NCBI GenBank assembly: GCA_031291845.1
Contig: JARLIH010000150.1
Coordinates: forward strand, 1 to 53,566
Length of the DNA stretch: 53,566 bases
DNA from: Isosphaeraceae bacterium
GTDB lineage: Bacteria; Planctomycetota; Planctomycetia; Isosphaerales; Isosphaeraceae
Reading direction: 5' to 3'
This document shows positions 1-53,566 of this stretch, piece after piece. Position 1 is the stretch's first letter. Each line of letters starts with the position of its first letter. The translations under genes and the position numbers were made by a program. The notes beneath the pieces are model-generated. The model worked only from the letters and a program-made list of their open reading frames with translations, searched no databases and was not told the origin of the DNA.

Positions 1-131
1 ACGAGCCAGGCCCGCAAACGGTGTGGCTTGGGCTGCAGCGGCTTCATGACATCGCCCTCTGCTGGGAGACGTTCGGGCCCGGAGCCGAGAGGGGCATGCC
101 ACCCCGGGAACCCGCGGCAGAACTTGTGTAG
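1..131 (+). pseudogene. 3' end of a probable DDE transposase (partial)
   Basis: The frame beginning at base 3 is open from the window edge to a TAG at 129-131 and encodes about 42 residues. The segment with a PGPQTVWLGLQRLHDI pattern resembles the C-terminal tail of IS4-like transposases (inference from memory of the family, no catalytic residues are visible). The stop codon is followed immediately and in the same frame by what looks like the interior of a surface-protein gene, which suggests an insertion or fusion point. The start lies outside the window. Confidence 0.35.
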
Positions 132-455
132 TACAACGAGGCGATGCCCCCCGGCACGAAAATCACGGTGGGCGACCTGCTCGCGCACCGGCAGCCGCTC
201 CGAGTCACGTGCGCCCCGCATCCGTGGGAAGCGGCCTGGATCCGGGTCTTCGACCACCCTTACTTCACAGTCACCGATGCGGAGGGACGGTTCGAGATCA
301 AGCATGCGCCCGCGGGCGACCACCGGATCATGGTCTGGCACGAAACGGCCGGCTGGCTCGGCGGCAACGGCGGCCGCAACGGCGAAAAGCTCACGGTCAA
401 TGGAGGCGAGGTCGTCGACCTCGGTCTGATCGGGCTCAAGCCCCGCCCCGCCTGA
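132..455 (+). pseudogene. 5'-truncated carboxypeptidase-regulatory-like domain protein
   Basis: The encoded 107 residues contain a CAPHPWEAAWIRVFDHPYF block, then VTDAEGRFEIKHAPAG and MVWHE. This is the usual C-terminal part of planctomycete proteins that combine a cupredoxin-like segment with a carboxypeptidase-regulatory-like beta-sandwich. Family members are normally at least twice this long. Here coding resemblance begins directly after the TAG at 129-131, so the N-terminal half appears to be missing. An ATG at 144 could start a short product, but it has no convincing ribosome binding site. Confidence 0.5.
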
Positions 456-551
456 GATGTTTCGTTCACGCTTCGCCCCCCCCCCGTTTCGGAGTGGGCC
501 CACTTCCAGACTCACGCAAATCCACAAACCACTCACATTCCCGGAGGTTTC

Positions 552-1601
552 ATGTTTCCGTCGACCAGACGTCGCAGCCAACGGCATTCCTTGGCCGGGT
601 TCACGCTGATCGAGCTGCTGGTGGTGATCGCCATCATCGCGGTCTTGATCGCGCTGCTGCTGCCGGCCGTCCAGGCCGCCCGTGAGGCAGCCCGGCGTGC
701 CCAATGCACCAACAACCTGAAGCAACTGGGCCTCGCCATGCACAACTACCACTCGGCAAACAACGCGTTTCCCGTCGGCTTTCTCTACAACGCCAACCCA
801 CCGGCGTCCGGGCCGCTCGCGGGCGTGCCGGGGTTCCACTACGCCTGGTCGGTCTTGGCACAGATGACGCCGTACCTCGAACAGACCTCGGTCTACAACG
901 CGGCCAACTTCAACTGGCCGTTCGCCGCAGGCCCTTCGGGTGGCTACGCCATCTTCCCGGCCAACCTGACGATCATGAACACGACCGTCAGCTTGTTCCT
1001 TTGCCCGAGCGACGGCAGCCCGGCCCCGGCGCCTCCGTCGGGACCGAATAACTACGTCTTCTGCACGGGTGACGGCGTCACCAGCACCGGCGCAGCGGGG
1101 GACCCCACCGTCGGAGTCGGGTCGCCAACCGGGGCCAACGGCGCATTCGTACTGAACCAACCGCAGACGCTCGCCACGATCACGGACGGGTCGAGCGGCA
1201 CCCTCGCCGCATCGGAATCCCTCCTCGGGAACGGCTCCGCACCCCCGTACGCGTTCGGCCGGTTGCTCGGAATGACGTCCAGCACCTCGCTGACCGTCAC
1301 GGCCTGCCAGTCGCCCGACTCCGGCTACCTGCCGAAAGGCTCGCAATGGTGGTTCGGCGACTGCCGCAACGTCCTGTTTAACAACTTCCTCACTCCCAAT
1401 TCCAAGCTGCTCAGCGACTGCGAAGGGGGCAATTATCACATGCCCGGCTGGAAGGCCGCCCGGAGCAATCACCCGGGTGGCGCGAACGTGATGTACTGCG
1501 ACGGCCACGTGGGCTTCGTCAAAGACTCGGTCAATCCCGCCACGTGGACCGCGCTCAGCACGCGCAACCAGGGCGAGGTCGTCTCGTCCGACGCGTATTG
1601 A
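552..1601 (+). CDS. DUF1559 (SBP_bac_10-like) pilin-like protein
   Basis: This 349-residue protein begins with a type IV pilin/pseudopilin signal: a basic N-terminus, then G16-F17 with Glu21 (GFTLIELLVVIAII) and a long hydrophobic helix ending in LLPAVQAAREAARR. The prepilin peptidase would cleave after Gly16. The C-terminus carries the H-x9-DG signature (HPGGANVMYCDG) that defines the planctomycete-expanded DUF1559 family. Members occur in dozens of copies per genome, and their individual roles are unknown; a surface or pseudopilus-associated role is inferred from the signal. GGAGG lies 4 nt before the ATG. It is the strongest phylum marker in the window. Confidence 0.93.
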   Translation: MFPSTRRRSQRHSLAGFTLIELLVVIAIIAVLIALLLPAVQAAREAARRAQCTNNLKQLGLAMHNYHSANNAFPVGFLYNANPPASGPLAGVPGFHYAWSVLAQMTPYLEQTSVYNAANFNWPFAAGPSGGYAIFPANLTIMNTTVSLFLCPSDGSPAPAPPSGPNNYVFCTGDGVTSTGAAGDPTVGVGSPTGANGAFVLNQPQTLATITDGSSGTLAASESLLGNGSAPPYAFGRLLGMTSSTSLTVTACQSPDSGYLPKGSQWWFGDCRNVLFNNFLTPNSKLLSDCEGGNYHMPGWKAARSNHPGGANVMYCDGHVGFVKDSVNPATWTALSTRNQGEVVSSDAY

Positions 1602-1707
1602 GCGCGGATCGTCCTTCGTATTCGGCTGTGCGAGTTGGGGATCGCGCCTTCTCTCCCAGGGCGCGGTCTCCAGACCCCCTTCACGCCGCTCATCACGAGA
1701 GCTTTCC

Positions 1708-1992
1708 ATGAAACGCTGCCAACGGGTGAAACTGACTGCCTGGGTCGTTCTCCTCGCAACCTCGGGCTGCGGGGGAACCACCACCCAGACCGGCCCGGAA
1801 TCGGGCCAGACAACGCTCGCGCCGACCCCCGAGGTCCGGGCCTCGATGGAGATTGCATCCGCCCGGGAGCTCGAGCGGTTGCGCAAGACCAAGCAAGCAC
1901 TCGACGCCTACCACCGGATCGCCAAGGATTACCCCGACAGCCCGCAGGCCAAGACGGCGTCGGAACGGATCAAGGCGCTCGGCGGACGGTAG
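1708..1992 (+). CDS. small lipoprotein with a TPR-like segment
   Basis: The 94-residue product starts with a lipoprotein signal, VVLLATSGC, whose Cys would be lipidated. After a linker rich in Thr, Gly and Pro comes an amphipathic helical pair (ELERLRKTKQALDAYHRIAKDYPDSPQAKTA pattern) that looks like one tetratricopeptide or YbgF-type repeat. It follows the DUF1559 gene by about 100 bp on the same strand, an arrangement common in planctomycetes, and may be co-expressed with it. Its exact function is unknown. Confidence 0.75.
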   Translation: MKRCQRVKLTAWVVLLATSGCGGTTTQTGPESGQTTLAPTPEVRASMEIASARELERLRKTKQALDAYHRIAKDYPDSPQAKTASERIKALGGR

Positions 1993-2180
1993 CGGGTGAA
2001 CGACCCGCACGCCTTTCCCGCGGAATGGCTTGGCCAGCGACTTGGCGGCCCAGATGGCCGGCAAGACGGAGGTCAAGCGCAACCTTCAGGCGCTCCACAC
2101 GACGAGCGCATGATGTCCCGGTGGTCGATCATGTTGGTCGAAGACCGACGACTTCATCGCTCGTCATTGGAACGTCTTCG

Positions 2181-2504
2181 TCAGTCAACGCGCGGGGACA
2201 GGCCCGCCTTAGGGTGAGCTGAGTGTCGCTTCGGTGCCGCATCGTAGGCCGCCGTAAATTCATTAAACAGTCGCCATCCCGCCTCATGGCCGAAGCGGGC
2301 GAGCAGCTCGTTCTCGACGCGCCGAATGACCCGGTCGTTCGCATCGTCACCGTTCAGTCCAATCGCTGCGATCAGGGCCGGGATCGCCTGAATTTCGGCG
2401 ACCATGGCCGATTCGGCGTGTGGCGCGGCTTTGCTATTGTGGTAGAAGACCATGCAGGACACGCAGCGGTCGATCAGCTCCCTGGCATCGCGTTCGGTTG
2501 CCAT
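2181..2504 (-). CDS. hypothetical protein
   Basis: A 107-residue, mostly helical soluble protein with no recognised domain. It includes a CVSCMVF Cys pair and a C-terminal segment rich in charged residues. The chosen ATG has AAGGAG five bases upstream, the best ribosome binding site in the frame; the frame stays open further upstream without a better start. It runs opposite to its neighbours, and its flanks are long non-coding stretches. Probably a real single gene of unknown role. Confidence 0.6.
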   Translation of the reverse strand: MATERDARELIDRCVSCMVFYHNSKAAPHAESAMVAEIQAIPALIAAIGLNGDDANDRVIRRVENELLARFGHEAGWRLFNEFTAAYDAAPKRHSAHPKAGLSPRVD

Positions 2505-3295
2505 CGTCTCTCCTTGGTAAACGCACGCGCCGACCCTCCTCCCGGCACCAGTAGCGTCTTGCGGAGGGTCGGGAGACGGCCGGTGTTCCAGGTCGGCCGT
2601 CTCCGCCCCGCCTCTCCGATCGTCTCCAAGGCCCGTAAGCATAGCAAAAACCGTTCGCGTTTGGAAGCTTTAAATTTCGATGCATGAGAGGATCATATGC
2701 AACTTTGGACGCCAACAAGAACCCGCTTGCACGTGGCCCGGCGTCAGCGGTTCGCGAGCCGGTCAACCCGATGCGTTCCGGCGCGACGTGGGCGCCCCCC
2801 ACATCCATTGGAAGGCCGAGTGACCGAGAACGCGTAACGGAATTGCATTGAGCAGAGAACCAAGTGCCGCAGGTTCACGATCACGCACAAAACATTGAAA
2901 CCGCATCGAAACTTCACGTGCGTCTCGGGCCGCGGGCGAGCAGGTTCGTTCCTATTGTCGCGCAAGCAGCTTATTGCGATACCGATACACCTTCCGACGA
3001 TGACTGTCCGGGGGGTGTGCGCTAACGACTCAGCGCCCTGTCAGGGGCCGTGAACGGTATCCCCAAACGACGCGCCGGGTGGCATACCCGGAGTCGGCGA
3101 GGGACGCAGTCAACCCGCCTTGGTCGTGCGCCACGCCCGTCGAAGACTGCGGGTGTGCCACCCGGGATTGTTCCCCAGTCGGCTTCGTAATCGTCCGGGG
3201 CAAACCGGCGTCCGGGTGGGCACGGGTCGACCGGTCCCTTATAATCCCTCGGAAACACCGCGCTCCGTCCGACGCGCGGGGGCCAGGAGCTCGCC
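2505..3295. other. non-coding interval
   Basis: No frame here has a credible start, codon pattern or product. The left part (2640-2990) is less GC-rich than the neighbouring genes. The right part contains an inverted repeat pair (3075-3095 and 3145-3165). Promoters for the genes at 2504 and 3296 probably lie here, but no clear box pair was identified. Confidence 0.5.
3075..3165. repeat. inverted repeat pair, 21-bp arms
   Basis: The arms at 3075-3095 (CCGGGTGGCATACCCG...) and 3145-3165 (reverse complement, ending GTGTGCCACCCGG) match at 19 of 21 positions. Each arm also contains an internal short inverted repeat around CGGGTG/CACCCG. This resembles a dispersed extragenic palindrome, but copy number in the genome cannot be judged from the window. 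Confidence 0.6.
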
Positions 3296-4162
3296 ATGCC
3301 CGTGCTGGAGCGCGAGGAATACATCGAGCAAGCGTACTTCTTTCGCGCCTTCCGCGAGCGGCTCCTCGACGGCATGCCTGCGCAGGACGTCTTGGCCCGC
3401 ATCGGTGACGAGCTGCTCTCGACCACGCGGCTTCCTCTCGCCGTGTCGTTCCTCCACACCGAGATCAAAGGCTTGGGGCTCATGGGCCCCGCGATGGAGC
3501 GAATCAGCCACTACTTCACTGCGCTCCAGACTCACATCATCACGCAGGCCGAGCTGGACGTCAGCCGGTTCACGGTCGACCAGGCCCTCCTGATCCTCGA
3601 ACGCGAGGCGAAATACAAGGCCGACGGCCCCTCGCTGGCCGGCCTCTTCGTCTACCAATTCGAGGCCCTTTCGCGCAACCGGCTGGGCTACGGCAAAGGG
3701 CTCGCCGCGATGGCCGAGGACCCGTTCTACGACGAAGCCTGGCGCGACTACATCCTCACCCTCGGGGCCCGCCTCGGTGATGTCGATTTCGCCGATTTGA
3801 TCTACGTCCGCTCCGCCTTTTTCGTCACCGAACGGCGCCGGCTGAACCCCGGCTTCATGCCCAAGTTCCCCACGCTGTTCGGCGAGAAGGAAGGGAAGAT
3901 CGCCCGGGCGAACCGCGGACGCGACCCGCTCTACCTCTTTTCAGCACTGCAACGTCAGCTCAATTACCCGGAGGTCCCGCGGCCGCGTCGTCCCGACGAA
4001 GCCGAGGCACGCATCGCGCTCCTCGAAGCGCGCGTTGCTCTGCTTGAGAACCGCCTCAAGGCCTTGGACGCGGTAGGGACGGGCGACGTCGACCTGTCGG
4101 CGCTCCGAGTCAAACCCGAAGACACCGCCGGACCTCCGGCCGGTTGGGGCGTACAGGGATAA
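3296..4162 (+). CDS. conserved hypothetical protein with C-terminal coiled coil
   Basis: A 288-residue soluble protein without signal peptide. Residues 1-215 are predominantly helical and include an FVYQFEALSRNRLGYGKGL stretch. Residues 230-262 form a short coiled coil (EARIALLEARVALLENRLKAL heptads). AGGAG precedes the ATG by six bases. I do not recognise the family. The following secreted FG-GAP gene starts 42 bp downstream on the same strand, so the two may share a transcript. Confidence 0.8.
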   Translation: MPVLEREEYIEQAYFFRAFRERLLDGMPAQDVLARIGDELLSTTRLPLAVSFLHTEIKGLGLMGPAMERISHYFTALQTHIITQAELDVSRFTVDQALLILEREAKYKADGPSLAGLFVYQFEALSRNRLGYGKGLAAMAEDPFYDEAWRDYILTLGARLGDVDFADLIYVRSAFFVTERRRLNPGFMPKFPTLFGEKEGKIARANRGRDPLYLFSALQRQLNYPEVPRPRRPDEAEARIALLEARVALLENRLKALDAVGTGDVDLSALRVKPEDTAGPPAGWGVQG

Positions 4163-4204
4163 CGCGTGTTGACCAAGGCAACGCAAAGACACCGAGGCAA
4201 GAAC

Positions 4205-5401
4205 ATGCTGAGATGTGCCCTGGGATTGGGGACCGCGGTGGGTCTGACACTGGCGCTTGCGCAACCGGCGTGGGCCGTCGAATTCGAGCGAGTCGTGATC
4301 GACGATGCGTTCCCGGGGGCGTACCAGGTCGAGGTCGCCGACGTGAACGGCGATGGCAAGCCGGACGTCGTCGCGGTCGGGGGCGGGACCTGCGCGTGGT
4401 ACGAGAACCCAAAATGGACGAAGGAAGTGCTCGCGGGGCCGAAGCTCACCCCCGGGATCATCAGTAGCGCCACGGCCGACGCCGAGGGGCGGGGCCGCGC
4501 GCAGGTCGCGCTCGCGTACGAGTTCGCGATGAACCAGCCGGCGAAGGGCGAGCTGCTCTTCTTAAGGCAGTCGGTCTCCGACAAGCCACCGCTGAGTGTG
4601 ACCGCCGTCGGCCACATCGGGAGCATTCATCGCCTCCGTTGGGGGGACCTCGACGGCGACAAGCGGCTCGACCTGGTCATCGCGCCGATCTTCGGTCCGT
4701 CGGCCAAGCCGCCGGCCTTCAACCAGGAAGGCGCGACGGTCCTGGCGTACCGGAAGCGGGTCGACGACACGACGATCGATTTCCGCGAGGCCGAGAAGGT
4801 CGGCGTCGCGCCCGTGCTGCACGCGATCGATGTCGTGGACATCGATGAGGACGGCCGCGCTGACGTCCTCACCGCCAGCAACCTCGGTGTCACGCGGATG
4901 AACCTCGGCAAGGACGAAACCTGGATATCCACTCCCCTCGTCCCGGGCGCCCCGGGCGAATCGCCCAAACGGGGCTCGAGCGAGGTCCACGTCGGCCGCC
5001 TGCGCGACGGCCGCAAGTTCGTGGCGACGATCGACCCCTGGCACGGTTCCCAGGTCGCGGTCTGTTTGGCGGAACGCCCGGGATCACTCGTGTTTGGACC
5101 GCGAACGGTGATTGACGACACGCTGGCCGACGGGCACGCGCTCTGGGTGGCGGACGTGGATGACGACGGCGACTCGGAAATCTTTGCCGGCCATCGTGGT
5201 GCGGACCATCGCGTCTCGGTCTACGACTTTGACGGCAAGGCCTGGAACCGCACGGTCCTCGACCGCGCGATCGCCGCGCAGGACCTGCGCGGCGGCGACC
5301 TGGACGGGGACGGCACACCCGACGTCGTCGCGGTCGGCGGCAGCACGCACAACGTCGTCTGGTATAGAATGCGACGGAACAACCGAACAGGTAGGCGCTG
5401 A
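4205..5401 (+). CDS. secreted FG-GAP/VCBS-repeat protein
   Basis: A 398-residue exported protein. The ATG at 4205 places a clean Sec signal (LRCALGLGTAVGLTLALAQPAWA) at the N-terminus; an upstream in-frame ATG at 4166 would bury it. The body has repeated Ca-binding-like motifs of the FG-GAP/VCBS type: DVNGDGKPDVV, DLDGDKRLDLV, DIDEDGRADVL, DVDDDGDSEIF, DLDGDGTPDVV. These build beta-propeller blades. It is a typical planctomycete chromosomal gene and the last host-like gene before the phage region. A symmetric element begins at the final base of its stop codon. Confidence 0.87.
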   Translation: MLRCALGLGTAVGLTLALAQPAWAVEFERVVIDDAFPGAYQVEVADVNGDGKPDVVAVGGGTCAWYENPKWTKEVLAGPKLTPGIISSATADAEGRGRAQVALAYEFAMNQPAKGELLFLRQSVSDKPPLSVTAVGHIGSIHRLRWGDLDGDKRLDLVIAPIFGPSAKPPAFNQEGATVLAYRKRVDDTTIDFREAEKVGVAPVLHAIDVVDIDEDGRADVLTASNLGVTRMNLGKDETWISTPLVPGAPGESPKRGSSEVHVGRLRDGRKFVATIDPWHGSQVAVCLAERPGSLVFGPRTVIDDTLADGHALWVADVDDDGDSEIFAGHRGADHRVSVYDFDGKAWNRTVLDRAIAAQDLRGGDLDGDGTPDVVAVGGSTHNVVWYRMRRNNRTGRR

Positions 5402-5423
5402 AGTTGTTACAGCATAACAACTT
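5401..5423. repeat. perfect 9-bp inverted repeat, candidate att core or terminator
   Basis: Arms AAGTTGTTA and TAACAACTT flank a 5-bp centre, CAGCA. The element starts at the last base of the FG-GAP stop codon and lies exactly where gene content changes from chromosomal to phage-like. Paired inverted arms around a short centre are the form of a tyrosine-recombinase core site. It could equally be a weak terminator, though no T-run follows. The second att copy is not in the window. Confidence 0.4.
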
Positions 5424-5753
5424 ACGGCGAGACGATTGCGATTGTAAGATTCACAAACGGTTACAAAACAGCGCAAAAACCGCTCAAAGCGGTAATGAAA
5501 GCGGTAGGAAAAAGCGGGTGCCGGGCGGTGCCGTTTTCGCCACACCCTGTAGCCGCTCGCCCACATCCCTAAACCTCATCTCCGGCCGTTCACATCTCAA
5601 TTTTTACCGATGCCAACCGCGAATCGACACGTTACTATCGTGTGCGTATCGGGTTGTGCGCTGCTTTTCGGGTCGCGATGTCGGGCGCGCAGGAATATAG
5701 ACGGACCGCGCAGCGACCGCGCGGTCGGCCAGCCTCGCGAAGGGGCGACGAAC
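5424..5753. other. non-coding interval at host/phage junction
   Basis: Base composition is more AT-rich than the flanks in 5430-5520, and the stretch contains repeated CCGCTC/AGCGG words. No gene or tRNA was recognised. A perfect 12-bp palindrome, GACCGCGCGGTC, at 5715-5726 lies 28 bp before the next start codon and may be an operator; GACCGCG occurs again at 5704. Confidence 0.4.
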
Positions 5754-6089
5754 TTGAGTTACGCGACGCAGCGCAAGGCCCGACGCGAGGATAACGATGC
5801 ACGCAATCGTGAGATGAGGCGGCTTCGTGTCCAAGGTGAGTCGGTCGAATCGCTATCGAAGCTGAGTGGCCTCAGTACGCGACAGGTTGAAAGGATCTGC
5901 TCTCATGATGGGGCGCAGTCCGACAACCCACCAGGCCGGAGGCCGCGCGTATTCGGGATGTCACATCATCGGCTTGAGGAGATCGCCACTCGCACCCGCA
6001 ACCGGCGCGATCGGAGACGTAACGGAGAGATGTACGACCCGGACTTTGGGGACCTCGATGATGAGGTGGACTCTCAAACGGGCGATTGA
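5754..6089 (+). CDS. small helix-turn-helix protein
   Basis: A 111-residue basic protein. Residues 1-50 contain a resolvase/homeodomain-like helix-turn-helix (RLRVQGESVESLSKLSGLSTRQVERI); the C-terminus is acidic (DPDFGDLDDEVD). The chosen TTG start has GAAGGGG eight bases upstream; a longer reading from 5610 gives an unconvincing Cys-rich leader. It is the first gene on the phage side and overlaps the next gene by 32 bp. A DNA-binding regulatory role is inferred, possibly acting at the palindrome 5715-5726. Confidence 0.6.
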   Translation: MSYATQRKARREDNDARNREMRRLRVQGESVESLSKLSGLSTRQVERICSHDGAQSDNPPGRRPRVFGMSHHRLEEIATRTRNRRDRRRNGEMYDPDFGDLDDEVDSQTGD

Positions 6090-6237
6090 CACGGTCGTCA
6101 CCATTACGCTCCTGGTCGGCGCTCTCGCGCTGCTTACCGCCGGGATGCGGCTGGTTCCCGAGCCTACGCCGCCGATGACTCTTCGCCACCGAAGCGACTG
6201 GTGGCACTCCCTGCTCAAGGCAATCCCTTCGGAGTGA
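6058..6237 (+). CDS. small single-pass membrane protein
   Basis: A 59-residue product with one hydrophobic helix (AIDTVVTITLLVGALALLTAGM) between a basic N-terminus and a polar tail. Two adjacent ATGs (6058 and 6061) are possible starts. It overlaps the upstream HTH gene and precedes another membrane protein by 7 bp, so it belongs to the same operon. Function unknown. Confidence 0.6.
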   Translation: MMRWTLKRAIDTVVTITLLVGALALLTAGMRLVPEPTPPMTLRHRSDWWHSLLKAIPSE

Positions 6238-6244
6238 CCGCGAC

Positions 6245-6511
6245 ATGTGGACCTGGCTCGGTTACCCGTCGACGCCAGTGATGCCGGCCGGAGCTTTCCC
6301 CTTCCTGGCGAAACTCGCACTAACGAAGTCCGAAGGGATGCACGCGTGGGAAGGGGTCTGGCGCATGGGCGTCGATGCCGGCCGCACCGAAGGGGCCATG
6401 ATCGCGTCGGCATGCTGGCTGAGTCTGATCCTGGCGACGTTGCTGGCCGCGTTCTTTCTGGCGATGTTCTTCCTCACCATCTGGTTTGTGTTCTGGAGAA
6501 AACGCGGATGA
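6245..6511 (+). CDS. small membrane protein
   Basis: An 88-residue protein whose C-terminal third is a long hydrophobic segment (IASACWLSLILATLLAAFFLAMFFLTIWFVFW, one or two helices) ending in a basic RKRG anchor. Its stop overlaps the next start as ATGA, showing translational coupling with the CAP-domain gene. A holin-like role is conceivable from size and topology but is only inference. Confidence 0.6.
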   Translation: MWTWLGYPSTPVMPAGAFPFLAKLALTKSEGMHAWEGVWRMGVDAGRTEGAMIASACWLSLILATLLAAFFLAMFFLTIWFVFWRKRG

Positions 6512-6957
6512 TCGAACGGAGGCTTGAGTTGCGTATCTGGGTGATGGTTGGAATTTGGATCTTGTCGCTTGCATTGCTCGCATTTGTCAGTGGGTGCGAG
6601 GAACCGTTTGTTCCTCCCCCGTGTCCGCAACCATCCACGATCTCGGGCAGCCTTCTCGCCGCCCATAATGCCGCACGTGAGCGGGTCGGCGTTGGACCCC
6701 TGGTGGAAGACCCCGAGCTGACCAGAGGCTCTCAGTCACATGCCGACTGGATGGCCGCCACGAATCACTTCCAGCACGCGTTCGGCGTCAATGAAAACAT
6801 CGCGTACAACTACACGAATATGGATGAGGTTATGGAGATTTGGATGAAGTCGCCCGGCCATCGGCGCAACATCCTCGATCCACGGTGGACTCGTTTCGGC
6901 GGTGGCTGGCACCAAGCAGCGAACGGGGTCCAGTTCTGGTGCACGAGGTTCAAATGA
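6508..6957 (+). CDS. CAP/SCP-domain lipoprotein
   Basis: A 149-residue exported protein. The N-terminus has a membrane segment ending in a lipobox-like FVSGC, suggesting lipidation. From residue 48 to the end it is a CAP (cysteine-rich secretory/SCP) domain: AAHNAARERVGVGPL, HADWMAATNHFQHAFGVNENIAYN, and PGHRRNILDPRWTRFGGGW. The conserved domain His and Glu positions are visible. Bacterial CAP domains (YkwD type) are extracytoplasmic with poorly defined activity. It is coupled by ATGA overlap to the genes on both sides, which places it in the phage operon. Confidence 0.85.
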   Translation: MIERRLELRIWVMVGIWILSLALLAFVSGCEEPFVPPPCPQPSTISGSLLAAHNAARERVGVGPLVEDPELTRGSQSHADWMAATNHFQHAFGVNENIAYNYTNMDEVMEIWMKSPGHRRNILDPRWTRFGGGWHQAANGVQFWCTRFK

Positions 6958-7745
6958 GAAGGCTGTCATTCGCACTGGTCTTATTGCTCTCCGTCGGCGC
7001 TCAGGCGCAGACTCCGGGCCCGCGAGGAGAGATCGTGACGCGTGTCCCGCGCCTGGATGGCGAGACCGCTTCTGCGCCGATCGCGCCGAAGTTCCACACC
7101 CGGAACGTCAACCCGCGACTGCCAGGTTGGGGTGGATGTTTCCCGAGCTCGGTCAAGACCAACGCCCAGTACGCGGGGGTGCCGCAAGCCGATGTCGACC
7201 GCTTCTGGGCGGCGGCTCAGCGTGAGATCGGCAAGAACGGCAGCACGATCAACGACATGGTCAACATGATCCGTCGGACGATGCCGAAGGAGAAGTACTT
7301 CGCGTCGACCGAGGCGGACCCGCGGATCCTCGACACGCTCAGCCGCAAGGGAGTCGCCGTCGCCTCGACCATGGGGTGGGGTGAACGCTACGTCGATCAG
7401 TTCGGGCGTCCGATCCGGATCAGCCACGCGATCAGCCTTGCACACTACCGCGAAGGTGCTCGGGCGTGCGTGGTCGACAGCAACTTCCCAGGCGAATTTT
7501 TTTGGATGCCAGCAGCCGAGTATGCAGCCCGTTGGTTGGCGAACGGACACCTCGCGCTCGCGCTGACCAGGCTTCCTGCCGGCGTTGTGATTGCGATCAA
7601 AGTTGGTGTAGTCGCCGGCGCCGTGTTACTTGCAGTCGCTTCGCTCAGCCTCTTTGGCGTGTCGCTCGTTGCGATCGTCGCCACACTCATTCCGCGGCCG
7701 CCCGAACCAACTCCTGACGCTTTGCCGGCTTTCTCGTTTGCGTGA
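6954..7745 (+). CDS. exported papain-like (C39-like) peptidase homologue
   Basis: A 263-residue protein with a Sec signal (RRLSFALVLLLSVGAQAQ) and a central domain that looks like a papain-fold cysteine peptidase: GWGGCFPSSV supplies a candidate nucleophile Cys, ISHAISLAHYREG the His, and ACVVDSNF the Asp/Asn. A hydrophobic segment near residues 210-245 probably anchors the C-terminus. The start overlaps the CAP gene stop as ATGA. Activity is inferred from residue order only; a binding-only derivative is possible. A role in envelope processing or lysis fits the position. Confidence 0.6.
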   Translation: MRRLSFALVLLLSVGAQAQTPGPRGEIVTRVPRLDGETASAPIAPKFHTRNVNPRLPGWGGCFPSSVKTNAQYAGVPQADVDRFWAAAQREIGKNGSTINDMVNMIRRTMPKEKYFASTEADPRILDTLSRKGVAVASTMGWGERYVDQFGRPIRISHAISLAHYREGARACVVDSNFPGEFFWMPAAEYAARWLANGHLALALTRLPAGVVIAIKVGVVAGAVLLAVASLSLFGVSLVAIVATLIPRPPEPTPDALPAFSFA

Positions 7746-7773
7746 ACGAAGTCGTTCACAAGGGTAGTCTGTC

Positions 7774-8349
7774 ATGTACACATCGACGCTGATGCTCCTT
7801 GCCTTGACGGTGGTGGGTCCACCGGTTTGCCGCACGGAGAAACCGGGGCCCGACTGTCCGGCGATCGGGATCCGCCATGCGATGGTCGGGATCGTGAACG
7901 GTGAAGAAGTGGCGTTCACTGGCTGGCACGAAGCGGGCGGGAAGCGGAAGTGGTTGCCGGAAGAAAACCCGGTCGCGATGGCCTTGAAGTCAGCCGCGGC
8001 CGTGTTGCCTCCCGGGCGACCGGGTAAGAACTTCGGCGTCTCCGTAGATGAGACCTCGACAGCGGTCGGTGTCATGCGGACGAACGACGAACCGTTTGGA
8101 ACGGCGGTCAACGCGGAATTGAGCGGGGGCTCTGGTCCGAACGAGTCGGCGATCGGCAACCGCCCATGTCCGCCTGGTCCGAACCCGTGCCCCAACCCGA
8201 TCGACATTGATCCCGATCCGATCCCTTCCGTTGAAGGACGGTCGATCGCGGCCATCGCCGGCTCAGTCGTTCTTGTCGTCTTTGCTGGCGCGGCCGTCGT
8301 GGCGGCGCTCGTTCTCTGCGTCTTCCTTTTCAGAAGGACTACCCCGTGA
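7774..8349 (+). CDS. exported membrane-anchored hypothetical protein
   Basis: A 191-residue product with an N-terminal hydrophobic signal, an ectodomain, a Pro/Cys-rich linker (CPPGPNPCPNP), and a C-terminal transmembrane helix (IAAIAGSVVLVVFAGAAVVAALVLCVFLF) followed by RRTTP. The segment AGGKRKWLPEENPVAMALKSAA shows no known motif. It is coupled to the next gene by GTGA overlap. Confidence 0.65.
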   Translation: MYTSTLMLLALTVVGPPVCRTEKPGPDCPAIGIRHAMVGIVNGEEVAFTGWHEAGGKRKWLPEENPVAMALKSAAAVLPPGRPGKNFGVSVDETSTAVGVMRTNDEPFGTAVNAELSGGSGPNESAIGNRPCPPGPNPCPNPIDIDPDPIPSVEGRSIAAIAGSVVLVVFAGAAVVAALVLCVFLFRRTTP

Positions 8350-8651
8350 GCTGGGAATGGGTGCTATTTGCTGTCTGCGCCTTCCTCTGTGTCCTGGCAA
8401 TCGGGGCCGTCATTCTGGCTGGCGTCGGCCTGGTGGTGAAGCTGTTGTTCTTTCGCAGGCCAAAGGGTTCCGCCGTCCCGACTCCCTCTCCCTTCGGGTC
8501 GATCACCGAACGTCTCGAGGAGGAGCAGGCCGCTTACGCCAAGCAATTCGACCGCGGCATGAACGCTGTTGCCGCGTACCTCCGTAACGAGCAAGAGCGG
8601 CAAGGACGCATGAAGGCGATCCTTGCGGGGTCCACATCCCCAAACGCCTGA
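8346..8651 (+). CDS. membrane protein with cytoplasmic helical tail
   Basis: A GTG-started 101-residue protein: one or two N-terminal hydrophobic helices (WVLFAVCAFLCVLAIGAVILAGVGLVVKLLFF), then a charged, helical tail rich in Glu, Gln and Arg. The GTGA overlap with the upstream stop decides the start. Function unknown. Confidence 0.65.
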   Translation: MSWEWVLFAVCAFLCVLAIGAVILAGVGLVVKLLFFRRPKGSAVPTPSPFGSITERLEEEQAAYAKQFDRGMNAVAAYLRNEQERQGRMKAILAGSTSPNA

Positions 8652-8678
8652 GGCCGGCGCGACGCTACGCCACCGGCC
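8652..8678 (+). terminator. GC hairpin after the membrane-protein operon
   Basis: GGCCGG (8652-8657) pairs with CCGGCC (8673-8678), with partial pairing inside. No T-run follows. The inner GGCGCGACG word recurs in intergenic spacers at 16434 and 24142, so the element may be a recurring leader or processing signal rather than a terminator. Confidence 0.4.
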
Positions 8679-8736
8679 TGATCTTCCGTTGGATCTGGAC
8701 TCCGTCTTCAAACCTCGATGCTGAGGATTCGCCTCG

Positions 8737-9264
8737 ATGAGTGACGCAAACAACACGACAGCAGCCGACCCCAACGCGACGAACGCCCCTGGCACGGCTC
8801 CCACCCCGGAACCCACCCCGGCCGAAGGACGGCCCGCGTCGACGGCGCCAGTCCCTGCCACGCCGCCCGCTCCGCGCTTCGAATGGGGTCCGGATCTGCC
8901 GACCGCCTACCAGCCGCCTCCAATCCCCGGCGTGAAGGACGACGCGCACGTCGTGTTTGTTAGCTTCGATGCCGCGACCGGGGAGGCCCACTTCGAGGTG
9001 TCCGCCCACGACCCCAGCCACGAGAACGCGCCAGCAGCGATGCACCTGGTGTTGTACGCGCCGGGCGCCGCCATCCACGCGCATGCTGCGGATGCGTACG
9101 CGGCCGGAAGCGGCGGCGATCACCCGATGGCCAGCGTTGACGTAGCGATTACCGATCACACGCAATCGACGAACGTTGTGTTGCCGCGGCCGGCGGCCAG
9201 CAAAGCCAACATTGCCTACACGGCGAAGACCGTGCTCGAGTTCCACGACGCGCCTACAGCATGA
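8737..9264 (+). CDS. hypothetical protein with Pro/Ala-rich N-terminus
   Basis: A 175-residue protein. Residues 1-65 are low-complexity (Ala, Pro, Thr); the remainder forms a probable beta domain (DDAHVVFVSFDAATGEAHFEV, HLVLYAP, NIAYTAKTVLEF). No cysteine, signal or membrane segment. It precedes the small structural-like genes before terminase. Possibly a virion or accessory protein; no family recognised. Confidence 0.65.
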   Translation: MSDANNTTAADPNATNAPGTAPTPEPTPAEGRPASTAPVPATPPAPRFEWGPDLPTAYQPPPIPGVKDDAHVVFVSFDAATGEAHFEVSAHDPSHENAPAAMHLVLYAPGAAIHAHAADAYAAGSGGDHPMASVDVAITDHTQSTNVVLPRPAASKANIAYTAKTVLEFHDAPTA

Positions 9265-9330
9265 TCGGTAACCGTGTATCTGGGCAGGAATTTCGTCTGC
9301 CGTTTGTCCGTACAAAAAAGGGGCTGACCC

Positions 9331-9561
9331 GTGGCAAGCACGTTCGTTGGTGAACTCGTTCGCCGGGCCAAGGAAGAGGCTCACAAGCGCGCGGCGGAAG
9401 CGGTCAAGGACGCCGAAACTGCGGTCCCCGCTGTCGAGAAGGTCGTTGATGCAGCGGTTGTCGCCGAGGCGCCGATCCTGGCGCCGGTCGTCGAGCCGGT
9501 TGTTCACGCGTCCGCGACGGAAGCCGAGCACGTGGCGGAAAGCGCGGCCGCGAAGTCGTGA
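9331..9561 (+). CDS. small Ala/Val/Glu-rich helical protein
   Basis: A 76-residue product from a GTG with AAGGGG seven bases upstream. Composition is dominated by Ala, Val and Glu, consistent with a long amphipathic helix. It overlaps the next start by 4 bases (GTGA). Function unknown. Confidence 0.55.
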   Translation: MASTFVGELVRRAKEEAHKRAAEAVKDAETAVPAVEKVVDAAVVAEAPILAPVVEPVVHASATEAEHVAESAAAKS

Positions 9562-9806
9562 TCCAGGCCGACGTCAAGGCCCTGTTCGCCAAGGTCAACG
9601 CGGCGGTTGCGTACGTCGAGTCTGAGTACGCGCACATCGTCGCGCTCGCCGGCCGCCTGGCAATCCTGGGCGGCGCGGTCGGGCACGCGCTGCCGGCGAT
9701 CGGTCAGCTTTGGCGCGGCGAGGTGCTGACAGCACTCGCCACCCTCGGCCAGGCGGCGGCACTAGGCGGATTGGCGGTGGCGATCGGCCAGCGGAAGGGG
9801 ACGTGA
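9558..9806 (+). CDS. small protein with two hydrophobic helices, holin-like
   Basis: An 82-residue product with a GTG start overlapping the previous stop. Two moderately hydrophobic helices (IVALAGRLAILGGAVGHALPAIGQ and VLTALATLGQAAALGGLAVAIGQ) are separated by a short polar loop. Size and topology resemble class II holins or related phage membrane proteins, but no endolysin is adjacent, so the assignment is tentative. Confidence 0.5.
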   Translation: MIQADVKALFAKVNAAVAYVESEYAHIVALAGRLAILGGAVGHALPAIGQLWRGEVLTALATLGQAAALGGLAVAIGQRKGT

Positions 9807-10117
9807 TGACCGGTACTTCGATCGGCCACGAACGACTCTGGTACAAGGTCCGACATCCCGCGTTCGATGAGGGTATGGCGTACCGGGCGATCGTCTTCGT
9901 ACCGCCGTATAGCGAAACCGGGTGGTCGTATCTGACGTTCGTTCTTCTTTCCGGCCATACCTACACAGTCCAGGTCTGGCGCTGTACGGGACTACCCCGG
10001 CAAGGCACGTTCGTTGACGACGATCGCACCAGCCGTCCTTTAACCAAAGCGGAGTCGGAGTTTCCGTGGGCGGCGAAGCCCGCACGCCCCAATCCGGACC
10101 TGGAGACGGATCTGTGA
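9806..10117 (+). CDS. hypothetical phage protein
   Basis: A 103-residue soluble protein. The ATG overlaps the upstream TGA (TGATG), which decides the start. It contains aromatic-rich beta-like strands (RAIVFVPPYSETGWSYLTFVLLSGHTYTVQVWR). The function is unrecognised. It is coupled downstream by a GTGA overlap. Confidence 0.6.
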   Translation: MTGTSIGHERLWYKVRHPAFDEGMAYRAIVFVPPYSETGWSYLTFVLLSGHTYTVQVWRCTGLPRQGTFVDDDRTSRPLTKAESEFPWAAKPARPNPDLETDL

Positions 10118-10386
10118 CCCCTCCGAACCACCCCGACCACGATCACGCGCGCTGGCTCGACGACGGCGGCGCGCCCGGCTGTGATTGCGGCGAGTGCGAG
10201 ACCTCGCGCGCCGGCCACTGTCGCAAGGGCGCCGACCCCGCAGCCGATGAGGCCGCGCGGCAGGTGGCCCAGCGTTTGACGACCGGACTGGATCCGGAGC
10301 CGACGCTGCCCAGCGTGATGGGTGGCGGCCATGTGGCCGAATTGCCGGAGGGTGGCGAGTACCGGCGGAAGATCAGCGGCGGGTGA
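10114..10386 (+). CDS. small protein with a Cys cluster
   Basis: A 90-residue product beginning at GTG within a GTGA overlap. A GCDCGECETSRAGHC cluster could bind a metal, although it is not a canonical zinc finger. The C-terminus is Gly/Glu-rich. It lies directly upstream of the terminase genes, separated from them by a 42-bp AT-rich gap that may carry a promoter. Confidence 0.55.
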   Translation: MTPPNHPDHDHARWLDDGGAPGCDCGECETSRAGHCRKGADPAADEAARQVAQRLTTGLDPEPTLPSVMGGGHVAELPEGGEYRRKISGG

Positions 10387-10428
10387 CCGACTTTTTATTG
10401 ATTCCTTGATTCGAGGCGCATTTTTTCA

Positions 10429-10848
10429 ATGGCAGGCCGTGGAGGTAAGCGAGCGGGCGCTGGGCGTAAGCCGAAGCGGGAGAAGCACAAGAACCCCGTT
10501 CAGGCTGCTGAGGATCGCATCCGCGATAAGCTTCCACATTTGATTGATAAGTTGTTCGAACTGTCGGACGGCATTGAGGTTGTGAAGCAAACGCAGCACG
10601 GCGAAAAGAGCTATCGCGAGCCGCCGTCATTCAAGGCCCTGGAGTACCTCTGTAACCGGGTGCTAGGCAAGCCGACCGAACGGCTTGAGCACAGCGGGAA
10701 GGACGGTGGTCCGATCGAGGTGACCGCCACCGTGAAGAACAAGGCAGCTCGCGAGTTGGAGGAATGGCAAAAGGAGATGCGGACCAAAATGCTGAGTTCC
10801 TCAAGTGTGCTGCCGACTGCGCCTACTTCACCGACACCTACGGGGTGA
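10429..10848 (+). CDS. terminase small subunit-like protein
   Basis: A 139-residue basic protein. It opens with the GGKRAGAGRKPKREKH pattern that is characteristic of many phage terminase small subunits and related DNA-packaging adaptors. The middle is helical and ends with an E-rich helix (AARELEEWQKEMRTK). Small subunits bind the packaging site and recruit the large subunit. Position directly before and overlapping the large subunit (85 bp) supports the call. Confidence 0.75.
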   Translation: MAGRGGKRAGAGRKPKREKHKNPVQAAEDRIRDKLPHLIDKLFELSDGIEVVKQTQHGEKSYREPPSFKALEYLCNRVLGKPTERLEHSGKDGGPIEVTATVKNKAARELEEWQKEMRTKMLSSSSVLPTAPTSPTPTG

Positions 10849-12281
10849 TCGATGACGCGCAGGGTTACGGCGATGGCGGCGGGACGATGCCGTTTCGGCT
10901 CTGGCCGGCTCAGTGCAAGTTGCTCTGGACGCTGATGGGCGAGCGGTTGGTTCTGATCCTCAAGGCTCGCCAGCTCGGAATCTCCTGGCTCTGTTGCTCC
11001 TACGCTCTGTGGCTGTGCCTGTTTCATCCGGGGAAAGTCGTCCTGTTGTTCAGTCAAGGCGAGATGGAGGCGGTTGAGCTTTTGCGACGCATCAAGGCCC
11101 TCTACGACCGGTTGCCAGCGTGGTTGCGGGCGAAGCTCCCGGAACTTGAGCGCGACAACACGACCGAGCTTAAGTGGGCGAACGGGTCGCATGCGCGCTC
11201 TCTCCCCGCATCGCAGAAGGCTGGGCGGTCTCTCACGGCCTCGCTCGCGATCCTGGATGAGGCCGCCTTCCTTCAATGGGGCGACCGGCTCTACACGGCG
11301 ATGAAGCCGACCATCGATGGCGGTGGTCAGCTTGTGGTGCTCTCGACGGCGAACGGGATCGGCAACCTGTTTCACCGACTGTGGACGAAGGCGGTCCAGG
11401 GGCTGAACTCGTTCAAGACGGAGTTCCTTGCCTGGTGGGAGCGGCCGGGCCGGGATTCGCTGTGGTACGCAGCACGAGTCGCAGAGGCGACAGACCCGAA
11501 TCTCGTCAAGCAAGAGTACCCGGCGACCGCAACCGAAGCGTTCCTTGTCAGTGGTCGGACACGGTTCGCGTCAGAGTGGATCGAGGCCCAGGCGGCGAAC
11601 GTTCGGCCGGGGCTTCCCCGTTCCGAGTGGCCGGAAGCGCTTCGCTGGATGGATGGCCTGACGGTCTACGTCCTTCCGACCGGACGATCGTCCGTCATCG
11701 GCGCCGACGTTGCCGAGGGGCTCGAGCACGGCGACTTCAGCGACGGCGCTTTGCTCGACCGGGACACCTGGGAAGAGCTCGCCGTCTTGCACGGGCACTG
11801 GGAACCGGACGAGTTTGCACGCCGGCTCAACGCGTTGTCTGAGGTTTACGAAGCAATGATCGCCGTGGAGCGGAACAACCACGGGCACGCAGTGCTGTCG
11901 ATGCTTCGGTCGCTGGGCTGCCCCCGAATCGGCATCGGCCATGACGATCGCCAGGGGTGGCTGTCGAACGTCCAGACCAAACCGCAGTCGATCGACATCC
12001 TCGCGACCGCGCTCCGTGACGAACTGATCGTCATTCACACGGAAGCGGCGCTCGACGAGCTCCGAATCTACCGCGTCATGGCGGACGGTAAGACGGGCGC
12101 CCCCGAAGGCTACCACGATGATCGGGTGATGAGTCGAGCGATCGGACTTGCTTACATCCAGTGGGCCGCCGAGCCCGAGCCCGCCCAGGCCGGCGGCGCG
12201 CTCCCCATTCTCGCCGGCGCACCCTTCGGCCGGGAGTACCATCGCGCTAACGGTCTCACCATTCCTGGGGGACTCGGCTGA
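10764..12281 (+). CDS. terminase large subunit
   Basis: A 505-residue DNA-packaging motor. The ATPase domain shows a Walker A variant, KARQLGIS (67-74), Walker B LAILDEAAF with D165/E166, and a coupling motif STAN near 194. The C-terminal RNase H-like nuclease has candidate metal ligands in GADVAEG (D315), AVERNNHG (E369) and YHDDRVMS (D452/D453). The length is usual for the family. It overlaps the small-subunit gene. The ribosome binding site is squeezed against the ATG, so an alternative nearby start is possible. It works with the portal encoded immediately downstream. Confidence 0.93.
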   Translation: MAKGDADQNAEFLKCAADCAYFTDTYGVIDDAQGYGDGGGTMPFRLWPAQCKLLWTLMGERLVLILKARQLGISWLCCSYALWLCLFHPGKVVLLFSQGEMEAVELLRRIKALYDRLPAWLRAKLPELERDNTTELKWANGSHARSLPASQKAGRSLTASLAILDEAAFLQWGDRLYTAMKPTIDGGGQLVVLSTANGIGNLFHRLWTKAVQGLNSFKTEFLAWWERPGRDSLWYAARVAEATDPNLVKQEYPATATEAFLVSGRTRFASEWIEAQAANVRPGLPRSEWPEALRWMDGLTVYVLPTGRSSVIGADVAEGLEHGDFSDGALLDRDTWEELAVLHGHWEPDEFARRLNALSEVYEAMIAVERNNHGHAVLSMLRSLGCPRIGIGHDDRQGWLSNVQTKPQSIDILATALRDELIVIHTEAALDELRIYRVMADGKTGAPEGYHDDRVMSRAIGLAYIQWAAEPEPAQAGGALPILAGAPFGREYHRANGLTIPGGLG

Positions 12282-13873
12282 TGCTCGGACCCTTCGGAAC
12301 GGGAGTGTGGTCGACGTCCGGCCCCTGGGGTGCCAGCGGCATGCCCGCGATTGGCGTCCCGGTGCCCGATGCCGATCCGACGCAAGAGTGGATCGCCAGC
12401 GGGCCGGGCCGGTACACGCCGACCATCCCTCAGATCCTCCCGGAGGCAATCGACCGGGTTACGAACCGGTATGGGTTCGCGGCGTACGATCTGATGTTGG
12501 CGACCGACCCCGTGGCGTGGTCGTCGTACCTGGCGGTCAAGCTCGGCATCCTCAACGGTCCGATCAAGATCCTTCCCGCAGTCCGCGACTCCCGCTATCG
12601 CTACCGCGATCCGGCGACACGCTTGGCCGAGGGGAATGACCCGGCGAAGGACGCAAAAGTCGTCGATCCGAACGCGAAGCTCAACCCGAAACAGAAGCTC
12701 GCCCTCGAGGTAGCCGAGTTCTGCGAACGCGACATCAAGCGGTTGCGGCGCCCCCTGAAGTGGACGCTCTTCCAACTCCTCGACTGCATCAAGAACGGGA
12801 ACATCCTCGCCGAGAAGACGCGCCAGTACTTGGAGACCGGCGCCGACGCGGGAAAGCTGGGCCTGGCCAAGGTCAAGTGCAAGCCGTACTGGGCGTGGCG
12901 CTACGTGGTCGACTGCTGGATGGACCCGACCGGGATCCTGACCTACGTCCCCCCGCTCCGATCGGTCGCCGCAATCCCCGACAACCAGGCGCAGGCGGCG
13001 ATCGGCGGGTTCCTGATCCTGCCCATGGAAAAGTTCGTTCGCATGGAGTGGCTGCCGAAGGACAGCGACCCGCGGGGGACGAGCGGTCTCGAGGTTGCTT
13101 ACGAGGCCTATAACTTGAAGAAGCAACTCTACCCCCAGTTCTACCGGCACGGCGTGCGGTTCGGGTCGCCCAGCGTCGACATGGAGCTGGCCCCGGGCGA
13201 CATCACGCAGTCGTATCCGGTCGACCCGCGCACCGGCCTGTCGCGGACGGACCTGCCGAAGATCAGTGCCACCCAGCGGGCCCTGGAGGCCCTGGAGGGT
13301 TTCCAGAATGGCAGCCGGATGGCACGCCCCAACGGCTCCAAGCTCAACCTGTTCGAGTCGAAGTCCAAGGGGGAGTTTTTCTTCTCCGCGTTCGACTACC
13401 TCGACCGCCAGATGGCGCTGGGGATTGGCCTCCAGGTGCGGGCCACGCTCGAGTCGAAATTCGGCTCGCGCGCCGACTCCGAAACCGCCGAGAATACGCG
13501 CTCACTCGCGATCGACTACGGTCGAGAGGTTGCCTCAGACATGGGATCGCGTGAGATTTTGTATGACTCGATCAAGCTGAATTATGGCGAGGAGATCGCT
13601 GAGGAACTCTGCCCTATTCTGGCTGTCGGCGATACCGAGCAGCACGACCGGAGCGACATGGTCAAGGCTATGGCCAGCGTCGGCTACAAGCTTGGACCGT
13701 CTCAGTTCGAGGAGGTCGACGTGATGCTCGGTATGCCCGAGCGCGACCAGGACGCCGACCTGGAGACAATGAAGACGACGCTGGCGATGGAGGCCGAGCA
13801 CAGCGGTCCCGATGATGAGCCGACGCCGAAGGGTGCCACGGCGGTCAACCCGAAGGAGAGCAACCGGCCATGA
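12281..13873 (+). CDS. portal protein (DUF935 / Mu gp29-like)
   Basis: A 530-residue protein with features of the DUF935 portal group: an early helical region around LMLATDPVAWSSYLAVKLGIL (one-sided body), the block KCKPYWAWRYVVDCWMDP, and a C-terminal helical region with EFFFSAFDYLDRQMALGIGLQVRATLES. Portals form the dodecameric DNA channel at the capsid vertex. It starts at the last base of the terminase stop codon and ends overlapping the next gene. The very acidic C-terminal tail is typical. Confidence 0.83.
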   Translation: MLGPFGTGVWSTSGPWGASGMPAIGVPVPDADPTQEWIASGPGRYTPTIPQILPEAIDRVTNRYGFAAYDLMLATDPVAWSSYLAVKLGILNGPIKILPAVRDSRYRYRDPATRLAEGNDPAKDAKVVDPNAKLNPKQKLALEVAEFCERDIKRLRRPLKWTLFQLLDCIKNGNILAEKTRQYLETGADAGKLGLAKVKCKPYWAWRYVVDCWMDPTGILTYVPPLRSVAAIPDNQAQAAIGGFLILPMEKFVRMEWLPKDSDPRGTSGLEVAYEAYNLKKQLYPQFYRHGVRFGSPSVDMELAPGDITQSYPVDPRTGLSRTDLPKISATQRALEALEGFQNGSRMARPNGSKLNLFESKSKGEFFFSAFDYLDRQMALGIGLQVRATLESKFGSRADSETAENTRSLAIDYGREVASDMGSREILYDSIKLNYGEEIAEELCPILAVGDTEQHDRSDMVKAMASVGYKLGPSQFEEVDVMLGMPERDQDADLETMKTTLAMEAEHSGPDDEPTPKGATAVNPKESNRP

Positions 13874-14073
13874 GTGAGCCGACCAAAGACGACCAAACCC
13901 CGACCGCTAAGGGCAAGTCGCTCCACCGCACCGACCAGGAGCTTGAGCGCCTAAGCGAAGTGACGCAGTGGGATGTCAACCAGGCTCGAGCGTTCTGGGA
14001 AGACAACGCCCCCGACGACTTCAAGGGGCTGATCGAAGCCGAACCGAAAGCGGAAGAACCGGACACGCCATGA
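13870..14073 (+). CDS. small acidic head-module protein
   Basis: A 67-residue acidic protein, coupled to the portal stop by ATGA. The segment LERLSEVTQWDVNQARAFWEDNAPDDFKGLIEAE is helical. No family recognised; position suggests a head assembly accessory. Confidence 0.6.
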   Translation: MSEPTKDDQTPTAKGKSLHRTDQELERLSEVTQWDVNQARAFWEDNAPDDFKGLIEAEPKAEEPDTP

Positions 14074-14258
14074 GCCAGACCACTCGCGACCGTCGAACCG
14101 CCCCGCTTCCGGCCCCGGCCCTCTTCCCGCGTCGCCACACCCTGGCGTGGATGGAGTGGGATGCGTCGTATCGGCCGTTCGATGGCAACCCAATTTGGGC
14201 GGACAATCGTAGTATCGCGAATCAGCCGGCCGAGACGAACCCGAACGAAGGCAAATGA
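14070..14258 (+). CDS. small hypothetical head-module protein
   Basis: A 62-residue product starting in an ATGA overlap. It contains a HTLAWMEWDASYRPFDGNPIWADNR block with many aromatics. There is no known domain. It ends 7 bp before the minor-head/protease gene. Confidence 0.5.
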   Translation: MSQTTRDRRTAPLPAPALFPRRHTLAWMEWDASYRPFDGNPIWADNRSIANQPAETNPNEGK

Positions 14259-14265
14259 ACACCCC

Positions 14266-16410
14266 ATGGCCCAACGCTGGCCTCGCTACACCTGGGACCC
14301 CAACGCCCGCCAGTACCGCGCGGAATCGGGCCGGTTCGTGTCGCGCAAGGACGTCAAGGCGGCCCTGTCCGCCGTCATTGACGCCACGGTGGACGACGTC
14401 CGGCGAGTCAGCGAACAACTCCAGCGCGGGAAGATCGAGATTGCCGACTGGCAATTGGAGATGGAGCGGTCTCTTAAGACCATCCACACCGCGGCCACGG
14501 CGATCGCCACCGGCGGCTGGATCCAGGCGATGCCGGTCGACTGGGCGGAGTGTGGACGACGGCTCAAGGACGAGTACGGCCACCTTCGCGACTTTGCCGT
14601 CGAGCTGGAGAACGGCCTACCGCCCGACGGCCGGTTCCTTGCTCGCGCCGTCTCGTACGCCCGCGCTGCCCACGGCACTTACGAGGTCATCGGTCGCCGA
14701 CTGGCCCTGGGCGGCGGAGCGGTCTGGGCGAAACGCACCCGGCACGCCCTACACTCGTGCGAGCGCTGCATCGAGTACGAGGACCGCGGATGGGTGCCGG
14801 CCAGCACGCTTCCGGCCCCGTCGACTGAGTGTGAGTGCGGATCGAATTGTCAGTGTACCGCAGAGTATTCGTGGTCGATCGATCACCCGGAGGGATCTGC
14901 CGTGAAGACACGAGGGGTACGCGGCAAGGCCTGGGGCTGGGTGGCGAGTCAGGCCTGGGCGATCGAACGGTCCTCACTCAAGACCATCCTCAGCATTGCG
15001 GAGCGAACCAACGCCGATCCGGCAGCCGTCGCTGCCCAGCTTGGCCGAGAGCTCGACAACACCCGGTGCGTCACCGTGCGCGACGGTGTTGCGACCATCC
15101 CTGTCCGTGGACCGATTTCTCGGTACGCCGGGATCATGTCCGAGCTCAGCGGGGCGACGTCGATCGACGATCTGGCCGTGGACCTGCGCACGGCTGCCGA
15201 AGACCCAAGCGTACGCGCGATCATCCTCGAAATCGACTCCCCAGGCGGCCAGGCAAACGGTGTCGGCGAGTTGGCCGGACAGATTCGAGATGCGTCCGAG
15301 CGCAAGCCCGTCATTGCCTACGTTGGCGGCTATGCGTGCTCCGCGGCTTACTGGCTTGCAAGCGCGTGCGGGGAAATCGTCACGGCGGAAACCGGTGTGC
15401 TGGGCAGCATTGGATGCGTCCTGGCGGTGTCGACCGGGGATGACGACGAAGTAGAGTTTGTCTCCTCTCAGTCCCCTAACAAGCGCCCGGATCCCGAGAC
15501 GAAAGCCGGCCGCGCAGAGATCCAGGCTCACGTCGATGCGCTGGCACAAATCTTCATCGACAGCGTGGCGGCAAACCGCGACATGGAGCCGGAGAACGTC
15601 GTTGAGCGCTTCGGCCGCGGCGGCCTGAAGATCGGCAAAGCCGCGGTCGATGCGGGCATGGCCGATCGGATCGGCACGTACGAGGGACTACACAAAGAGC
15701 TCTCCGAATCACCAAGCGGCGGCCGCGCCGTGTCGTTTTTCTCCGCTCGTGGCGCGGCCGCCACAGCGACCACTGGACCAAAACCGATGAAGCTCAACAT
15801 GAAGGCCACGCTGGCCCGGTGGCTCGCTGCCGGGAAGCCGGAGACGATCGAGGCCAGCGAGGCCGACCAGCACGAGGACGTCGACACGTTCCTCGCGGCG
15901 ATTGGCACCGGACAGAAGCCGCCCAAGGTTGATTTACCCTCGGCCGTCGACGTCAAGGCGATCGAGGCCAAGGCCCAGCGGGACGCGCTGGTGATGGCTT
16001 ACAGTCACCAGGCCAAGACGTGGGCGCAGGCCCAGGTCAAGGCCGGGCGCATCGATCCGGCGAACGTTGAGGCGCTCGCCGTGATGTACGTGTCGCACGC
16101 GGTGGACGACGCGGTGAACCCGCTGAAGGTGCCGACGGCGAGCGGTGATCAGGTCGTCAGCCGCCTCGAAACTTTCACCACGGGCGTCGAGGCGCGACCG
16201 GCCAAGGGTGCCGTCCAGACCCAGGAGTTTGTCCCGTCCGACGCGGCCACCGTCCAGCAGCAGTTGAAGGCCGGCGGCTTCAAGCTGTTCGACAACGGCG
16301 CCACAACCCCGGACGAGGCGAAGCGGGCCGAGTCGCTGTCCCGCGTCGAGCAGATGCTTCAGGGCTCCGAAATCGGCCAGATGGCGCTGCGCGAGGCCGA
16401 CGCGAAGTAA
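14266..16410 (+). CDS. minor head protein - S49 prohead protease - scaffold fusion
   Basis: A 714-residue composite. Residues 1-220 resemble a minor head (Mu gp30-like) segment with a Cys cluster (HSCERCIEYED, ECECGSNCQC). Residues 250-480 form an S49/ClpP-like protease: EIDSPGG near 321 and GGYACSAAYWLAS near 353 with the nucleophile Ser, and a Lys-containing stretch near 405. Residues 500-714 are a charged helical scaffold-like tail. Lambda-type phages often nest protease and scaffold (C/Nu3), but addition of a minor-head domain in one frame is unusual. The ATG at 14266 gives MAQRWPRYTWDP; a longer reading is less plausible. Confidence 0.78.
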   Translation: MAQRWPRYTWDPNARQYRAESGRFVSRKDVKAALSAVIDATVDDVRRVSEQLQRGKIEIADWQLEMERSLKTIHTAATAIATGGWIQAMPVDWAECGRRLKDEYGHLRDFAVELENGLPPDGRFLARAVSYARAAHGTYEVIGRRLALGGGAVWAKRTRHALHSCERCIEYEDRGWVPASTLPAPSTECECGSNCQCTAEYSWSIDHPEGSAVKTRGVRGKAWGWVASQAWAIERSSLKTILSIAERTNADPAAVAAQLGRELDNTRCVTVRDGVATIPVRGPISRYAGIMSELSGATSIDDLAVDLRTAAEDPSVRAIILEIDSPGGQANGVGELAGQIRDASERKPVIAYVGGYACSAAYWLASACGEIVTAETGVLGSIGCVLAVSTGDDDEVEFVSSQSPNKRPDPETKAGRAEIQAHVDALAQIFIDSVAANRDMEPENVVERFGRGGLKIGKAAVDAGMADRIGTYEGLHKELSESPSGGRAVSFFSARGAAATATTGPKPMKLNMKATLARWLAAGKPETIEASEADQHEDVDTFLAAIGTGQKPPKVDLPSAVDVKAIEAKAQRDALVMAYSHQAKTWAQAQVKAGRIDPANVEALAVMYVSHAVDDAVNPLKVPTASGDQVVSRLETFTTGVEARPAKGAVQTQEFVPSDAATVQQQLKAGGFKLFDNGATTPDEAKRAESLSRVEQMLQGSEIGQMALREADAK

Positions 16411-16467
16411 CGCAACATACGCTTACCGGGCCGGCGCGACGTAGCACCGACCTTCACGACCGACAAC

Positions 16468-16481
16468 CCTCGATGACGAGG
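16468..16481 (+). promoter_or_regulatory. short hairpin in the leader of the decoration gene
   Basis: CCTCG (16468-16472) pairs with CGAGG (16477-16481) around ATGA, followed by TTTT. It is 11 bp before the next ATG. A very similar CCTCGATG...GAGG element sits at 8713-8726 before another gene. It may be an attenuator-like terminator or a translation signal. Confidence 0.4.
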
Positions 16482-16492
16482 TTTTCAGACCC

Positions 16493-17623
16493 ATGTCTTT
16501 CCCCTTGGACCTTCCGATTGCGGAGTTCCAGATCCCGACCATTGAGCCGGTCTGGCTTCCGGAAGTCGCACCCGCCGACGAAGTCGTGCTCGCGGCTTCG
16601 GCCGTCTACCCCGCGGGCTCTCTCATTGGCGAGCTGACCGCCACCCCGGGTACTTTCGGTCTCTACACCGGCGGCCTCGTCGGCGCCGTCACGGTTACCG
16701 CGGCGGGAACCGGCTACACGTCACCGCCGACCGTCGCCTTCACCGGCACGGCGGGCACCGGTGCGACGGCGGTGGCCTACGTCTCCGGCGGCGCTGTCGT
16801 TGGCGTCGTGGTCACCAACGGCGGCGATGGGTACGAGAGTGCCCCGACCATCGCCTTCACGGCGGTTAACGGCGGCTCAGGCGCGACGGCCACGGCCACC
16901 ATCGCGGGCGGTGCCGTCGTCGGCATCACGGTGACCGGCGCGGGCAGCGGCTACCTGGCGGCGCCGACCGTCAGGTTCTCCGGCGGAGCCGGCGGCGCGA
17001 CGGCAACCGCGACCCTGACCGCAGTGACGCCGACGCTCGTCGCTGGCGGCGCCACGACCTACCTCGTGGGCGACGTGCTCACCGTCGTCGGTGGCACCTT
17101 CACGACAGCCGCCACGATCAAGGTCCTCACGGTCTCCTCGGGCGAGGTCGCGACGTTCGCCGTGCTTAACGGCGGCGCCTACAGTGTCATTCCGACCGGA
17201 ACGCTCTCCACCACGGGCGGCGGGGGTACGGGCTGCACGCTCACGCTGGTCTGGGGCGTCGGCGCCGTGAGCGTCACGGCCGGTGGTTCCGATTACACAG
17301 TGACCCCCACGGTTGGATTCAGCGGAGGCGCGGGCTCGGGCGCCACGGCTACCGCCACGTTGAGTTACGCCACGGATGGGACCCAGAGCCCTACCGCGAT
17401 CGTCTCCAAGTCCTGCGCCACCGACGCCAGCGGCGCCATCTGGGACGGCGAGGTTGCTGGGGTGTCCCAGTTCGGTGAGTCGCAACAGTCGGTCAAGGCG
17501 TTCTTCGGCGGGTACTTCCGGACCTTTGATTGCCCGAACATCGACGCCCACGCCCTGAGCGTCATGGGTGGGTCCCTTAAGCGTGGCAGCCTGGCTAGCG
17601 ACACGGGGATCTTCCACTTCTAA
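16493..17623 (+). CDS. head decoration protein with internal beta repeats
   Basis: A 376-residue protein. The first 60 residues (VVLAASAVYPAGSLIGELTATPGTFG) match the start of lambda gpD-type decoration proteins, and the last 75 resemble their C-terminal part (VSKSCATDASGAIWDGEVAGVSQ...AFFGGYFRTFDC). Between them sit at least four copies of a roughly 37-residue repeat with the pattern G-x-G-Y-x3-PTV-x-F-x-G-G-x-G-ATATA. Classical gpD is about 110 residues, so the repeats form a long insertion, presumably projecting from the capsid. The gene lies directly before the major capsid protein, as D precedes E in lambda. Confidence 0.72.
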   Translation: MSFPLDLPIAEFQIPTIEPVWLPEVAPADEVVLAASAVYPAGSLIGELTATPGTFGLYTGGLVGAVTVTAAGTGYTSPPTVAFTGTAGTGATAVAYVSGGAVVGVVVTNGGDGYESAPTIAFTAVNGGSGATATATIAGGAVVGITVTGAGSGYLAAPTVRFSGGAGGATATATLTAVTPTLVAGGATTYLVGDVLTVVGGTFTTAATIKVLTVSSGEVATFAVLNGGAYSVIPTGTLSTTGGGGTGCTLTLVWGVGAVSVTAGGSDYTVTPTVGFSGGAGSGATATATLSYATDGTQSPTAIVSKSCATDASGAIWDGEVAGVSQFGESQQSVKAFFGGYFRTFDCPNIDAHALSVMGGSLKRGSLASDTGIFHF

Positions 17624-17720
17624 GACTTGCACCGAGACACGCTGAGCGACGTTGCTCGGCGCTCTTCCTCAATCCATGGTGGAGGGGCATGGCGGATAAT
17701 TACCGCCCGCCCATACTTCG

Positions 17721-18752
17721 ATGGCAACTGCGATCTACGACTATCCGAAGAGCGCCGAGATCGAGAAGGTGGAGCAGGTCTTGCTTCCCCGCCTCACCGC
17801 GCGCTCCCCGTTGTTCGAACTCTTTCCCTTCGATGCCGCGACCGGGGAGGGTACGCTGCTTAAGTGGGAGCAGATGGACTCCTACACCGACCTTCAACAG
17901 TACCGCGGGTACGGCGGCCAACCCCGGCTGGTCAATCAGAAGAAGATCAACCAGTACATCTCCTACCCCGGGGTGTACGGCGAAAAGCAGGTGATCGACG
18001 AAGAACAGCTTACCACTCGTCGCATCCAGGGCACCTGGGGCGAACCGGTGCCGATCAACGACCTGGTCGGGCAATCGCACGAGCAGCTCCTCACCCGCCG
18101 CATCGACCTGATCGAGTGGATCATCAGCAAGCTGTTGGTGACCGGGGCCTTCAACATCCTGTCGGGCACCGGCGGCTCGACGGTCTACTCCGGATCGTTC
18201 ACCGCGCAGCAGTTCACGTCCTCCGTTGCGTGGTCGACGCTCGCGACGGCCACCCCACTCGCCGACTTCCGTGCTATCAAGCCGTTCGAGTTCGGCCAGA
18301 GCGTGACTTTCGGGGCCGACGCCATCGCCCTGATGAACGTCGTCACCGCGAACCAGATGCTGAACAACAGCAACGCGGCCGACCTGGGCGGCAAGCGCGG
18401 CCAGTACGGCGCCACGATCAACAGCCTCGAGGATTGGAACAAGATCCTCGTGATGAACGACCTGCCGCGGATCTCGATCTACAACGGGGGTTACCTCAAT
18501 GAGACCGGGACCTTCCAGCTCTTCATCCCGACGGGGTACGTGCTCGTGGTCGGCAAGCGGACCACGGGACGTCGCATGGGGTACTACCGGTTCACCCGCA
18601 ACATCCACTCGCCGAACATGGCGGCGGCGCCGTACGTCCGGGTCAAGATGGAAGAGGACGTCCCGTCCTTCGTCGAGGTTCACGACGGCCACAACGGCGG
18701 TCCAGTTCTTCAGTTCCCGGGCACGATCGTGGTGATGAACGTCAGCAGCTAA
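17721..18752 (+). CDS. major capsid protein (lambda gpE-like)
   Basis: A 343-residue protein of typical size and position for the gpE/DUF5309-like capsid group. It includes ATAIYDYPKSAEIEKVEQVL, then the P-domain-like block QMLNNSNAADLGG, and the ending FPGTIVVMNVSS. HK97-fold subunits of this group make the icosahedral shell and bind decoration protein at the three-fold positions. The leader contains a GGCGG/CCGCC hairpin (17693-17710). The stop codon overlaps the stop of an opposite-strand gene. Confidence 0.8.
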   Translation: MATAIYDYPKSAEIEKVEQVLLPRLTARSPLFELFPFDAATGEGTLLKWEQMDSYTDLQQYRGYGGQPRLVNQKKINQYISYPGVYGEKQVIDEEQLTTRRIQGTWGEPVPINDLVGQSHEQLLTRRIDLIEWIISKLLVTGAFNILSGTGGSTVYSGSFTAQQFTSSVAWSTLATATPLADFRAIKPFEFGQSVTFGADAIALMNVVTANQMLNNSNAADLGGKRGQYGATINSLEDWNKILVMNDLPRISIYNGGYLNETGTFQLFIPTGYVLVVGKRTTGRRMGYYRFTRNIHSPNMAAAPYVRVKMEEDVPSFVEVHDGHNGGPVLQFPGTIVVMNVSS

Positions 18753-19060
18753 AACTTGCCCGGTAGGGCGCTGCCGATGATGCGGCGACCACCGGTCGTG
18801 TGCATCGTTGTGATCAAGTGCGGATAGTCCTTCATCAGAGTGACCGGATCGGTTTTCTCGTGCTGGACTTTCCGTGCGATGTGGTTCGGGAGGATGAACG
18901 CCACCATGCCGGCCATGTTCTTCGCGGGATCGGCGAACGCCGTCTCGTACAGCGTGTGCAGGGCCGGCTCGTCGTTGCGTTCCTCGACCCACTTTCTGAC
19001 GCGGTCCCCGTGGATCTCGACCAGACCCTTGACGTCGTCTCGGACCTTGCTCGCGTTCAT
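18749..19060 (-). CDS. opposite-strand helical hypothetical protein inside the structural operon
   Basis: A 103-residue helical protein with no signal or membrane segment; it carries FADPAKNMAGMVAFILPNHIARKV in the centre. It is the only leftward gene between 5.4 and 35 kb and meets the capsid gene tail to tail, with overlapping stops. A GGAG lies about ten bases before the ATG. The rightward frames here have no plausible product. An independently expressed accessory gene (moron) is inferred. Confidence 0.6.
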   Translation of the reverse strand: MNASKVRDDVKGLVEIHGDRVRKWVEERNDEPALHTLYETAFADPAKNMAGMVAFILPNHIARKVQHEKTDPVTLMKDYPHLITTMHTTGGRRIIGSALPGKF

Positions 19061-19113
19061 CGGAAGCGTTCTCCGGTCGTCTTCGACACCTGACCCTTTG
19101 AGGTAATGATATC

Positions 19114-19575
19114 ATGCCCGACCCAACGGCTCCCACTCCCGCCGCGCAGGCCGCTCAGGCGGTCGCCCAGCCCCCCGTTGCTGGCGGTGACCCGGCCCCG
19201 AACCTCGACGCACCCCCGGCGCTGCCCAGCAGCCCGAACGTCTCCACGATCGACCAGAACGGCTCGATCGCCATGCCCCACCAGGCTGCGAAGGTCGTTA
19301 CGACCAACGCCGAGCCGCCGCTCGTCCACCGCGACGACGCCGAGTTCCTCGTGCTGCATCACCGGGTGGGCAGTGGAGCGCACTTCCGCCGGCGCGGCGA
19401 GCACGTGCGGCGAGAAGACTTCGGTCCCGATGCCGACATCGAGTTCATGATCAGCAAGGGGGCGATTGTGCCCATTGGCCGCAAGGAACCGGAAACCCCC
19501 GCCGATCCGCTGCGCCCGCCCGCCACGACCGACCCCGACAAGGGGTTGCCGCGCGGCGGCGTGAAGCCGAAGTAA
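19114..19575 (+). CDS. virion-associated hypothetical protein
   Basis: A 153-residue protein with an Ala/Pro-rich first third, then a compact region (EFLVLHHRVGSGAHFRRRGEHVRREDFGPDADIEFMISKGAIVPI) resembling small phage proteins found between capsid and connector genes. The C-terminus is Pro-rich. Function unknown; structural by position. Confidence 0.62.
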   Translation: MPDPTAPTPAAQAAQAVAQPPVAGGDPAPNLDAPPALPSSPNVSTIDQNGSIAMPHQAAKVVTTNAEPPLVHRDDAEFLVLHHRVGSGAHFRRRGEHVRREDFGPDADIEFMISKGAIVPIGRKEPETPADPLRPPATTDPDKGLPRGGVKPK

Positions 19576-19606
19576 ATCACGAGTCTTCTGCGGAGCGTAG
19601 CGCGTC

Positions 19607-20113
19607 ATGCCCCTCACCGTCCAGTCCGTCAGGCAGGTCATCGTCAACCGGTTGGGCCCCAAGCTCGCCCGGGTTGGGATCACCACGGACGCGACGGTGG
19701 CGGGCGGCGTGCTCGACGACTGTATCAGGCGCGCGGCCGGGGAGCTCGGGGTGATTGTGGCCACGCCGTTGACGGTGGTGGACGGCGATCTGGTCTCACT
19801 CGCCGGCTGGCAGGTCGAGAAGCTTGCGGATTTGTCGACCCTCGCCGCTCTACGGTGCGTGCTCGGGGCGGCGACCGCCGTCGACCAGAAGGTGTCGCAT
19901 GGCGAGCAAAAGCTCAACCAGTTCGTCAAGGACGTTGCCGCCCAGATCGACCAGTTGCAGCGTGAGCTCGAGCGTTCGCCGTTCGGGCCGGATATCCCGA
20001 CTGCCGCGGTGGCGCAGATCAAGGCTCATGAGCGGATGCCGGGGGATGTTTACGGTAGCTCCCGGCGCCGGGACGAACGACGCCGGGAGCCGTGGGATTT
20101 TTTGCCGGGGTGA
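19607..20113 (+). CDS. probable head-tail connector/adaptor
   Basis: A 168-residue, mainly helical protein positioned just after the capsid genes, where gp6/gp15-type head completion adaptors are usually encoded. Helices include VRQVIVNRLGPKLARVGITT, and a coiled segment occurs at QKLNQFVKDVAAQIDQLQREL. The C-terminus is basic. The role is inferred from position and helical content. Confidence 0.55.
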   Translation: MPLTVQSVRQVIVNRLGPKLARVGITTDATVAGGVLDDCIRRAAGELGVIVATPLTVVDGDLVSLAGWQVEKLADLSTLAALRCVLGAATAVDQKVSHGEQKLNQFVKDVAAQIDQLQRELERSPFGPDIPTAAVAQIKAHERMPGDVYGSSRRRDERRREPWDFLPG

Positions 20114-20119
20114 TTGCCA

Positions 20120-20344
20120 ATGACCCTCGCCGAGCGCATCACCACCGTCGTCGTTGTCGCCACACCGGTCCTTTGGCTGGGGTGGGACGTCGTCGCGGAA
20201 CTGGTCGAGCCGGCAAATCGAGCCACCGAATCGCACTTCCTTTGGCGGTTGGCAGAACGCCACCACTGGTTCGGGCCGACAGTGACGGCTGCACTGAACG
20301 GGCTGTGCCTGCACTGGTTTTGGGGTTTCTGGAGGTATCGCTAA
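20120..20344 (+). CDS. small membrane-active protein in the structural operon
   Basis: A 74-residue protein with an N-terminal hydrophobic helix (ITTVVVVATPVLWLGWDVVAEL) and an aromatic C-terminal helix (LNGLCLHWFWGFWRYR). It begins 6 bp after the previous stop. Its place between connector and fibre genes is unusual for a holin. Function unknown. Confidence 0.55.
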   Translation: MTLAERITTVVVVATPVLWLGWDVVAELVEPANRATESHFLWRLAERHHWFGPTVTAALNGLCLHWFWGFWRYR

Positions 20345-20345
20345 C

Positions 20346-20816
20346 GTGAACCCTTCCCCCTCCGCAATCACCGCGATCGAGGCGTTCGCCGCCGCGCTGT
20401 CTGGCGGTTGGGCGGCGCACACCGACGCACAGGTCCTCTCGGCGATCCAGGCTGCGACCGTCGCGAATCCGATTGCCGTCGCGGCCCAGCTGCCGAACGT
20501 GCTTGACGAGTCGGCGCTAATCGGGCTGCTGAACGATCCATCGAACGGGAGCCTCGCGAAGCTTCTGAATTGGGTCAATTTCGGACTCGTCAAAGCGGAC
20601 ATCGACGCCAGCAACCGCACCGGTGTCGATCTCTGGGCGCAGAAACTCCAATTGCTCAGCATCATCACGGCTGGCGAGGCCGGCAACATCACGACCTATC
20701 TCGCTGGCACGACCGCCGATCCCTCGTGGACCGCGACCGTACGCTGGGACGTCGGTACGCTCGGGCGCACGATCGATCTGGCTGACGTCATCGCAGCGAG
20801 GGCCGCGCAATCATGA
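20346..20816 (+). CDS. hypothetical structural protein
   Basis: A 156-residue, Ala-rich helical protein starting at GTG one base after the preceding stop. It contains repeated short helices (IEAFAAALSGG, VLSAIQAATVANPIAVAAQLPNVL). Its stop overlaps the next start. Resembles small virion or baseplate accessory proteins, but no family is recognised. Confidence 0.58.
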   Translation: MNPSPSAITAIEAFAAALSGGWAAHTDAQVLSAIQAATVANPIAVAAQLPNVLDESALIGLLNDPSNGSLAKLLNWVNFGLVKADIDASNRTGVDLWAQKLQLLSIITAGEAGNITTYLAGTTADPSWTATVRWDVGTLGRTIDLADVIAARAAQS

Positions 20817-21238
20817 GCACGCCCTACGGCCTCAATTTGCCCGGCAGCTATGCCGTCGATGCGACGATCACTGGCCTGACGGTCACCGCCGGCTCGATCT
20901 CGCCCGCATCCGCCCAATACACCAACGGTGGCGCGGCGGGATCTCAAATCAGCGGCCAGGAGTTTTCCGTTGCAGTCGGTTATGGCTCAACCATCTCAGG
21001 CGGCCCGGCGGTCATCTACGTGGCCCACGAAGTGAGCACAGGCGTCTACGAGGTCACGGCCGTCGCGTGGTCGTTCGCCCATATCGCGACGCCGCAAGCA
21101 TCGACGACGCTGACCCGAAATTTCCAGTGGAAAAAGCCGGGCAACTTTGTCGTGTACGTCGGCAACCCCAGCGGTAACAGCAGCCTGACCGGCGTCACCC
21201 TGCGCAACCGTCCCATCACGCGGTCATTCGGCTCATGA
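20813..21238 (+). CDS. beta-rich virion protein
   Basis: A 141-residue beta-rich protein, coupled by ATGA on both sides. Thr/Ser/Gly-rich strands (VDATITGLTVTAGSISPASAQYTNGG, STISGGPAVIYVAHEV) resemble small Ig-like or fibre-foot domains. It is part of a cassette ending with the LamG protein and fibre-like protein. Confidence 0.58.
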   Translation: MSTPYGLNLPGSYAVDATITGLTVTAGSISPASAQYTNGGAAGSQISGQEFSVAVGYGSTISGGPAVIYVAHEVSTGVYEVTAVAWSFAHIATPQASTTLTRNFQWKKPGNFVVYVGNPSGNSSLTGVTLRNRPITRSFGS

Positions 21239-22017
21239 GTTACGACGTCGCTTACGATCCCGGCCTGAAGCCCGCAGATCTGGAGGAGATCCAGGGCGGC
21301 GACGACGGGCCGTCGCTGTGGCTCATCGCCGACCGGGACGGGCGGCTGTACGACCTGTCGGGCAACCGCTTTCAGGCGACCAACTCCGGCGGAGTCACGT
21401 CAGGGCGTGGACCCTGGGGACCGATAGCGACGTACGATGGGACGGGCGGCGCTACGAGCGTGCCGTGGCCTTTCGGCGCGGCGACGACCTTTACGGTTAT
21501 GGGTTGGCTGCGACCGATGAACAGCTCGCAGCATGCTGTGCTGATCGACCAGCGTAGCGCCGCTTCTACGGGTTTCGTGGTCTTCGCGAACCACACGACC
21601 GGCGTTGTGAATATTTATTCGTGGACAGCTAATCTCACGGTCGCCGGCGCGACCAACGTGTTCGACGGCAAGTTGCACCACATTGCCGCAGTTTTCGACA
21701 GAGCCACATATTCGCTATTTGTCGACGGCAAACAGGAAGGGTCGCCCCAGGGGCCATATGTCGGCTATGCGAATAGTAGCTTCCGGATCGCCGAGGATTA
21801 CGCCGGAGGGTGTTATCCGCAGCAATCGGATGGTCTCCAGCTCTACTCCCGTGTGGTTTCCCCCTCTGAGATCGCTCGTTGGGCCACCGCACCCTACTCG
21901 CAATTGGACGACGAAGACGATGATCTCGTCGCCATCGCGACCAGGCCCGGTCCCGTCCTCGGCTCGCGCGTCATCAGTTGCCCGTTTATTCGGGCCTCGC
22001 GCCGGAGGACCGCATGA
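21235..22017 (+). CDS. LamG/concanavalin-like lectin protein
   Basis: A 260-residue protein whose residues 20-225 match the LamG jelly-roll: SLWLIADRDGRLYDLSGNRF, TFTVMGWLRPMNSS, FDGKLHHIAAVFDRATYSLFVDGKQEG, DGLQLYSRVVSPSEIARWA. These domains bind carbohydrate or cell surface polymers. In a phage they usually decorate capsids or fibres. The C-terminus is a short basic tail. It is coupled to neighbours by ATGA overlaps. Confidence 0.78.
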   Translation: MSYDVAYDPGLKPADLEEIQGGDDGPSLWLIADRDGRLYDLSGNRFQATNSGGVTSGRGPWGPIATYDGTGGATSVPWPFGAATTFTVMGWLRPMNSSQHAVLIDQRSAASTGFVVFANHTTGVVNIYSWTANLTVAGATNVFDGKLHHIAAVFDRATYSLFVDGKQEGSPQGPYVGYANSSFRIAEDYAGGCYPQQSDGLQLYSRVVSPSEIARWATAPYSQLDDEDDDLVAIATRPGPVLGSRVISCPFIRASRRRTA

Positions 22018-22919
22018 GCTACCGCCCCGGCGACGCCTACTTCAGCGAATTCACCACGTCGAACCCCACGACACTGGCCGCTCAGAATGCCGACAGCCTG
22101 CCTGTCGCGACCGCGAACCACAACGGCCAGGACGACGCCAGCTTCGTCCTGGCCGTAACCAACCTCGACACGGGCCGGTACAAGGTCACGGGGACGATCC
22201 CGAGCGGCTACAGCCCAGGCGACGTCGTGAACATCACGGTCGCGGCCACGGTGGCGACGGTGGCGGGGAAGCTGCCAATCGATGGGTTCGTGCTGGACGG
22301 GAAGCGTGTCAGCGACTTGCAGGACTTGAGCGCAATCGCTGCCGCCACGGCCGTTTGGGCGGCGAGCGGGCGAACGCTATCCTCGTTCTCGTTCTCCCTC
22401 ACGACAACCGTGGGCGCCTACTCGACTGGACAGGACCCGATAACGCTCCTCGCCGGATCCTCAACCTTCCTTTCCGCCGTCGCCGGGGCCATCTGGAACA
22501 CGTTGGCGTCCGCACTTACGGCCGCCAACAGCGTCGGCAAAGCCCTCGCCGCGTTCCTCGGAGCCTTGGGCGCAGACAACAAGGTCAAGCTGTCATCGCA
22601 GGAAACTGGGGCCGGTCTGTCATCCGTGGGTGGCCTGGTATGGTCCATCGACCTGTCAGCCGGCTACTCAGGCACGCAGGCCGGGGCGCTGTTGGACAAC
22701 GCGGGCGCAGCCTCGAACCCGTGGTCCCAAGTCATCGTCAACGGCTACACCGCGAGTCAGATTTTCCGCGCGTTCGCCGCCGTGCAGTTTGGCAACTTGG
22801 TGGACGCGGCGGACCATTCGGCGTCAGCGTTCTACGATATGGGCGACACGTCAAACAGCAGCGCGGCGCGGGTGACAAGCGTGAACACGCAGACGACCAG
22901 AACTGTGACGGTGCACTGA
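22014..22919 (+). CDS. fibre-like structural protein
   Basis: A 301-residue Ala/Ser/Thr-rich protein. The N-terminal 90 residues form a beta sandwich (GDAYFSEFTTSNPTTLAAQ, FVLAVTNLDTGRYKVTGTIP) like phage fibre attachment domains. A helical Ala-rich middle (AIAAATAVWAASGRTL, IWNTLASALTAANSVGKALAAFLGAL) follows. The ATG lies in an overlap with the LamG gene stop. A head or tail fibre is inferred. Confidence 0.58.
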   Translation: MSYRPGDAYFSEFTTSNPTTLAAQNADSLPVATANHNGQDDASFVLAVTNLDTGRYKVTGTIPSGYSPGDVVNITVAATVATVAGKLPIDGFVLDGKRVSDLQDLSAIAAATAVWAASGRTLSSFSFSLTTTVGAYSTGQDPITLLAGSSTFLSAVAGAIWNTLASALTAANSVGKALAAFLGALGADNKVKLSSQETGAGLSSVGGLVWSIDLSAGYSGTQAGALLDNAGAASNPWSQVIVNGYTASQIFRAFAAVQFGNLVDAADHSASAFYDMGDTSNSSAARVTSVNTQTTRTVTVH

Positions 22920-23296
22920 TGCGATTTCAACCGTTCGACAGCTCGTTCTTCGATCAGCCGGCCGTCTTTACGCTGGCAAATCCCGTCATCGGCTCGCACG
23001 CTGGGACCACCGAGGGCCTGGCATACACAATCATGCTGAACGCGTTCGTCGAGCCGGACACGACGGACGCGCACCGCACGGACCGCCAGGACGGCCGCGG
23101 CGGCCACGGCAAGCCGATCAGCGACAAGCGATGGCGGGTGATCACCGCGACGAACCCGGGCGCTCAGTTGGCCGACCTCGGCTTGGACGACACGGTAACG
23201 GCGCTCGGCATGACGCTCAAGATCGCCAAAGCCCCGTACGACGGCTCCCAAGGTTCCGGTGTCCTCTGGGTCACGGAGTGCAAGCAAGTCGAATGA
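22919..23296 (+). CDS. probable head-closure/stopper protein
   Basis: A 125-residue protein with mixed strands, coupled to the preceding gene by a TGATG overlap and to the tail-terminator-like gene by ATGA. Location just ahead of the tail completion genes is where stopper proteins occur. It contains the polar loop DRQDGRGGHGKPISDKRW. The role is inferred from order only. Confidence 0.5.
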   Translation: MRFQPFDSSFFDQPAVFTLANPVIGSHAGTTEGLAYTIMLNAFVEPDTTDAHRTDRQDGRGGHGKPISDKRWRVITATNPGAQLADLGLDDTVTALGMTLKIAKAPYDGSQGSGVLWVTECKQVE

Positions 23297-23784
23297 GCGT
23301 GCTCGGGTACTTCCAATTTGGCTACTTTAACCTCGGCCTGGTAACGACGTCTGCCGGCACTCCGGCGGATTTCCTGAGCGCGCTCGTGGCGTATTGGAAG
23401 GCAGACGCTTATCTGACGGCGATCGTGCCGGAACCGTATCTCGGGGTCGCCCCAGCCAAGACTCGACCGCCGTACATCGAGATTCACCACATCAAGGGGA
23501 AAGCCGGGGGAAGAAATACGGGCAAGGGGTACTGGCAAGATCGCCTTTACCAGCTCTCGATTTGGAATCCCGACGCCGACAAGGCCGTAGCCTGGGGAGA
23601 GGCGATCATCACAGAGTTCGACAAGCTCATTGCGAATCCCCTGACCTTCGTGAACGGCTATCAGATGGGGCTGTACTACGCGGGGGACACGTTGGACCGC
23701 GCGGAAGGTTACGGCAGCGGCGGAACGATCGACTTTCCGCTCACGATCAGCTACACGGCTCGCGTCGGGAGGACCCGCCAGTGA
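23293..23784 (+). CDS. tail completion protein (tail terminator-like)
   Basis: A 163-residue protein containing FLSALVAYWKADAYLTAIVP, PPYIEIHHIKGKAGGRNTGKGYWQDRLYQLSIWNPDADKAVAWGEAI. This is the pattern of minor tail U/tail terminator proteins (beta sheet plus helix, with D-x-A helix near the end). They cap the tail tube at the connector end. Its order before an HK97 gp10-like gene and tail tube supports the role. Confidence 0.62.
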   Translation: MSVLGYFQFGYFNLGLVTTSAGTPADFLSALVAYWKADAYLTAIVPEPYLGVAPAKTRPPYIEIHHIKGKAGGRNTGKGYWQDRLYQLSIWNPDADKAVAWGEAIITEFDKLIANPLTFVNGYQMGLYYAGDTLDRAEGYGSGGTIDFPLTISYTARVGRTRQ

Positions 23785-24131
23785 GACACCGCTGGATCGG
23801 GGACGGCGGCCGCGTGGCGGCGAAGCTGTTCGGCAACGTCAACGCCGCGGGCGCTCAGTTCCAGGCGGCAATCGAAGACGCCATCGCGACCCCGGGGCCG
23901 CCACGCTCCGCGCCAGGAGAGCCCCCGCACGTCGACACGGACCGCTACCGCACGAGCTGGTCGCACGAGACAGATGGCATCGACGACATCATCGTGACCC
24001 GCGTTTCGACCGACACGCCCTACGCCGTGGACCTGGAGTTCGGAACGGTGAACATGAACGCCCGGCCGCACATTCAGCCGACGCTGATCGAGGAAGCGGA
24101 CGACTTGGCGAGGACGGTTTGCAGGCAATAA
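23781..24131 (+). CDS. HK97 gp10-like head-tail joining protein
   Basis: A 116-residue protein from GTG (overlap GTGA). The signature DRYRTSWSHET...TPYAVDLEFGTVNMNARPHIQPTL is the classical end of HK97-gp10/neck proteins (Y-A-x2-x-E-F-G-T...R-P-x-x-x-P-A/T). These proteins join head and tail. High confidence for the family. Confidence 0.82.
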   Translation: MRHRWIGDGGRVAAKLFGNVNAAGAQFQAAIEDAIATPGPPRSAPGEPPHVDTDRYRTSWSHETDGIDDIIVTRVSTDTPYAVDLEFGTVNMNARPHIQPTLIEEADDLARTVCRQ

Positions 24132-24194
24132 GACGACCGGGAGGCGCGACGTCGCGACCGCCCATCACCACCCTGACGACGGAGTCAGCATCCC

Positions 24195-24701
24195 ATGAGC
24201 CTCAATGTCAATGGCAGCGTGCGCGTGACTAGCGGGTTTACGGAAACGATCACGGTCGGACTGGGCAGCGCCGGTGTCAGCGAAGGTATCGCCTGGCTGC
24301 AGCAATATGGCACCGGGACGGGCGCCGGCAATATCAACGAGAAGTGGTCCAAGACCAGCACGCCCGCGGCGTCGACGCCCGACACGTGGACGTTGTCAGC
24401 CCTCACCGACACGATCTCCGGATCCGGCTCGCGCACGATCGCGTTCGCGAAGGCCAAGAGCCTGATTATCAACAACACCGGCTCGTGCCCGCTCATCCTC
24501 ACTGCCGGCGCTTCCCACGGCGTGGCGTGGTTGCCGCCGTCCGGCGCCCAGGGAGTCACCATTCCCGCCGGCGGCATCTTTGTTCTCGAAGATCCGACCG
24601 CTGGAGCGCTTACCGTCACGGCGAGCACCAACGATACCATCAAGATCGACCCGGGCACCAACAGCGGCGCCGCCTACTCGATCGAAATCGCGGGCGAGTA
24701 G
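24195..24701 (+). CDS. beta-rich structural protein
   Basis: A 168-residue Thr/Ser-rich protein, with strands GSVRVTSGFTETITVGLGSAG and DTISGSGSRTIAFAKAKSLIINNTGSCPLILTAG. It lacks a signal. It lies between the neck gene and the tube gene, so it is possibly a second tube or tail decoration protein. A leader hairpin CTGAC/GTCAG occurs at 24173-24188. Confidence 0.55.
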   Translation: MSLNVNGSVRVTSGFTETITVGLGSAGVSEGIAWLQQYGTGTGAGNINEKWSKTSTPAASTPDTWTLSALTDTISGSGSRTIAFAKAKSLIINNTGSCPLILTAGASHGVAWLPPSGAQGVTIPAGGIFVLEDPTAGALTVTASTNDTIKIDPGTNSGAAYSIEIAGE

Positions 24702-24779
24702 GCCGATTTCGGGGCGATGCTGCCCCACGAGAGTTCGATGATCCGAACAAATTCCACCCGATGAAAGGGGCTCAGTTCC

Positions 24780-25226
24780 ATGGCGAATCCGACCTACCAC
24801 AATGGTGCCGACGGACGGGCGTTCATCCTGCCGCCGTCCGGCACCAACCTGATCGAAGCGGCGGTCACGAAGTGGGACATGACGATCAAGGGAAACAACC
24901 TCCAGGCATCCAACGCGAAGGACGGGCGCTACCGGTTCGCCGGAGTCGTCGACGCGGATGGGTCGCTGTCGATGCACCTCGACACGAGCAACCTTCCGTT
25001 CACGGTCAGTGCAACGTCGCTGAGTCTTCGTGCCGGCCAGGTCATCGGCCTGGCGCTGCTCGATGACGGAGCCACCCCGTCCAGCACCGACCCGACGGAC
25101 AGCTTCAGGTTGAACGCGATCATCGACGAGGTACACCCATCGAGCGAGTTCGAGGGGTCGATCGACCTGGACATCAAGTTCAGCCTCCAGCAAGGGTCAA
25201 GCCTGAAGTACCCCGGCGACGCCTGA
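24780..25226 (+). CDS. major tail tube protein
   Basis: A 148-residue protein with the look of a siphovirus tube: MTIKGNNLQASNAKDGRYRF, GSLSMHLDTSNLPFTVSATSL, and a final DIKFSLQQGS strand. It is placed directly upstream of the tail chaperone pair and the tape measure, the conserved gene order. Hexameric rings of such proteins stack to make the tube. Confidence 0.68.
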   Translation: MANPTYHNGADGRAFILPPSGTNLIEAAVTKWDMTIKGNNLQASNAKDGRYRFAGVVDADGSLSMHLDTSNLPFTVSATSLSLRAGQVIGLALLDDGATPSSTDPTDSFRLNAIIDEVHPSSEFEGSIDLDIKFSLQQGSSLKYPGDA

Positions 25227-25280
25227 GCGAGCAAACGCCGGGCGGCGTAGACGCACTGATCTCCTTTCGAGATTCCATCA

Positions 25281-25895
25281 ATGCTCCATATTCTCACAAA
25301 CGCCCCGCGCACAATCCGTGTGGGCGACAAGGAATATCTGATCGGGGCGCTCAAGCTCGTCGAGCTCGGGCGCCTACAACGCTGGATCGGCGATCATAGC
25401 AAGTGCCCGTCCGACGTGCTTCGCGGCACGCTCGATCTGATTCCGGCGGATGAACGCTCCAAGGCCGTCGCGGAGGCCAGGGACGCGGACTACGAATGGC
25501 CCCCGGCGCCCGGCACCCACGAGGGAAACACGATCCTCTTCCGAGATCCGGCCGGACAGGAATTCTTCCTCAAGGTAATGTTCACCAAACACCAGGCCGT
25601 CACGACGGAGGAACTCGGGCAGATCGCCTCGCATTTCTCCGTCGAGGACTTCCTGACGCTCGTGGACATTGCGTTCGGCGAGGATGACCTCGACCCGGAA
25701 TTGGCTCGCGCGGCGGTTCGCGAGCGCCAGAAGGCGATGCGGGATCTTCAGGACGCCCTCCTGAAGGCTCAAGCGGACCTTCAGGAAGCCGCCGCGCTGC
25801 TCTTCGCCGCCCGAGCCGAGACGGCTGGGGAAAGCTCCTCAGCCGGCTCTGGAACAACGGGCGAGGAATGTCCTTCCACGAAATCGGAGAGCTGA
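25281..25895 (+). CDS. tail assembly chaperone (gpG-like)
   Basis: A 204-residue helical protein between tube and tape measure genes. It includes LIGALKLVELGRLQRWIGDHS and VTTEELGQIASHFSVEDFLTLVDIAFG, the kind of helical core seen in gpG-type chaperones that bind the tape measure. A hydrophilic linker ends the protein. The last 28 bases overlap the next gene, which is in the -1 frame. Confidence 0.65.
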   Translation: MLHILTNAPRTIRVGDKEYLIGALKLVELGRLQRWIGDHSKCPSDVLRGTLDLIPADERSKAVAEARDADYEWPPAPGTHEGNTILFRDPAGQEFFLKVMFTKHQAVTTEELGQIASHFSVEDFLTLVDIAFGEDDLDPELARAAVRERQKAMRDLQDALLKAQADLQEAAALLFAARAETAGESSSAGSGTTGEECPSTKSES

Positions 25896-26086
25896 CCTTC
25901 CCACAGCTTCAGCTCGCCTTGAACGAAGGGAAGCGGCCGCGGCGCAAGGCGCCATCACTGGGCCGTGCAAACCAGTTGATCCGGGAAGGACTGGAAAGAG
26001 CACGCGCGAAGGGTGAGCCGGTTGAGCCCGCGAAGCCGGATGCGTACCGCGAGTGGGCGGAACGAAGTTTGGGATTGAAGAAGTAA
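25868..26086 (+). CDS. tail assembly chaperone (gpT-like), overlapping
   Basis: A 72-residue product in the -1 frame relative to the upstream chaperone. ELTFPQLQLALNEGKRPRR is typical of short T-like extensions that follow G. In the -1 frame, coding is open well upstream of its ATG, so a G-T fusion by frameshifting is possible. A separate ATG with an adjacent GGCGAGGA could also serve. It stops 4 bp before the tape measure gene. Confidence 0.58.
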   Translation: MSFHEIGELTFPQLQLALNEGKRPRRKAPSLGRANQLIREGLERARAKGEPVEPAKPDAYREWAERSLGLKK

Positions 26087-26090
26087 CCGC

Positions 26091-29072
26091 ATGCTCAACC
26101 TCAAAATCGCCGAGGCGTTCGTGGACGTCTCGGCCCAAATGTCGAAGTACAACCAGGCGATAGCCAAGATCCAATCGGATCTGGCTAAGCTCCCTGGTAG
26201 CGTCGTCATCAACCTCGCCGTTCAGAATTCTGCGGTCGTCCAAGGCATCAGGGCCGTTACCGAGGCCTCGCGCCAGAGCATGCGCGAGCAGAAACAATTC
26301 GACAACGAACTGCAACAGCACGTTCGCGTAATGCTCAAAGAGCACGTTACGAGCAAGCGTGAGGCGGCGCAGACGGCGGCACGCGATCAGAAGCAGTTTG
26401 ATACCGAACTTCAGCAGCAATTCCGCACGAACCTGAAACAGCACGCCACTGACAAACGGGTAGCGACGAAAGCCGAAACCGATGCCGCGAGACAGTCCGC
26501 TCGCGAGCAAAAGCAGTTCGATAGTGAACTCCAGCAACAGCTTCGAGCCAATCTCCGGCAGGCCCTTGCCGACAAGCGCGCAGCGGCCCAGACGGCAGCG
26601 GCAGTCGTGCGGCAAGGAATCCTCCAGCAACGCCAATGGGACGCGGAGTTAGAGCAGCAATTCCGCGCCACTCTTCGCCAGCGTGTCGCCGATAAGCGCG
26701 CGGCAGCCAAGGCGGAAACGGATGCCTCGCGACAGGCGATGCGCGAGCAAAAGCAGTTCGATAGTGAACTCCAACAGCAGTTCCAGGCCACACTCAGGCA
26801 GCATGCGGCCAACCAGCGGGCAATGGCCGCGTGGCAGGCGTCCACGCGAATCAATCTTAACGGTCCTCTACCGTCCAGAAGAGGATGGCGCGGTGGGGGC
26901 GGCGGCTACGGGATGGGACGGGGCGGCAGCTTCGTCAGCGGACTGGCGATGGGCAGCGGAATGGGGTACACGTCCAACCCCTATATGGCTGCCGGCGTGG
27001 CGCTCGCGCAGTTGGCCAGTGCAGCCGCGGCGTCGACGATCGCCCTCGAGACTCAGTACGCCGTGCTCCGCCGAATCAGCGGCTTCTCCGCCGCCCAGAC
27101 CGGGCAAGTGAAGCAAGCCCTCTTCGGCCTGGGCACCTCGCAGGGCAACGCCGCGAGCGTCGAAGACCTGGGCAACATGGCCACGATCGGGGCCCGCATG
27201 GGGGTGAGCGACAAGGGCGGCGTCAAAGGGCTGGTCGAGTTCACGGAGGGAATGTCGAAGCTCGCAACGGTCATCCAGGACATGGACGCGGAGAAGCTCG
27301 CGGACGAGGTGGGACGGAGCCTGAATAACTTCCAGCTCGGCACCGAATACGTCCAGGGTTTCGGATCGGCCCTGATGGCGCTCGACAACGTCTCGATCGC
27401 ATCGGCCAGCGACATCCTCAACATCACCCAGCGCCTGGGCGGCATAGGGCACGCCGTGGGGTTGTCGATCCAGCAGACAATGGCGCTGGCATCGGTGCTG
27501 AAGGACGTCGGCATCTCCAATGAAGTCGCAGGGACGTCCTTCTCCCAAATCTTTCAGAAGATGGCGACGGGCTCCGAGAAGTTCGCCAAAGAAATTGGGA
27601 TGGACGCCAGAAAATTCGAGGATGCGTATCGGAAGGGACCCATCGACGCGCTAGGCCTCGTCATCGAGCACCTGGCCAGGATGGACGACACGGTCGAGAA
27701 GATGCAGGCGCTCGACAACCTGGGGTTGAAGGGAGCCCGGGTCAGCGGGTCGCTGCTCCGGCTTACTTCGGTCTGGGACCGCCTGGCGGGGCGAATCAAG
27801 CTTGCCGACAAAGAGATGGTCAACGGGAAGGCCCTGGCTGAAGGCGTGGCGATCCAGGCCGCGACGACGGAATCCGCTATCACTCGCATGAAGAACGGCT
27901 TCCGCGAGTTCGGCGACGCGATCATGTCGAAGGTCAACCCGGCGCTCGGTGGGACGGCGGATGCGCTGGGCGATATCGCGGCCGGCCTGGCGATGGTGGT
28001 CCGCGGTGAACGGAACGACTGGAAAGCGTTGGGGGTCAACCCCCAAGCGGGGAAGCCGCTGCCCAAGCCGCCGGAGCCCGCACCACCCCAGAAGCTCCCG
28101 AACGACGTTACGACCGAGCAAATGCAGGCCGAGTACACGGCTAGCGGGCAAGCGATCCGCGAAGCGCAGTTGGCGCGCGACGAGGCCAGGAAGCGGGCGG
28201 CGGCCGCGGAGGACGCGCGGCGCGCGGCGTTCGACAAGGCTGGGCAACGCGAAGGCGTTCCCGTCGCAGCCTGGCAAAAGGACCTGGTGGCAGCCGAGGC
28301 TAAGGCCGAAGAAGCAAAGCTCAAGGCAGCCAAAGCGGGCGAGGAAGTCGAGAAGCGAATCGCGGAACAACGAGCGCTGGGCGAAAGGCTCGTTAGGCGG
28401 CAGAACGAGAACGCCCTGGAGAATCTCAGAGAACGGGCAAAAAATGCAATTATCAATGGATTTGCCGCACAGCAGCAATTCGGAAACGGAATGCTGGGGG
28501 TAGGCGTGGGTGCGCTGCGCGCCGCATGGGGTGGTGTTGCGGCCCCTCCGGCAGCTCAGCGTCAACTCGGGAATCCCAACCCCGAGGTCGCCAAGATCAA
28601 GGCGGAGATGGCCACGGTTGACGCGGAGCTGGCGAAAGCAAAAAGGATCGCAGCGGCCCGTGACCAGGAAATGGTTCTTGTAGCGTGGCAAGTAGGGCTC
28701 GACAAAAACAATCCAAAAAACAAAGCTCGGCTTGATGCGGCTATCCAGAAATCAATCAAAGCCGAAGGTGAAGTTAACCGACTCGACGAACGAAAAAAGA
28801 AGGTCCAGGACCGCCTGGACGCCGCGCCGAAGAACCTACCCCCCGATCCAACCAAGAGCCGCCCTCAGCACTACGCCGTCACGATGAATTCGGCGTTCGA
28901 AAGCGGCACACGGGTCCTCGAGGCCGCGCTAAACCAGAAAGGCGACGAAGAAGCGAGAGAGGCGCAGAAACGGATCGCCGAAAACACGGAAAGCGCTGAA
29001 ACGCTTCTGGGTAAAGCGGTTGCCCTGCTCACCGACATCAAGGACAAGATGGGCAAGGCCGTCGTTAACTGA
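26091..29072 (+). CDS. tail tape measure protein
   Basis: A 993-residue protein. Residues 55-245 hold about five repeats of roughly 38 residues, with a recurring REQKQFDSELQQQ core and ADKRAAAQ linker, forming a long coiled coil. A Gly-rich hydrophobic stretch follows near 265-320, then phage TMP core elements (GISNEVAGTSFSQIFQKMATG near 475-500, GLKGARVSGSLLRL). The C-terminal 350 residues are again coiled coil. Tape measure length sets tail length in siphoviruses. The gene is the largest of the tail operon after the adhesin. Confidence 0.87.
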   Translation: MLNLKIAEAFVDVSAQMSKYNQAIAKIQSDLAKLPGSVVINLAVQNSAVVQGIRAVTEASRQSMREQKQFDNELQQHVRVMLKEHVTSKREAAQTAARDQKQFDTELQQQFRTNLKQHATDKRVATKAETDAARQSAREQKQFDSELQQQLRANLRQALADKRAAAQTAAAVVRQGILQQRQWDAELEQQFRATLRQRVADKRAAAKAETDASRQAMREQKQFDSELQQQFQATLRQHAANQRAMAAWQASTRINLNGPLPSRRGWRGGGGGYGMGRGGSFVSGLAMGSGMGYTSNPYMAAGVALAQLASAAAASTIALETQYAVLRRISGFSAAQTGQVKQALFGLGTSQGNAASVEDLGNMATIGARMGVSDKGGVKGLVEFTEGMSKLATVIQDMDAEKLADEVGRSLNNFQLGTEYVQGFGSALMALDNVSIASASDILNITQRLGGIGHAVGLSIQQTMALASVLKDVGISNEVAGTSFSQIFQKMATGSEKFAKEIGMDARKFEDAYRKGPIDALGLVIEHLARMDDTVEKMQALDNLGLKGARVSGSLLRLTSVWDRLAGRIKLADKEMVNGKALAEGVAIQAATTESAITRMKNGFREFGDAIMSKVNPALGGTADALGDIAAGLAMVVRGERNDWKALGVNPQAGKPLPKPPEPAPPQKLPNDVTTEQMQAEYTASGQAIREAQLARDEARKRAAAAEDARRAAFDKAGQREGVPVAAWQKDLVAAEAKAEEAKLKAAKAGEEVEKRIAEQRALGERLVRRQNENALENLRERAKNAIINGFAAQQQFGNGMLGVGVGALRAAWGGVAAPPAAQRQLGNPNPEVAKIKAEMATVDAELAKAKRIAAARDQEMVLVAWQVGLDKNNPKNKARLDAAIQKSIKAEGEVNRLDERKKKVQDRLDAAPKNLPPDPTKSRPQHYAVTMNSAFESGTRVLEAALNQKGDEEAREAQKRIAENTESAETLLGKAVALLTDIKDKMGKAVVN

Positions 29073-29105
29073 AATTCACGCAAAACCGCATAAGGACACG
29101 ATGCT

Positions 29106-29975
29106 GTGTCGCTACCCACTGACCCAACCTGGCAGACTGCTTCTTGGACCACCGTTCAGTTCAGCGAACTCGGCGAAGAGTTCGGCTGGAAACGTGGCCA
29201 GAACGACCGCGGCCCATTCGCCGAAAAACCGTATCTCGTCGCGTGGGCGGACGTGAACACATTCTGCCGGAACTTGCGAGGCATCTCGAACCAGTCCGGC
29301 GGCGTCAACGGCAACTGGATCTTCAACGGCCCGCTCCTCTATCCCGACTCGCCATCGGACAACATCTACTGTACGGAGATCGCAATCAAGGCAACAGGCA
29401 ATATCGCGGGCGCTGGCCCGATTGCGTACACATACGCAATTGTCGTCGTGACATTCACGCCATTGACCTGGGACGGCAGCGAAACGTCAGACCCGTTCGG
29501 GTTGAATAGTTTCGGCGAGACCGGTCCGGAGATCGCGGCGCTTCAGACCGCTTCCCAGGAGTTGGACTGCGGGTATTTGGAAATCCCACGGCCGCGATCG
29601 TCGCTCAAGTTTGCCGACGGAACGAAGATCGACACGCCAAGCGTCCTGCGCCTGCCGATCATCACGATGACCATCACATGGGAGCGGCTTCCCTACCTGC
29701 CCATGTCAGCCGTACGCACAATGGCGGGCAAGGTCAACTCCACGGTGTTCCTCGGTTGTGCGGTCGAGACGGTACTCTTTGAGCCGGTGCGCACGAGCCG
29801 CATCGTCATGAGCGACGGAACGGTGGTCCAGCGCGTCCAAATGGGCTTCAAGTGGCGGCCATATTCGTGGAACTGGGCGATTCGGCCGGACACCGGCGTA
29901 TGGGCGGCAATCACCGATCTGGGCGGTAATAAGCAATACCAACCTGTTGACTTCTCGGCGCTGCTCTTCCGATGA
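29106..29975 (+). CDS. distal tail-like protein
   Basis: A 289-residue protein starting at GTG (context gatgctGTG). It is beta-rich, with an aromatic N-terminus (WQTASWTTVQFSELGEEFGWKRG). It follows the tape measure, the position of distal tail (Dit) proteins, which form the hub at the tail tip. No sequence signature was identified beyond order and composition. Confidence 0.58.
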   Translation: MSLPTDPTWQTASWTTVQFSELGEEFGWKRGQNDRGPFAEKPYLVAWADVNTFCRNLRGISNQSGGVNGNWIFNGPLLYPDSPSDNIYCTEIAIKATGNIAGAGPIAYTYAIVVVTFTPLTWDGSETSDPFGLNSFGETGPEIAALQTASQELDCGYLEIPRPRSSLKFADGTKIDTPSVLRLPIITMTITWERLPYLPMSAVRTMAGKVNSTVFLGCAVETVLFEPVRTSRIVMSDGTVVQRVQMGFKWRPYSWNWAIRPDTGVWAAITDLGGNKQYQPVDFSALLFR

Positions 29976-30373
29976 TTTTCGACCGCGATTCCCAACCGGG
30001 CGACATCCTCCGGACCTCCACGATCAATGCCCTCTGGGCGGCGTGGCGCTCAATTGGAAAAATCACCGGCGTCCCGCCAATCTATGTCGATCAAGACGTC
30101 GGCGGGACGACCGTTAGCGCGATGCTGGAGGAGATTTGGTGGATCAAACTCGGGACCGGAGACGGCTCGGGCAATTACGCGTGGACACGACAGGTCCCCG
30201 GAAGCACTCCCGGCACTTGGGTCGTGTCGCCGATGGGTGAGAGCGGCACCACGACCAGCGACCCGGCGATCGAGGCCAACGGCAACGCCCTGATTCCCGC
30301 CAACACTTTCGTCGCGGCCTGGCGCGAACCAAGCTCCGACGCGATTGTGTTCCTGCTGGGGCACTGCCCATGA
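29972..30373 (+). CDS. tail tip accessory protein
   Basis: A 133-residue protein coupled to both neighbours by ATGA overlaps. It begins with MIFDRDSQPGDILRTSTINALWAAW, a pattern like the N-terminal anchoring helix of small tip/fibre attachment proteins. It contains a loop, SGTTTSDPAIEANG. A connector between the Dit-like protein and the adhesin is inferred. Confidence 0.55.
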   Translation: MIFDRDSQPGDILRTSTINALWAAWRSIGKITGVPPIYVDQDVGGTTVSAMLEEIWWIKLGTGDGSGNYAWTRQVPGSTPGTWVVSPMGESGTTTSDPAIEANGNALIPANTFVAAWREPSSDAIVFLLGHCP

Positions 30374-33300
30374 TCCCCCCGCGCGACCATGTCCCTGGTG
30401 ACTCAGTCGGCTCAAGCGGACTGGGCGGCCCGACCCGAATCAACGCCGAGACGGCGGCGATGCTTAACGGGCTCAGAGACGGCATCCGGCAGCTACAGAA
30501 TCTCTCGGTAGTCCAGCCGATGGGGTTGAGCGTGGACGACCGAGGGGGGCGAAGTCTGTCGCTGGATACGCCAGCGGTGGTGTGGGGGAAGCTGACCGGG
30601 TCCGGCACGACGTTCGTCGATTGCGTGTGGGATCCCGGAAGTGGCGCCTGGGTCAATGCCCCGAGCGGCTTCACCGATTACTGTTATGCCGTGGGCAGCG
30701 GAGCAAACATCGGTCAGGTCGTGCGGCTCACTAAGGTCGGCACTAACGATTGGAGGTACACGTATCCGAAGATGTGCGGCTCGGTGTGCGCGATCCTCAA
30801 AGACTCGGACGGCTCCCCCGTCGCCGGCGCCACGGTCACGCTCACGCCCGACTCCGGTCCTCCGATCACGGGCACCACCGACCCCGGCGGCAACTGGTGC
30901 GTGGCGAACCTGGCGACCGGCTACTACTACATCGACCTCAGCGGGTTGCCCGGGGGCATGGCAACGCCGCCCCGGATCACCCTCTACGTCTCCGCCGGTT
31001 GCTGCTGTCAGTATACACTCGCTTGGAGCGGGGGCAGCGCCACCCCGACGCCATCCGCGTGTTGCAAGTGCGTGACGTCGATCTCGGTGACGACCCACGG
31101 GCTATGCAGTCCGGGCATTAGCCACCTCTCTGGTGTTGCCGTCACCCTCACGGATCCCGATGGAGTCACGATCGGCACGTTGACGACGGACAGCACAGGC
31201 GAGGTATCCTGGCCGGACGTCGGGCACAAATCGGGCACCTACACGCTCGTATCCGTCTGGAACGGAGCACAGACACAGACCGTCACGGTCAACGTCACGC
31301 AATGCCAGGGATACACAGTCGGCTTCACGTTCGTCGACAAAACGACGACGCAAGTCTTGGGGTGCAACGGTCCGATCTCAGGGGCAACGGTGACCTGCGG
31401 TCCGGTCTCCGGCACCACCGACGGGTCGGGAAATTGCACGCTCGACTGGTCGCACAATGTTCCGCCGACGCCGTTCGTCGAGACGATCACGATTCCGACC
31501 GGGCCGACTCGGACGGTCACCGTCGGCAACAATATCTTGTTCCCCGGAAATCCTTGCTCTACGCAGGAAACCTTTCAGAACCAGGTCTGCGTCTCGACCA
31601 GCGGTTGCTTCGAGGTGACCGGTTTTGAGGTCGAGATTTCGTGCGGCACAGAGTCGTTCAGCGGGACGACCAGCAGTTCGGGAGAGCTCTGCTTTGTGCC
31701 AACGACCGACTGGGGGAATCAGACCGCGACGGTGACGGTAAGCAAGCCTCCCTACTACCAGACGGTCACGCATACTTACGATCTCACGCTCGCGGTCACG
31801 GGCCAATTCGCGAATGGAGCGATCTGCGAACTTCATATCGACCTTCCGCCGATCGATTGCTACATATGCTGCAACGGATGTCACGGGCCGGTTCCCTCCT
31901 CGATCAACATCACCGATCTTAATGGCAATCATACGGCCTCGATTCACGTGCTCTCCGGCCCCCCGGGACTGTGCCAGGCGAGCACGATTTACCATGCTCC
32001 GATTAGCACGAATGCATGCGGTGCCCCGGTCGTGCCCATCCAGGTGACTTACACGCTGGACCTCGGCCCGACTACGGGGATTTGGACTTTGATAGCCAAC
32101 TGGGGTGCCCGGGAATGCATCTCCGACCCAACATCATTCTATGCTTATCCGATCCCAGGAGATTCCCCTCCGCTTGTTACCGACGTCGCGACAGTGGTCC
32201 TCGGCGCGATCTGTGGGCCGCCAGTCTCCGGTAGCGGCACCATGCCGGCGAGCGGTTCAGTGGGTTCGCCCAACCCCGTCGCCGGCCCGGTGTCGATCTC
32301 GGACGCGTGCACCACCTACAGCTCCGGCTGCGTGCTTCCTTCCGCGATTACCGTCAACTTCGACGGCTCTGCCCTGTTGGGATCGCTCGCGGGGACCTCG
32401 CTCTCGGTTGCGTACGACTCCGGGCTTGGCGACTACCCCACCAGTTGCCTCACGACCACGACCGACGGCGGTCGCTGCGACCCGACAGCGCCGACCGAGG
32501 GGCTCCTGACGATCACGCTGAGCTTGACCGGCACGGGAACAGTCAACGCGACGGCGCAGTGGACGGGGGGTACGCACTTGAGCACATGCGCCGACGGGTC
32601 GTGCTCGTATTATGGGACTGCGACGGGTAGCGGGCTGCCCATGAACAACGCGCCGCAAACGCTCAGCTTCAGCTCGATGACTTACAGCTCCGGCGGCTCT
32701 GGATCTTTCGCACCGTCCTCCTCGCCAACCGCGCTCGCCTTCACCACTCCGGGTGACACCACCTGGACGTGCCCCGCCGGCGTGACGTCGGTCCAGGTCG
32801 AGTGCTGGGGCGGCGGAGGCGCAGGCAGCTCCCTCGCTGGTGGAGGCGCCGGCGGCGGGGCGTACGCCCGGGGCAATGCGGTTCCGGTCACGCCAGGGAC
32901 CGTCTACGCCGTGCACGTCGGATCGGGCGGCAGCGGCGCGGGAACCGGCGGCCAAGCAGGCGACGGCAGTTACTTCAACACCGTGGGCACCGTTTTCGCC
33001 ACGCCGGGACAGGGAACCAGCTCGAACACGGGCGCAGCAGGCGGCACCGCAGCCCTGTCCGTCGGAGATGTGACCTTCGACGGAGGAAACGGTGGCAATG
33101 CTTCGACGAACGACACCGGCCAGCAATACGGCGGCGGTGGTGGCGGGGTGGCCGGCTCGGGTGGCGCAGGGGCTAATGGCGGCAACGCAACGAGCACCGC
33201 TGGAGGAATCGGCGGCGGCGCAGGGACGTCGGGCGGCAATGGCGAATTCGGGACCGGTCTCAACGGTTCCTCTGCGGGCGGTGGTGGTGGTGGTGGCGGC

Positions 33301-33405
33301 ACCGGAGCGTCCGGGGCGTCCTCCGGCGGCAACGGCCAGGTCCTGCTCACGTGGAGCGTTGGCGGCCCCATGACCATCTCGATCGAGGTCCCGTGCGGTT
33401 CATGA
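30370..33405 (+). CDS. large tail adhesin with Ig-like repeats and Gly-rich C-terminus
   Basis: A 1,011-residue protein. Residues 1-70 carry an anchor helix region (INAETAAMLNGLRDGIRQLQNL). From 137 to 490 there are at least four carboxypeptidase-regulatory-like beta sandwiches (VAGATVTLTPDSG, LSGVAVTLTDPDG, ISGATVTCGPVSG, FEVTGFEVEISCG) rich in Cys pairs. After a beta middle, residues 790-1000 form a Gly-rich domain opening with FTTPGDTTWTCPAGVTSVQVECWGGGGAG, like Gly_rich_2-type phage adhesins. Such proteins contact the host surface. The Cys richness is unusual for a phage tail protein. It precedes a glycosyltransferase gene. Confidence 0.72.
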   Translation: MIPPRDHVPGDSVGSSGLGGPTRINAETAAMLNGLRDGIRQLQNLSVVQPMGLSVDDRGGRSLSLDTPAVVWGKLTGSGTTFVDCVWDPGSGAWVNAPSGFTDYCYAVGSGANIGQVVRLTKVGTNDWRYTYPKMCGSVCAILKDSDGSPVAGATVTLTPDSGPPITGTTDPGGNWCVANLATGYYYIDLSGLPGGMATPPRITLYVSAGCCCQYTLAWSGGSATPTPSACCKCVTSISVTTHGLCSPGISHLSGVAVTLTDPDGVTIGTLTTDSTGEVSWPDVGHKSGTYTLVSVWNGAQTQTVTVNVTQCQGYTVGFTFVDKTTTQVLGCNGPISGATVTCGPVSGTTDGSGNCTLDWSHNVPPTPFVETITIPTGPTRTVTVGNNILFPGNPCSTQETFQNQVCVSTSGCFEVTGFEVEISCGTESFSGTTSSSGELCFVPTTDWGNQTATVTVSKPPYYQTVTHTYDLTLAVTGQFANGAICELHIDLPPIDCYICCNGCHGPVPSSINITDLNGNHTASIHVLSGPPGLCQASTIYHAPISTNACGAPVVPIQVTYTLDLGPTTGIWTLIANWGARECISDPTSFYAYPIPGDSPPLVTDVATVVLGAICGPPVSGSGTMPASGSVGSPNPVAGPVSISDACTTYSSGCVLPSAITVNFDGSALLGSLAGTSLSVAYDSGLGDYPTSCLTTTTDGGRCDPTAPTEGLLTITLSLTGTGTVNATAQWTGGTHLSTCADGSCSYYGTATGSGLPMNNAPQTLSFSSMTYSSGGSGSFAPSSSPTALAFTTPGDTTWTCPAGVTSVQVECWGGGGAGSSLAGGGAGGGAYARGNAVPVTPGTVYAVHVGSGGSGAGTGGQAGDGSYFNTVGTVFATPGQGTSSNTGAAGGTAALSVGDVTFDGGNGGNASTNDTGQQYGGGGGGVAGSGGAGANGGNATSTAGGIGGGAGTSGGNGEFGTGLNGSSAGGGGGGGGTGASGASSGGNGQVLLTWSVGGPMTISIEVPCGS

Positions 33406-34931
33406 GCTACTACATCCCCGCCCACTGCGATCGTTGCCCACTGAAGCGCCACCGGCAACCGTGCCCAGCCCGATGGGAGTCGTGTGGCGAAGCGTGCGAG
33501 CTGGCCGGCAGCGGCCAGTTTCGACATGCGATCGTCGCGGCCTCGACGGTGGGACCGACTGCCGCCCAGGTCGCGGCATTCCAATCCGCGGTTGCCACTG
33601 CAGTCGCTTCGCACCCATCGACTGCCGGACCCTTCGGCTTTGAGGGTACCTCGGATGGCCGGATTCAGATCGGTATCGTCACCCCCGGGCTCTACCGTGG
33701 CGGCGCCGAAATCTGGATGCTCAGTCTACTGGAGCACACGGACTCGGCTCGCCTCGACTGGCGGGGTGTTGCCGTCCTCTATCCCGAGCAGACCGAGCCG
33801 ACCATGTACCGCGCGCTCAAGAGCCGCGCTCGCGTCGGGTTCGGACCGACGGCCCTGGACGAGCTTTACCGAGCCGTCGACGTGGTCCTGGTCTGGGGAG
33901 TCACCGCGGCCGAACAACGGCTTCCCCGGCCGCCCAGGCGGTGCAAGGTCGTGCTGGTGTCGCATGGGTCAGGCCCGTGGACCGCGCGGGTGTTCAGCCA
34001 GTACGCGCGAGCGGACGCGTACGCAGCCGTCTCCCGGCAGGCACTCTTGCCCGTGCCCGAGGCCGTTCGGCCTGACACGACGGTCATCGGCAACTGCTTT
34101 GAGCCCGAGCGGGTGGCGGCCTCGCCTGGCGCCCGCGCGGCCCTGCGCGGGGAGTGGGGCGTCAGGCCGGGCGAGGCCGTCCTCGGCTACCTGGGCCGGC
34201 TCTCGAACGAGAAGAATCCCGGGGCCCTGATCGCAGCGGTTGAGGCCGACGCGAGTGTACGCGGCGTGTTCGTTGGGACAGGGGCCATGCTGTCCGACCT
34301 GCAAGCGCGGACGTCCACGTCGCCGGCCCACGATCGCATCGTCTTCCACGGCGCCGTCGAGCTGCCGGGAGACGCACTCTCGGCGTTCGACGCGATGGTT
34401 TTGCCGAGCCACGAGGAAGGGTGCGCGATCGTTGTCCTTGAGGCCTGGGCGGCCGGGTGTCCGGTGATCGCCACGCCTGTGGGGATCGCCCCGGAGTGGC
34501 CGGAGCTGGTGCGCACGATCCCCTTGGGGCCAAGCGGCGCGGCGATCGCCGAGGCACTCGCCGCCGATCGCGCGGACCCCGCGGGGACACGGGCGCGCGT
34601 CGAGCGAGCGAAAGAAGTCGCGCAGGCCCAGTTCTCCCCGGCGGCGTTCGGCGCGGCATGGACCGAACTGGTGGCTCGGGTCAACACCGCGCCTCCGACG
34701 AAAAAGACCCCTCCGTGGCTGGCCGACACGGCCTATGTCCAGACCTCTGTCACCCCCAGTCCCGCGGAAGTAGCCGCGGAACGGGACATCATCGCCCGCG
34801 TCAACGCGTGCCCATACCGGGGATGCCGGGTGAGCTGCACGTCCGCGAAATGCGCGGCGGGGAAGGGAGACCAGGGCGAAGGAAACGTGGCGACGATGTC
34901 GCACTGCCGAGTGTGCGTGGCCGGCTCATGA
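33402..34931 (+). CDS. GT-B glycosyltransferase with Cys-rich ends
   Basis: A 509-residue protein; the ATG lies in an ATGA overlap with the adhesin stop. Residues 85-450 are a GT4-family GT-B enzyme: IVTPGLYRGGAEIWMLSLL (N-terminal Gly loop), LGYLGRLSNEKNPGALIAAV, VFVGTGAMLSDL, and the E-x7-E motif EGCAIVVLEAW near 340. Both termini carry Cys clusters: CDRCPLKRHRQPC near 7-19 and CPYRGCRVSC...CAAGK...HCRVC at the end, possibly metal sites. It transfers a sugar from an activated donor; the acceptor is unknown. Tail protein or host surface glycan are candidates. Confidence 0.8.
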   Translation: MSYYIPAHCDRCPLKRHRQPCPARWESCGEACELAGSGQFRHAIVAASTVGPTAAQVAAFQSAVATAVASHPSTAGPFGFEGTSDGRIQIGIVTPGLYRGGAEIWMLSLLEHTDSARLDWRGVAVLYPEQTEPTMYRALKSRARVGFGPTALDELYRAVDVVLVWGVTAAEQRLPRPPRRCKVVLVSHGSGPWTARVFSQYARADAYAAVSRQALLPVPEAVRPDTTVIGNCFEPERVAASPGARAALRGEWGVRPGEAVLGYLGRLSNEKNPGALIAAVEADASVRGVFVGTGAMLSDLQARTSTSPAHDRIVFHGAVELPGDALSAFDAMVLPSHEEGCAIVVLEAWAAGCPVIATPVGIAPEWPELVRTIPLGPSGAAIAEALAADRADPAGTRARVERAKEVAQAQFSPAAFGAAWTELVARVNTAPPTKKTPPWLADTAYVQTSVTPSPAEVAAERDIIARVNACPYRGCRVSCTSAKCAAGKGDQGEGNVATMSHCRVCVAGS

Positions 34932-35003
34932 GCGCCGGGACTCGGCCGTCATCGCCCTGTACCGTTCCTGCACCGCGCGCTCGTAGTGCCCGGCGCCACC
35001 ACC

Positions 35004-35327
35004 CTACAGCACGAACTGCGGAACGCCCGGCCGGACCCAGCGCGACCGCGCGGCGCCGGCAGCAAGTCGAATGGCGGCGGGTCGATCGAGTCCGACGAAC
35101 CCGACCCGTCGCAGCGCCTCGAACGCCGCCCACGCTTGGTGCTGGGCGGCGAGTTGAGCCGGACTCCCAGAAACCTCGGCGCCGCGTCCGCCGAAGCTCG
35201 CGACCGGCGTCCATGGGTCGCTGAGAAGTCAGTACGGGCCGGCGTCTTCCGCCTGCGCGCACAAACACACCCCCGCGTGCTGGGCGAGGGTGTGCGAGCG
35301 GAGGATCGAGAGGGAAGGCGGGCTCAT
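35004..35327 (-). pseudogene. small Cys-containing phage protein interrupted by an in-frame TGA
   Basis: Reading leftward from the ATG at 35327 (overlapping the HTH gene stop as ATGA), the frame encodes 32 residues ending CAQAEDAGPY, then TGA at 35231-35229. It then stays open for 75 more residues (LLSDPWTPVASFGG...AAQHQAWAAFEALRRVGFVGL) to a TAG at 35004-35006. The second half has no ATG, GTG or TTG of its own before the conserved-looking helix. One TGG-to-TGA change (Trp to stop) would explain it. The family is not named, but the continuity across the stop is clear. Confidence 0.6.
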
Positions 35328-35809
35328 GTAAGGCTGGTAGCTTTGGAAATAGCATCTCCCAGCACGCGAGCAACACGATTGTAAACGCCAACCGGCATAG
35401 GCTCTGTGGTCCATCTGTTGATGGCGATAATAGCCTCTTGACAGGCCGCCAACAGGGCCGGCGCGGCAATCACGAGCTTCGCGTTGCCGCAGGCGTTCGG
35501 GCCGTCGTCGATGGTGCAGATTCGCTCGTACTGGTGTTCGGCGTCTGCCATCGTATCGACGTTACCGATGATTTCGAGTGGGGCGTATTCATCATCGTAG
35601 GCTTGCCAGGGCTCGACGGTGTACTTGAGCATTGGAATCTCCAAAAGCGTAGCGATTTTGTGAAATCGGGCCGGCGAAGCATGGGAAGATCCCCGCTCAA
35701 CGAACGACAGATAAGTCGGGCTGATGCCGGCCATGCGGGCGAACTGCCGGAGACTATAGCCCTTGGCAATGCGGGCCTCTCGAATGATCTCGCCGGATAA
35801 CCGTTTCAT
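35324..35809 (-). CDS. XRE-family HTH protein, candidate prophage repressor
   Basis: A 161-residue protein. Residues 5-60 form a Cro/CI-type helix-turn-helix (IIREARIAKGYSLRQFARMAGISPTYLSFVERG). The C-terminal 100 residues have no S24 peptidase signature, so it is not a LexA/CI-type self-cleaving repressor; they include a PVGVYNRVARVLGDAI helix. The start overlaps the previous stop (ATGA). It is near the end of a leftward operon whose promoter, at 36941-36969, is overlapped by symmetric operators, so autorepression of that switch is plausible. Confidence 0.75.
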   Translation of the reverse strand: MKRLSGEIIREARIAKGYSLRQFARMAGISPTYLSFVERGSSHASPARFHKIATLLEIPMLKYTVEPWQAYDDEYAPLEIIGNVDTMADAEHQYERICTIDDGPNACGNAKLVIAAPALLAACQEAIIAINRWTTEPMPVGVYNRVARVLGDAISKATSLT

Positions 35810-36105
35810 GCTGTGACCGTTCCTTCCGCGCACATTTCGCAGAGTGCTTCCCCGCGCTTCAATTCACCTTCCTGACATTCTGGGCAGACGTCGTAGAGCA
35901 GCGTCGTGCGCGTGGTCTCAAGCTCGACCACGGGCAGCCGATAGAGTCGCCAGAGGCCATCACGATAGGCGGCTAGCTTCAGAGTCAGCCGAGCGTCGTC
36001 GCGCACGTTGGCATCTTCGTTCACCGAATCTTCAACGGCCTGGGCGTGCTCCCGAAGTTCCGCGGCGATGCGAGCGGCCATCGCCTTCTGTTTATCGGAG
36101 ATCAT
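35806..36105 (-). CDS. hypothetical protein with a C-terminal zinc-ribbon-like motif
   Basis: A 99-residue protein. The ATG at 36105 has GGAGGAG six bases upstream and is preferred over longer readings. Residues 1-60 are helical; the end carries CPECQEGELKRGEALCEMC, two CxxC knuckles typical of a zinc ribbon. It is coupled to the HTH gene by ATGA overlap. Confidence 0.65.
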   Translation of the reverse strand: MISDKQKAMAARIAAELREHAQAVEDSVNEDANVRDDARLTLKLAAYRDGLWRLYRLPVVELETTRTTLLYDVCPECQEGELKRGEALCEMCAEGTVTA

Positions 36106-36149
36106 CTCGGGCTCCTCCATTCTCGGGGCGTCCGTGCCCCTGGTCCTGT

Positions 36150-36551
36150 TCACTCCGGGCGCGGGCCGCGGCCGGCAAGCCACTTGCTCATCTGATTCTG
36201 GTAAGCGTCGTAGTCGTTCTGCTCACTCAGCACCGGGAACCCTTCCGCGTCGACCTTGCAGCCGAACCGCTCGGCCGCTTCCTCCTGCGCATCCTTGCTG
36301 ACGCCGCCCCGAGTCATCGGCCACGCGGCATAGACACCGTACCAGGCGGCTTCCGCGGCCCGCTGATCGAGGCTGTTCGGATTGGTCTTGGAGACCGCGT
36401 AGAACTCGCTCCCCTGATTCAGCTCTCGAGCGGCGAACGCAAGATCTTCCATCGTGTACGGCTCACACTTCGGCCGTTGCAGACCCACACCGAACGGCCG
36501 GCGGCGAGTGCTCGTCTTGTACGCCTGGGTCGAGTCGAATAGGATGGTCAT
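36150..36551 (-). CDS. hypothetical phage early protein
   Basis: A 133-residue soluble protein with AGGAG seven bases before the ATG. It has a helix rich in Ala and aromatic residues (QRAAEAAWYGVYAAWPM) and a DYDAYQNQMSKWLAGRG end. No known family. Second-to-last part of the leftward operon from the 36.9-kb promoter. Confidence 0.65.
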   Translation of the reverse strand: MTILFDSTQAYKTSTRRRPFGVGLQRPKCEPYTMEDLAFAARELNQGSEFYAVSKTNPNSLDQRAAEAAWYGVYAAWPMTRGGVSKDAQEEAAERFGCKVDAEGFPVLSEQNDYDAYQNQMSKWLAGRGPRPE

Positions 36552-36636
36552 CTGTCTTCTCCTGTGTTCTGTGAAGGTTCGCGGGTGAGACTTAGGGCCG
36601 GGCGATGTTGACGCATCGTTCCGGCCCGCGTTCGTT

Positions 36637-36771
36637 TCAGCGGGTCAGTCGGCCAAACGGGTGACGGTACGCGTCGACAGCCCGATACACGATGTATGGC
36701 AGGCCCAAGGCGAACCCGAAGGTGAAGCCGGCGGCCTTGATTCCGATCAGCGTGGCGAGGGTGAGGAGCAT
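36637..36771 (-). CDS. 44-residue membrane protein
   Basis: A small protein with a hydrophobic N-terminal helix (LLTLATLIGIKAAGFTFGFALGLPYIVY) and a basic tail. The ATG at 36771 has GAAAGGA upstream with good spacing; longer readings lack a site. Second gene of the leftward operon. Confidence 0.6.
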   Translation of the reverse strand: MLLTLATLIGIKAAGFTFGFALGLPYIVYRAVDAYRHPFGRLTR

Positions 36772-36797
36772 CGGTCGGTCCTTTCGTTTGTTCGGGG

Positions 36798-36893
36798 TCA
36801 GTCGGCCAGGTCGAACAGGCTGTGGACGAAGCTGGTCAGGATCGAGAGGTCGAAGAGGTCCAGGCTGTTCCAGATTCGCTTGAGGGTCGTCAT
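36798..36893 (-). CDS. 31-residue leader-proximal small protein
   Basis: The short frame MTTLKRIWNSLDLFDLSIL... runs from an ATG at 36893 to a TGA at 36798-36800. GAAAGGA sits eight bases before the ATG. It is the first gene after the leftward promoter. The peptide is amphipathic. It may be a real small protein or a leader peptide. Confidence 0.5.
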   Translation of the reverse strand: MTTLKRIWNSLDLFDLSILTSFVHSLFDLAD

Positions 36894-36932
36894 GGTCGGG
36901 TTCCTTTCGTGTTTGGCGGTCGTCTCTGTCCT

Positions 36933-36977
36933 GTACCCTAATAATACGCCGTACATACGGAGTAGTCAACAGGGTAC
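36933..36977 (-). promoter_or_regulatory. leftward sigma-70 promoter with nested symmetric operators
   Basis: On the minus strand, TTGACT (36969-36964) and TATTAT (36946-36941) are 17 bp apart. The spacer contains the palindrome CCGTA-CA-TACGG (36949-36960), and the outer pair GTACCCT (36933-36939)/AGGGTAC (36971-36977) is centred on the same point. This looks like an operator-covered early promoter for the genes 36893 to 35004. Confidence 0.75.
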
Positions 36978-37007
36978 TCGCAAAAAATCCGAAAATTTTT
37001 CTACGGG

Positions 37008-37037
37008 TTGCCAACGGCGTACATGCGGGGCAATAAT
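37008..37037 (+). promoter_or_regulatory. possible rightward promoter opposite the leftward one
   Basis: TTGCCA (37008-37013) is followed 17 or 18 bp later by CAATAA/AATAAT (37031-37037). The spacer contains GGCGTACATGCGG, which shares GTACAT with the operator at 36949-36960. It could drive the genes from 37086. Weaker than the leftward promoter. Confidence 0.45.
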
Positions 37038-37085
37038 GTCCGTGGGTGGTGGATGGCGTCACTCCCGCTCCGGAGACTTGACCGT

Positions 37086-37310
37086 ATGGCAAAGAAGAAA
37101 GCTCCCGACCGCTCGCCGAAGAACAAGGAGCGGACCGACATCGATAAGTTCACAACGGTCGGGGTCAGGGCGTCGAAGCGCTGGGCGAAGTGGTTGGAGG
37201 ACGTAGCCAAACACGATCGGGTGACGGTGGCGGCGTTCGTTGAGAAGGCAGCGATTGAGCGGGCTCAACGAATCGGGTTCGGCAAGGAACCGCCGGAGCG
37301 TATCCCTTGA
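37086..37310 (+). CDS. small basic DNA-binding-like protein
   Basis: A 74-residue basic protein: a Lys/Arg-rich N-terminus (AKKKAPDRSPKNKER) and a two-helix segment (VGVRASKRWAKWLEDVAKHDRVTVAAFVEKAAIERAQ) like a ribbon-helix-helix regulator. The ATG at 37086 is chosen over a longer reading because of the typical start and the promoter position. It is the first rightward gene after the divergent control region and overlaps the next one, so a Cro-like role is possible. Confidence 0.6.
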   Translation: MAKKKAPDRSPKNKERTDIDKFTTVGVRASKRWAKWLEDVAKHDRVTVAAFVEKAAIERAQRIGFGKEPPERIP

Positions 37311-37534
37311 CCCCCGCTGACCGCGCCGCCCTCGTCTACCGCACGATCCAAGAGAGCCCCCAGGCCCTCACCGAGCCCGAGCTGGTCGAGCGGACGGGAT
37401 TGAGCCGAACGGCAGTCAAGGGCACGCTGAGGGCGCTCTTGGCCGACGGACGCATCGAGGCCGTGCTCGTGGCGCGCGGGACGGCCGTAGGGGATACCAG
37501 AGGATGGATGGTCCGAGTGACGAGGAGGGGATGA
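37307..37534 (+). CDS. winged-helix-like regulator
   Basis: A 75-residue protein starting at TTG in the TTGA overlap with the preceding stop. Residues 8-65 form a winged helix-turn-helix (LVYRTIQESPQALTEPELVERTGLSRTAVKGTLRALLADGRIEAVL). It is coupled to the next gene by ATGA. Regulator of the accessory genes is inferred. Confidence 0.65.
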   Translation: MTPADRAALVYRTIQESPQALTEPELVERTGLSRTAVKGTLRALLADGRIEAVLVARGTAVGDTRGWMVRVTRRG

Positions 37535-37926
37535 TGGCTGACATTATGACCGTGAGACCGGGTGCTTCGACAATCCTGACAATCCGCGTGGACGAAACAG
37601 ATAAAAGAGATCCAGCGCAAATCAGGGGGGTTGGAGAGGCCGAAATCGTCGTCAACAATCTGGAGAATGGTCGTGCCACAGTGACGGTCAAGCTTGACGC
37701 AGCGTTCGACGAGGTGGAATTGCGACGTCTAGGTTCCTGGCTTGCCGATCGAGGTATCCTCCCCTCGCGCTGGATGACCACGATCAACCACCCGACGGAC
37801 GGCGAGCACCACTACGGGCCGTTCGCAAGTCGGGAAGAAGCCGAGGAATTCGGTCACGCGCGGGCACGGCGGCGGGTCGGGTCGTGGTCGCGCGCGGCGG
37901 TACTGGAGCGGCCGGAGAGGCGCTGA
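37531..37926 (+). CDS. hypothetical accessory protein
   Basis: A 131-residue protein in the rightward three-gene unit (start in ATGA overlap). It contains a beta region (ASTILTIRVDETD, EAEIVVNNLENGRATVTVKL) and FASREEAEEFGHARARRRVG at the end. No family recognised. The following gene is convergent, 25 bp away. Confidence 0.6.
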   Translation: MMADIMTVRPGASTILTIRVDETDKRDPAQIRGVGEAEIVVNNLENGRATVTVKLDAAFDEVELRRLGSWLADRGILPSRWMTTINHPTDGEHHYGPFASREEAEEFGHARARRRVGSWSRAAVLERPERR

Positions 37927-37951
37927 TGCAGAGTCGGCCGGAGCATCGAGG

Positions 37952-38239
37952 TCAGCTCCGCTTGCGGGCATCCAGACGCTTGCGCTGCTCTGCGTGCCAG
38001 GCCCTGAGCCGCGCCATGGCGTTAGGCGGCGGGAGGTCCTCGCCGGCGAGCCAACGCCGTACCGTGCGATCGGTGACGCCCAGCAGGGTAGCGAGTGCTC
38101 GCATCGATCGGACTTCGGGCAGCGGCGCCTCATCGAGCAGGTCGACGATGCGCTGGCGGAGCGCGGACCAAACAGCGGGAGAGAGGGAGCTGCGCCGTTT
38201 GCCCTTGGTCCAATGGCCACGGGGGGCACTCACATCCAT
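37952..38239 (-). CDS. HTH protein
   Basis: A 95-residue basic protein. Residues 45-80 hold a helix-turn-helix (SMRALATLLGVTDRTVRRWLAGEDLPPPNAM) as in small phage regulators. The ATG at 38239 is inside the preceding gene's 3' end. It lies at the end of the leftward operon that begins at the 39.7-kb promoter. Confidence 0.65.
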   Translation of the reverse strand: MDVSAPRGHWTKGKRRSSLSPAVWSALRQRIVDLLDEAPLPEVRSMRALATLLGVTDRTVRRWLAGEDLPPPNAMARLRAWHAEQRKRLDARKRS

Positions 38240-38454
38240 TTGCCCCACTCCAGCTGCCCGGCCCGATCGGCCGCGTAATAGTCCCGCGTGCTGGAATACA
38301 GGCGAGTCACCCGGCTCGCCATGCCGTATTGCACCTGCTTGATCTGCTCGGCATAGCATTGACCGGTATCGATCTCATTCACCTCAACCACGTCGCCTGT
38401 GGTCGGGATCGTCCGTCGCTCGATCACTGTGCTATCCAGTTCGTGGATCACCAT
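38230..38454 (-). CDS. hypothetical small protein
   Basis: A 74-residue protein with GGAGG eight bases before the ATG. Beta-strands at the start (VIHELDSTVIERRTIP), then a helix and a polar C-terminus rich in Tyr and Trp. It overlaps the following HTH gene by ten bases. Function unknown. Confidence 0.6.
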   Translation of the reverse strand: MVIHELDSTVIERRTIPTTGDVVEVNEIDTGQCYAEQIKQVQYGMASRVTRLYSSTRDYYAADRAGQLEWGKWM

Positions 38455-38538
38455 CGTCTCATCCTCCGTCTCTGGGTTTCATTGGGGCCGCGGTCAACAG
38501 GCTACTCCGAAGATTTTTCGTATCGACCGATCCCGCCA

Positions 38539-38922
38539 TCAAGGCATAAAATACAGCCCCAGTCCGTGGTCGCTGAGCCGAGTCGTTAGCGCAGCGATCT
38601 CGGTGTGATCGACCGAGTCGCCGACGCGCTCGCGGTCCTGCTCGCGCCACGGCCGATACAGCCCGACGACGTCTCGGTCCGGTCGGAGCACGACGGCGCC
38701 GTCGGGCACCTCGATCTGGTAGTCAGGGTCAATCGCCGAAGGTTGGCAGCCGAGCGCGGCGGCAAGGGTCACGGTCGTTTCGCGCCGGATTTTTACGTCG
38801 CGCTCGCGCTCAAGCTCGGAGATGCGGGCCTTGGTCCAGCCACAAAGGACACCGAGCTCTTCCTGGGTATAGCCGGCGCTCTGGCGGAGGTCGCGGAGGC
38901 GTGCGGCGAAGGTGGAGGGCAT
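38539..38922 (-). CDS. XRE-family HTH regulator
   Basis: A 127-residue protein. Residues 5-60 form a Cro/CI-type HTH (LRDLRQSAGYTQEELGVLCGWTKARISELERE). The C-terminal half is a short unrecognised domain. Second Cro/CI-type HTH protein in the leftward accessory block. With an operator-covered promoter upstream, negative autoregulation is plausible. Confidence 0.75.
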   Translation of the reverse strand: MPSTFAARLRDLRQSAGYTQEELGVLCGWTKARISELERERDVKIRRETTVTLAAALGCQPSAIDPDYQIEVPDGAVVLRPDRDVVGLYRPWREQDRERVGDSVDHTEIAALTTRLSDHGLGLYFMP

Positions 38923-38924
38923 GA

Positions 38925-39266
38925 TCAGGTTCCGGTTGGCGCCAGATTGGATTGTCGCTCGTAGATTGCGGGCATTTCGAAATCATCCGACACGCACGTG
39001 TATCCCTGGCGTTGCAACCAGCTCTCCAGTTGTCGCAGGCTTTGTGAGCCGTCCCCAGCAATTTTTGGAAAGCTGATGAGGCCGCCATCGTGCGAGGCGT
39101 AATAGTTCAGGCATCGACTGGCGCCGATCGGCACCCAAGCGTGACAGATAGTCAGCCTTTCCGGAAGCAGTTCGATCGGCACGCTTGCATTGATTGCATT
39201 GATTTTCAGCAAATCCCCAATTTCCTCAATGTATTGAACTGTCCACGGCCGAAATGTCTCGCCCAT
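38925..39266 (-). CDS. hypothetical accessory protein
   Basis: A 113-residue protein starting at an ATG with GGGAG eight bases upstream. It contains mixed strands and helices (LTICHAWVPIGASRCLNYYASHDGGLISFPKIAG). It ends 2 bp before the XRE gene start, so the two are likely translated together. No known domain. Confidence 0.6.
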   Translation of the reverse strand: MGETFRPWTVQYIEEIGDLLKINAINASVPIELLPERLTICHAWVPIGASRCLNYYASHDGGLISFPKIAGDGSQSLRQLESWLQRQGYTCVSDDFEMPAIYERQSNLAPTGT

Positions 39267-39357
39267 CTCAATTGCTCCCTTCTCCTGTGATTCCCAAGCC
39301 CCCACGGCCCAGGCCACTCCCCTCTCGCAGGAGAGGGGGTAGGCGCGGGTCGCGGCG

Positions 39358-39675
39358 TCAGGGGTACTCCCGGTACGGCGTGCCGAGCCCGATAGATGGG
39401 GCATCCTCAATGACCAGCGAGGGCGACCCGGAGCCGACGGTCAAGGTATCGAGCGGGATGCTCGCATGAACCCGAGCAAAGACCGGCCCATCTGCATGCC
39501 TGCGTACCTGATCAACAGCAGATTTTTCGGCCCGCTGGTTGACCACCGCGACGCCGTAGAGCGCATCGTCAACGGCTGGCACCAAGAGTATCTGCCGCAT
39601 GTGTCGCCCGTCATGTCGGGTGTACGAGCACTCGACCGCCACAATCCGAGTCGCTGCGATCTCAGTCGCCATCAT
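39358..39675 (-). CDS. hypothetical accessory protein
   Basis: A 105-residue beta-rich protein: IVAVECSYTRHDGRHMRQILLVPAVDDALYGVAVVNQ. The first gene after the strong leftward promoter at 39726-39754, with a leader of about 45 bases. Adjacent ATGs at 39675 and 39672 are both possible. Function unknown. Confidence 0.6.
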   Translation of the reverse strand: MMATEIAATRIVAVECSYTRHDGRHMRQILLVPAVDDALYGVAVVNQRAEKSAVDQVRRHADGPVFARVHASIPLDTLTVGSGSPSLVIEDAPSIGLGTPYREYP

Positions 39676-39725
39676 CGCCCCATCCCTCTCGTGTCTCGGG
39701 TCGTCTCTCTCATCCCCACACCCAT

Positions 39726-39767
39726 AGTATAGTCCGGCTATACCTCCGTGTCAAGTCCGGCTATACC
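39726..39767 (-). promoter_or_regulatory. strong leftward sigma-70 promoter with repeated operator
   Basis: On the minus strand TTGACA (39754-39749) and TATACT (39731-39726) are exactly 17 bp apart. A 17-bp palindrome, GTATAGTCCGGCTATAC (39727-39743), covers the -10 region. The word AGTCCGGCTATACC occurs twice (39731-39744 and 39754-39767), 23 bp apart, so two repressor sites on nearby helical faces bracket the promoter. It would drive 39675 to 37952. Confidence 0.8.
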
Positions 39768-39894
39768 GAATTCCGCGGAATTCTTTTCGCGGGAATTTCG
39801 CATCGACCAATCCCACCCAGACGACGCACGCCGCGACGATACCGAGCAGGTCGTACCAGTGGAGGGAGTGGGCGGCGGCGAGAAAGGTCGTCAT
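39751..39894 (-). CDS. 47-residue membrane protein
   Basis: A short protein with one hydrophobic helix (WYDLLGIVAACVVWVGLVDAKF) and a basic end. The ATG overlaps the upstream stop codon by four bases. The 3' end overlaps the operator of the following promoter, so transcription through it may influence that promoter. Confidence 0.55.
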   Translation of the reverse strand: MTTFLAAAHSLHWYDLLGIVAACVVWVGLVDAKFPRKEFRGIRYSRT

Positions 39895-40349
39895 TGGGCA
39901 ACGAACTCCCGGCCAATCACTCCCTTCCGCCCTATCAGCGGCCCTTCCTGAATCCGGATCTCGTACGTAAGCAGGTGGTCTTCGAGGACCAGGACGCGGG
40001 TTCGACCGGCCACGAGCATAAGCCGACCGGTCTGAATCATCTCGGCCAGCCCGAGCTTGTCGTTTGCCACGCTCGTTTTCGACATCTCCTCGTACGCCGG
40101 ATAGTCGATGGCCACCAGGCGATTCTCTGTCGCTGGCCAATTCAAGACGCCCTCCTGCCCGAGTCTCGGTGCCGAGCGCGCGACCGCAGACTCGAACACC
40201 GGACCCCACACGGAGAGGTAGACCACGGCCGACACGACCCCAGCAAGCACGGCAGCTCCCGCAACCCAGACCCACTCGGGAAGCTTCGTCGGCGCCGTCT
40301 CCGTTCGCCGTGGTCGTCGCGGTTCGTCGAAGTTGATGTTCAGCGACAT
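39891..40349 (-). CDS. membrane-anchored SH3-like protein
   Basis: A 152-residue protein. Residues 1-25 are a short basic N-terminus (SLNINFDEPRRPRR...), then one transmembrane helix (WVAGAAVLAGVVSAVVYLSVW). The motif LGQEGVLNWPATENRLV follows. The C-terminal 65 residues look like a bacterial SH3-like fold (RTRVLVLEDHLLTYEIRIQEGPLIGRKGVIGREFV). It shares its N-terminus and the LGQEG motif with the protein at 40748-41536, so the two are paralogues with different bodies. An envelope-located role is inferred. Confidence 0.7.
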   Translation of the reverse strand: MSLNINFDEPRRPRRTETAPTKLPEWVWVAGAAVLAGVVSAVVYLSVWGPVFESAVARSAPRLGQEGVLNWPATENRLVAIDYPAYEEMSKTSVANDKLGLAEMIQTGRLMLVAGRTRVLVLEDHLLTYEIRIQEGPLIGRKGVIGREFVAQ

Positions 40350-40351
40350 GA

Positions 40352-40379
40352 GAAACTCCGATCTGACAACCGTCTTGAC
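40352..40379. repeat. conserved leader element, copy 1
   Basis: The sequence GAAACTCCGATCTGACAACC and its continuation through GTCTTG recur, with few changes, at 42434-42460 upstream of another leftward gene. The shared segment is within 5' leaders of 40349 and 42406 genes, which encode SH3-like proteins. It may be a regulatory site or a remnant of duplication. Confidence 0.55.
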
Positions 40380-40489
40380 CCGGCCGCTTTTCGCCGCTAG
40401 TGTTATTCTGTTCACCGCGGCCCAGCGCGATCTATTACCCCTGTCGGGCGTCGGTTGGGTGGCGGGAACACAGATCCCCAGGAGTCACC

Positions 40490-40717
40490 ATGGCCACGTC
40501 CGTCCGTCCGGTCAAAGGAGTGGTGCGCGTCCGGTGCAGGATGCCGCTGAAGCTCGTACTCTCCGACGTGGTACAATTGGCGGACGGACGGCTGGCGAAA
40601 CACGGTCTCATGTGCATGCCTCGACGGAGTTGGATGAGGCGGTGCGAATCGAGGGACCCGGCCTGGATCGTGGCGGACTGGGGACCGTGGGTGGTGGCAT
40701 ACCGAGTGGAGACATAG
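40490..40717 (+). CDS. hypothetical small basic protein
   Basis: A 75-residue basic protein with AGGAG five bases before the ATG. Residues include VRVRCRMPLKLVLSDVVQLADGRLAKHGL and a Trp-rich end. A possible promoter (TTGACC 40375-40380, TAGTGT 40398-40403) lies upstream on the plus strand. Divergent from the SH3-like gene. Function unknown. Confidence 0.5.
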   Translation: MATSVRPVKGVVRVRCRMPLKLVLSDVVQLADGRLAKHGLMCMPRRSWMRRCESRDPAWIVADWGPWVVAYRVET

Positions 40718-40723
40718 GTTACC

Positions 40724-41116
40724 ATGGGCGCGTTCAGCCAGGGTTTCTCACAAGGTTCGTCCGAACTGTGGTGGGCCGTTCTGGTTGGCGCGCTCGCCGC
40801 GTCGGTGGCGTATTTTTGGACGCACCAGAGAAGCCATGGCGGCTACGAACAGCATGACTCCGGGTCCCGCGGTAACGGCCAAGAGATCGAAAGTCCAACC
40901 GACCGCGCGAGCGAGCCAGAAGACGCGGAGTTTGATCCCGGGAAGGTCGTCGGGGACGATGCCGCGATCCGCGTAGGGAACGAAGAACGATCGGGCACAT
41001 CCCTTCAGAGCGGCAATCACGATGATCATGACCGCTCCGATGGACAACAGCCGCACAGCAACGCTCAACCAGCGGCACTGGCGGTCATGATCGCCGCTAT
41101 CACCGCCCAGCGTTGA
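40724..41116 (+). CDS. possible membrane protein antisense to a leftward gene
   Basis: The frame encodes 130 residues. The N-terminus MGAFSQGFSQGSSELWWAVLVGALAASVAYFW-like segment forms a plausible membrane anchor, but the remainder is low-complexity and acidic. It overlaps most of the 3' half of the better supported leftward gene 40748-41536. Either only the N-terminal part is real or the frame is a shadow. Confidence 0.25.
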   Translation: MGAFSQGFSQGSSELWWAVLVGALAASVAYFWTHQRSHGGYEQHDSGSRGNGQEIESPTDRASEPEDAEFDPGKVVGDDAAIRVGNEERSGTSLQSGNHDDHDRSDGQQPHSNAQPAALAVMIAAITAQR

Positions 41117-41536
41117 AGCCACAGCGATCGAGAGACCGGCCATAGCAACGAACGCCACGAACATCTGGTTGCAAAGGTCGGTCGTGTCCCGTCCCGCGTC
41201 GCGCACCAGGTCGTAGGCAACCAGCCAGCCTACGATAAGCCCGATCGCTGTCGTACCGACCATGAGGTAAGTTAATCCCCACCACACCAGGCGGCTCTCT
41301 GTCACCGGCCAGTTCAGGAGGCCCTCCTGGCCGAGGCTCGGCGTTGGCTGGACCTTTCTGCCCACCTCGATCGTCGGACCGTTTACGATGATCGACCCGA
41401 TCACCCAGATCAGGGCCAGCGAGAGCAACACGCACGTCGGTAACGCGAAGTGCCAGAACCAGCCCGGCAGCTTCGTAGAATCTGCTTCCGCGCGTCGCGG
41501 TCGCCGCGGTTCGTCCGTGTTGATGTTCAGCGACAT
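40748..41536 (-). CDS. multi-pass membrane paralogue of the SH3-like protein
   Basis: A 262-residue protein with the same start as the 39891 gene (SLNINTDEPRRPRRAEAD) and the same LGQEGLLNWPVTESRLV motif after its first helix, but the SH3-like end is replaced by about four more transmembrane helices (LTYLMVGTTAIGLIVGWLVAY, MFVAFVAMAGLSIAVA, LLSIGAVMIIVIAAL, VTAGPGVMLFVAAMASL). Likely part of a membrane complex with its paralogue. The final 30 residues are basic and low-complexity, and a possible antisense frame lies opposite. Confidence 0.68.
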   Translation of the reverse strand: MSLNINTDEPRRPRRAEADSTKLPGWFWHFALPTCVLLSLALIWVIGSIIVNGPTIEVGRKVQPTPSLGQEGLLNWPVTESRLVWWGLTYLMVGTTAIGLIVGWLVAYDLVRDAGRDTTDLCNQMFVAFVAMAGLSIAVASTLGGDSGDHDRQCRWLSVAVRLLSIGAVMIIVIAALKGCARSFFVPYADRGIVPDDLPGIKLRVFWLARAVGWTFDLLAVTAGPGVMLFVAAMASLVRPKIRHRRGERANQNGPPQFGRTL

Positions 41537-41560
41537 GCCTTATTGCTCCACGCGCCGACC

Positions 41561-42406
41561 TTATGGCTTCACCTTGGGCGTTCGCGCCAGGTCGACCTCG
41601 TATCGGCCGGTAACCGTCTTCGTAAATCCCATCGCGCGCAGCAATTTGGCCGCCTCAGCCGCTTCCGGCGCATCCCTGTCTTGCTGAATGGCGAACCAGA
41701 GGTGGTTGACCGCTCCGGCCACATCACCTCGCCTGTCGAATTTGCGACCCTCAGCGATCATCGCCGCCGCAATCGACTGCCCTGCGGTCCGCTTCAGCTT
41801 GGCAAGATCTGGCCGGCTGAAAGAATGTTCCCGGATGCGCCGACGCTTTCCGGCTCCCGAACAGACCGAAAATCCGTCCGGTCGCTTCACGGGAACCAGC
41901 TTCACGGCTGCATCTTCGTCCAGAAATACCTTCTCGCCCTTGAGCGGGCCGTCCAGGATACGCACTTCGAGCGGGTACTTTTTGCCGGGTCCGGCGAGGG
42001 CAGCCCTGAGTATGTCATTCGCAAAGTCCGTCGAATTGCCGCTGCCGGGTGTGACCTCGCGAATTCTGTATACCGGCTTGGGCCGGAAGCTCTTCAGGAC
42101 AAGGATGCTCGTTCCCTTCGGCAACGCAACAACCCGCTTCGACTCGACCAGCTTGCTCTTCCCGAGCTGGTCGTTCGCCTGTTCGCACTTCGCATACTCG
42201 GAGAAATCAAGAAAGCTGGAAGCGGCAGGAGACGCCACGGCAATCGACGCCTGATCGCCGGCTTCAGCCGTCCACGTCTTGTCCGGAACCATCGTCCCCT
42301 GGACATCCTTCGGACCGAGGATCGCGACGATATCTTCGTTCTGATCGGGAGGGGCCGGCGCGACGAGCAGCAGAGCGAGCAAGATCAAAGAGCGTCGTGG
42401 TCGCAT
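41561..42406 (-). CDS. secreted SH3-like protein
   Basis: A 281-residue exported protein with a short signal (RPRRSLILLALLLVAPAPP). The middle has a bacterial SH3-like pattern (YPLEVRILDGPLKGEKVFLDEDAAVKLV) similar to the C-terminus of the protein at 39891. Residues 215-265 look like a TPR pair (IAEGRKFDRRGDVAGAVNHLWFAIQQDRDAPEAAEAAKLL). Host-like in style, probably an acquired accessory gene of the prophage. Its leader carries the second copy of the element at 42434-42460. Confidence 0.68.
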   Translation of the reverse strand: MRPRRSLILLALLLVAPAPPDQNEDIVAILGPKDVQGTMVPDKTWTAEAGDQASIAVASPAASSFLDFSEYAKCEQANDQLGKSKLVESKRVVALPKGTSILVLKSFRPKPVYRIREVTPGSGNSTDFANDILRAALAGPGKKYPLEVRILDGPLKGEKVFLDEDAAVKLVPVKRPDGFSVCSGAGKRRRIREHSFSRPDLAKLKRTAGQSIAAAMIAEGRKFDRRGDVAGAVNHLWFAIQQDRDAPEAAEAAKLLRAMGFTKTVTGRYEVDLARTPKVKP

Positions 42407-42433
42407 GGCGTCCTCTCCAGGTGTCGAGTTAAT

Positions 42434-42460
42434 GAAACTCCGATCCGACGACTGTCTTGC
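42434..42460. repeat. conserved leader element, copy 2
   Basis: GAAACTCCGATCCGACGAC and its continuation through GTCTTG match the segment at 40352-40379 at most positions. Both copies are in the upstream region of leftward SH3-like genes. Confidence 0.55.
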
Positions 42461-42667
42461 ATGCGCGCTGTATGGTGCCGTATGGTATACATCCGTCACG
42501 TAGCACCCGCACGACCCTTTGAACAGCGCCCGTGTGGAGCTGAATGTCGGTTGGGTAACCGTGGCACGGCTTCTATCCGCCCTCGGTATACAGCACGCCC
42601 GGCCCTCTCAAATAACCTTGGGTCCGGAGTCCATGCTTGAGCGCCCGTCGGCGGAAGGAGTAGCATT

Positions 42668-43159
42668 ATGAGCATGAGCACCTCCCTGCGTGATCCGATG
42701 GGGATTGTCTTGCGGCCAGCGAAGGCCGATCACGACGACGTGACAACGATCGAGTTCCAGCCGAGACCCTACCTTACGCAGACGAGCTCACTGCGAATCG
42801 GGAGCTCAGTCGTAACGGCGATCACAAGACGGTGGCGATCGGGCGAAACGAGACGATGCCGCCTATGTCCGTTGGGAGCGTGCTCGGCTTACAAGGATAT
42901 TTGCACCGTTCTGGTCGGGAAAATGGTGCCGAAAGGAACGGCAGCGATGTTCGACTCATCCGGGCTCTCGTGGCAAGGCCCCGGTGCCCCGTTCGGACTC
43001 GTCGTCGACGACGGAACCGGAAGCGGGGACTGCGGGAACGCTCCAGTCGAAAACGTCATGGCTCTCGAGATGCTCGGCGAAATGGTTCAGAAACGCTTCG
43101 GCCCGCCGGCCGTGAATGAAGAACGGATCGCCATTCTTGAGTCGCACACTCACGATTAA
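42668..43159 (+). CDS. possible rightward hypothetical protein
   Basis: A 163-residue frame with an excellent ribosome binding site (GGAAGGAG, six bases before ATGAGCATGAG). It has a Cys cluster, CRLCPLGACSAYKDIC. The last 200 bp lie antisense to the leftward gene 42956-43309. Codon use has no strong bias. It may be real, in which case the two genes overlap on opposite strands. Confidence 0.35.
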   Translation: MSMSTSLRDPMGIVLRPAKADHDDVTTIEFQPRPYLTQTSSLRIGSSVVTAITRRWRSGETRRCRLCPLGACSAYKDICTVLVGKMVPKGTAAMFDSSGLSWQGPGAPFGLVVDDGTGSGDCGNAPVENVMALEMLGEMVQKRFGPPAVNEERIAILESHTHD

Positions 43160-43309
43160 CTGCGAGGCGCCAGGCGGGTCATCATCTTTCGGGCATTCAG
43201 GGTCCAGGTAACTTGAGACCATCGCGATTTCGTCGAATGCAACGATCCGATCTACGGGCACAAAGTACCTGGACGACGGTTCTCTAGCCTGGACCTTCAC
43301 CCACATCAT
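42956..43309 (-). CDS. hypothetical accessory protein
   Basis: A 117-residue protein with well-formed strands (SSRYFVPVDRIVAFDEIAMVSSYL, SQLIVSVRLKNGDPFFIHGRRAEAFLNHFAEHL), resembling small domains that bind a ligand near a promoter-proximal operon. The end is acidic and low-complexity. It follows the 43684 gene by three bases with AGGTGA before the ATG, so the two form an operon. No family named. Confidence 0.62.
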   Translation of the reverse strand: MMWVKVQAREPSSRYFVPVDRIVAFDEIAMVSSYLDPECPKDDDPPGASQLIVSVRLKNGDPFFIHGRRAEAFLNHFAEHLESHDVFDWSVPAVPASGSVVDDESERGTGALPREPG

Positions 43310-43312
43310 CGA

Positions 43313-43684
43313 TCACCTCGGCTTCCGTTTTTTCGGCTGGCCACCGGCACCCTCGGTATCCTCATCAACAATGCTTCCGGAAGCGGGAGTATCGTCCGAA
43401 GAAAGTGAAGCAGCAGCCTTGCGCGACGCCGCCAGCTTGTCTAGTCGCGCAATATGTCGAGCCAGCGCTTCCGCAACGACCTCGTGCCCGAGCTCCTCAA
43501 GCCAGAGCCATGACGCAAGCAACAGTGCGTCCTGAGTAATTGGACGCTCTTGAAACTCAAGCCGAGCGTCTCTCTTCAAATCCGTGTGGATGTGCTCTAA
43601 CGCGGCTTTCGCCTTGTCGAAGATCCGCACACTGATCTCGCCGTCGAAGATGTCGGACCGCTTCTTCTTTCCCATGTCGTGCAT
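43313..43684 (-). CDS. hypothetical helical accessory protein
   Basis: A 123-residue helical protein, Lys-rich at both ends. It has EELGHEVVAEALARHIARLDKLAASRKAAASL in the middle. ATGs at 43684 and 43675 are both possible; GGAG is 11 bases before the first. It is the first gene leftward of the operator region 43727-43789 and divergent from the early rightward operon. Confidence 0.58.
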   Translation of the reverse strand: MHDMGKKKRSDIFDGEISVRIFDKAKAALEHIHTDLKRDARLEFQERPITQDALLLASWLWLEELGHEVVAEALARHIARLDKLAASRKAAASLSSDDTPASGSIVDEDTEGAGGQPKKRKPR

Positions 43685-43726
43685 TGTCGCAAACGCTCCG
43701 ATCGTAAGTCCATAGACTTCTTAGAC

Positions 43727-43789
43727 TTCCAAGAATCTTGGAAATCTTGGAATATCGGGTCTTGCAATCCACGTCGTGGAAGCTATGAT
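43727..43789 (+). promoter_or_regulatory. early rightward promoter and operators
   Basis: TTGCAA (43762-43767) and TATGAT (43784-43789) are 16 bp apart on the plus strand, and the spacer holds the palindrome CCACG-T-CGTGG (43769-43779). Upstream is a second palindrome, TTCCAAGAATCTTGGAA (43727-43743), with CTTGGAA repeated at 43746-43752. Downstream, TCCAGGA occurs three times in 43806-43830. It probably controls the long rightward early operon and the leftward 43684 gene. Confidence 0.65.
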
Positions 43790-43837
43790 CTCCGGTGTAC
43801 GACGTTCCAGGAATTCCAGGAACTCCAGGAGACAACC

Positions 43838-44017
43838 TTGCCGACGACCCGGAAGAAAAAAAAAGACGGCCGGGCGATCCTTCACGTCTGGGTCGATCCG
43901 GTGCTGCGCCGGCGATTCAAAGCCGCCGTGGAACTTGAGGGCCTGACCATCGAAAAGAAGGTCGAAAACCTCATGAAGCAAACTATCGACGCGGTCTTAC
44001 CCGCCGCCGCCTCTTGA
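43838..44017 (+). CDS. small ribbon-helix-helix-like protein
   Basis: A 59-residue basic protein from a TTG with GGAG six bases upstream. It has a Lys-rich N-terminus, then a strand-helix-helix (AILHVWVDPVLRRRFKAAVELEGLTIEKKVENLMKQTI), the pattern of ribbon-helix-helix regulators. A longer reading would translate the operator repeats. First gene of the early operon, so autoregulation at the upstream palindromes is plausible. Confidence 0.65.
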   Translation: MPTTRKKKKDGRAILHVWVDPVLRRRFKAAVELEGLTIEKKVENLMKQTIDAVLPAAAS

Positions 44018-44030
44018 CAGGAGCCGCCGC

Positions 44031-44324
44031 ATGTTCCTGCGCATCGGGAGCTTCCTGATCAACCTCGAATTTGTCGAAGACATCCAACTCTTCGCCAAGT
44101 TCACTCTCGCCGGCGCTGAAGGCACCGAGACGATTTCCGTGATCGCAGTGCAAACGCGGGGCGGAGGGCTTAAGCGTTACCCGGTTCCAACGGGCGAAGA
44201 GACGCGATGGGCTTCGGCCATACGGAACCAACTCAACGAACACGACTTGATCTCCAGGAGTTCCTCGGCGTTCGATTCGTCTCACCCAGACGCCGACAAG
44301 CAACTCTCCGCCGCCGCCTCCTAA
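44031..44324 (+). CDS. hypothetical early protein
   Basis: A 97-residue protein. The first 50 residues are strand-rich (LRIGSFLINLEFVEDIQLFAKF, AEGTETISVIAVQTRGGGLKRY); the end is a Ser-rich tail. It starts 13 bp after the previous stop. Function unknown; small early phage genes in this position commonly take part in host takeover. Confidence 0.58.
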   Translation: MFLRIGSFLINLEFVEDIQLFAKFTLAGAEGTETISVIAVQTRGGGLKRYPVPTGEETRWASAIRNQLNEHDLISRSSSAFDSSHPDADKQLSAAAS

Positions 44325-44388
44325 CCCCCTTCGCCCCACCGTCGCCCCGGGCGTGCCGGGACGGCGCCAACGACACGGAGACCTGACC

Positions 44389-44637
44389 TTGGCACACGAT
44401 CGCAACGGCAAGCCGCTGAAGAACGGCGACGAAGTAATCCTTCGCGGGACGGTCGAGATCACCAGCACAAGCGTTGACTTCTGCAACGTGCTGGTCCGGG
44501 TGCCACACCCGACCGACCCGAACCAGAACCTTTCGGCGTCCGGCAACAGCCGGTGCTGTGAGCTCGTCGAAACCGAACCGGCGGACGGCGAGATCATCGA
44601 AGACGACGTCACCGAAGACGCCGCCGCAAGCGCCTAA
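44389..44637 (+). CDS. hypothetical early protein
   Basis: An 82-residue acidic protein from a TTG start after a weak GGAG. It has a compact beta region (HDRNGKPLKNGDEVILRGTVEITSTSVDFCNVLVRV) resembling a small OB- or SH3-like barrel, and an acidic C-terminus. Early operon member next to the solitary CRISPR repeat; an anti-defence role is only a possibility. Confidence 0.55.
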   Translation: MAHDRNGKPLKNGDEVILRGTVEITSTSVDFCNVLVRVPHPTDPNQNLSASGNSRCCELVETEPADGEIIEDDVTEDAAASA

Positions 44638-44652
44638 CACGGAGCCTCGCGC

Positions 44653-44859
44653 ATGGCCGAACCCAAGACATTGAGCCTGACCGACCTGAAGACCCGGTAC
44701 GGCCTTGACCCGCTGTATCTGTCGGGGCTCATCGACGGCCTGGCGCTCAAGACCTATCACGGCCAGCGCGGCTCCAAGCGGATCGCCGAGTCGGACCTCC
44801 CGAAAGTCGAGAAGGCCCTGGCCCGCGTTGGCAAGCTGACCGCAGCTAAGGCCAACTGA
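44653..44859 (+). CDS. small HTH-like protein
   Basis: A 68-residue protein with a helix pair (SLTDLKTRYGLDPLYLSGLIDGLALKTYHGQRGSKRIAESDLPKVEKAL) like a MerR/excisionase winged helix. Such proteins bind DNA as regulators or recombination directionality factors. It is the gene immediately before the hairpin and CRISPR repeat, 39 bp upstream of the latter. Confidence 0.6.
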   Translation: MAEPKTLSLTDLKTRYGLDPLYLSGLIDGLALKTYHGQRGSKRIAESDLPKVEKALARVGKLTAAKAN

Positions 44860-44871
44860 CCGTAACACGCT

Positions 44872-44891
44872 ATTCGCCGACAGTGGCGAAT
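44872..44891 (+). terminator. hairpin directly before the solitary CRISPR repeat
   Basis: ATTCGCC (44872-44878) pairs with GGCGAAT (44885-44891) around GACAGT. No T-run follows. It sits 7 bases ahead of the repeat and could end the upstream transcript or define the 5' end of a small RNA. Confidence 0.45.
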
Positions 44892-44898
44892 TCTTGAT

Positions 44899-44930
44899 GT
44901 CGCTCCCTCGTGGGAGCGTGGATTGAAACG
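44899..44930 (+). CRISPR. solitary type I-C-like CRISPR repeat (candidate RNA anti-CRISPR)
   Basis: A 32-nt element begins GTCGCTCCC and ends GTGGATTGAAACG, with a 7-bp stem CGCTCCC/GGGAGCG (44901-44907/44912-44918) and a 4-nt loop TCGT. The length, GTCGC start, central stem and GTGGATTGAAAC end match type I-C repeats. There is one copy only; no second repeat, leader or cas gene is in the window. It lies between two early phage genes. Solitary repeats in phages are known to act as RNA anti-CRISPRs (Racr) that titrate Cas proteins; this role is inferred here. Confidence 0.8.
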
Positions 44931-45007
44931 AGCGTTGGTGCTCGATTGTGACTCACCCCAAACCGCCCGATCGGCGCGTCGAAGGTACGCGCTGAAGGAG
45001 CCCCTAC

Positions 45008-45313
45008 GTGTCCACACTAACCGCAACCCTGTCACCCGCCGACATCGCCGCGTCCGCCGCCCAGCTGACGCGCAAGGCCCTCGAGGCCGACGACCACTTC
45101 ACGCGACGCGAGTACCTCACCGAGGCGCGCTCCGTCGTCGCCGGCCTGAAGGATGCCGTCGAGCGCGCGGCTTTCAACCTCCGTCAGCGCTCACTGACCG
45201 GGCAAGCCGGCAACGCCCTGCACGAGGCCGTCAAGGCCACTTGCGACACGGACAAGGCCAACTGGCTGACGGTGGCCGTGTACTACCTCGATCGGATCGC
45301 GGGAGGAAAGTGA
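45008..45313 (+). CDS. hypothetical early helical protein
   Basis: A 101-residue Ala-rich helical protein starting at GTG with AAGGAG eight bases upstream. It has no known motif (TARSVVAGLKDAVERAAFNLRQRS pattern). It is the first gene after the solitary repeat and is coupled to the next gene by a GTGATG junction. Unknown role. Confidence 0.6.
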   Translation: MSTLTATLSPADIAASAAQLTRKALEADDHFTRREYLTEARSVVAGLKDAVERAAFNLRQRSLTGQAGNALHEAVKATCDTDKANWLTVAVYYLDRIAGGK

Positions 45314-45822
45314 TGCCGTTTTACTGGCTGACCACCACGGACACCGACGGCGAGTGCGCTTACACGCCCTTCGCCGCCCCGGACGACCACCAGGCCGTGC
45401 GCGACGGTCTGGCCGCCGTAAACGCGCTGCGAGCGGCCGGCTTCGACCGGATCGCCAGCGCCACCATCGACACCCTGGAGATCGGCTCCTACGACCCGAC
45501 CACGGGCGAGATCAGCACCACGCGCAACCGCCGGCTGTACGACAGCGCCGACCCGGATAGCTCGATCACCGTCGTCGACTTGCCCACCGCGGCGTCGCTC
45601 GGCCTGGCGCACGGCCAGCGCCCCGACGCGCCGAAACCGCCGGTGTGCGATGGGCCGGTGTTCGACCTGCCGCCACGACCACAACAGGGGCGCACGACGG
45701 ACCGCGCGGTGTCTGCCGATTTCCGCATACGCGCCGACGACTTCGAAGAGTTCGAAGAGTTCGAGGAGGCGGAAATCGGCATCACCGCCCAGGATCGTTT
45801 CCGACGACGTGGCGACCACTGA
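45313..45822 (+). CDS. hypothetical early protein with acidic tail
   Basis: A 169-residue protein whose ATG overlaps the previous stop by one base. Beta and helix segments (FYWLTTTDTDGECAYTPFAAP, ALRAAGFDRIASATIDTLEIG) come before a Pro-rich linker. An acidic run, DDFEEFEEFEEAEIG, near the end may mimic DNA or bind basic proteins. Function unknown. Confidence 0.6.
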   Translation: MPFYWLTTTDTDGECAYTPFAAPDDHQAVRDGLAAVNALRAAGFDRIASATIDTLEIGSYDPTTGEISTTRNRRLYDSADPDSSITVVDLPTAASLGLAHGQRPDAPKPPVCDGPVFDLPPRPQQGRTTDRAVSADFRIRADDFEEFEEFEEAEIGITAQDRFRRRGDH

Positions 45823-45875
45823 AATGGATGGGGCCGAACGCTGCCCAGGCGCCCGGCCCCAAGGAGATCCTTCTC

Positions 45876-46367
45876 ATGCCCACCCAACTATACCACGAGA
45901 ATCAAGGCCTCGTCGAGCGCGGCGCCAAGCGTTGCCCGCGATGCCGGAAGATCAAACCCCTCGATTGCTTCCACCGCAAGCGAGGAAAAGAGGGCGGCCA
46001 GGGCTGGTGCAAGACATGCGTCCGCGTCGACATGGCATGCCGGCACGCCACACCGTAGGCGAAGGCAAAAGCCCGCGATTACCGCGAACGTCCGGCAGTG
46101 CGTGAACGGCGCTCTGAGTTTGAGCGCGAACGCGCCAAGACAGCTAAGCGCCAGTCCCAACTGCGCCGCTACGCCACCAGTACGAGAGGCAAGATCGTCC
46201 GCGCCCGTGCGGCGGCAAGGCATCGGTTGAAGGCCGCCGTCTCCGAAGAGCGACGGCAGTCGCTCCAAACCCTGATCGCGCTCTACGACGCGGAGCTCGA
46301 ACGCATGGACCGCGCGCTCTCCGGCGGAGAGACGCGCCCTTACCGCGAACGCAAGATCTACGCCTGA
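45876..46367 (+). pseudogene. zinc-ribbon/basic helix phage protein interrupted by an in-frame TAG
   Basis: Residues 1-60 (45876-46055) include KRCPRCRKIKPLDCFHRK...GWCKTCVRVDM, a two-knuckle zinc ribbon common in phage HNH-associated proteins. A TAG at 46056-46058 follows, then the same frame continues without a stop for 103 codons (AKAKARDYRERPAVRERRSEFERERAKTAKRQ...) to 46367. Related phage proteins have exactly such a basic helical tail after the ribbon. A CAG-to-TAG change (Gln to stop) would explain it. A GTG at 46098 could restart the second part. Confidence 0.6.
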
Positions 46368-46392
46368 AACACCGCATGGAGGTATGTAACTG

Positions 46393-46575
46393 ATGCTTGT
46401 ACTTAGCAGGAAGAAAAATGAGGTGATCGTCATCGACCGCAACATCCGCGTGACCGTCGTGAAGATCGTCGGCAACAAGGTGAGACTGGGGATTGAGGCG
46501 CCCCGTCAGGTGTCGGTCGATCGGCTTGAGGTCTCGGAACGGAAGAATGGAGGCAGCCGCAATGGGAGCCGTTAA
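46393..46575 (+). CDS. csrA: CsrA/RsmA-family translational regulator
   Basis: A 60-residue protein that aligns to CsrA over its full length: the N-terminal LVLSRKKNEVIVI strand, VTVVKIVGNKVRLGIEAP and SVDRLEV with the critical Arg44. CsrA dimers bind GGA motifs in RNA loops, often at ribosome binding sites, and repress or stabilise mRNA. A GGAGG lies nine bases before its own ATG, so autoregulation is possible. It is phage-encoded here, within the early operon, and could rewire host translation. The gene overlaps the next one. Confidence 0.9.
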   Translation: MLVLSRKKNEVIVIDRNIRVTVVKIVGNKVRLGIEAPRQVSVDRLEVSERKNGGSRNGSR

Positions 46576-46795
46576 GCAAGAGATGATCCGCCAGGTCGAC
46601 GTCGACCCGTCGCCGTACCGCTGGGACTACCCGTTCCCGCCGCACGATCCGTACGACGTCGATCGCCTGGTCGAGGCGGCGCGGGCGGTTCTTCAGAACA
46701 GTTCTGACGTCACGGGTGAACCACGCAAGCTCCCGTGGCACGTATGCGTCGAGCTCCGCTCCGCACTCGCCGCGTTTCCCGAACGGCCGAGATAG
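46562..46795 (+). CDS. hypothetical early protein
   Basis: A 77-residue protein starting inside the csrA 3' end with GGAGG eight bases upstream. It has DPSPYRWDYPFPPHDPYDVDRLVEAARAVLQ and a C-terminal helix. No domain recognised. The overlap with csrA suggests linked expression. Confidence 0.6.
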   Translation: MGAVKQEMIRQVDVDPSPYRWDYPFPPHDPYDVDRLVEAARAVLQNSSDVTGEPRKLPWHVCVELRSALAAFPERPR

Positions 46796-46873
46796 TCGGT
46801 GGGGCCGGATCAGCTTCGCACCGTCGCCGCTGAATTAACACTGAGGAAGCTAACGGAAAGGAGGTGCTCTGAC

Positions 46874-47116
46874 ATGTTCGCTGTTCCCGTCTCCGCCCAT
46901 CACTTCACGAACTGGCTGCGAAGCGTCGGCTGCATAGGCCTGGCGCGCCGGATCGGGGAACGCGAAGGGTGGGGACGGGACCCGTGGCAGTGGACGGCAC
47001 AGCAAAGAGGAGAGTGCCGGGAGGAGATCCGGGCACGATTGGACGTCAACAACTTTACCATTCCAAGACCCAATTGCCCTGTGGGGCGGGAAATCGAAGA
47101 TGGCTCGCATCAGTGA
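46874..47116 (+). CDS. hypothetical small early protein
   Basis: An 80-residue protein. AGGAGGTG seven bases before the ATG at 46874 is an ideal site, which decides the start over an upstream GTG at 46799. The block SAHHFTNWLRSVGCIGLARRIGEREGWGRDPWQW looks like a short helical phage domain. The 3' end overlaps the next gene by 17 bp. Confidence 0.62.
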   Translation: MFAVPVSAHHFTNWLRSVGCIGLARRIGEREGWGRDPWQWTAQQRGECREEIRARLDVNNFTIPRPNCPVGREIEDGSHQ

Positions 47117-47522
47117 AGAATTCGCCAGCAACTATCTGAAGCCAGAGGATCTCGGGGAAGAAGACAAGGTCTTCACCATCGACGAAGCGGAGATCGTCGA
47201 GTTCAAGGACCGGGAGACCGGAAGCGTTCAGAAGAAGGTGAAGGTGACGTTCCGGGAAAGTGACAAGGCACTCCTCCTGAACGCGACCAACCGCAACACG
47301 CTCGTGACCCTCTACGGCGACGAAACCGATGAATGGGAGGGCAAGCGCATCACTCTGTATCCGAGCGAGGTGGCGTTCGGGGGCAAGCTCGTGCCCTGCA
47401 TCCGGGTCAAGAGCAAGTCACCAAAGGCCAAGGGTGCAACTCCGACTCGAGCCAAGGCATCGGCGACAGCAACAGCACCGGCCGCGGGGGACGACGATGA
47501 AGGCGAGGGAGCCCCATTCTGA
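47100..47522 (+). CDS. OB-fold-like phage DNA metabolism protein
   Basis: A 140-residue protein. Residues 5-105 have the strand pattern of an OB-like fold (KVFTIDEAEIVEFKDRETGSVQKKVKVTF, TLVTLYGDETDEWEGKRITLYPSEV, KLVPCIRVK) and the end is an acidic tail (DDDEGEGAPF), as in single-stranded DNA-binding proteins. It is just ahead of the replication protein. An SSB-like role is inferred. Confidence 0.62.
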   Translation: MARISEEFASNYLKPEDLGEEDKVFTIDEAEIVEFKDRETGSVQKKVKVTFRESDKALLLNATNRNTLVTLYGDETDEWEGKRITLYPSEVAFGGKLVPCIRVKSKSPKAKGATPTRAKASATATAPAAGDDDEGEGAPF

Positions 47523-47892
47523 AAAGGAACAGGAACCGGATCTAGGGCAGACCGGCGGGGACCTTCTCCCCGCCGGCGCTCCCGAGGTGGAACCTACAAT
47601 GGCTGCACTCCTCATCCATGTCGAATACATCATCTGGGCGGGGCACGCCACACGACTGGCTAATTTCGATTGGGCACGGCGACGTGGCACCGCACTTCAT
47701 CTTTTTAGCGTTAAGGATTTGCACTTTCACTTATACGAAACCGGAGTCGAAGAAGGTTGGATCACGGCTCCGAAAAAGCGCAAGCACCCTTACTCATACT
47801 ATGTCGCCCAAGCCTTTAACTGGAATGCGGAGCAGGTGAAGCAAGAGGCACGACAATACTGGCGGCTCAAGATCAAGGAACAGTCTCAATGA
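47497..47892 (+). CDS. hypothetical early protein
   Basis: A 131-residue protein. The start at 47497 overlaps the OB-like gene; an ATG at 47599 is an alternative. The conserved-looking part is ALLIHVEYIIWAGHATRLANFDWARRRGTALHLFSVKDL, then a basic, aromatic end. The stop overlaps the next start as ATGA. Function unknown. Confidence 0.55.
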   Translation: MKAREPHSEKEQEPDLGQTGGDLLPAGAPEVEPTMAALLIHVEYIIWAGHATRLANFDWARRRGTALHLFSVKDLHFHLYETGVEEGWITAPKKRKHPYSYYVAQAFNWNAEQVKQEARQYWRLKIKEQSQ

Positions 47893-48050
47893 TGGATTGG
47901 CGAACGCCCAGTAACGAGAAAGAGAAGTACGCGGCCTACCTCGCGAGCCGGGAATGGTCGCTACTCTTAAACGGGAGGCCAATCGCCGACTACCACAGGC
48001 AGGCCGACGAGACGATAGCCACAGTAACGGCAGAGGGCCCCCAACCCTAA
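47889..48050 (+). CDS. 53-residue protein, HNH-like fragment
   Basis: A short frame between two coupled genes: the ATG overlaps the upstream TGA (ATGA), and the TAA overlaps the next ATG (TAATG). The product contains NEKEKYAAYLASREWSLLLNGR, like the start of small HNH nucleases (Y-L-x-S-x-x-W), but no catalytic His cluster is present. The perfect coupling on both ends supports real translation. Confidence 0.6.
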   Translation: MMDWRTPSNEKEKYAAYLASREWSLLLNGRPIADYHRQADETIATVTAEGPQP

Positions 48051-50494
48051 TGGCCACCGTGGACCCGTCGCGAATCCCTGAGCTACTAAGGTGCGCCCAC
48101 CAGTGGGTCGTGTACCGGATCGTCGAACGCAAGGGCAAGCTCGACAAGCCCCCGTTCGACCATCGCACGGGAAGGCGCGGCGATATCACCGACTCGGCCA
48201 TTTGGATGCCGCTGAGCAGGGCCTTGGAGGTCTCGCGCAACTACGACGGGGTCGGCTTCGTCTTCGCCCCTAACGGCGGCATCACTGGCGTGGACCTGGA
48301 TAAGTGCGTCAACGACGAGGGCGCAATCGAGCCGTGGGCCGAACGTCTCGTGCACGCGCTCAACAGCTACACCGAGTTCAGCCCGAGCCGGCGCGGTCTC
48401 CACATCGTGGTCCGCGGCGAGTTCGTAGCAGGGTGCGGACACAAGGTCAACGGATTCGGGGAGACCGGGATCGGGGCGATCGAACTGTACGACCGGAACC
48501 GCTACTTCACGGTCACTGGCGACCACCTCGACGGGACGCCTGAAACCATCGAGGACCGTCAGGAGGAGCTTACGGCGTTGTGCGACGAGCTCTTCCCCAG
48601 GCGGAACGGGCACGCCGGCGCGGGCGGTACGGTCGCGGCACCAGGGCGGAACGGGATCCCGGATGAGGAGTTGCTCGAGATCGCGCGACGAGCGTGGAAC
48701 GGGAAGGCGTTCCGCAAGCTCTTCGACGAGGGTGAGCTTACGAAGCACAACGGGGACTGGTCGCGTGCGGACATGGCGCTGTGTTCGCACCTCGCGTTCT
48801 GGACCGGGGGCGACGGCGCTTCGGTGGACCGACTGTTCCGCCAATCCGCACTGATGCGCAACAAGTGGGATGAGCGCCGGGGCGATCACACCTATGGGGC
48901 GCGCACCATCGACAGGACCCTATCCTCGATGCGCGCCTACTTCTCCGCTGGCGCTTTGGTGCCGGAGCCGGGAGCACACGACCTGGATGAGGAGCAGGCA
49001 CAGAGCATCGTAGAGGCGGTGCGCCGTGCACGGTCATGGGAAACTCCGGTGCTGGCCAAGCCCGACCCGGCGACGCCATTCCCCGTGGACGTGCTGCCCC
49101 CGGATCTAGCGTGGCTCGTGGAGGCCGGGGCCGAGTGCATGAGCTGCCCCCGCGACTTCCTCGGTGCTGCTGCGCTGGCCGTTGCTGGTGCCGCGATTGG
49201 TCGTTCCCTGGCCATCGCCATCAAGGACTCGTGGATCGAGTCGGCCGCGCTGTACGTCTCGGCCGTGGCCGATCCCGGCTCAACCAAGAGCCCAGCTATT
49301 TCACTGGTGTCCAAGCCGATCTTTGCAATCAGTGAATCGTGCCTGAACCAGTTCCGGGCAGAGGTCGAACGGGCCAAGGAACAGCAACAAATGGCAATGG
49401 CGAACCGAAGGGCTGGGGGACCGGTGGCGCCACCGGCAGAGCCTCCTCCACAGTTGCGCCGGATCGCTGTCTCAGACACAACGTGCGAGGCCTTGGGACC
49501 GATCCTGGTTGACAACCCGCGCGGTGTAGTCATGGTCCGAGACGAGCTCACCGCACTTGTCGCCGGCCTGAACCAGTACAAGAGCGGCGGCAAGGGTGCC
49601 GACCGCCAGTTCTTCCTCTCGGCCTGGTCCGGCACCGCAGTGACCGTGGATCGGAAGGGTCAGCACGACCGCGGGCCGCTCCACATCCCGCACCCGTTCC
49701 TGTCAATCCTCGGCGCGATGACGCCGGACATGCTCACGGAGCTCGCTGAGGGCAAGGGCCGGGACGACGGCTTCATCGATCGGTTCCTGTTCACGCTGCC
49801 CGATCCGGTTCAGGTGCGGTGGGTTCCCGAGACGGTTCCGGGAGAGGCCATGGACCGATGGGGCGCGGCGGTGCGTGTGCTCTGGAACCGGCCAATGCTG
49901 CTCGATAACAAGGGGCGGCCGTGCCCCCGGTTCCTACGCTTCACCGATGACGCACTTGCGCTGTTTGCCACCTGGTTTAACGAGCACTGTTCCGAAACGG
50001 AGCAGTTCGACTTCCCCCACCAGCTCCACGGTGCCTGGTCGAAGCTACGCGCGTACTGTGCCCGGCTCGCGCTAATCCTCCACTGCCTCAGTATGGCCTA
50101 CAACCCAACCGGGGAAGAGGACGACACGGAGCGCGTCGGGCCCGCCGCCGTGGCCGGCGCGATTGCTCTAGTGAACTATTTCAAGGTCCACACCAGGAGG
50201 GTCAAGTCTCTCCTTGGGGGCGGCCTGTACGACAACCAGGACGCCCGAGCGGTGGTGCGCTGGCTTCGCTCCACGGGCCGCGAGACGGTCTCTGAGCGCG
50301 ATGTCAAGCGCAACTTCCCCCAGCGGTTCAGGGAGGAGACGGAAGCCTACACGAAGGCCGTGGACTGGCTCGTGGACCGTCACTGCCTTCGCGTCGTGGA
50401 AGGTGCAAAACAGCAGGGGCCGGGGCGGAAACGGTCGCTGACGTTCGAGGTGAACCCGACTCTCTTGAGTGGAGTTTGCGTGCATGCAACCTAA
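48050..50494 (+). CDS. replication protein: PrimPol-like N-terminus and DUF3987 ATPase
   Basis: An 814-residue protein. Residues 1-175 resemble the NrS-1 type archaeo-eukaryotic primase-polymerase: QWVVYRIVERKGKLDKPPF, GVGFVFAPNGGITGVDLDKC with the DLD metal ligands near 81, and SPSRRGLHIVVRG with His near 117. A C-terminal DUF3987-like ATPase has a P-loop-like ADPGSTKS near 405 and a winged-helix-like end. It probably primes and unwinds phage DNA. The 101-bp palindrome begins within its stop codon. Confidence 0.8.
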   Translation: MATVDPSRIPELLRCAHQWVVYRIVERKGKLDKPPFDHRTGRRGDITDSAIWMPLSRALEVSRNYDGVGFVFAPNGGITGVDLDKCVNDEGAIEPWAERLVHALNSYTEFSPSRRGLHIVVRGEFVAGCGHKVNGFGETGIGAIELYDRNRYFTVTGDHLDGTPETIEDRQEELTALCDELFPRRNGHAGAGGTVAAPGRNGIPDEELLEIARRAWNGKAFRKLFDEGELTKHNGDWSRADMALCSHLAFWTGGDGASVDRLFRQSALMRNKWDERRGDHTYGARTIDRTLSSMRAYFSAGALVPEPGAHDLDEEQAQSIVEAVRRARSWETPVLAKPDPATPFPVDVLPPDLAWLVEAGAECMSCPRDFLGAAALAVAGAAIGRSLAIAIKDSWIESAALYVSAVADPGSTKSPAISLVSKPIFAISESCLNQFRAEVERAKEQQQMAMANRRAGGPVAPPAEPPPQLRRIAVSDTTCEALGPILVDNPRGVVMVRDELTALVAGLNQYKSGGKGADRQFFLSAWSGTAVTVDRKGQHDRGPLHIPHPFLSILGAMTPDMLTELAEGKGRDDGFIDRFLFTLPDPVQVRWVPETVPGEAMDRWGAAVRVLWNRPMLLDNKGRPCPRFLRFTDDALALFATWFNEHCSETEQFDFPHQLHGAWSKLRAYCARLALILHCLSMAYNPTGEEDDTERVGPAAVAGAIALVNYFKVHTRRVKSLLGGGLYDNQDARAVVRWLRSTGRETVSERDVKRNFPQRFREETEAYTKAVDWLVDRHCLRVVEGAKQQGPGRKRSLTFEVNPTLLSGVCVHAT

Positions 50495-50592
50495 TTTTGT
50501 CAATTCTGTCAATTACGCGTCGTGTGTGCGGGTGCGCACGCGCGTATGCGCCCGCACGCTACGACGCGTAATTGACAGAATTGACAAAATTA
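50492..50592. repeat. 101-bp near-perfect palindrome with iteron-like TGTCAATT
   Basis: The outer 31 bp (50492-50522 against 50562-50592) are a perfect inverted repeat, and the 39-bp centre (GTGCGGGTGCGCA against TATGCGCCCGCAC) is nearly perfect. Each arm has TGTCAATT twice, nine bases apart, giving four iteron-like words in all. It starts in the replication gene stop codon. Transcribed, it would form a very long stem. A replication origin, a strong bidirectional terminator or a protein-binding site are possible. Confidence 0.85.
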
Positions 50593-50608
50593 CTCTCTCT
50601 AGTAAATA
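50572..50608 (+). promoter_or_regulatory. rightward sigma-70 promoter at the palindrome edge
   Basis: The right arm contains TTGACA twice (50572-50577 and 50581-50586). From the second, TAAATA (50603-50608) is 16 bp away, followed by the AT-rich segment 50600-50645, which also holds TATATA words. By symmetry the left arm gives TTGACA boxes on the minus strand, but no -10 lies beyond them. It would drive the genes from 50660. Confidence 0.55.
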
Positions 50609-50659
50609 ACTACTATATAGAGTCTATATATTACCTATATTAACAGAACGGAGCAACGA

Positions 50660-51073
50660 ATGTCTAATACTCCAAGAGAACCTGTAGCCCCTATCCGTGG
50701 ACAAGCCCGTGCTGTGGCCGTCACCGTCTTCGTCCTCGGCTTCCTGGACGGCGGCCGCTCCTGGTTCCTCGGCCGCGGCGCGTCGTTCGGCAACATGATG
50801 TCGACGCTCGACCCCGCCACGGCCCGGACCTGGCCATCAATCGTGGAGCTCGAGCTCTGGGTCGACGCGCTGCCCGACACCGCCAAGGCCCAGATCGCCG
50901 ACCGCGAGCTCCTGATCCTTCCGCTGGAGATCACCGTTGGTAACGCAGTCGACACGGTGACGCTGGAGACGGTCACCCCGGAAACCAAGGAGACGCCGGC
51001 GGAGCGCGTGATTACCCGCCGACCCGCCAAGACCAAGACCAAGACCGAGTCGCCCGCATCACTGTTCGCCTGA
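50660..51073 (+). CDS. hypothetical early protein
   Basis: A 137-residue protein after GGAG (ten bases upstream). It has GQARAVAVTVFVLGFLDGGRSWFLGRG, a possible buried helix, then an Ala/Glu region and a basic Lys/Thr-rich end. No domain recognised. First gene after the palindrome-associated promoter; 13 bp before the metallopeptidase gene. Confidence 0.6.
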   Translation: MSNTPREPVAPIRGQARAVAVTVFVLGFLDGGRSWFLGRGASFGNMMSTLDPATARTWPSIVELELWVDALPDTAKAQIADRELLILPLEITVGNAVDTVTLETVTPETKETPAERVITRRPAKTKTKTESPASLFA

Positions 51074-51086
51074 GAGGAGCCGCCCC

Positions 51087-53222
51087 GTGCCCACGACCTA
51101 CAAGCTCGCCCAGGAGGTCGACGAGCGTATTCTGATGACGATGGAACGCGTCCTGCGTAAACACCTCCATTTCCTGCCGCTGCTCGATGCAGAGGTGAAC
51201 ATTGAGGTCCTCTGCGCGTTTAGCGACAAGGGTCGCCCGGTCAAGATGATGAAGTGCCCCGTGCTCGCCAAGGCGAAGGTCGTCAAGGACGAGGAGCGAG
51301 CGCGCGGCGGTCCCGACGTTCGGATCGTGCTCGACGCCAAGGCGTGGGGCACCCTGGGACGACCTTCGCAAGAGTCGGTCTTCGCGCACGAGCTCTACCA
51401 CCTCAAGCTGGTCGAGGACGGTGACGGCGGGTTCGAGCAGGACGCCTACGACCGGCCCGTAGTCAAGACGATCCCCGACGATTGGCTGATCAACGGCTTC
51501 GGCGACGTCGCAGCCTGGTACGGCGAACACTCGATCGAGCGGCGCAGCTACGTCGCGCTGAGCAAGCGGCTGGGCCAGCTCCGGTTGCCGTTTGGGGAGG
51601 TGGAAACGCGTGAAGTGGCTACCGACAAGTCGACCAGCGGCGATCCGATCGATACCGCCGTGGCCGAAGCGCTGTGCCAGGTCGAGGCGTGCGCCGATCC
51701 GGCGGTCGTCGCGCAGGCCGCGGCAAAGGAGAAGCCCCGCGCGGCAAAGGGTCCGCGGTCCAGTTCGACCTCGGCGGCGCCGAAGCCGGAGGACATCATC
51801 CGCGAGATCGACCAGCAGCTCGGGACCCTGAGCGACGAAGACCAGAACGTTTGGAATCGGACCCCGCTCGAGGAGCTCGGAATTACTGACCAGCGACTTA
51901 CGATGCTGAACGATGCAGGGTTCAGCGACGTCAGCGATGTCATCTACGCGGTGTTGGAGGAAGGTCGCTTCCTCGATTCGCTCCCCGGCCAGACGGCGAC
52001 TAGCGCCGCGCACCTCGCCGACCGGATGGCCGAAGTGTTTGCCGTGTTCGCGGAAGGCCGGGAGGTTGTCACAGGCCATGAGATCGCCGGGGACGCGGCG
52101 GCTGCCGAGCAGACAGCCAAGCCGATCGAGCTGTTCCGGGACGGCAAATATACGTTCGCCGAGCTCGGTCTCACGGATGACTTCGACAAGCTTATGGCAA
52201 AGAGTAACGCGGCCAAGATTTCCACCAACTTCAACCCGGCAAAGCCGGATAAGGTCGCCAATCTCGTTGATGTGCGCGGCGCTCTTTACATGGTCGCCGG
52301 CGGTGTCTACGCCGGCGCCGATCATCCTGTTCGAAGCTATGTCACGCTCGTTCGTGCCGTGCCGGTCGAGGAGTGGAAGGGAAGTCGAAACGGCCGAGTG
52401 AACCCGGAGACCGGCTATCAGGGTGCCAGCGTTACGTGGAAGGGTAAGACGTACGTGCTCGGCGGCCGTGACATGGAGCTCCGCGCGTATCCTGTGTCCG
52501 TCCCCATCGAGTCTCCCGCGTCCGACGTCCTCGACCCTCCCCACTGGCGCGACCGCCCAATCGACCAGATGGGCCTTTCTGACGAACTCGTCGCCGACGC
52601 CCGCGAATATCAGATTGAGACCGCCGGGACCCTCGGCGAGTGGCTGGAGAGCGGCGACAGCAACGACCTGCTCGACGAATCGCGTGAGGGCTATATCGCG
52701 GCTCTGGACGCGATCGCCAAGCCCAACCGCGAGTGCCGCCGGTGCTACTTTGTTCGGGCCGACGGCGACGAATGCCCGCGATGCGGCGCTACTAGGTGGG
52801 ATCTAACGGCGCACGACGTTGGGCCGCCGGTGGGTGACTCTGAGCAGGCGCAGGCGGCGGCCGAACACTCCGACCTCGACATCTACCCCGACGGCCCGCG
52901 CGAGCCGTCGAAGCCCGGTCACCTGCGGATCGGGTCGAAGGACGTGCCGGTTACTGGCCAGGTCGTCGAGGAGGACGACGACAAGTCGAAGCGCGGAAAG
53001 CGGAAACCGAAAGCCGCTGCGGCCGAGCCTGGGCCGCTCCCCGACAACATCTTCCTCGTCGGGCCGCCGCGCAAGCCCGCGACCTACGCCGTCCGCGCGT
53101 CGTCGCTCAAAGCAGCGGCCGACTTCGCTAAGAGCCAGCATCCCAAGGGTGCCAAGGTCCACGTGCGGCCGCTCGAGCCGGGCCAAAAGCTCCTTGTGCC
53201 GGTCACTCGTGACTTGACGTAG
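51087..53222 (+). CDS. metallopeptidase fused to helix-hairpin-helix-like and zinc-ribbon segments
   Basis: A 711-residue protein from GTG, with GAGAGGAG upstream. Residues 1-165 are a putative phage metallopeptidase with HELYH (H101, E102, H105). Residues about 255-300 ([30 protein letters not shown]) and 490-545 ([33 protein letters not shown]) look like RNA polymerase alpha C-terminal-type helix-hairpin-helix segments. A zinc ribbon, [18 protein letters not shown], occurs near 550-567. The rest is linker. The family of the first domain is often found alone at 150-200 residues, so the fusion is notable. DNA-bound substrate cleavage is a guess. Confidence 0.7.
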
Positions 53223-53288
53223 TCGCAAGCCGCGGCCGCTGTCTGACTTTTTCTTTTCTCATAACCGAAGGAACCTGAGGAGCCTGCA

Positions 53289-53566
53289 ATGCCCGAGTTC
53301 AAGATTACTGCCGTTTTGGATGGCGCGCTACTCTTTGAATGCGAAGCCGAGTCGCTCAAGGAGGCCCTGGAGATGGCCGTCGCAAAAAAGGCCAGCCTCT
53401 CCGGGGCCAGCCTCTCCGGGGCCAGCCTCGACGGGGCCAACCTCTTCAGGGCCAGCCTCTCCAGGGCCAACCTCGACGGGGCCAGCCTCTCCGGGGCCAG
53501 CCTCTCCGGGGCCAGCCTCTCCGGGGCCAGCCTCGACGGGGCCAACCTCTTCAGGGCCAGCCTCTC
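53289..53566 (+). CDS. pentapeptide-repeat protein (partial, runs off the window)
   Basis: The ATG has GAGGAG six bases upstream. After 36 residues ([26 protein letters not shown]...) a run of A-(S/N)-L-x-x units begins and continues to the window edge: [25 protein letters not shown]. Pentapeptide repeats fold into a right-handed beta-helix that can mimic DNA, as in gyrase inhibitors, but here the Ser- and Gly-rich units are unusually uniform. The 3' end is outside the window. Confidence 0.85.
53392..53566 (+). repeat. 15-bp tandem repeats in the pentapeptide gene
   Basis: The coding repeat is nearly identical at DNA level, with the unit GGGGCCAGCCTCTCC and variants (GACGGGGCCAACCTCTTC) arranged in a higher-order pattern of about 120 bp. 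Such uniform repeats can change length by slippage. The array continues past the window. Confidence 0.75.

Follow-up and report, generated by a model that had tools for sequence, protein, structure and literature searches.

A prophage of an Isosphaeraceae bacterium was found to carry a solitary type I-C CRISPR repeat. We predict that the repeat is transcribed together with the neighbouring phage genes and consider it somewhat more probable than the reverse that it acts as an RNA anti-CRISPR (Racr) decoy for the type I-C Cas proteins of the host. The DNA analysed, here called the window, is a stretch of 53,566 nucleotides that makes up contig C492 of a 9.72-Mb genome (518 contigs, 98.49% complete, 9.2% contaminated). 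A type I-C locus with a CRISPR array is located on another contig of the same genome, C305.

The repeat, GTCGCTCCCTCGTGGGAGCGTGGATTGAAAC, is 31 nucleotides long and occupies positions 44899-44929 on the forward strand. The original prediction had described a single 32-nucleotide repeat at 44899-44930; the single repeat is present, but base 44930 is the first base past it. Folding of 44899-44930 reproduced the 7-bp stem with a 4-nt loop that had been read from the sequence (-14.1 kcal/mol, z -3.09). The 3' part of the repeat, GTGGATTGAAAC at 44918-44929, is the handle-forming end of type I-C repeats and is identical in the host array repeats. The pattern GTCGCNCC..GGNGCGTGGATTGAAAC matched the window once, while none of 100 dinucleotide shuffles contained a match, and a search of the window allowing up to nine mismatches without gaps found no second copy, as the original prediction had stated. 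Genome-wide the repeat pattern matched only the array repeats of C305 and the window site, with no match for the controls. Hairpins are plentiful in GC-rich DNA, and the element could in principle be a chance hairpin that merely resembles a repeat; with the shuffles and the controls both at zero, we give this explanation next to no credence. The handle GTGGATTGAAAC was found six times in the genome (one match for a reversed control pattern): four times in the C305 array, where a fifth repeat carries an altered base, once in a CreR-like element on C305 and once in the window. As all other copies are on C305, it is unlikely that a full array lies just outside the assembled contig. Rfam gave no match at its gathering threshold.

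The repeat sits in an intergenic gap of 148 nucleotides (44860-45007) between two small phage genes on the same strand, as had been claimed. It begins 39 nucleotides past a stop codon and ends 78 nucleotides ahead of a GTG start with a good ribosome-binding site. The upstream gene (44653-44859, +) encodes a protein of 68 amino acids and the downstream gene (45008-45313, +) one of 101 amino acids; searches with either protein returned only the query itself (for the former at E <= 0.001). The GC content at third codon positions was 85.5 and 85.3% in these two frames and 53.8% in a frame starting inside the repeat, which supports the two flanking frames as genes over the latter. No promoter-like site was found in the gap. 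A hairpin upstream of the repeat (44868-44888, +) is terminator-like by a loose rule, being the only one in 43600-45400 compared to a mean of 2.4 in shuffles. No cas genes were recognised among the 41 open reading frames of the window that were compared with one or more of Pfam, PHROGs and NCBIfam, in agreement with the original prediction. No recognised acr gene was found among ten neighbours of the repeat, and an anti-CRISPR protein next door was rejected for want of an informative family match. The designation of the region as a phage early operon is plausible, given the small forward-strand genes upstream of the primase/helicase gene.

The terminase, portal, protease, tape measure and primase/helicase genes on C492 identify the element as a tailed phage. 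The terminase large subunit, portal, maturation protease and a further structural gene were located at 10764-17623 (+) by PHROG matches, and the primase/helicase gene at 47954-50494 (+) by PHROG and Pfam matches. The latter protein holds an NrS-1 polymerase HBD domain and DUF3987. Host chromosomal DNA was found to the left of the prophage, where two genes (3295-5365, +) are colinear with the same-genus genome G001 (77.3 and 74.7% by blastn; 76% for the protein); a DUF1559 protein is encoded in the host DNA at the left end of the window. The protein of the second left-flank gene is 76% identical to that of G001, while in the 14 other family genomes searched its best match reached 55-65% identity in 11 and 34-37% in the remaining three. 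The gene found in G001 about 1.3 kb beyond this second gene has a homologue at 78% identity on contig C248. In window orientation, C248 carries unassigned frames, an excisionase-like frame (assigned by reading of its sequence), a 432-codon frame on the opposite strand with a PF00589 integrase domain and then host genes colinear with G001; PF00589 had no match on C492. Judged from this gene order, the phage was most likely inserted between genes that are near neighbours in G001, with C492 and C248 bracketing one locus. There is no overlap between these two contigs, and some of the prophage sequence that would join them may be absent from the assembly. Tandem repeats of the GCCAGCCTCTCCGGGG type occupy the end of C492 (window 53300-53566) and may explain the assembly break inside the prophage.

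We did not find close relatives of the phage. Viral contigs contained no relative of the primase or of the 101-amino-acid protein, and the repeat itself was not found there in exact form. Among 148 related genomes, the best matches to the primase covered part of the protein at 38-43% identity, and those to the protease were weak. Among phage records, three unannotated faecal phages matched the repeat at 88-91%, one of them at seven places, and none of these matches extended over the flanks.

Contig C305 encodes Cas3, Cas5d, Csd1/Cas8c, Cas7, Cas4 and Cas1 by Pfam and a frame that was assigned to Cas2 by reading of its sequence. Its array of five GTCGCCCCCCGTGCGGGGGCGTGGATTGAAAC repeats, one with an altered base, is at the contig end. 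A type I-C system therefore exists in the host group, where its absence would have spoken against a decoy. The C305 Cas proteins are 64.9-83.8% identical to those of five other same-family loci, whereas two class-level loci gave 43.7-65.5%. Because they are closest to the same-family loci, they support the assignment of C305 to this organism despite the contamination of the assembly. Repeats of the pattern used were found in 9 of the 148 genomes searched, this one included, and six of the nine were among the 45 genomes of this family.

The host repeat is of the same subtype as the phage repeat, but the match expected between them is incomplete, with identity in only 28 of 33 aligned columns. 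The phage repeat is closer to the repeat of genome G071 (30 of 32) and to Desulfovibrio array repeats (30 of 31). In the stem, a T-A pair of the phage repeat replaces a C-G pair of the host repeat, so that the fold is kept though the letters differ. The Desulfovibrio repeats come from two metagenome-assembled genomes (L069 and L070) with true type I-C arrays of 31-nt repeats, which have a 4-nt loop and are one base off the phage repeat. None of the five host spacers, one of which is clipped by the contig end, matched the prophage, and the need for a decoy in this lysogen is thus not visible.

The C305 locus was found to contain a solitary repeat of its own. This element, GTCACACCCTTTGGGTGTGTGGATTGAAAC (L008:6318-6347, +), is located between cas3 and cas5 and antisense to them, and the bases following it partly match a site flanked by TTC, which we take to be the PAM of type I-C, between the element and cas5. 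Seven cas loci were examined in full (L045 of G017 was too short and was left out): an antisense solitary element was present in three (C305, G005 and G042) and in none of the other four (G013, G024, G071 and G113). A search of the 45 family genomes for GTCAC..GTGTGGATTGAAAC gave four elements, adding one in G030 that is likewise between cas3 and cas5; the reversed control gave none. These antisense solitary GTCAC..GTGTGGATTGAAAC repeats, at L008:6318-6347 (+), L041, L044 and L115, thus belong to four type I-C loci of one family, and each has a partial match beside TTC ahead of its own cas5. Guides were scored over 24 nucleotides with every sixth left out, i.e., over 20 positions, in regions that were chosen after the first C305 match had been seen. 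The best TTC site within 700 nucleotides matched 15, 15, 15 and 17 of 20 positions in the four loci, scores that none of 2000 shuffled guides equalled in any of the four cases. When spacers from G000, G005 and G042 were each compared with the other two regions, no TTC site ranked in the top three.

By their anatomy, the four elements look like CreR-like autorepressors of type I-C. The C305 element has the anatomy that characterises a CreR: it is solitary, at a cas locus, and has a partial match of 15 of 20 beside TTC upstream of its own cas genes. CreR is named for types I-B, I-E and V-A in a 2026 review (PMC13131331), and another review ascribes it to Type I and Type V-A in passages where I-C is unnamed (PMC12737573). 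Title-level searches, with the primary CreR papers outside their scope, found no paper on a type I-C CreR.

The phage element resembles CreR (PMC13131331; PMC12737573) in consisting of one repeat followed by a spacer-like tail, outside any array. It differs in being away from cas genes, on another contig and without a partial match before cas5. Its best TTC sites were no better than those of shuffled guides, and it is neither at a cas locus nor provided with a partial match to a cas promoter beside a PAM. The stems differ as well: the phage element has GTCGC/GCGTGG as found in arrays, whereas the four host elements have GTCAC/GTGTGG. An origin of the phage repeat from a host CreR-like element, suggested by the short loop, was rejected, since the 31-nt Desulfovibrio array repeats share the 4-nt loop and the phage stem is of the array type.

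Lone type I-C repeats turned out to be frequent in viral contigs, where they run in the same direction as the gene that follows (loci L083-L095 and L117-L189), and some contigs (such as L127 and L170) have two or three of them spaced apart. The scan counted at least 120 stretches, and orientation and hairpin counts were drawn from 86 loci. It gave at least 70 lone repeats, the window included, of which nine near contig edges were dropped to leave 61. The 99 array repeats were treated separately, and any repeat followed by fewer than 36 bases was skipped and not counted. There are thus at least 60 other lone type I-C repeats away from edges. For start distance and orientation, duplicates were dropped by the 30 nucleotides after the repeat, which gave 55 rows when the window was counted and 53 when it was left out and the edge margin was widened. 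Among the matches listed, a start with a ribosome-binding site within 250 nucleotides was found on the sense strand for 30 of 53 viral lone repeats and on the antisense strand for 6 of 53, and the longest nearby frame was sense for 37 and antisense for 15 of the 53 (p 0.0055). Also among the matches listed, 11 of 53 lay within an open stretch of at least 150 codons on each strand, and some lone repeats may therefore be in genes. The window element is oriented with the phage genes, as are other viral lone type I-C repeats.

This placement could alternatively reflect a processing or regulatory site, at which the phage mRNA is cleaved by host Cas5 or its leader is bound by Cascade as it assembles, and the expression of 45008-45313 is set by host CRISPR activity. 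The sense-strand position of the repeat, 78 nucleotides ahead of a start that has a good ribosome-binding site, and the orientation bias of 30 versus 6 would fit with this. So would the 14 of 55 viral lone repeats, among the matches listed, that have such a start within 50 nucleotides; the window is one of the 55 but not of the 14. However, a compact phage genome puts any intergenic element near a start, the counts are uncontrolled for gap length, 78 nucleotides is more than one spacer length, and co-transcription would serve a decoy equally well, as for acrIC5-racrIC1. We consider a processing or regulatory role improbable.

The bases following the repeat (44930-44963, +) would take the place of a spacer. 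This pseudo-spacer starts with a small hairpin of -7.5 kcal/mol, the sole one at or below -7 among the at least 61 lone repeats (0 of 60 others), while 9 of 99 array spacers had one. Equal stability was reached by 379 of 5000 shuffles and by 643 of 4119 24-mers of the window; the hairpin is ordinary in such GC-rich DNA and was rejected as a special, seed-blocking feature. A one-repeat guide, in which the pseudo-spacer would direct host Cascade against a promoter in the manner of CreR or against a rival phage, would agree with a single repeat being able to yield a crRNA-like guide and with the host CreR-like elements having matching sites. Searches with the pseudo-spacer gave a different result. 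Its best TTC sites in four cas regions matched 10-11 of 20 positions, which 258-893 of 2000 shuffles equalled, and its best match in the phage at 40-50 kb was 10 of 20, reached by 298 of 300 shuffles; viral contigs gave no match to the pattern tried. Genome-wide there were 21 near matches, including the element itself, compared to 14 for a reversed control. The best genome-wide TTC match, C355:9207-9226, has the first eight guide bases intact, but it matches only 15 of 24 positions, falls within an open frame of 150 codons and is not an evident promoter. As no target above chance was found in the cas regions, the phage at 40-50 kb, the viral contigs or the genome, guide function was rejected, and we regard it as very unlikely.

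The repeat might also be a dead, functionless remnant, left as the final repeat when a mini-array was lost or when an array that the phage had once picked up decayed. That it has no target, no promoter-like site in its gap and no full identity to the host repeat is in accordance with decay. On the other hand, the handle and the fully paired 7-bp stem are intact, the stem differs from that of the host by a paired change, and the many lone type I-C repeats of viral contigs follow the direction of the genes. We find a remnant rather unlikely.

The known elements closest to the phage repeat are RacrIC1 and other Racr and the solitary repeat units described with them. In the published work, 2,103 solitary repeat units on viral sequences are reported, RacrIC1, which shares an operon with acrIC5, is shown to inhibit a type I-C system, and a figure legend gives Cas5 as the processing enzyme (PMC10651486). 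The window element is like those described there in being a solitary intergenic type I-C repeat of a prophage with a same-subtype host and an array-like hairpin. It differs from RacrIC1 as presented there in being a candidate, in having no recognised acr gene beside it and no promoter-like site in the gap, and in not being identical to the host repeat. As for a Racr, the repeat is truly solitary by the window and genome pattern searches; it is intergenic and on a mobile element, as judged from the gap, the third-position GC content and the phage genes, and the genes and array of C305 provide the host with a CRISPR-Cas system of matching subtype. The SRUFinder rule, by which identity and coverage to a known repeat have to be 90% or more, was applied by hand; it is satisfied through the Desulfovibrio repeats (30 of 31), while the host repeat (28 of 33) falls below it. 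Viral CRISPR mini-arrays (PMC11656645) share with the window element the presence of a CRISPR repeat in a virus without cas genes, but as described there they have host-identical repeats and spacers against related viruses, whereas the window element has one non-identical repeat and no target was found. A mini-array has at least two repeats around a virus-targeting spacer; here there is one repeat, with no viral-contig match to the pattern tried.

If the repeat acts as a decoy, the operon RNA would include it, and host Cas5, which cuts the crRNA repeat in type I-C, would bind the hairpin and cut at its 3' base. The released RNA would begin with the handle and collect Cas5, Cas8 and Cas7 on a targetless "spacer". 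Cas proteins would thereby be tied up in useless complexes, and interference is predicted to be lost.

The original prediction of an RNA decoy against a host type I-C system is partly supported, by the solitary type I-C repeat in a prophage and the type I-C locus and array in the same genome; the host array repeat shares the subtype of the phage repeat and differs from it in some positions. The case for it consists of a solitary, non-chance repeat with 30 of 31 positions shared with a true array repeat, the host type I-C locus, the fold-keeping stem change, the targetless pseudo-spacer, the co-orientation in viruses and the RacrIC1 precedent. Against it are the 28 of 33 identity to the host repeat, the gap without a promoter-like site, the loosely terminator-like hairpin at 44868-44888, the lack of a recognised acr gene among ten neighbours and the 0 of 5 host spacers with a match. 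Weighing both sides, we lean slightly towards the decoy. The element would then be one more Racr candidate for type I-C, of an already known kind, with RacrIC1 as the tested precedent.

The CreR-like elements in type I-C look more novel than the lone prophage repeat, and a prophage decoy would disturb CreR. We tentatively suggest, as a possibility that is more doubtful than the decoy itself, that one lysogen holds two opposed solitary type I-C repeats: a host CreR that holds down the cas5 operon via Cascade and a prophage decoy that removes Cas5 and Cascade. Such a decoy would also lift the CreR brake and raise the Cas level, so that the prophage RNA would have to out-produce a feedback loop built against inhibitors.

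Altogether, the decoy candidate, the prophage and the target CRISPR system are found in one genome. The presence of a CreR-like element in the same type I-C locus raises the question of whether RNA decoys provoke a rise in Cas proteins, as protein inhibitors do in the proposed anti-anti-CRISPR loop.
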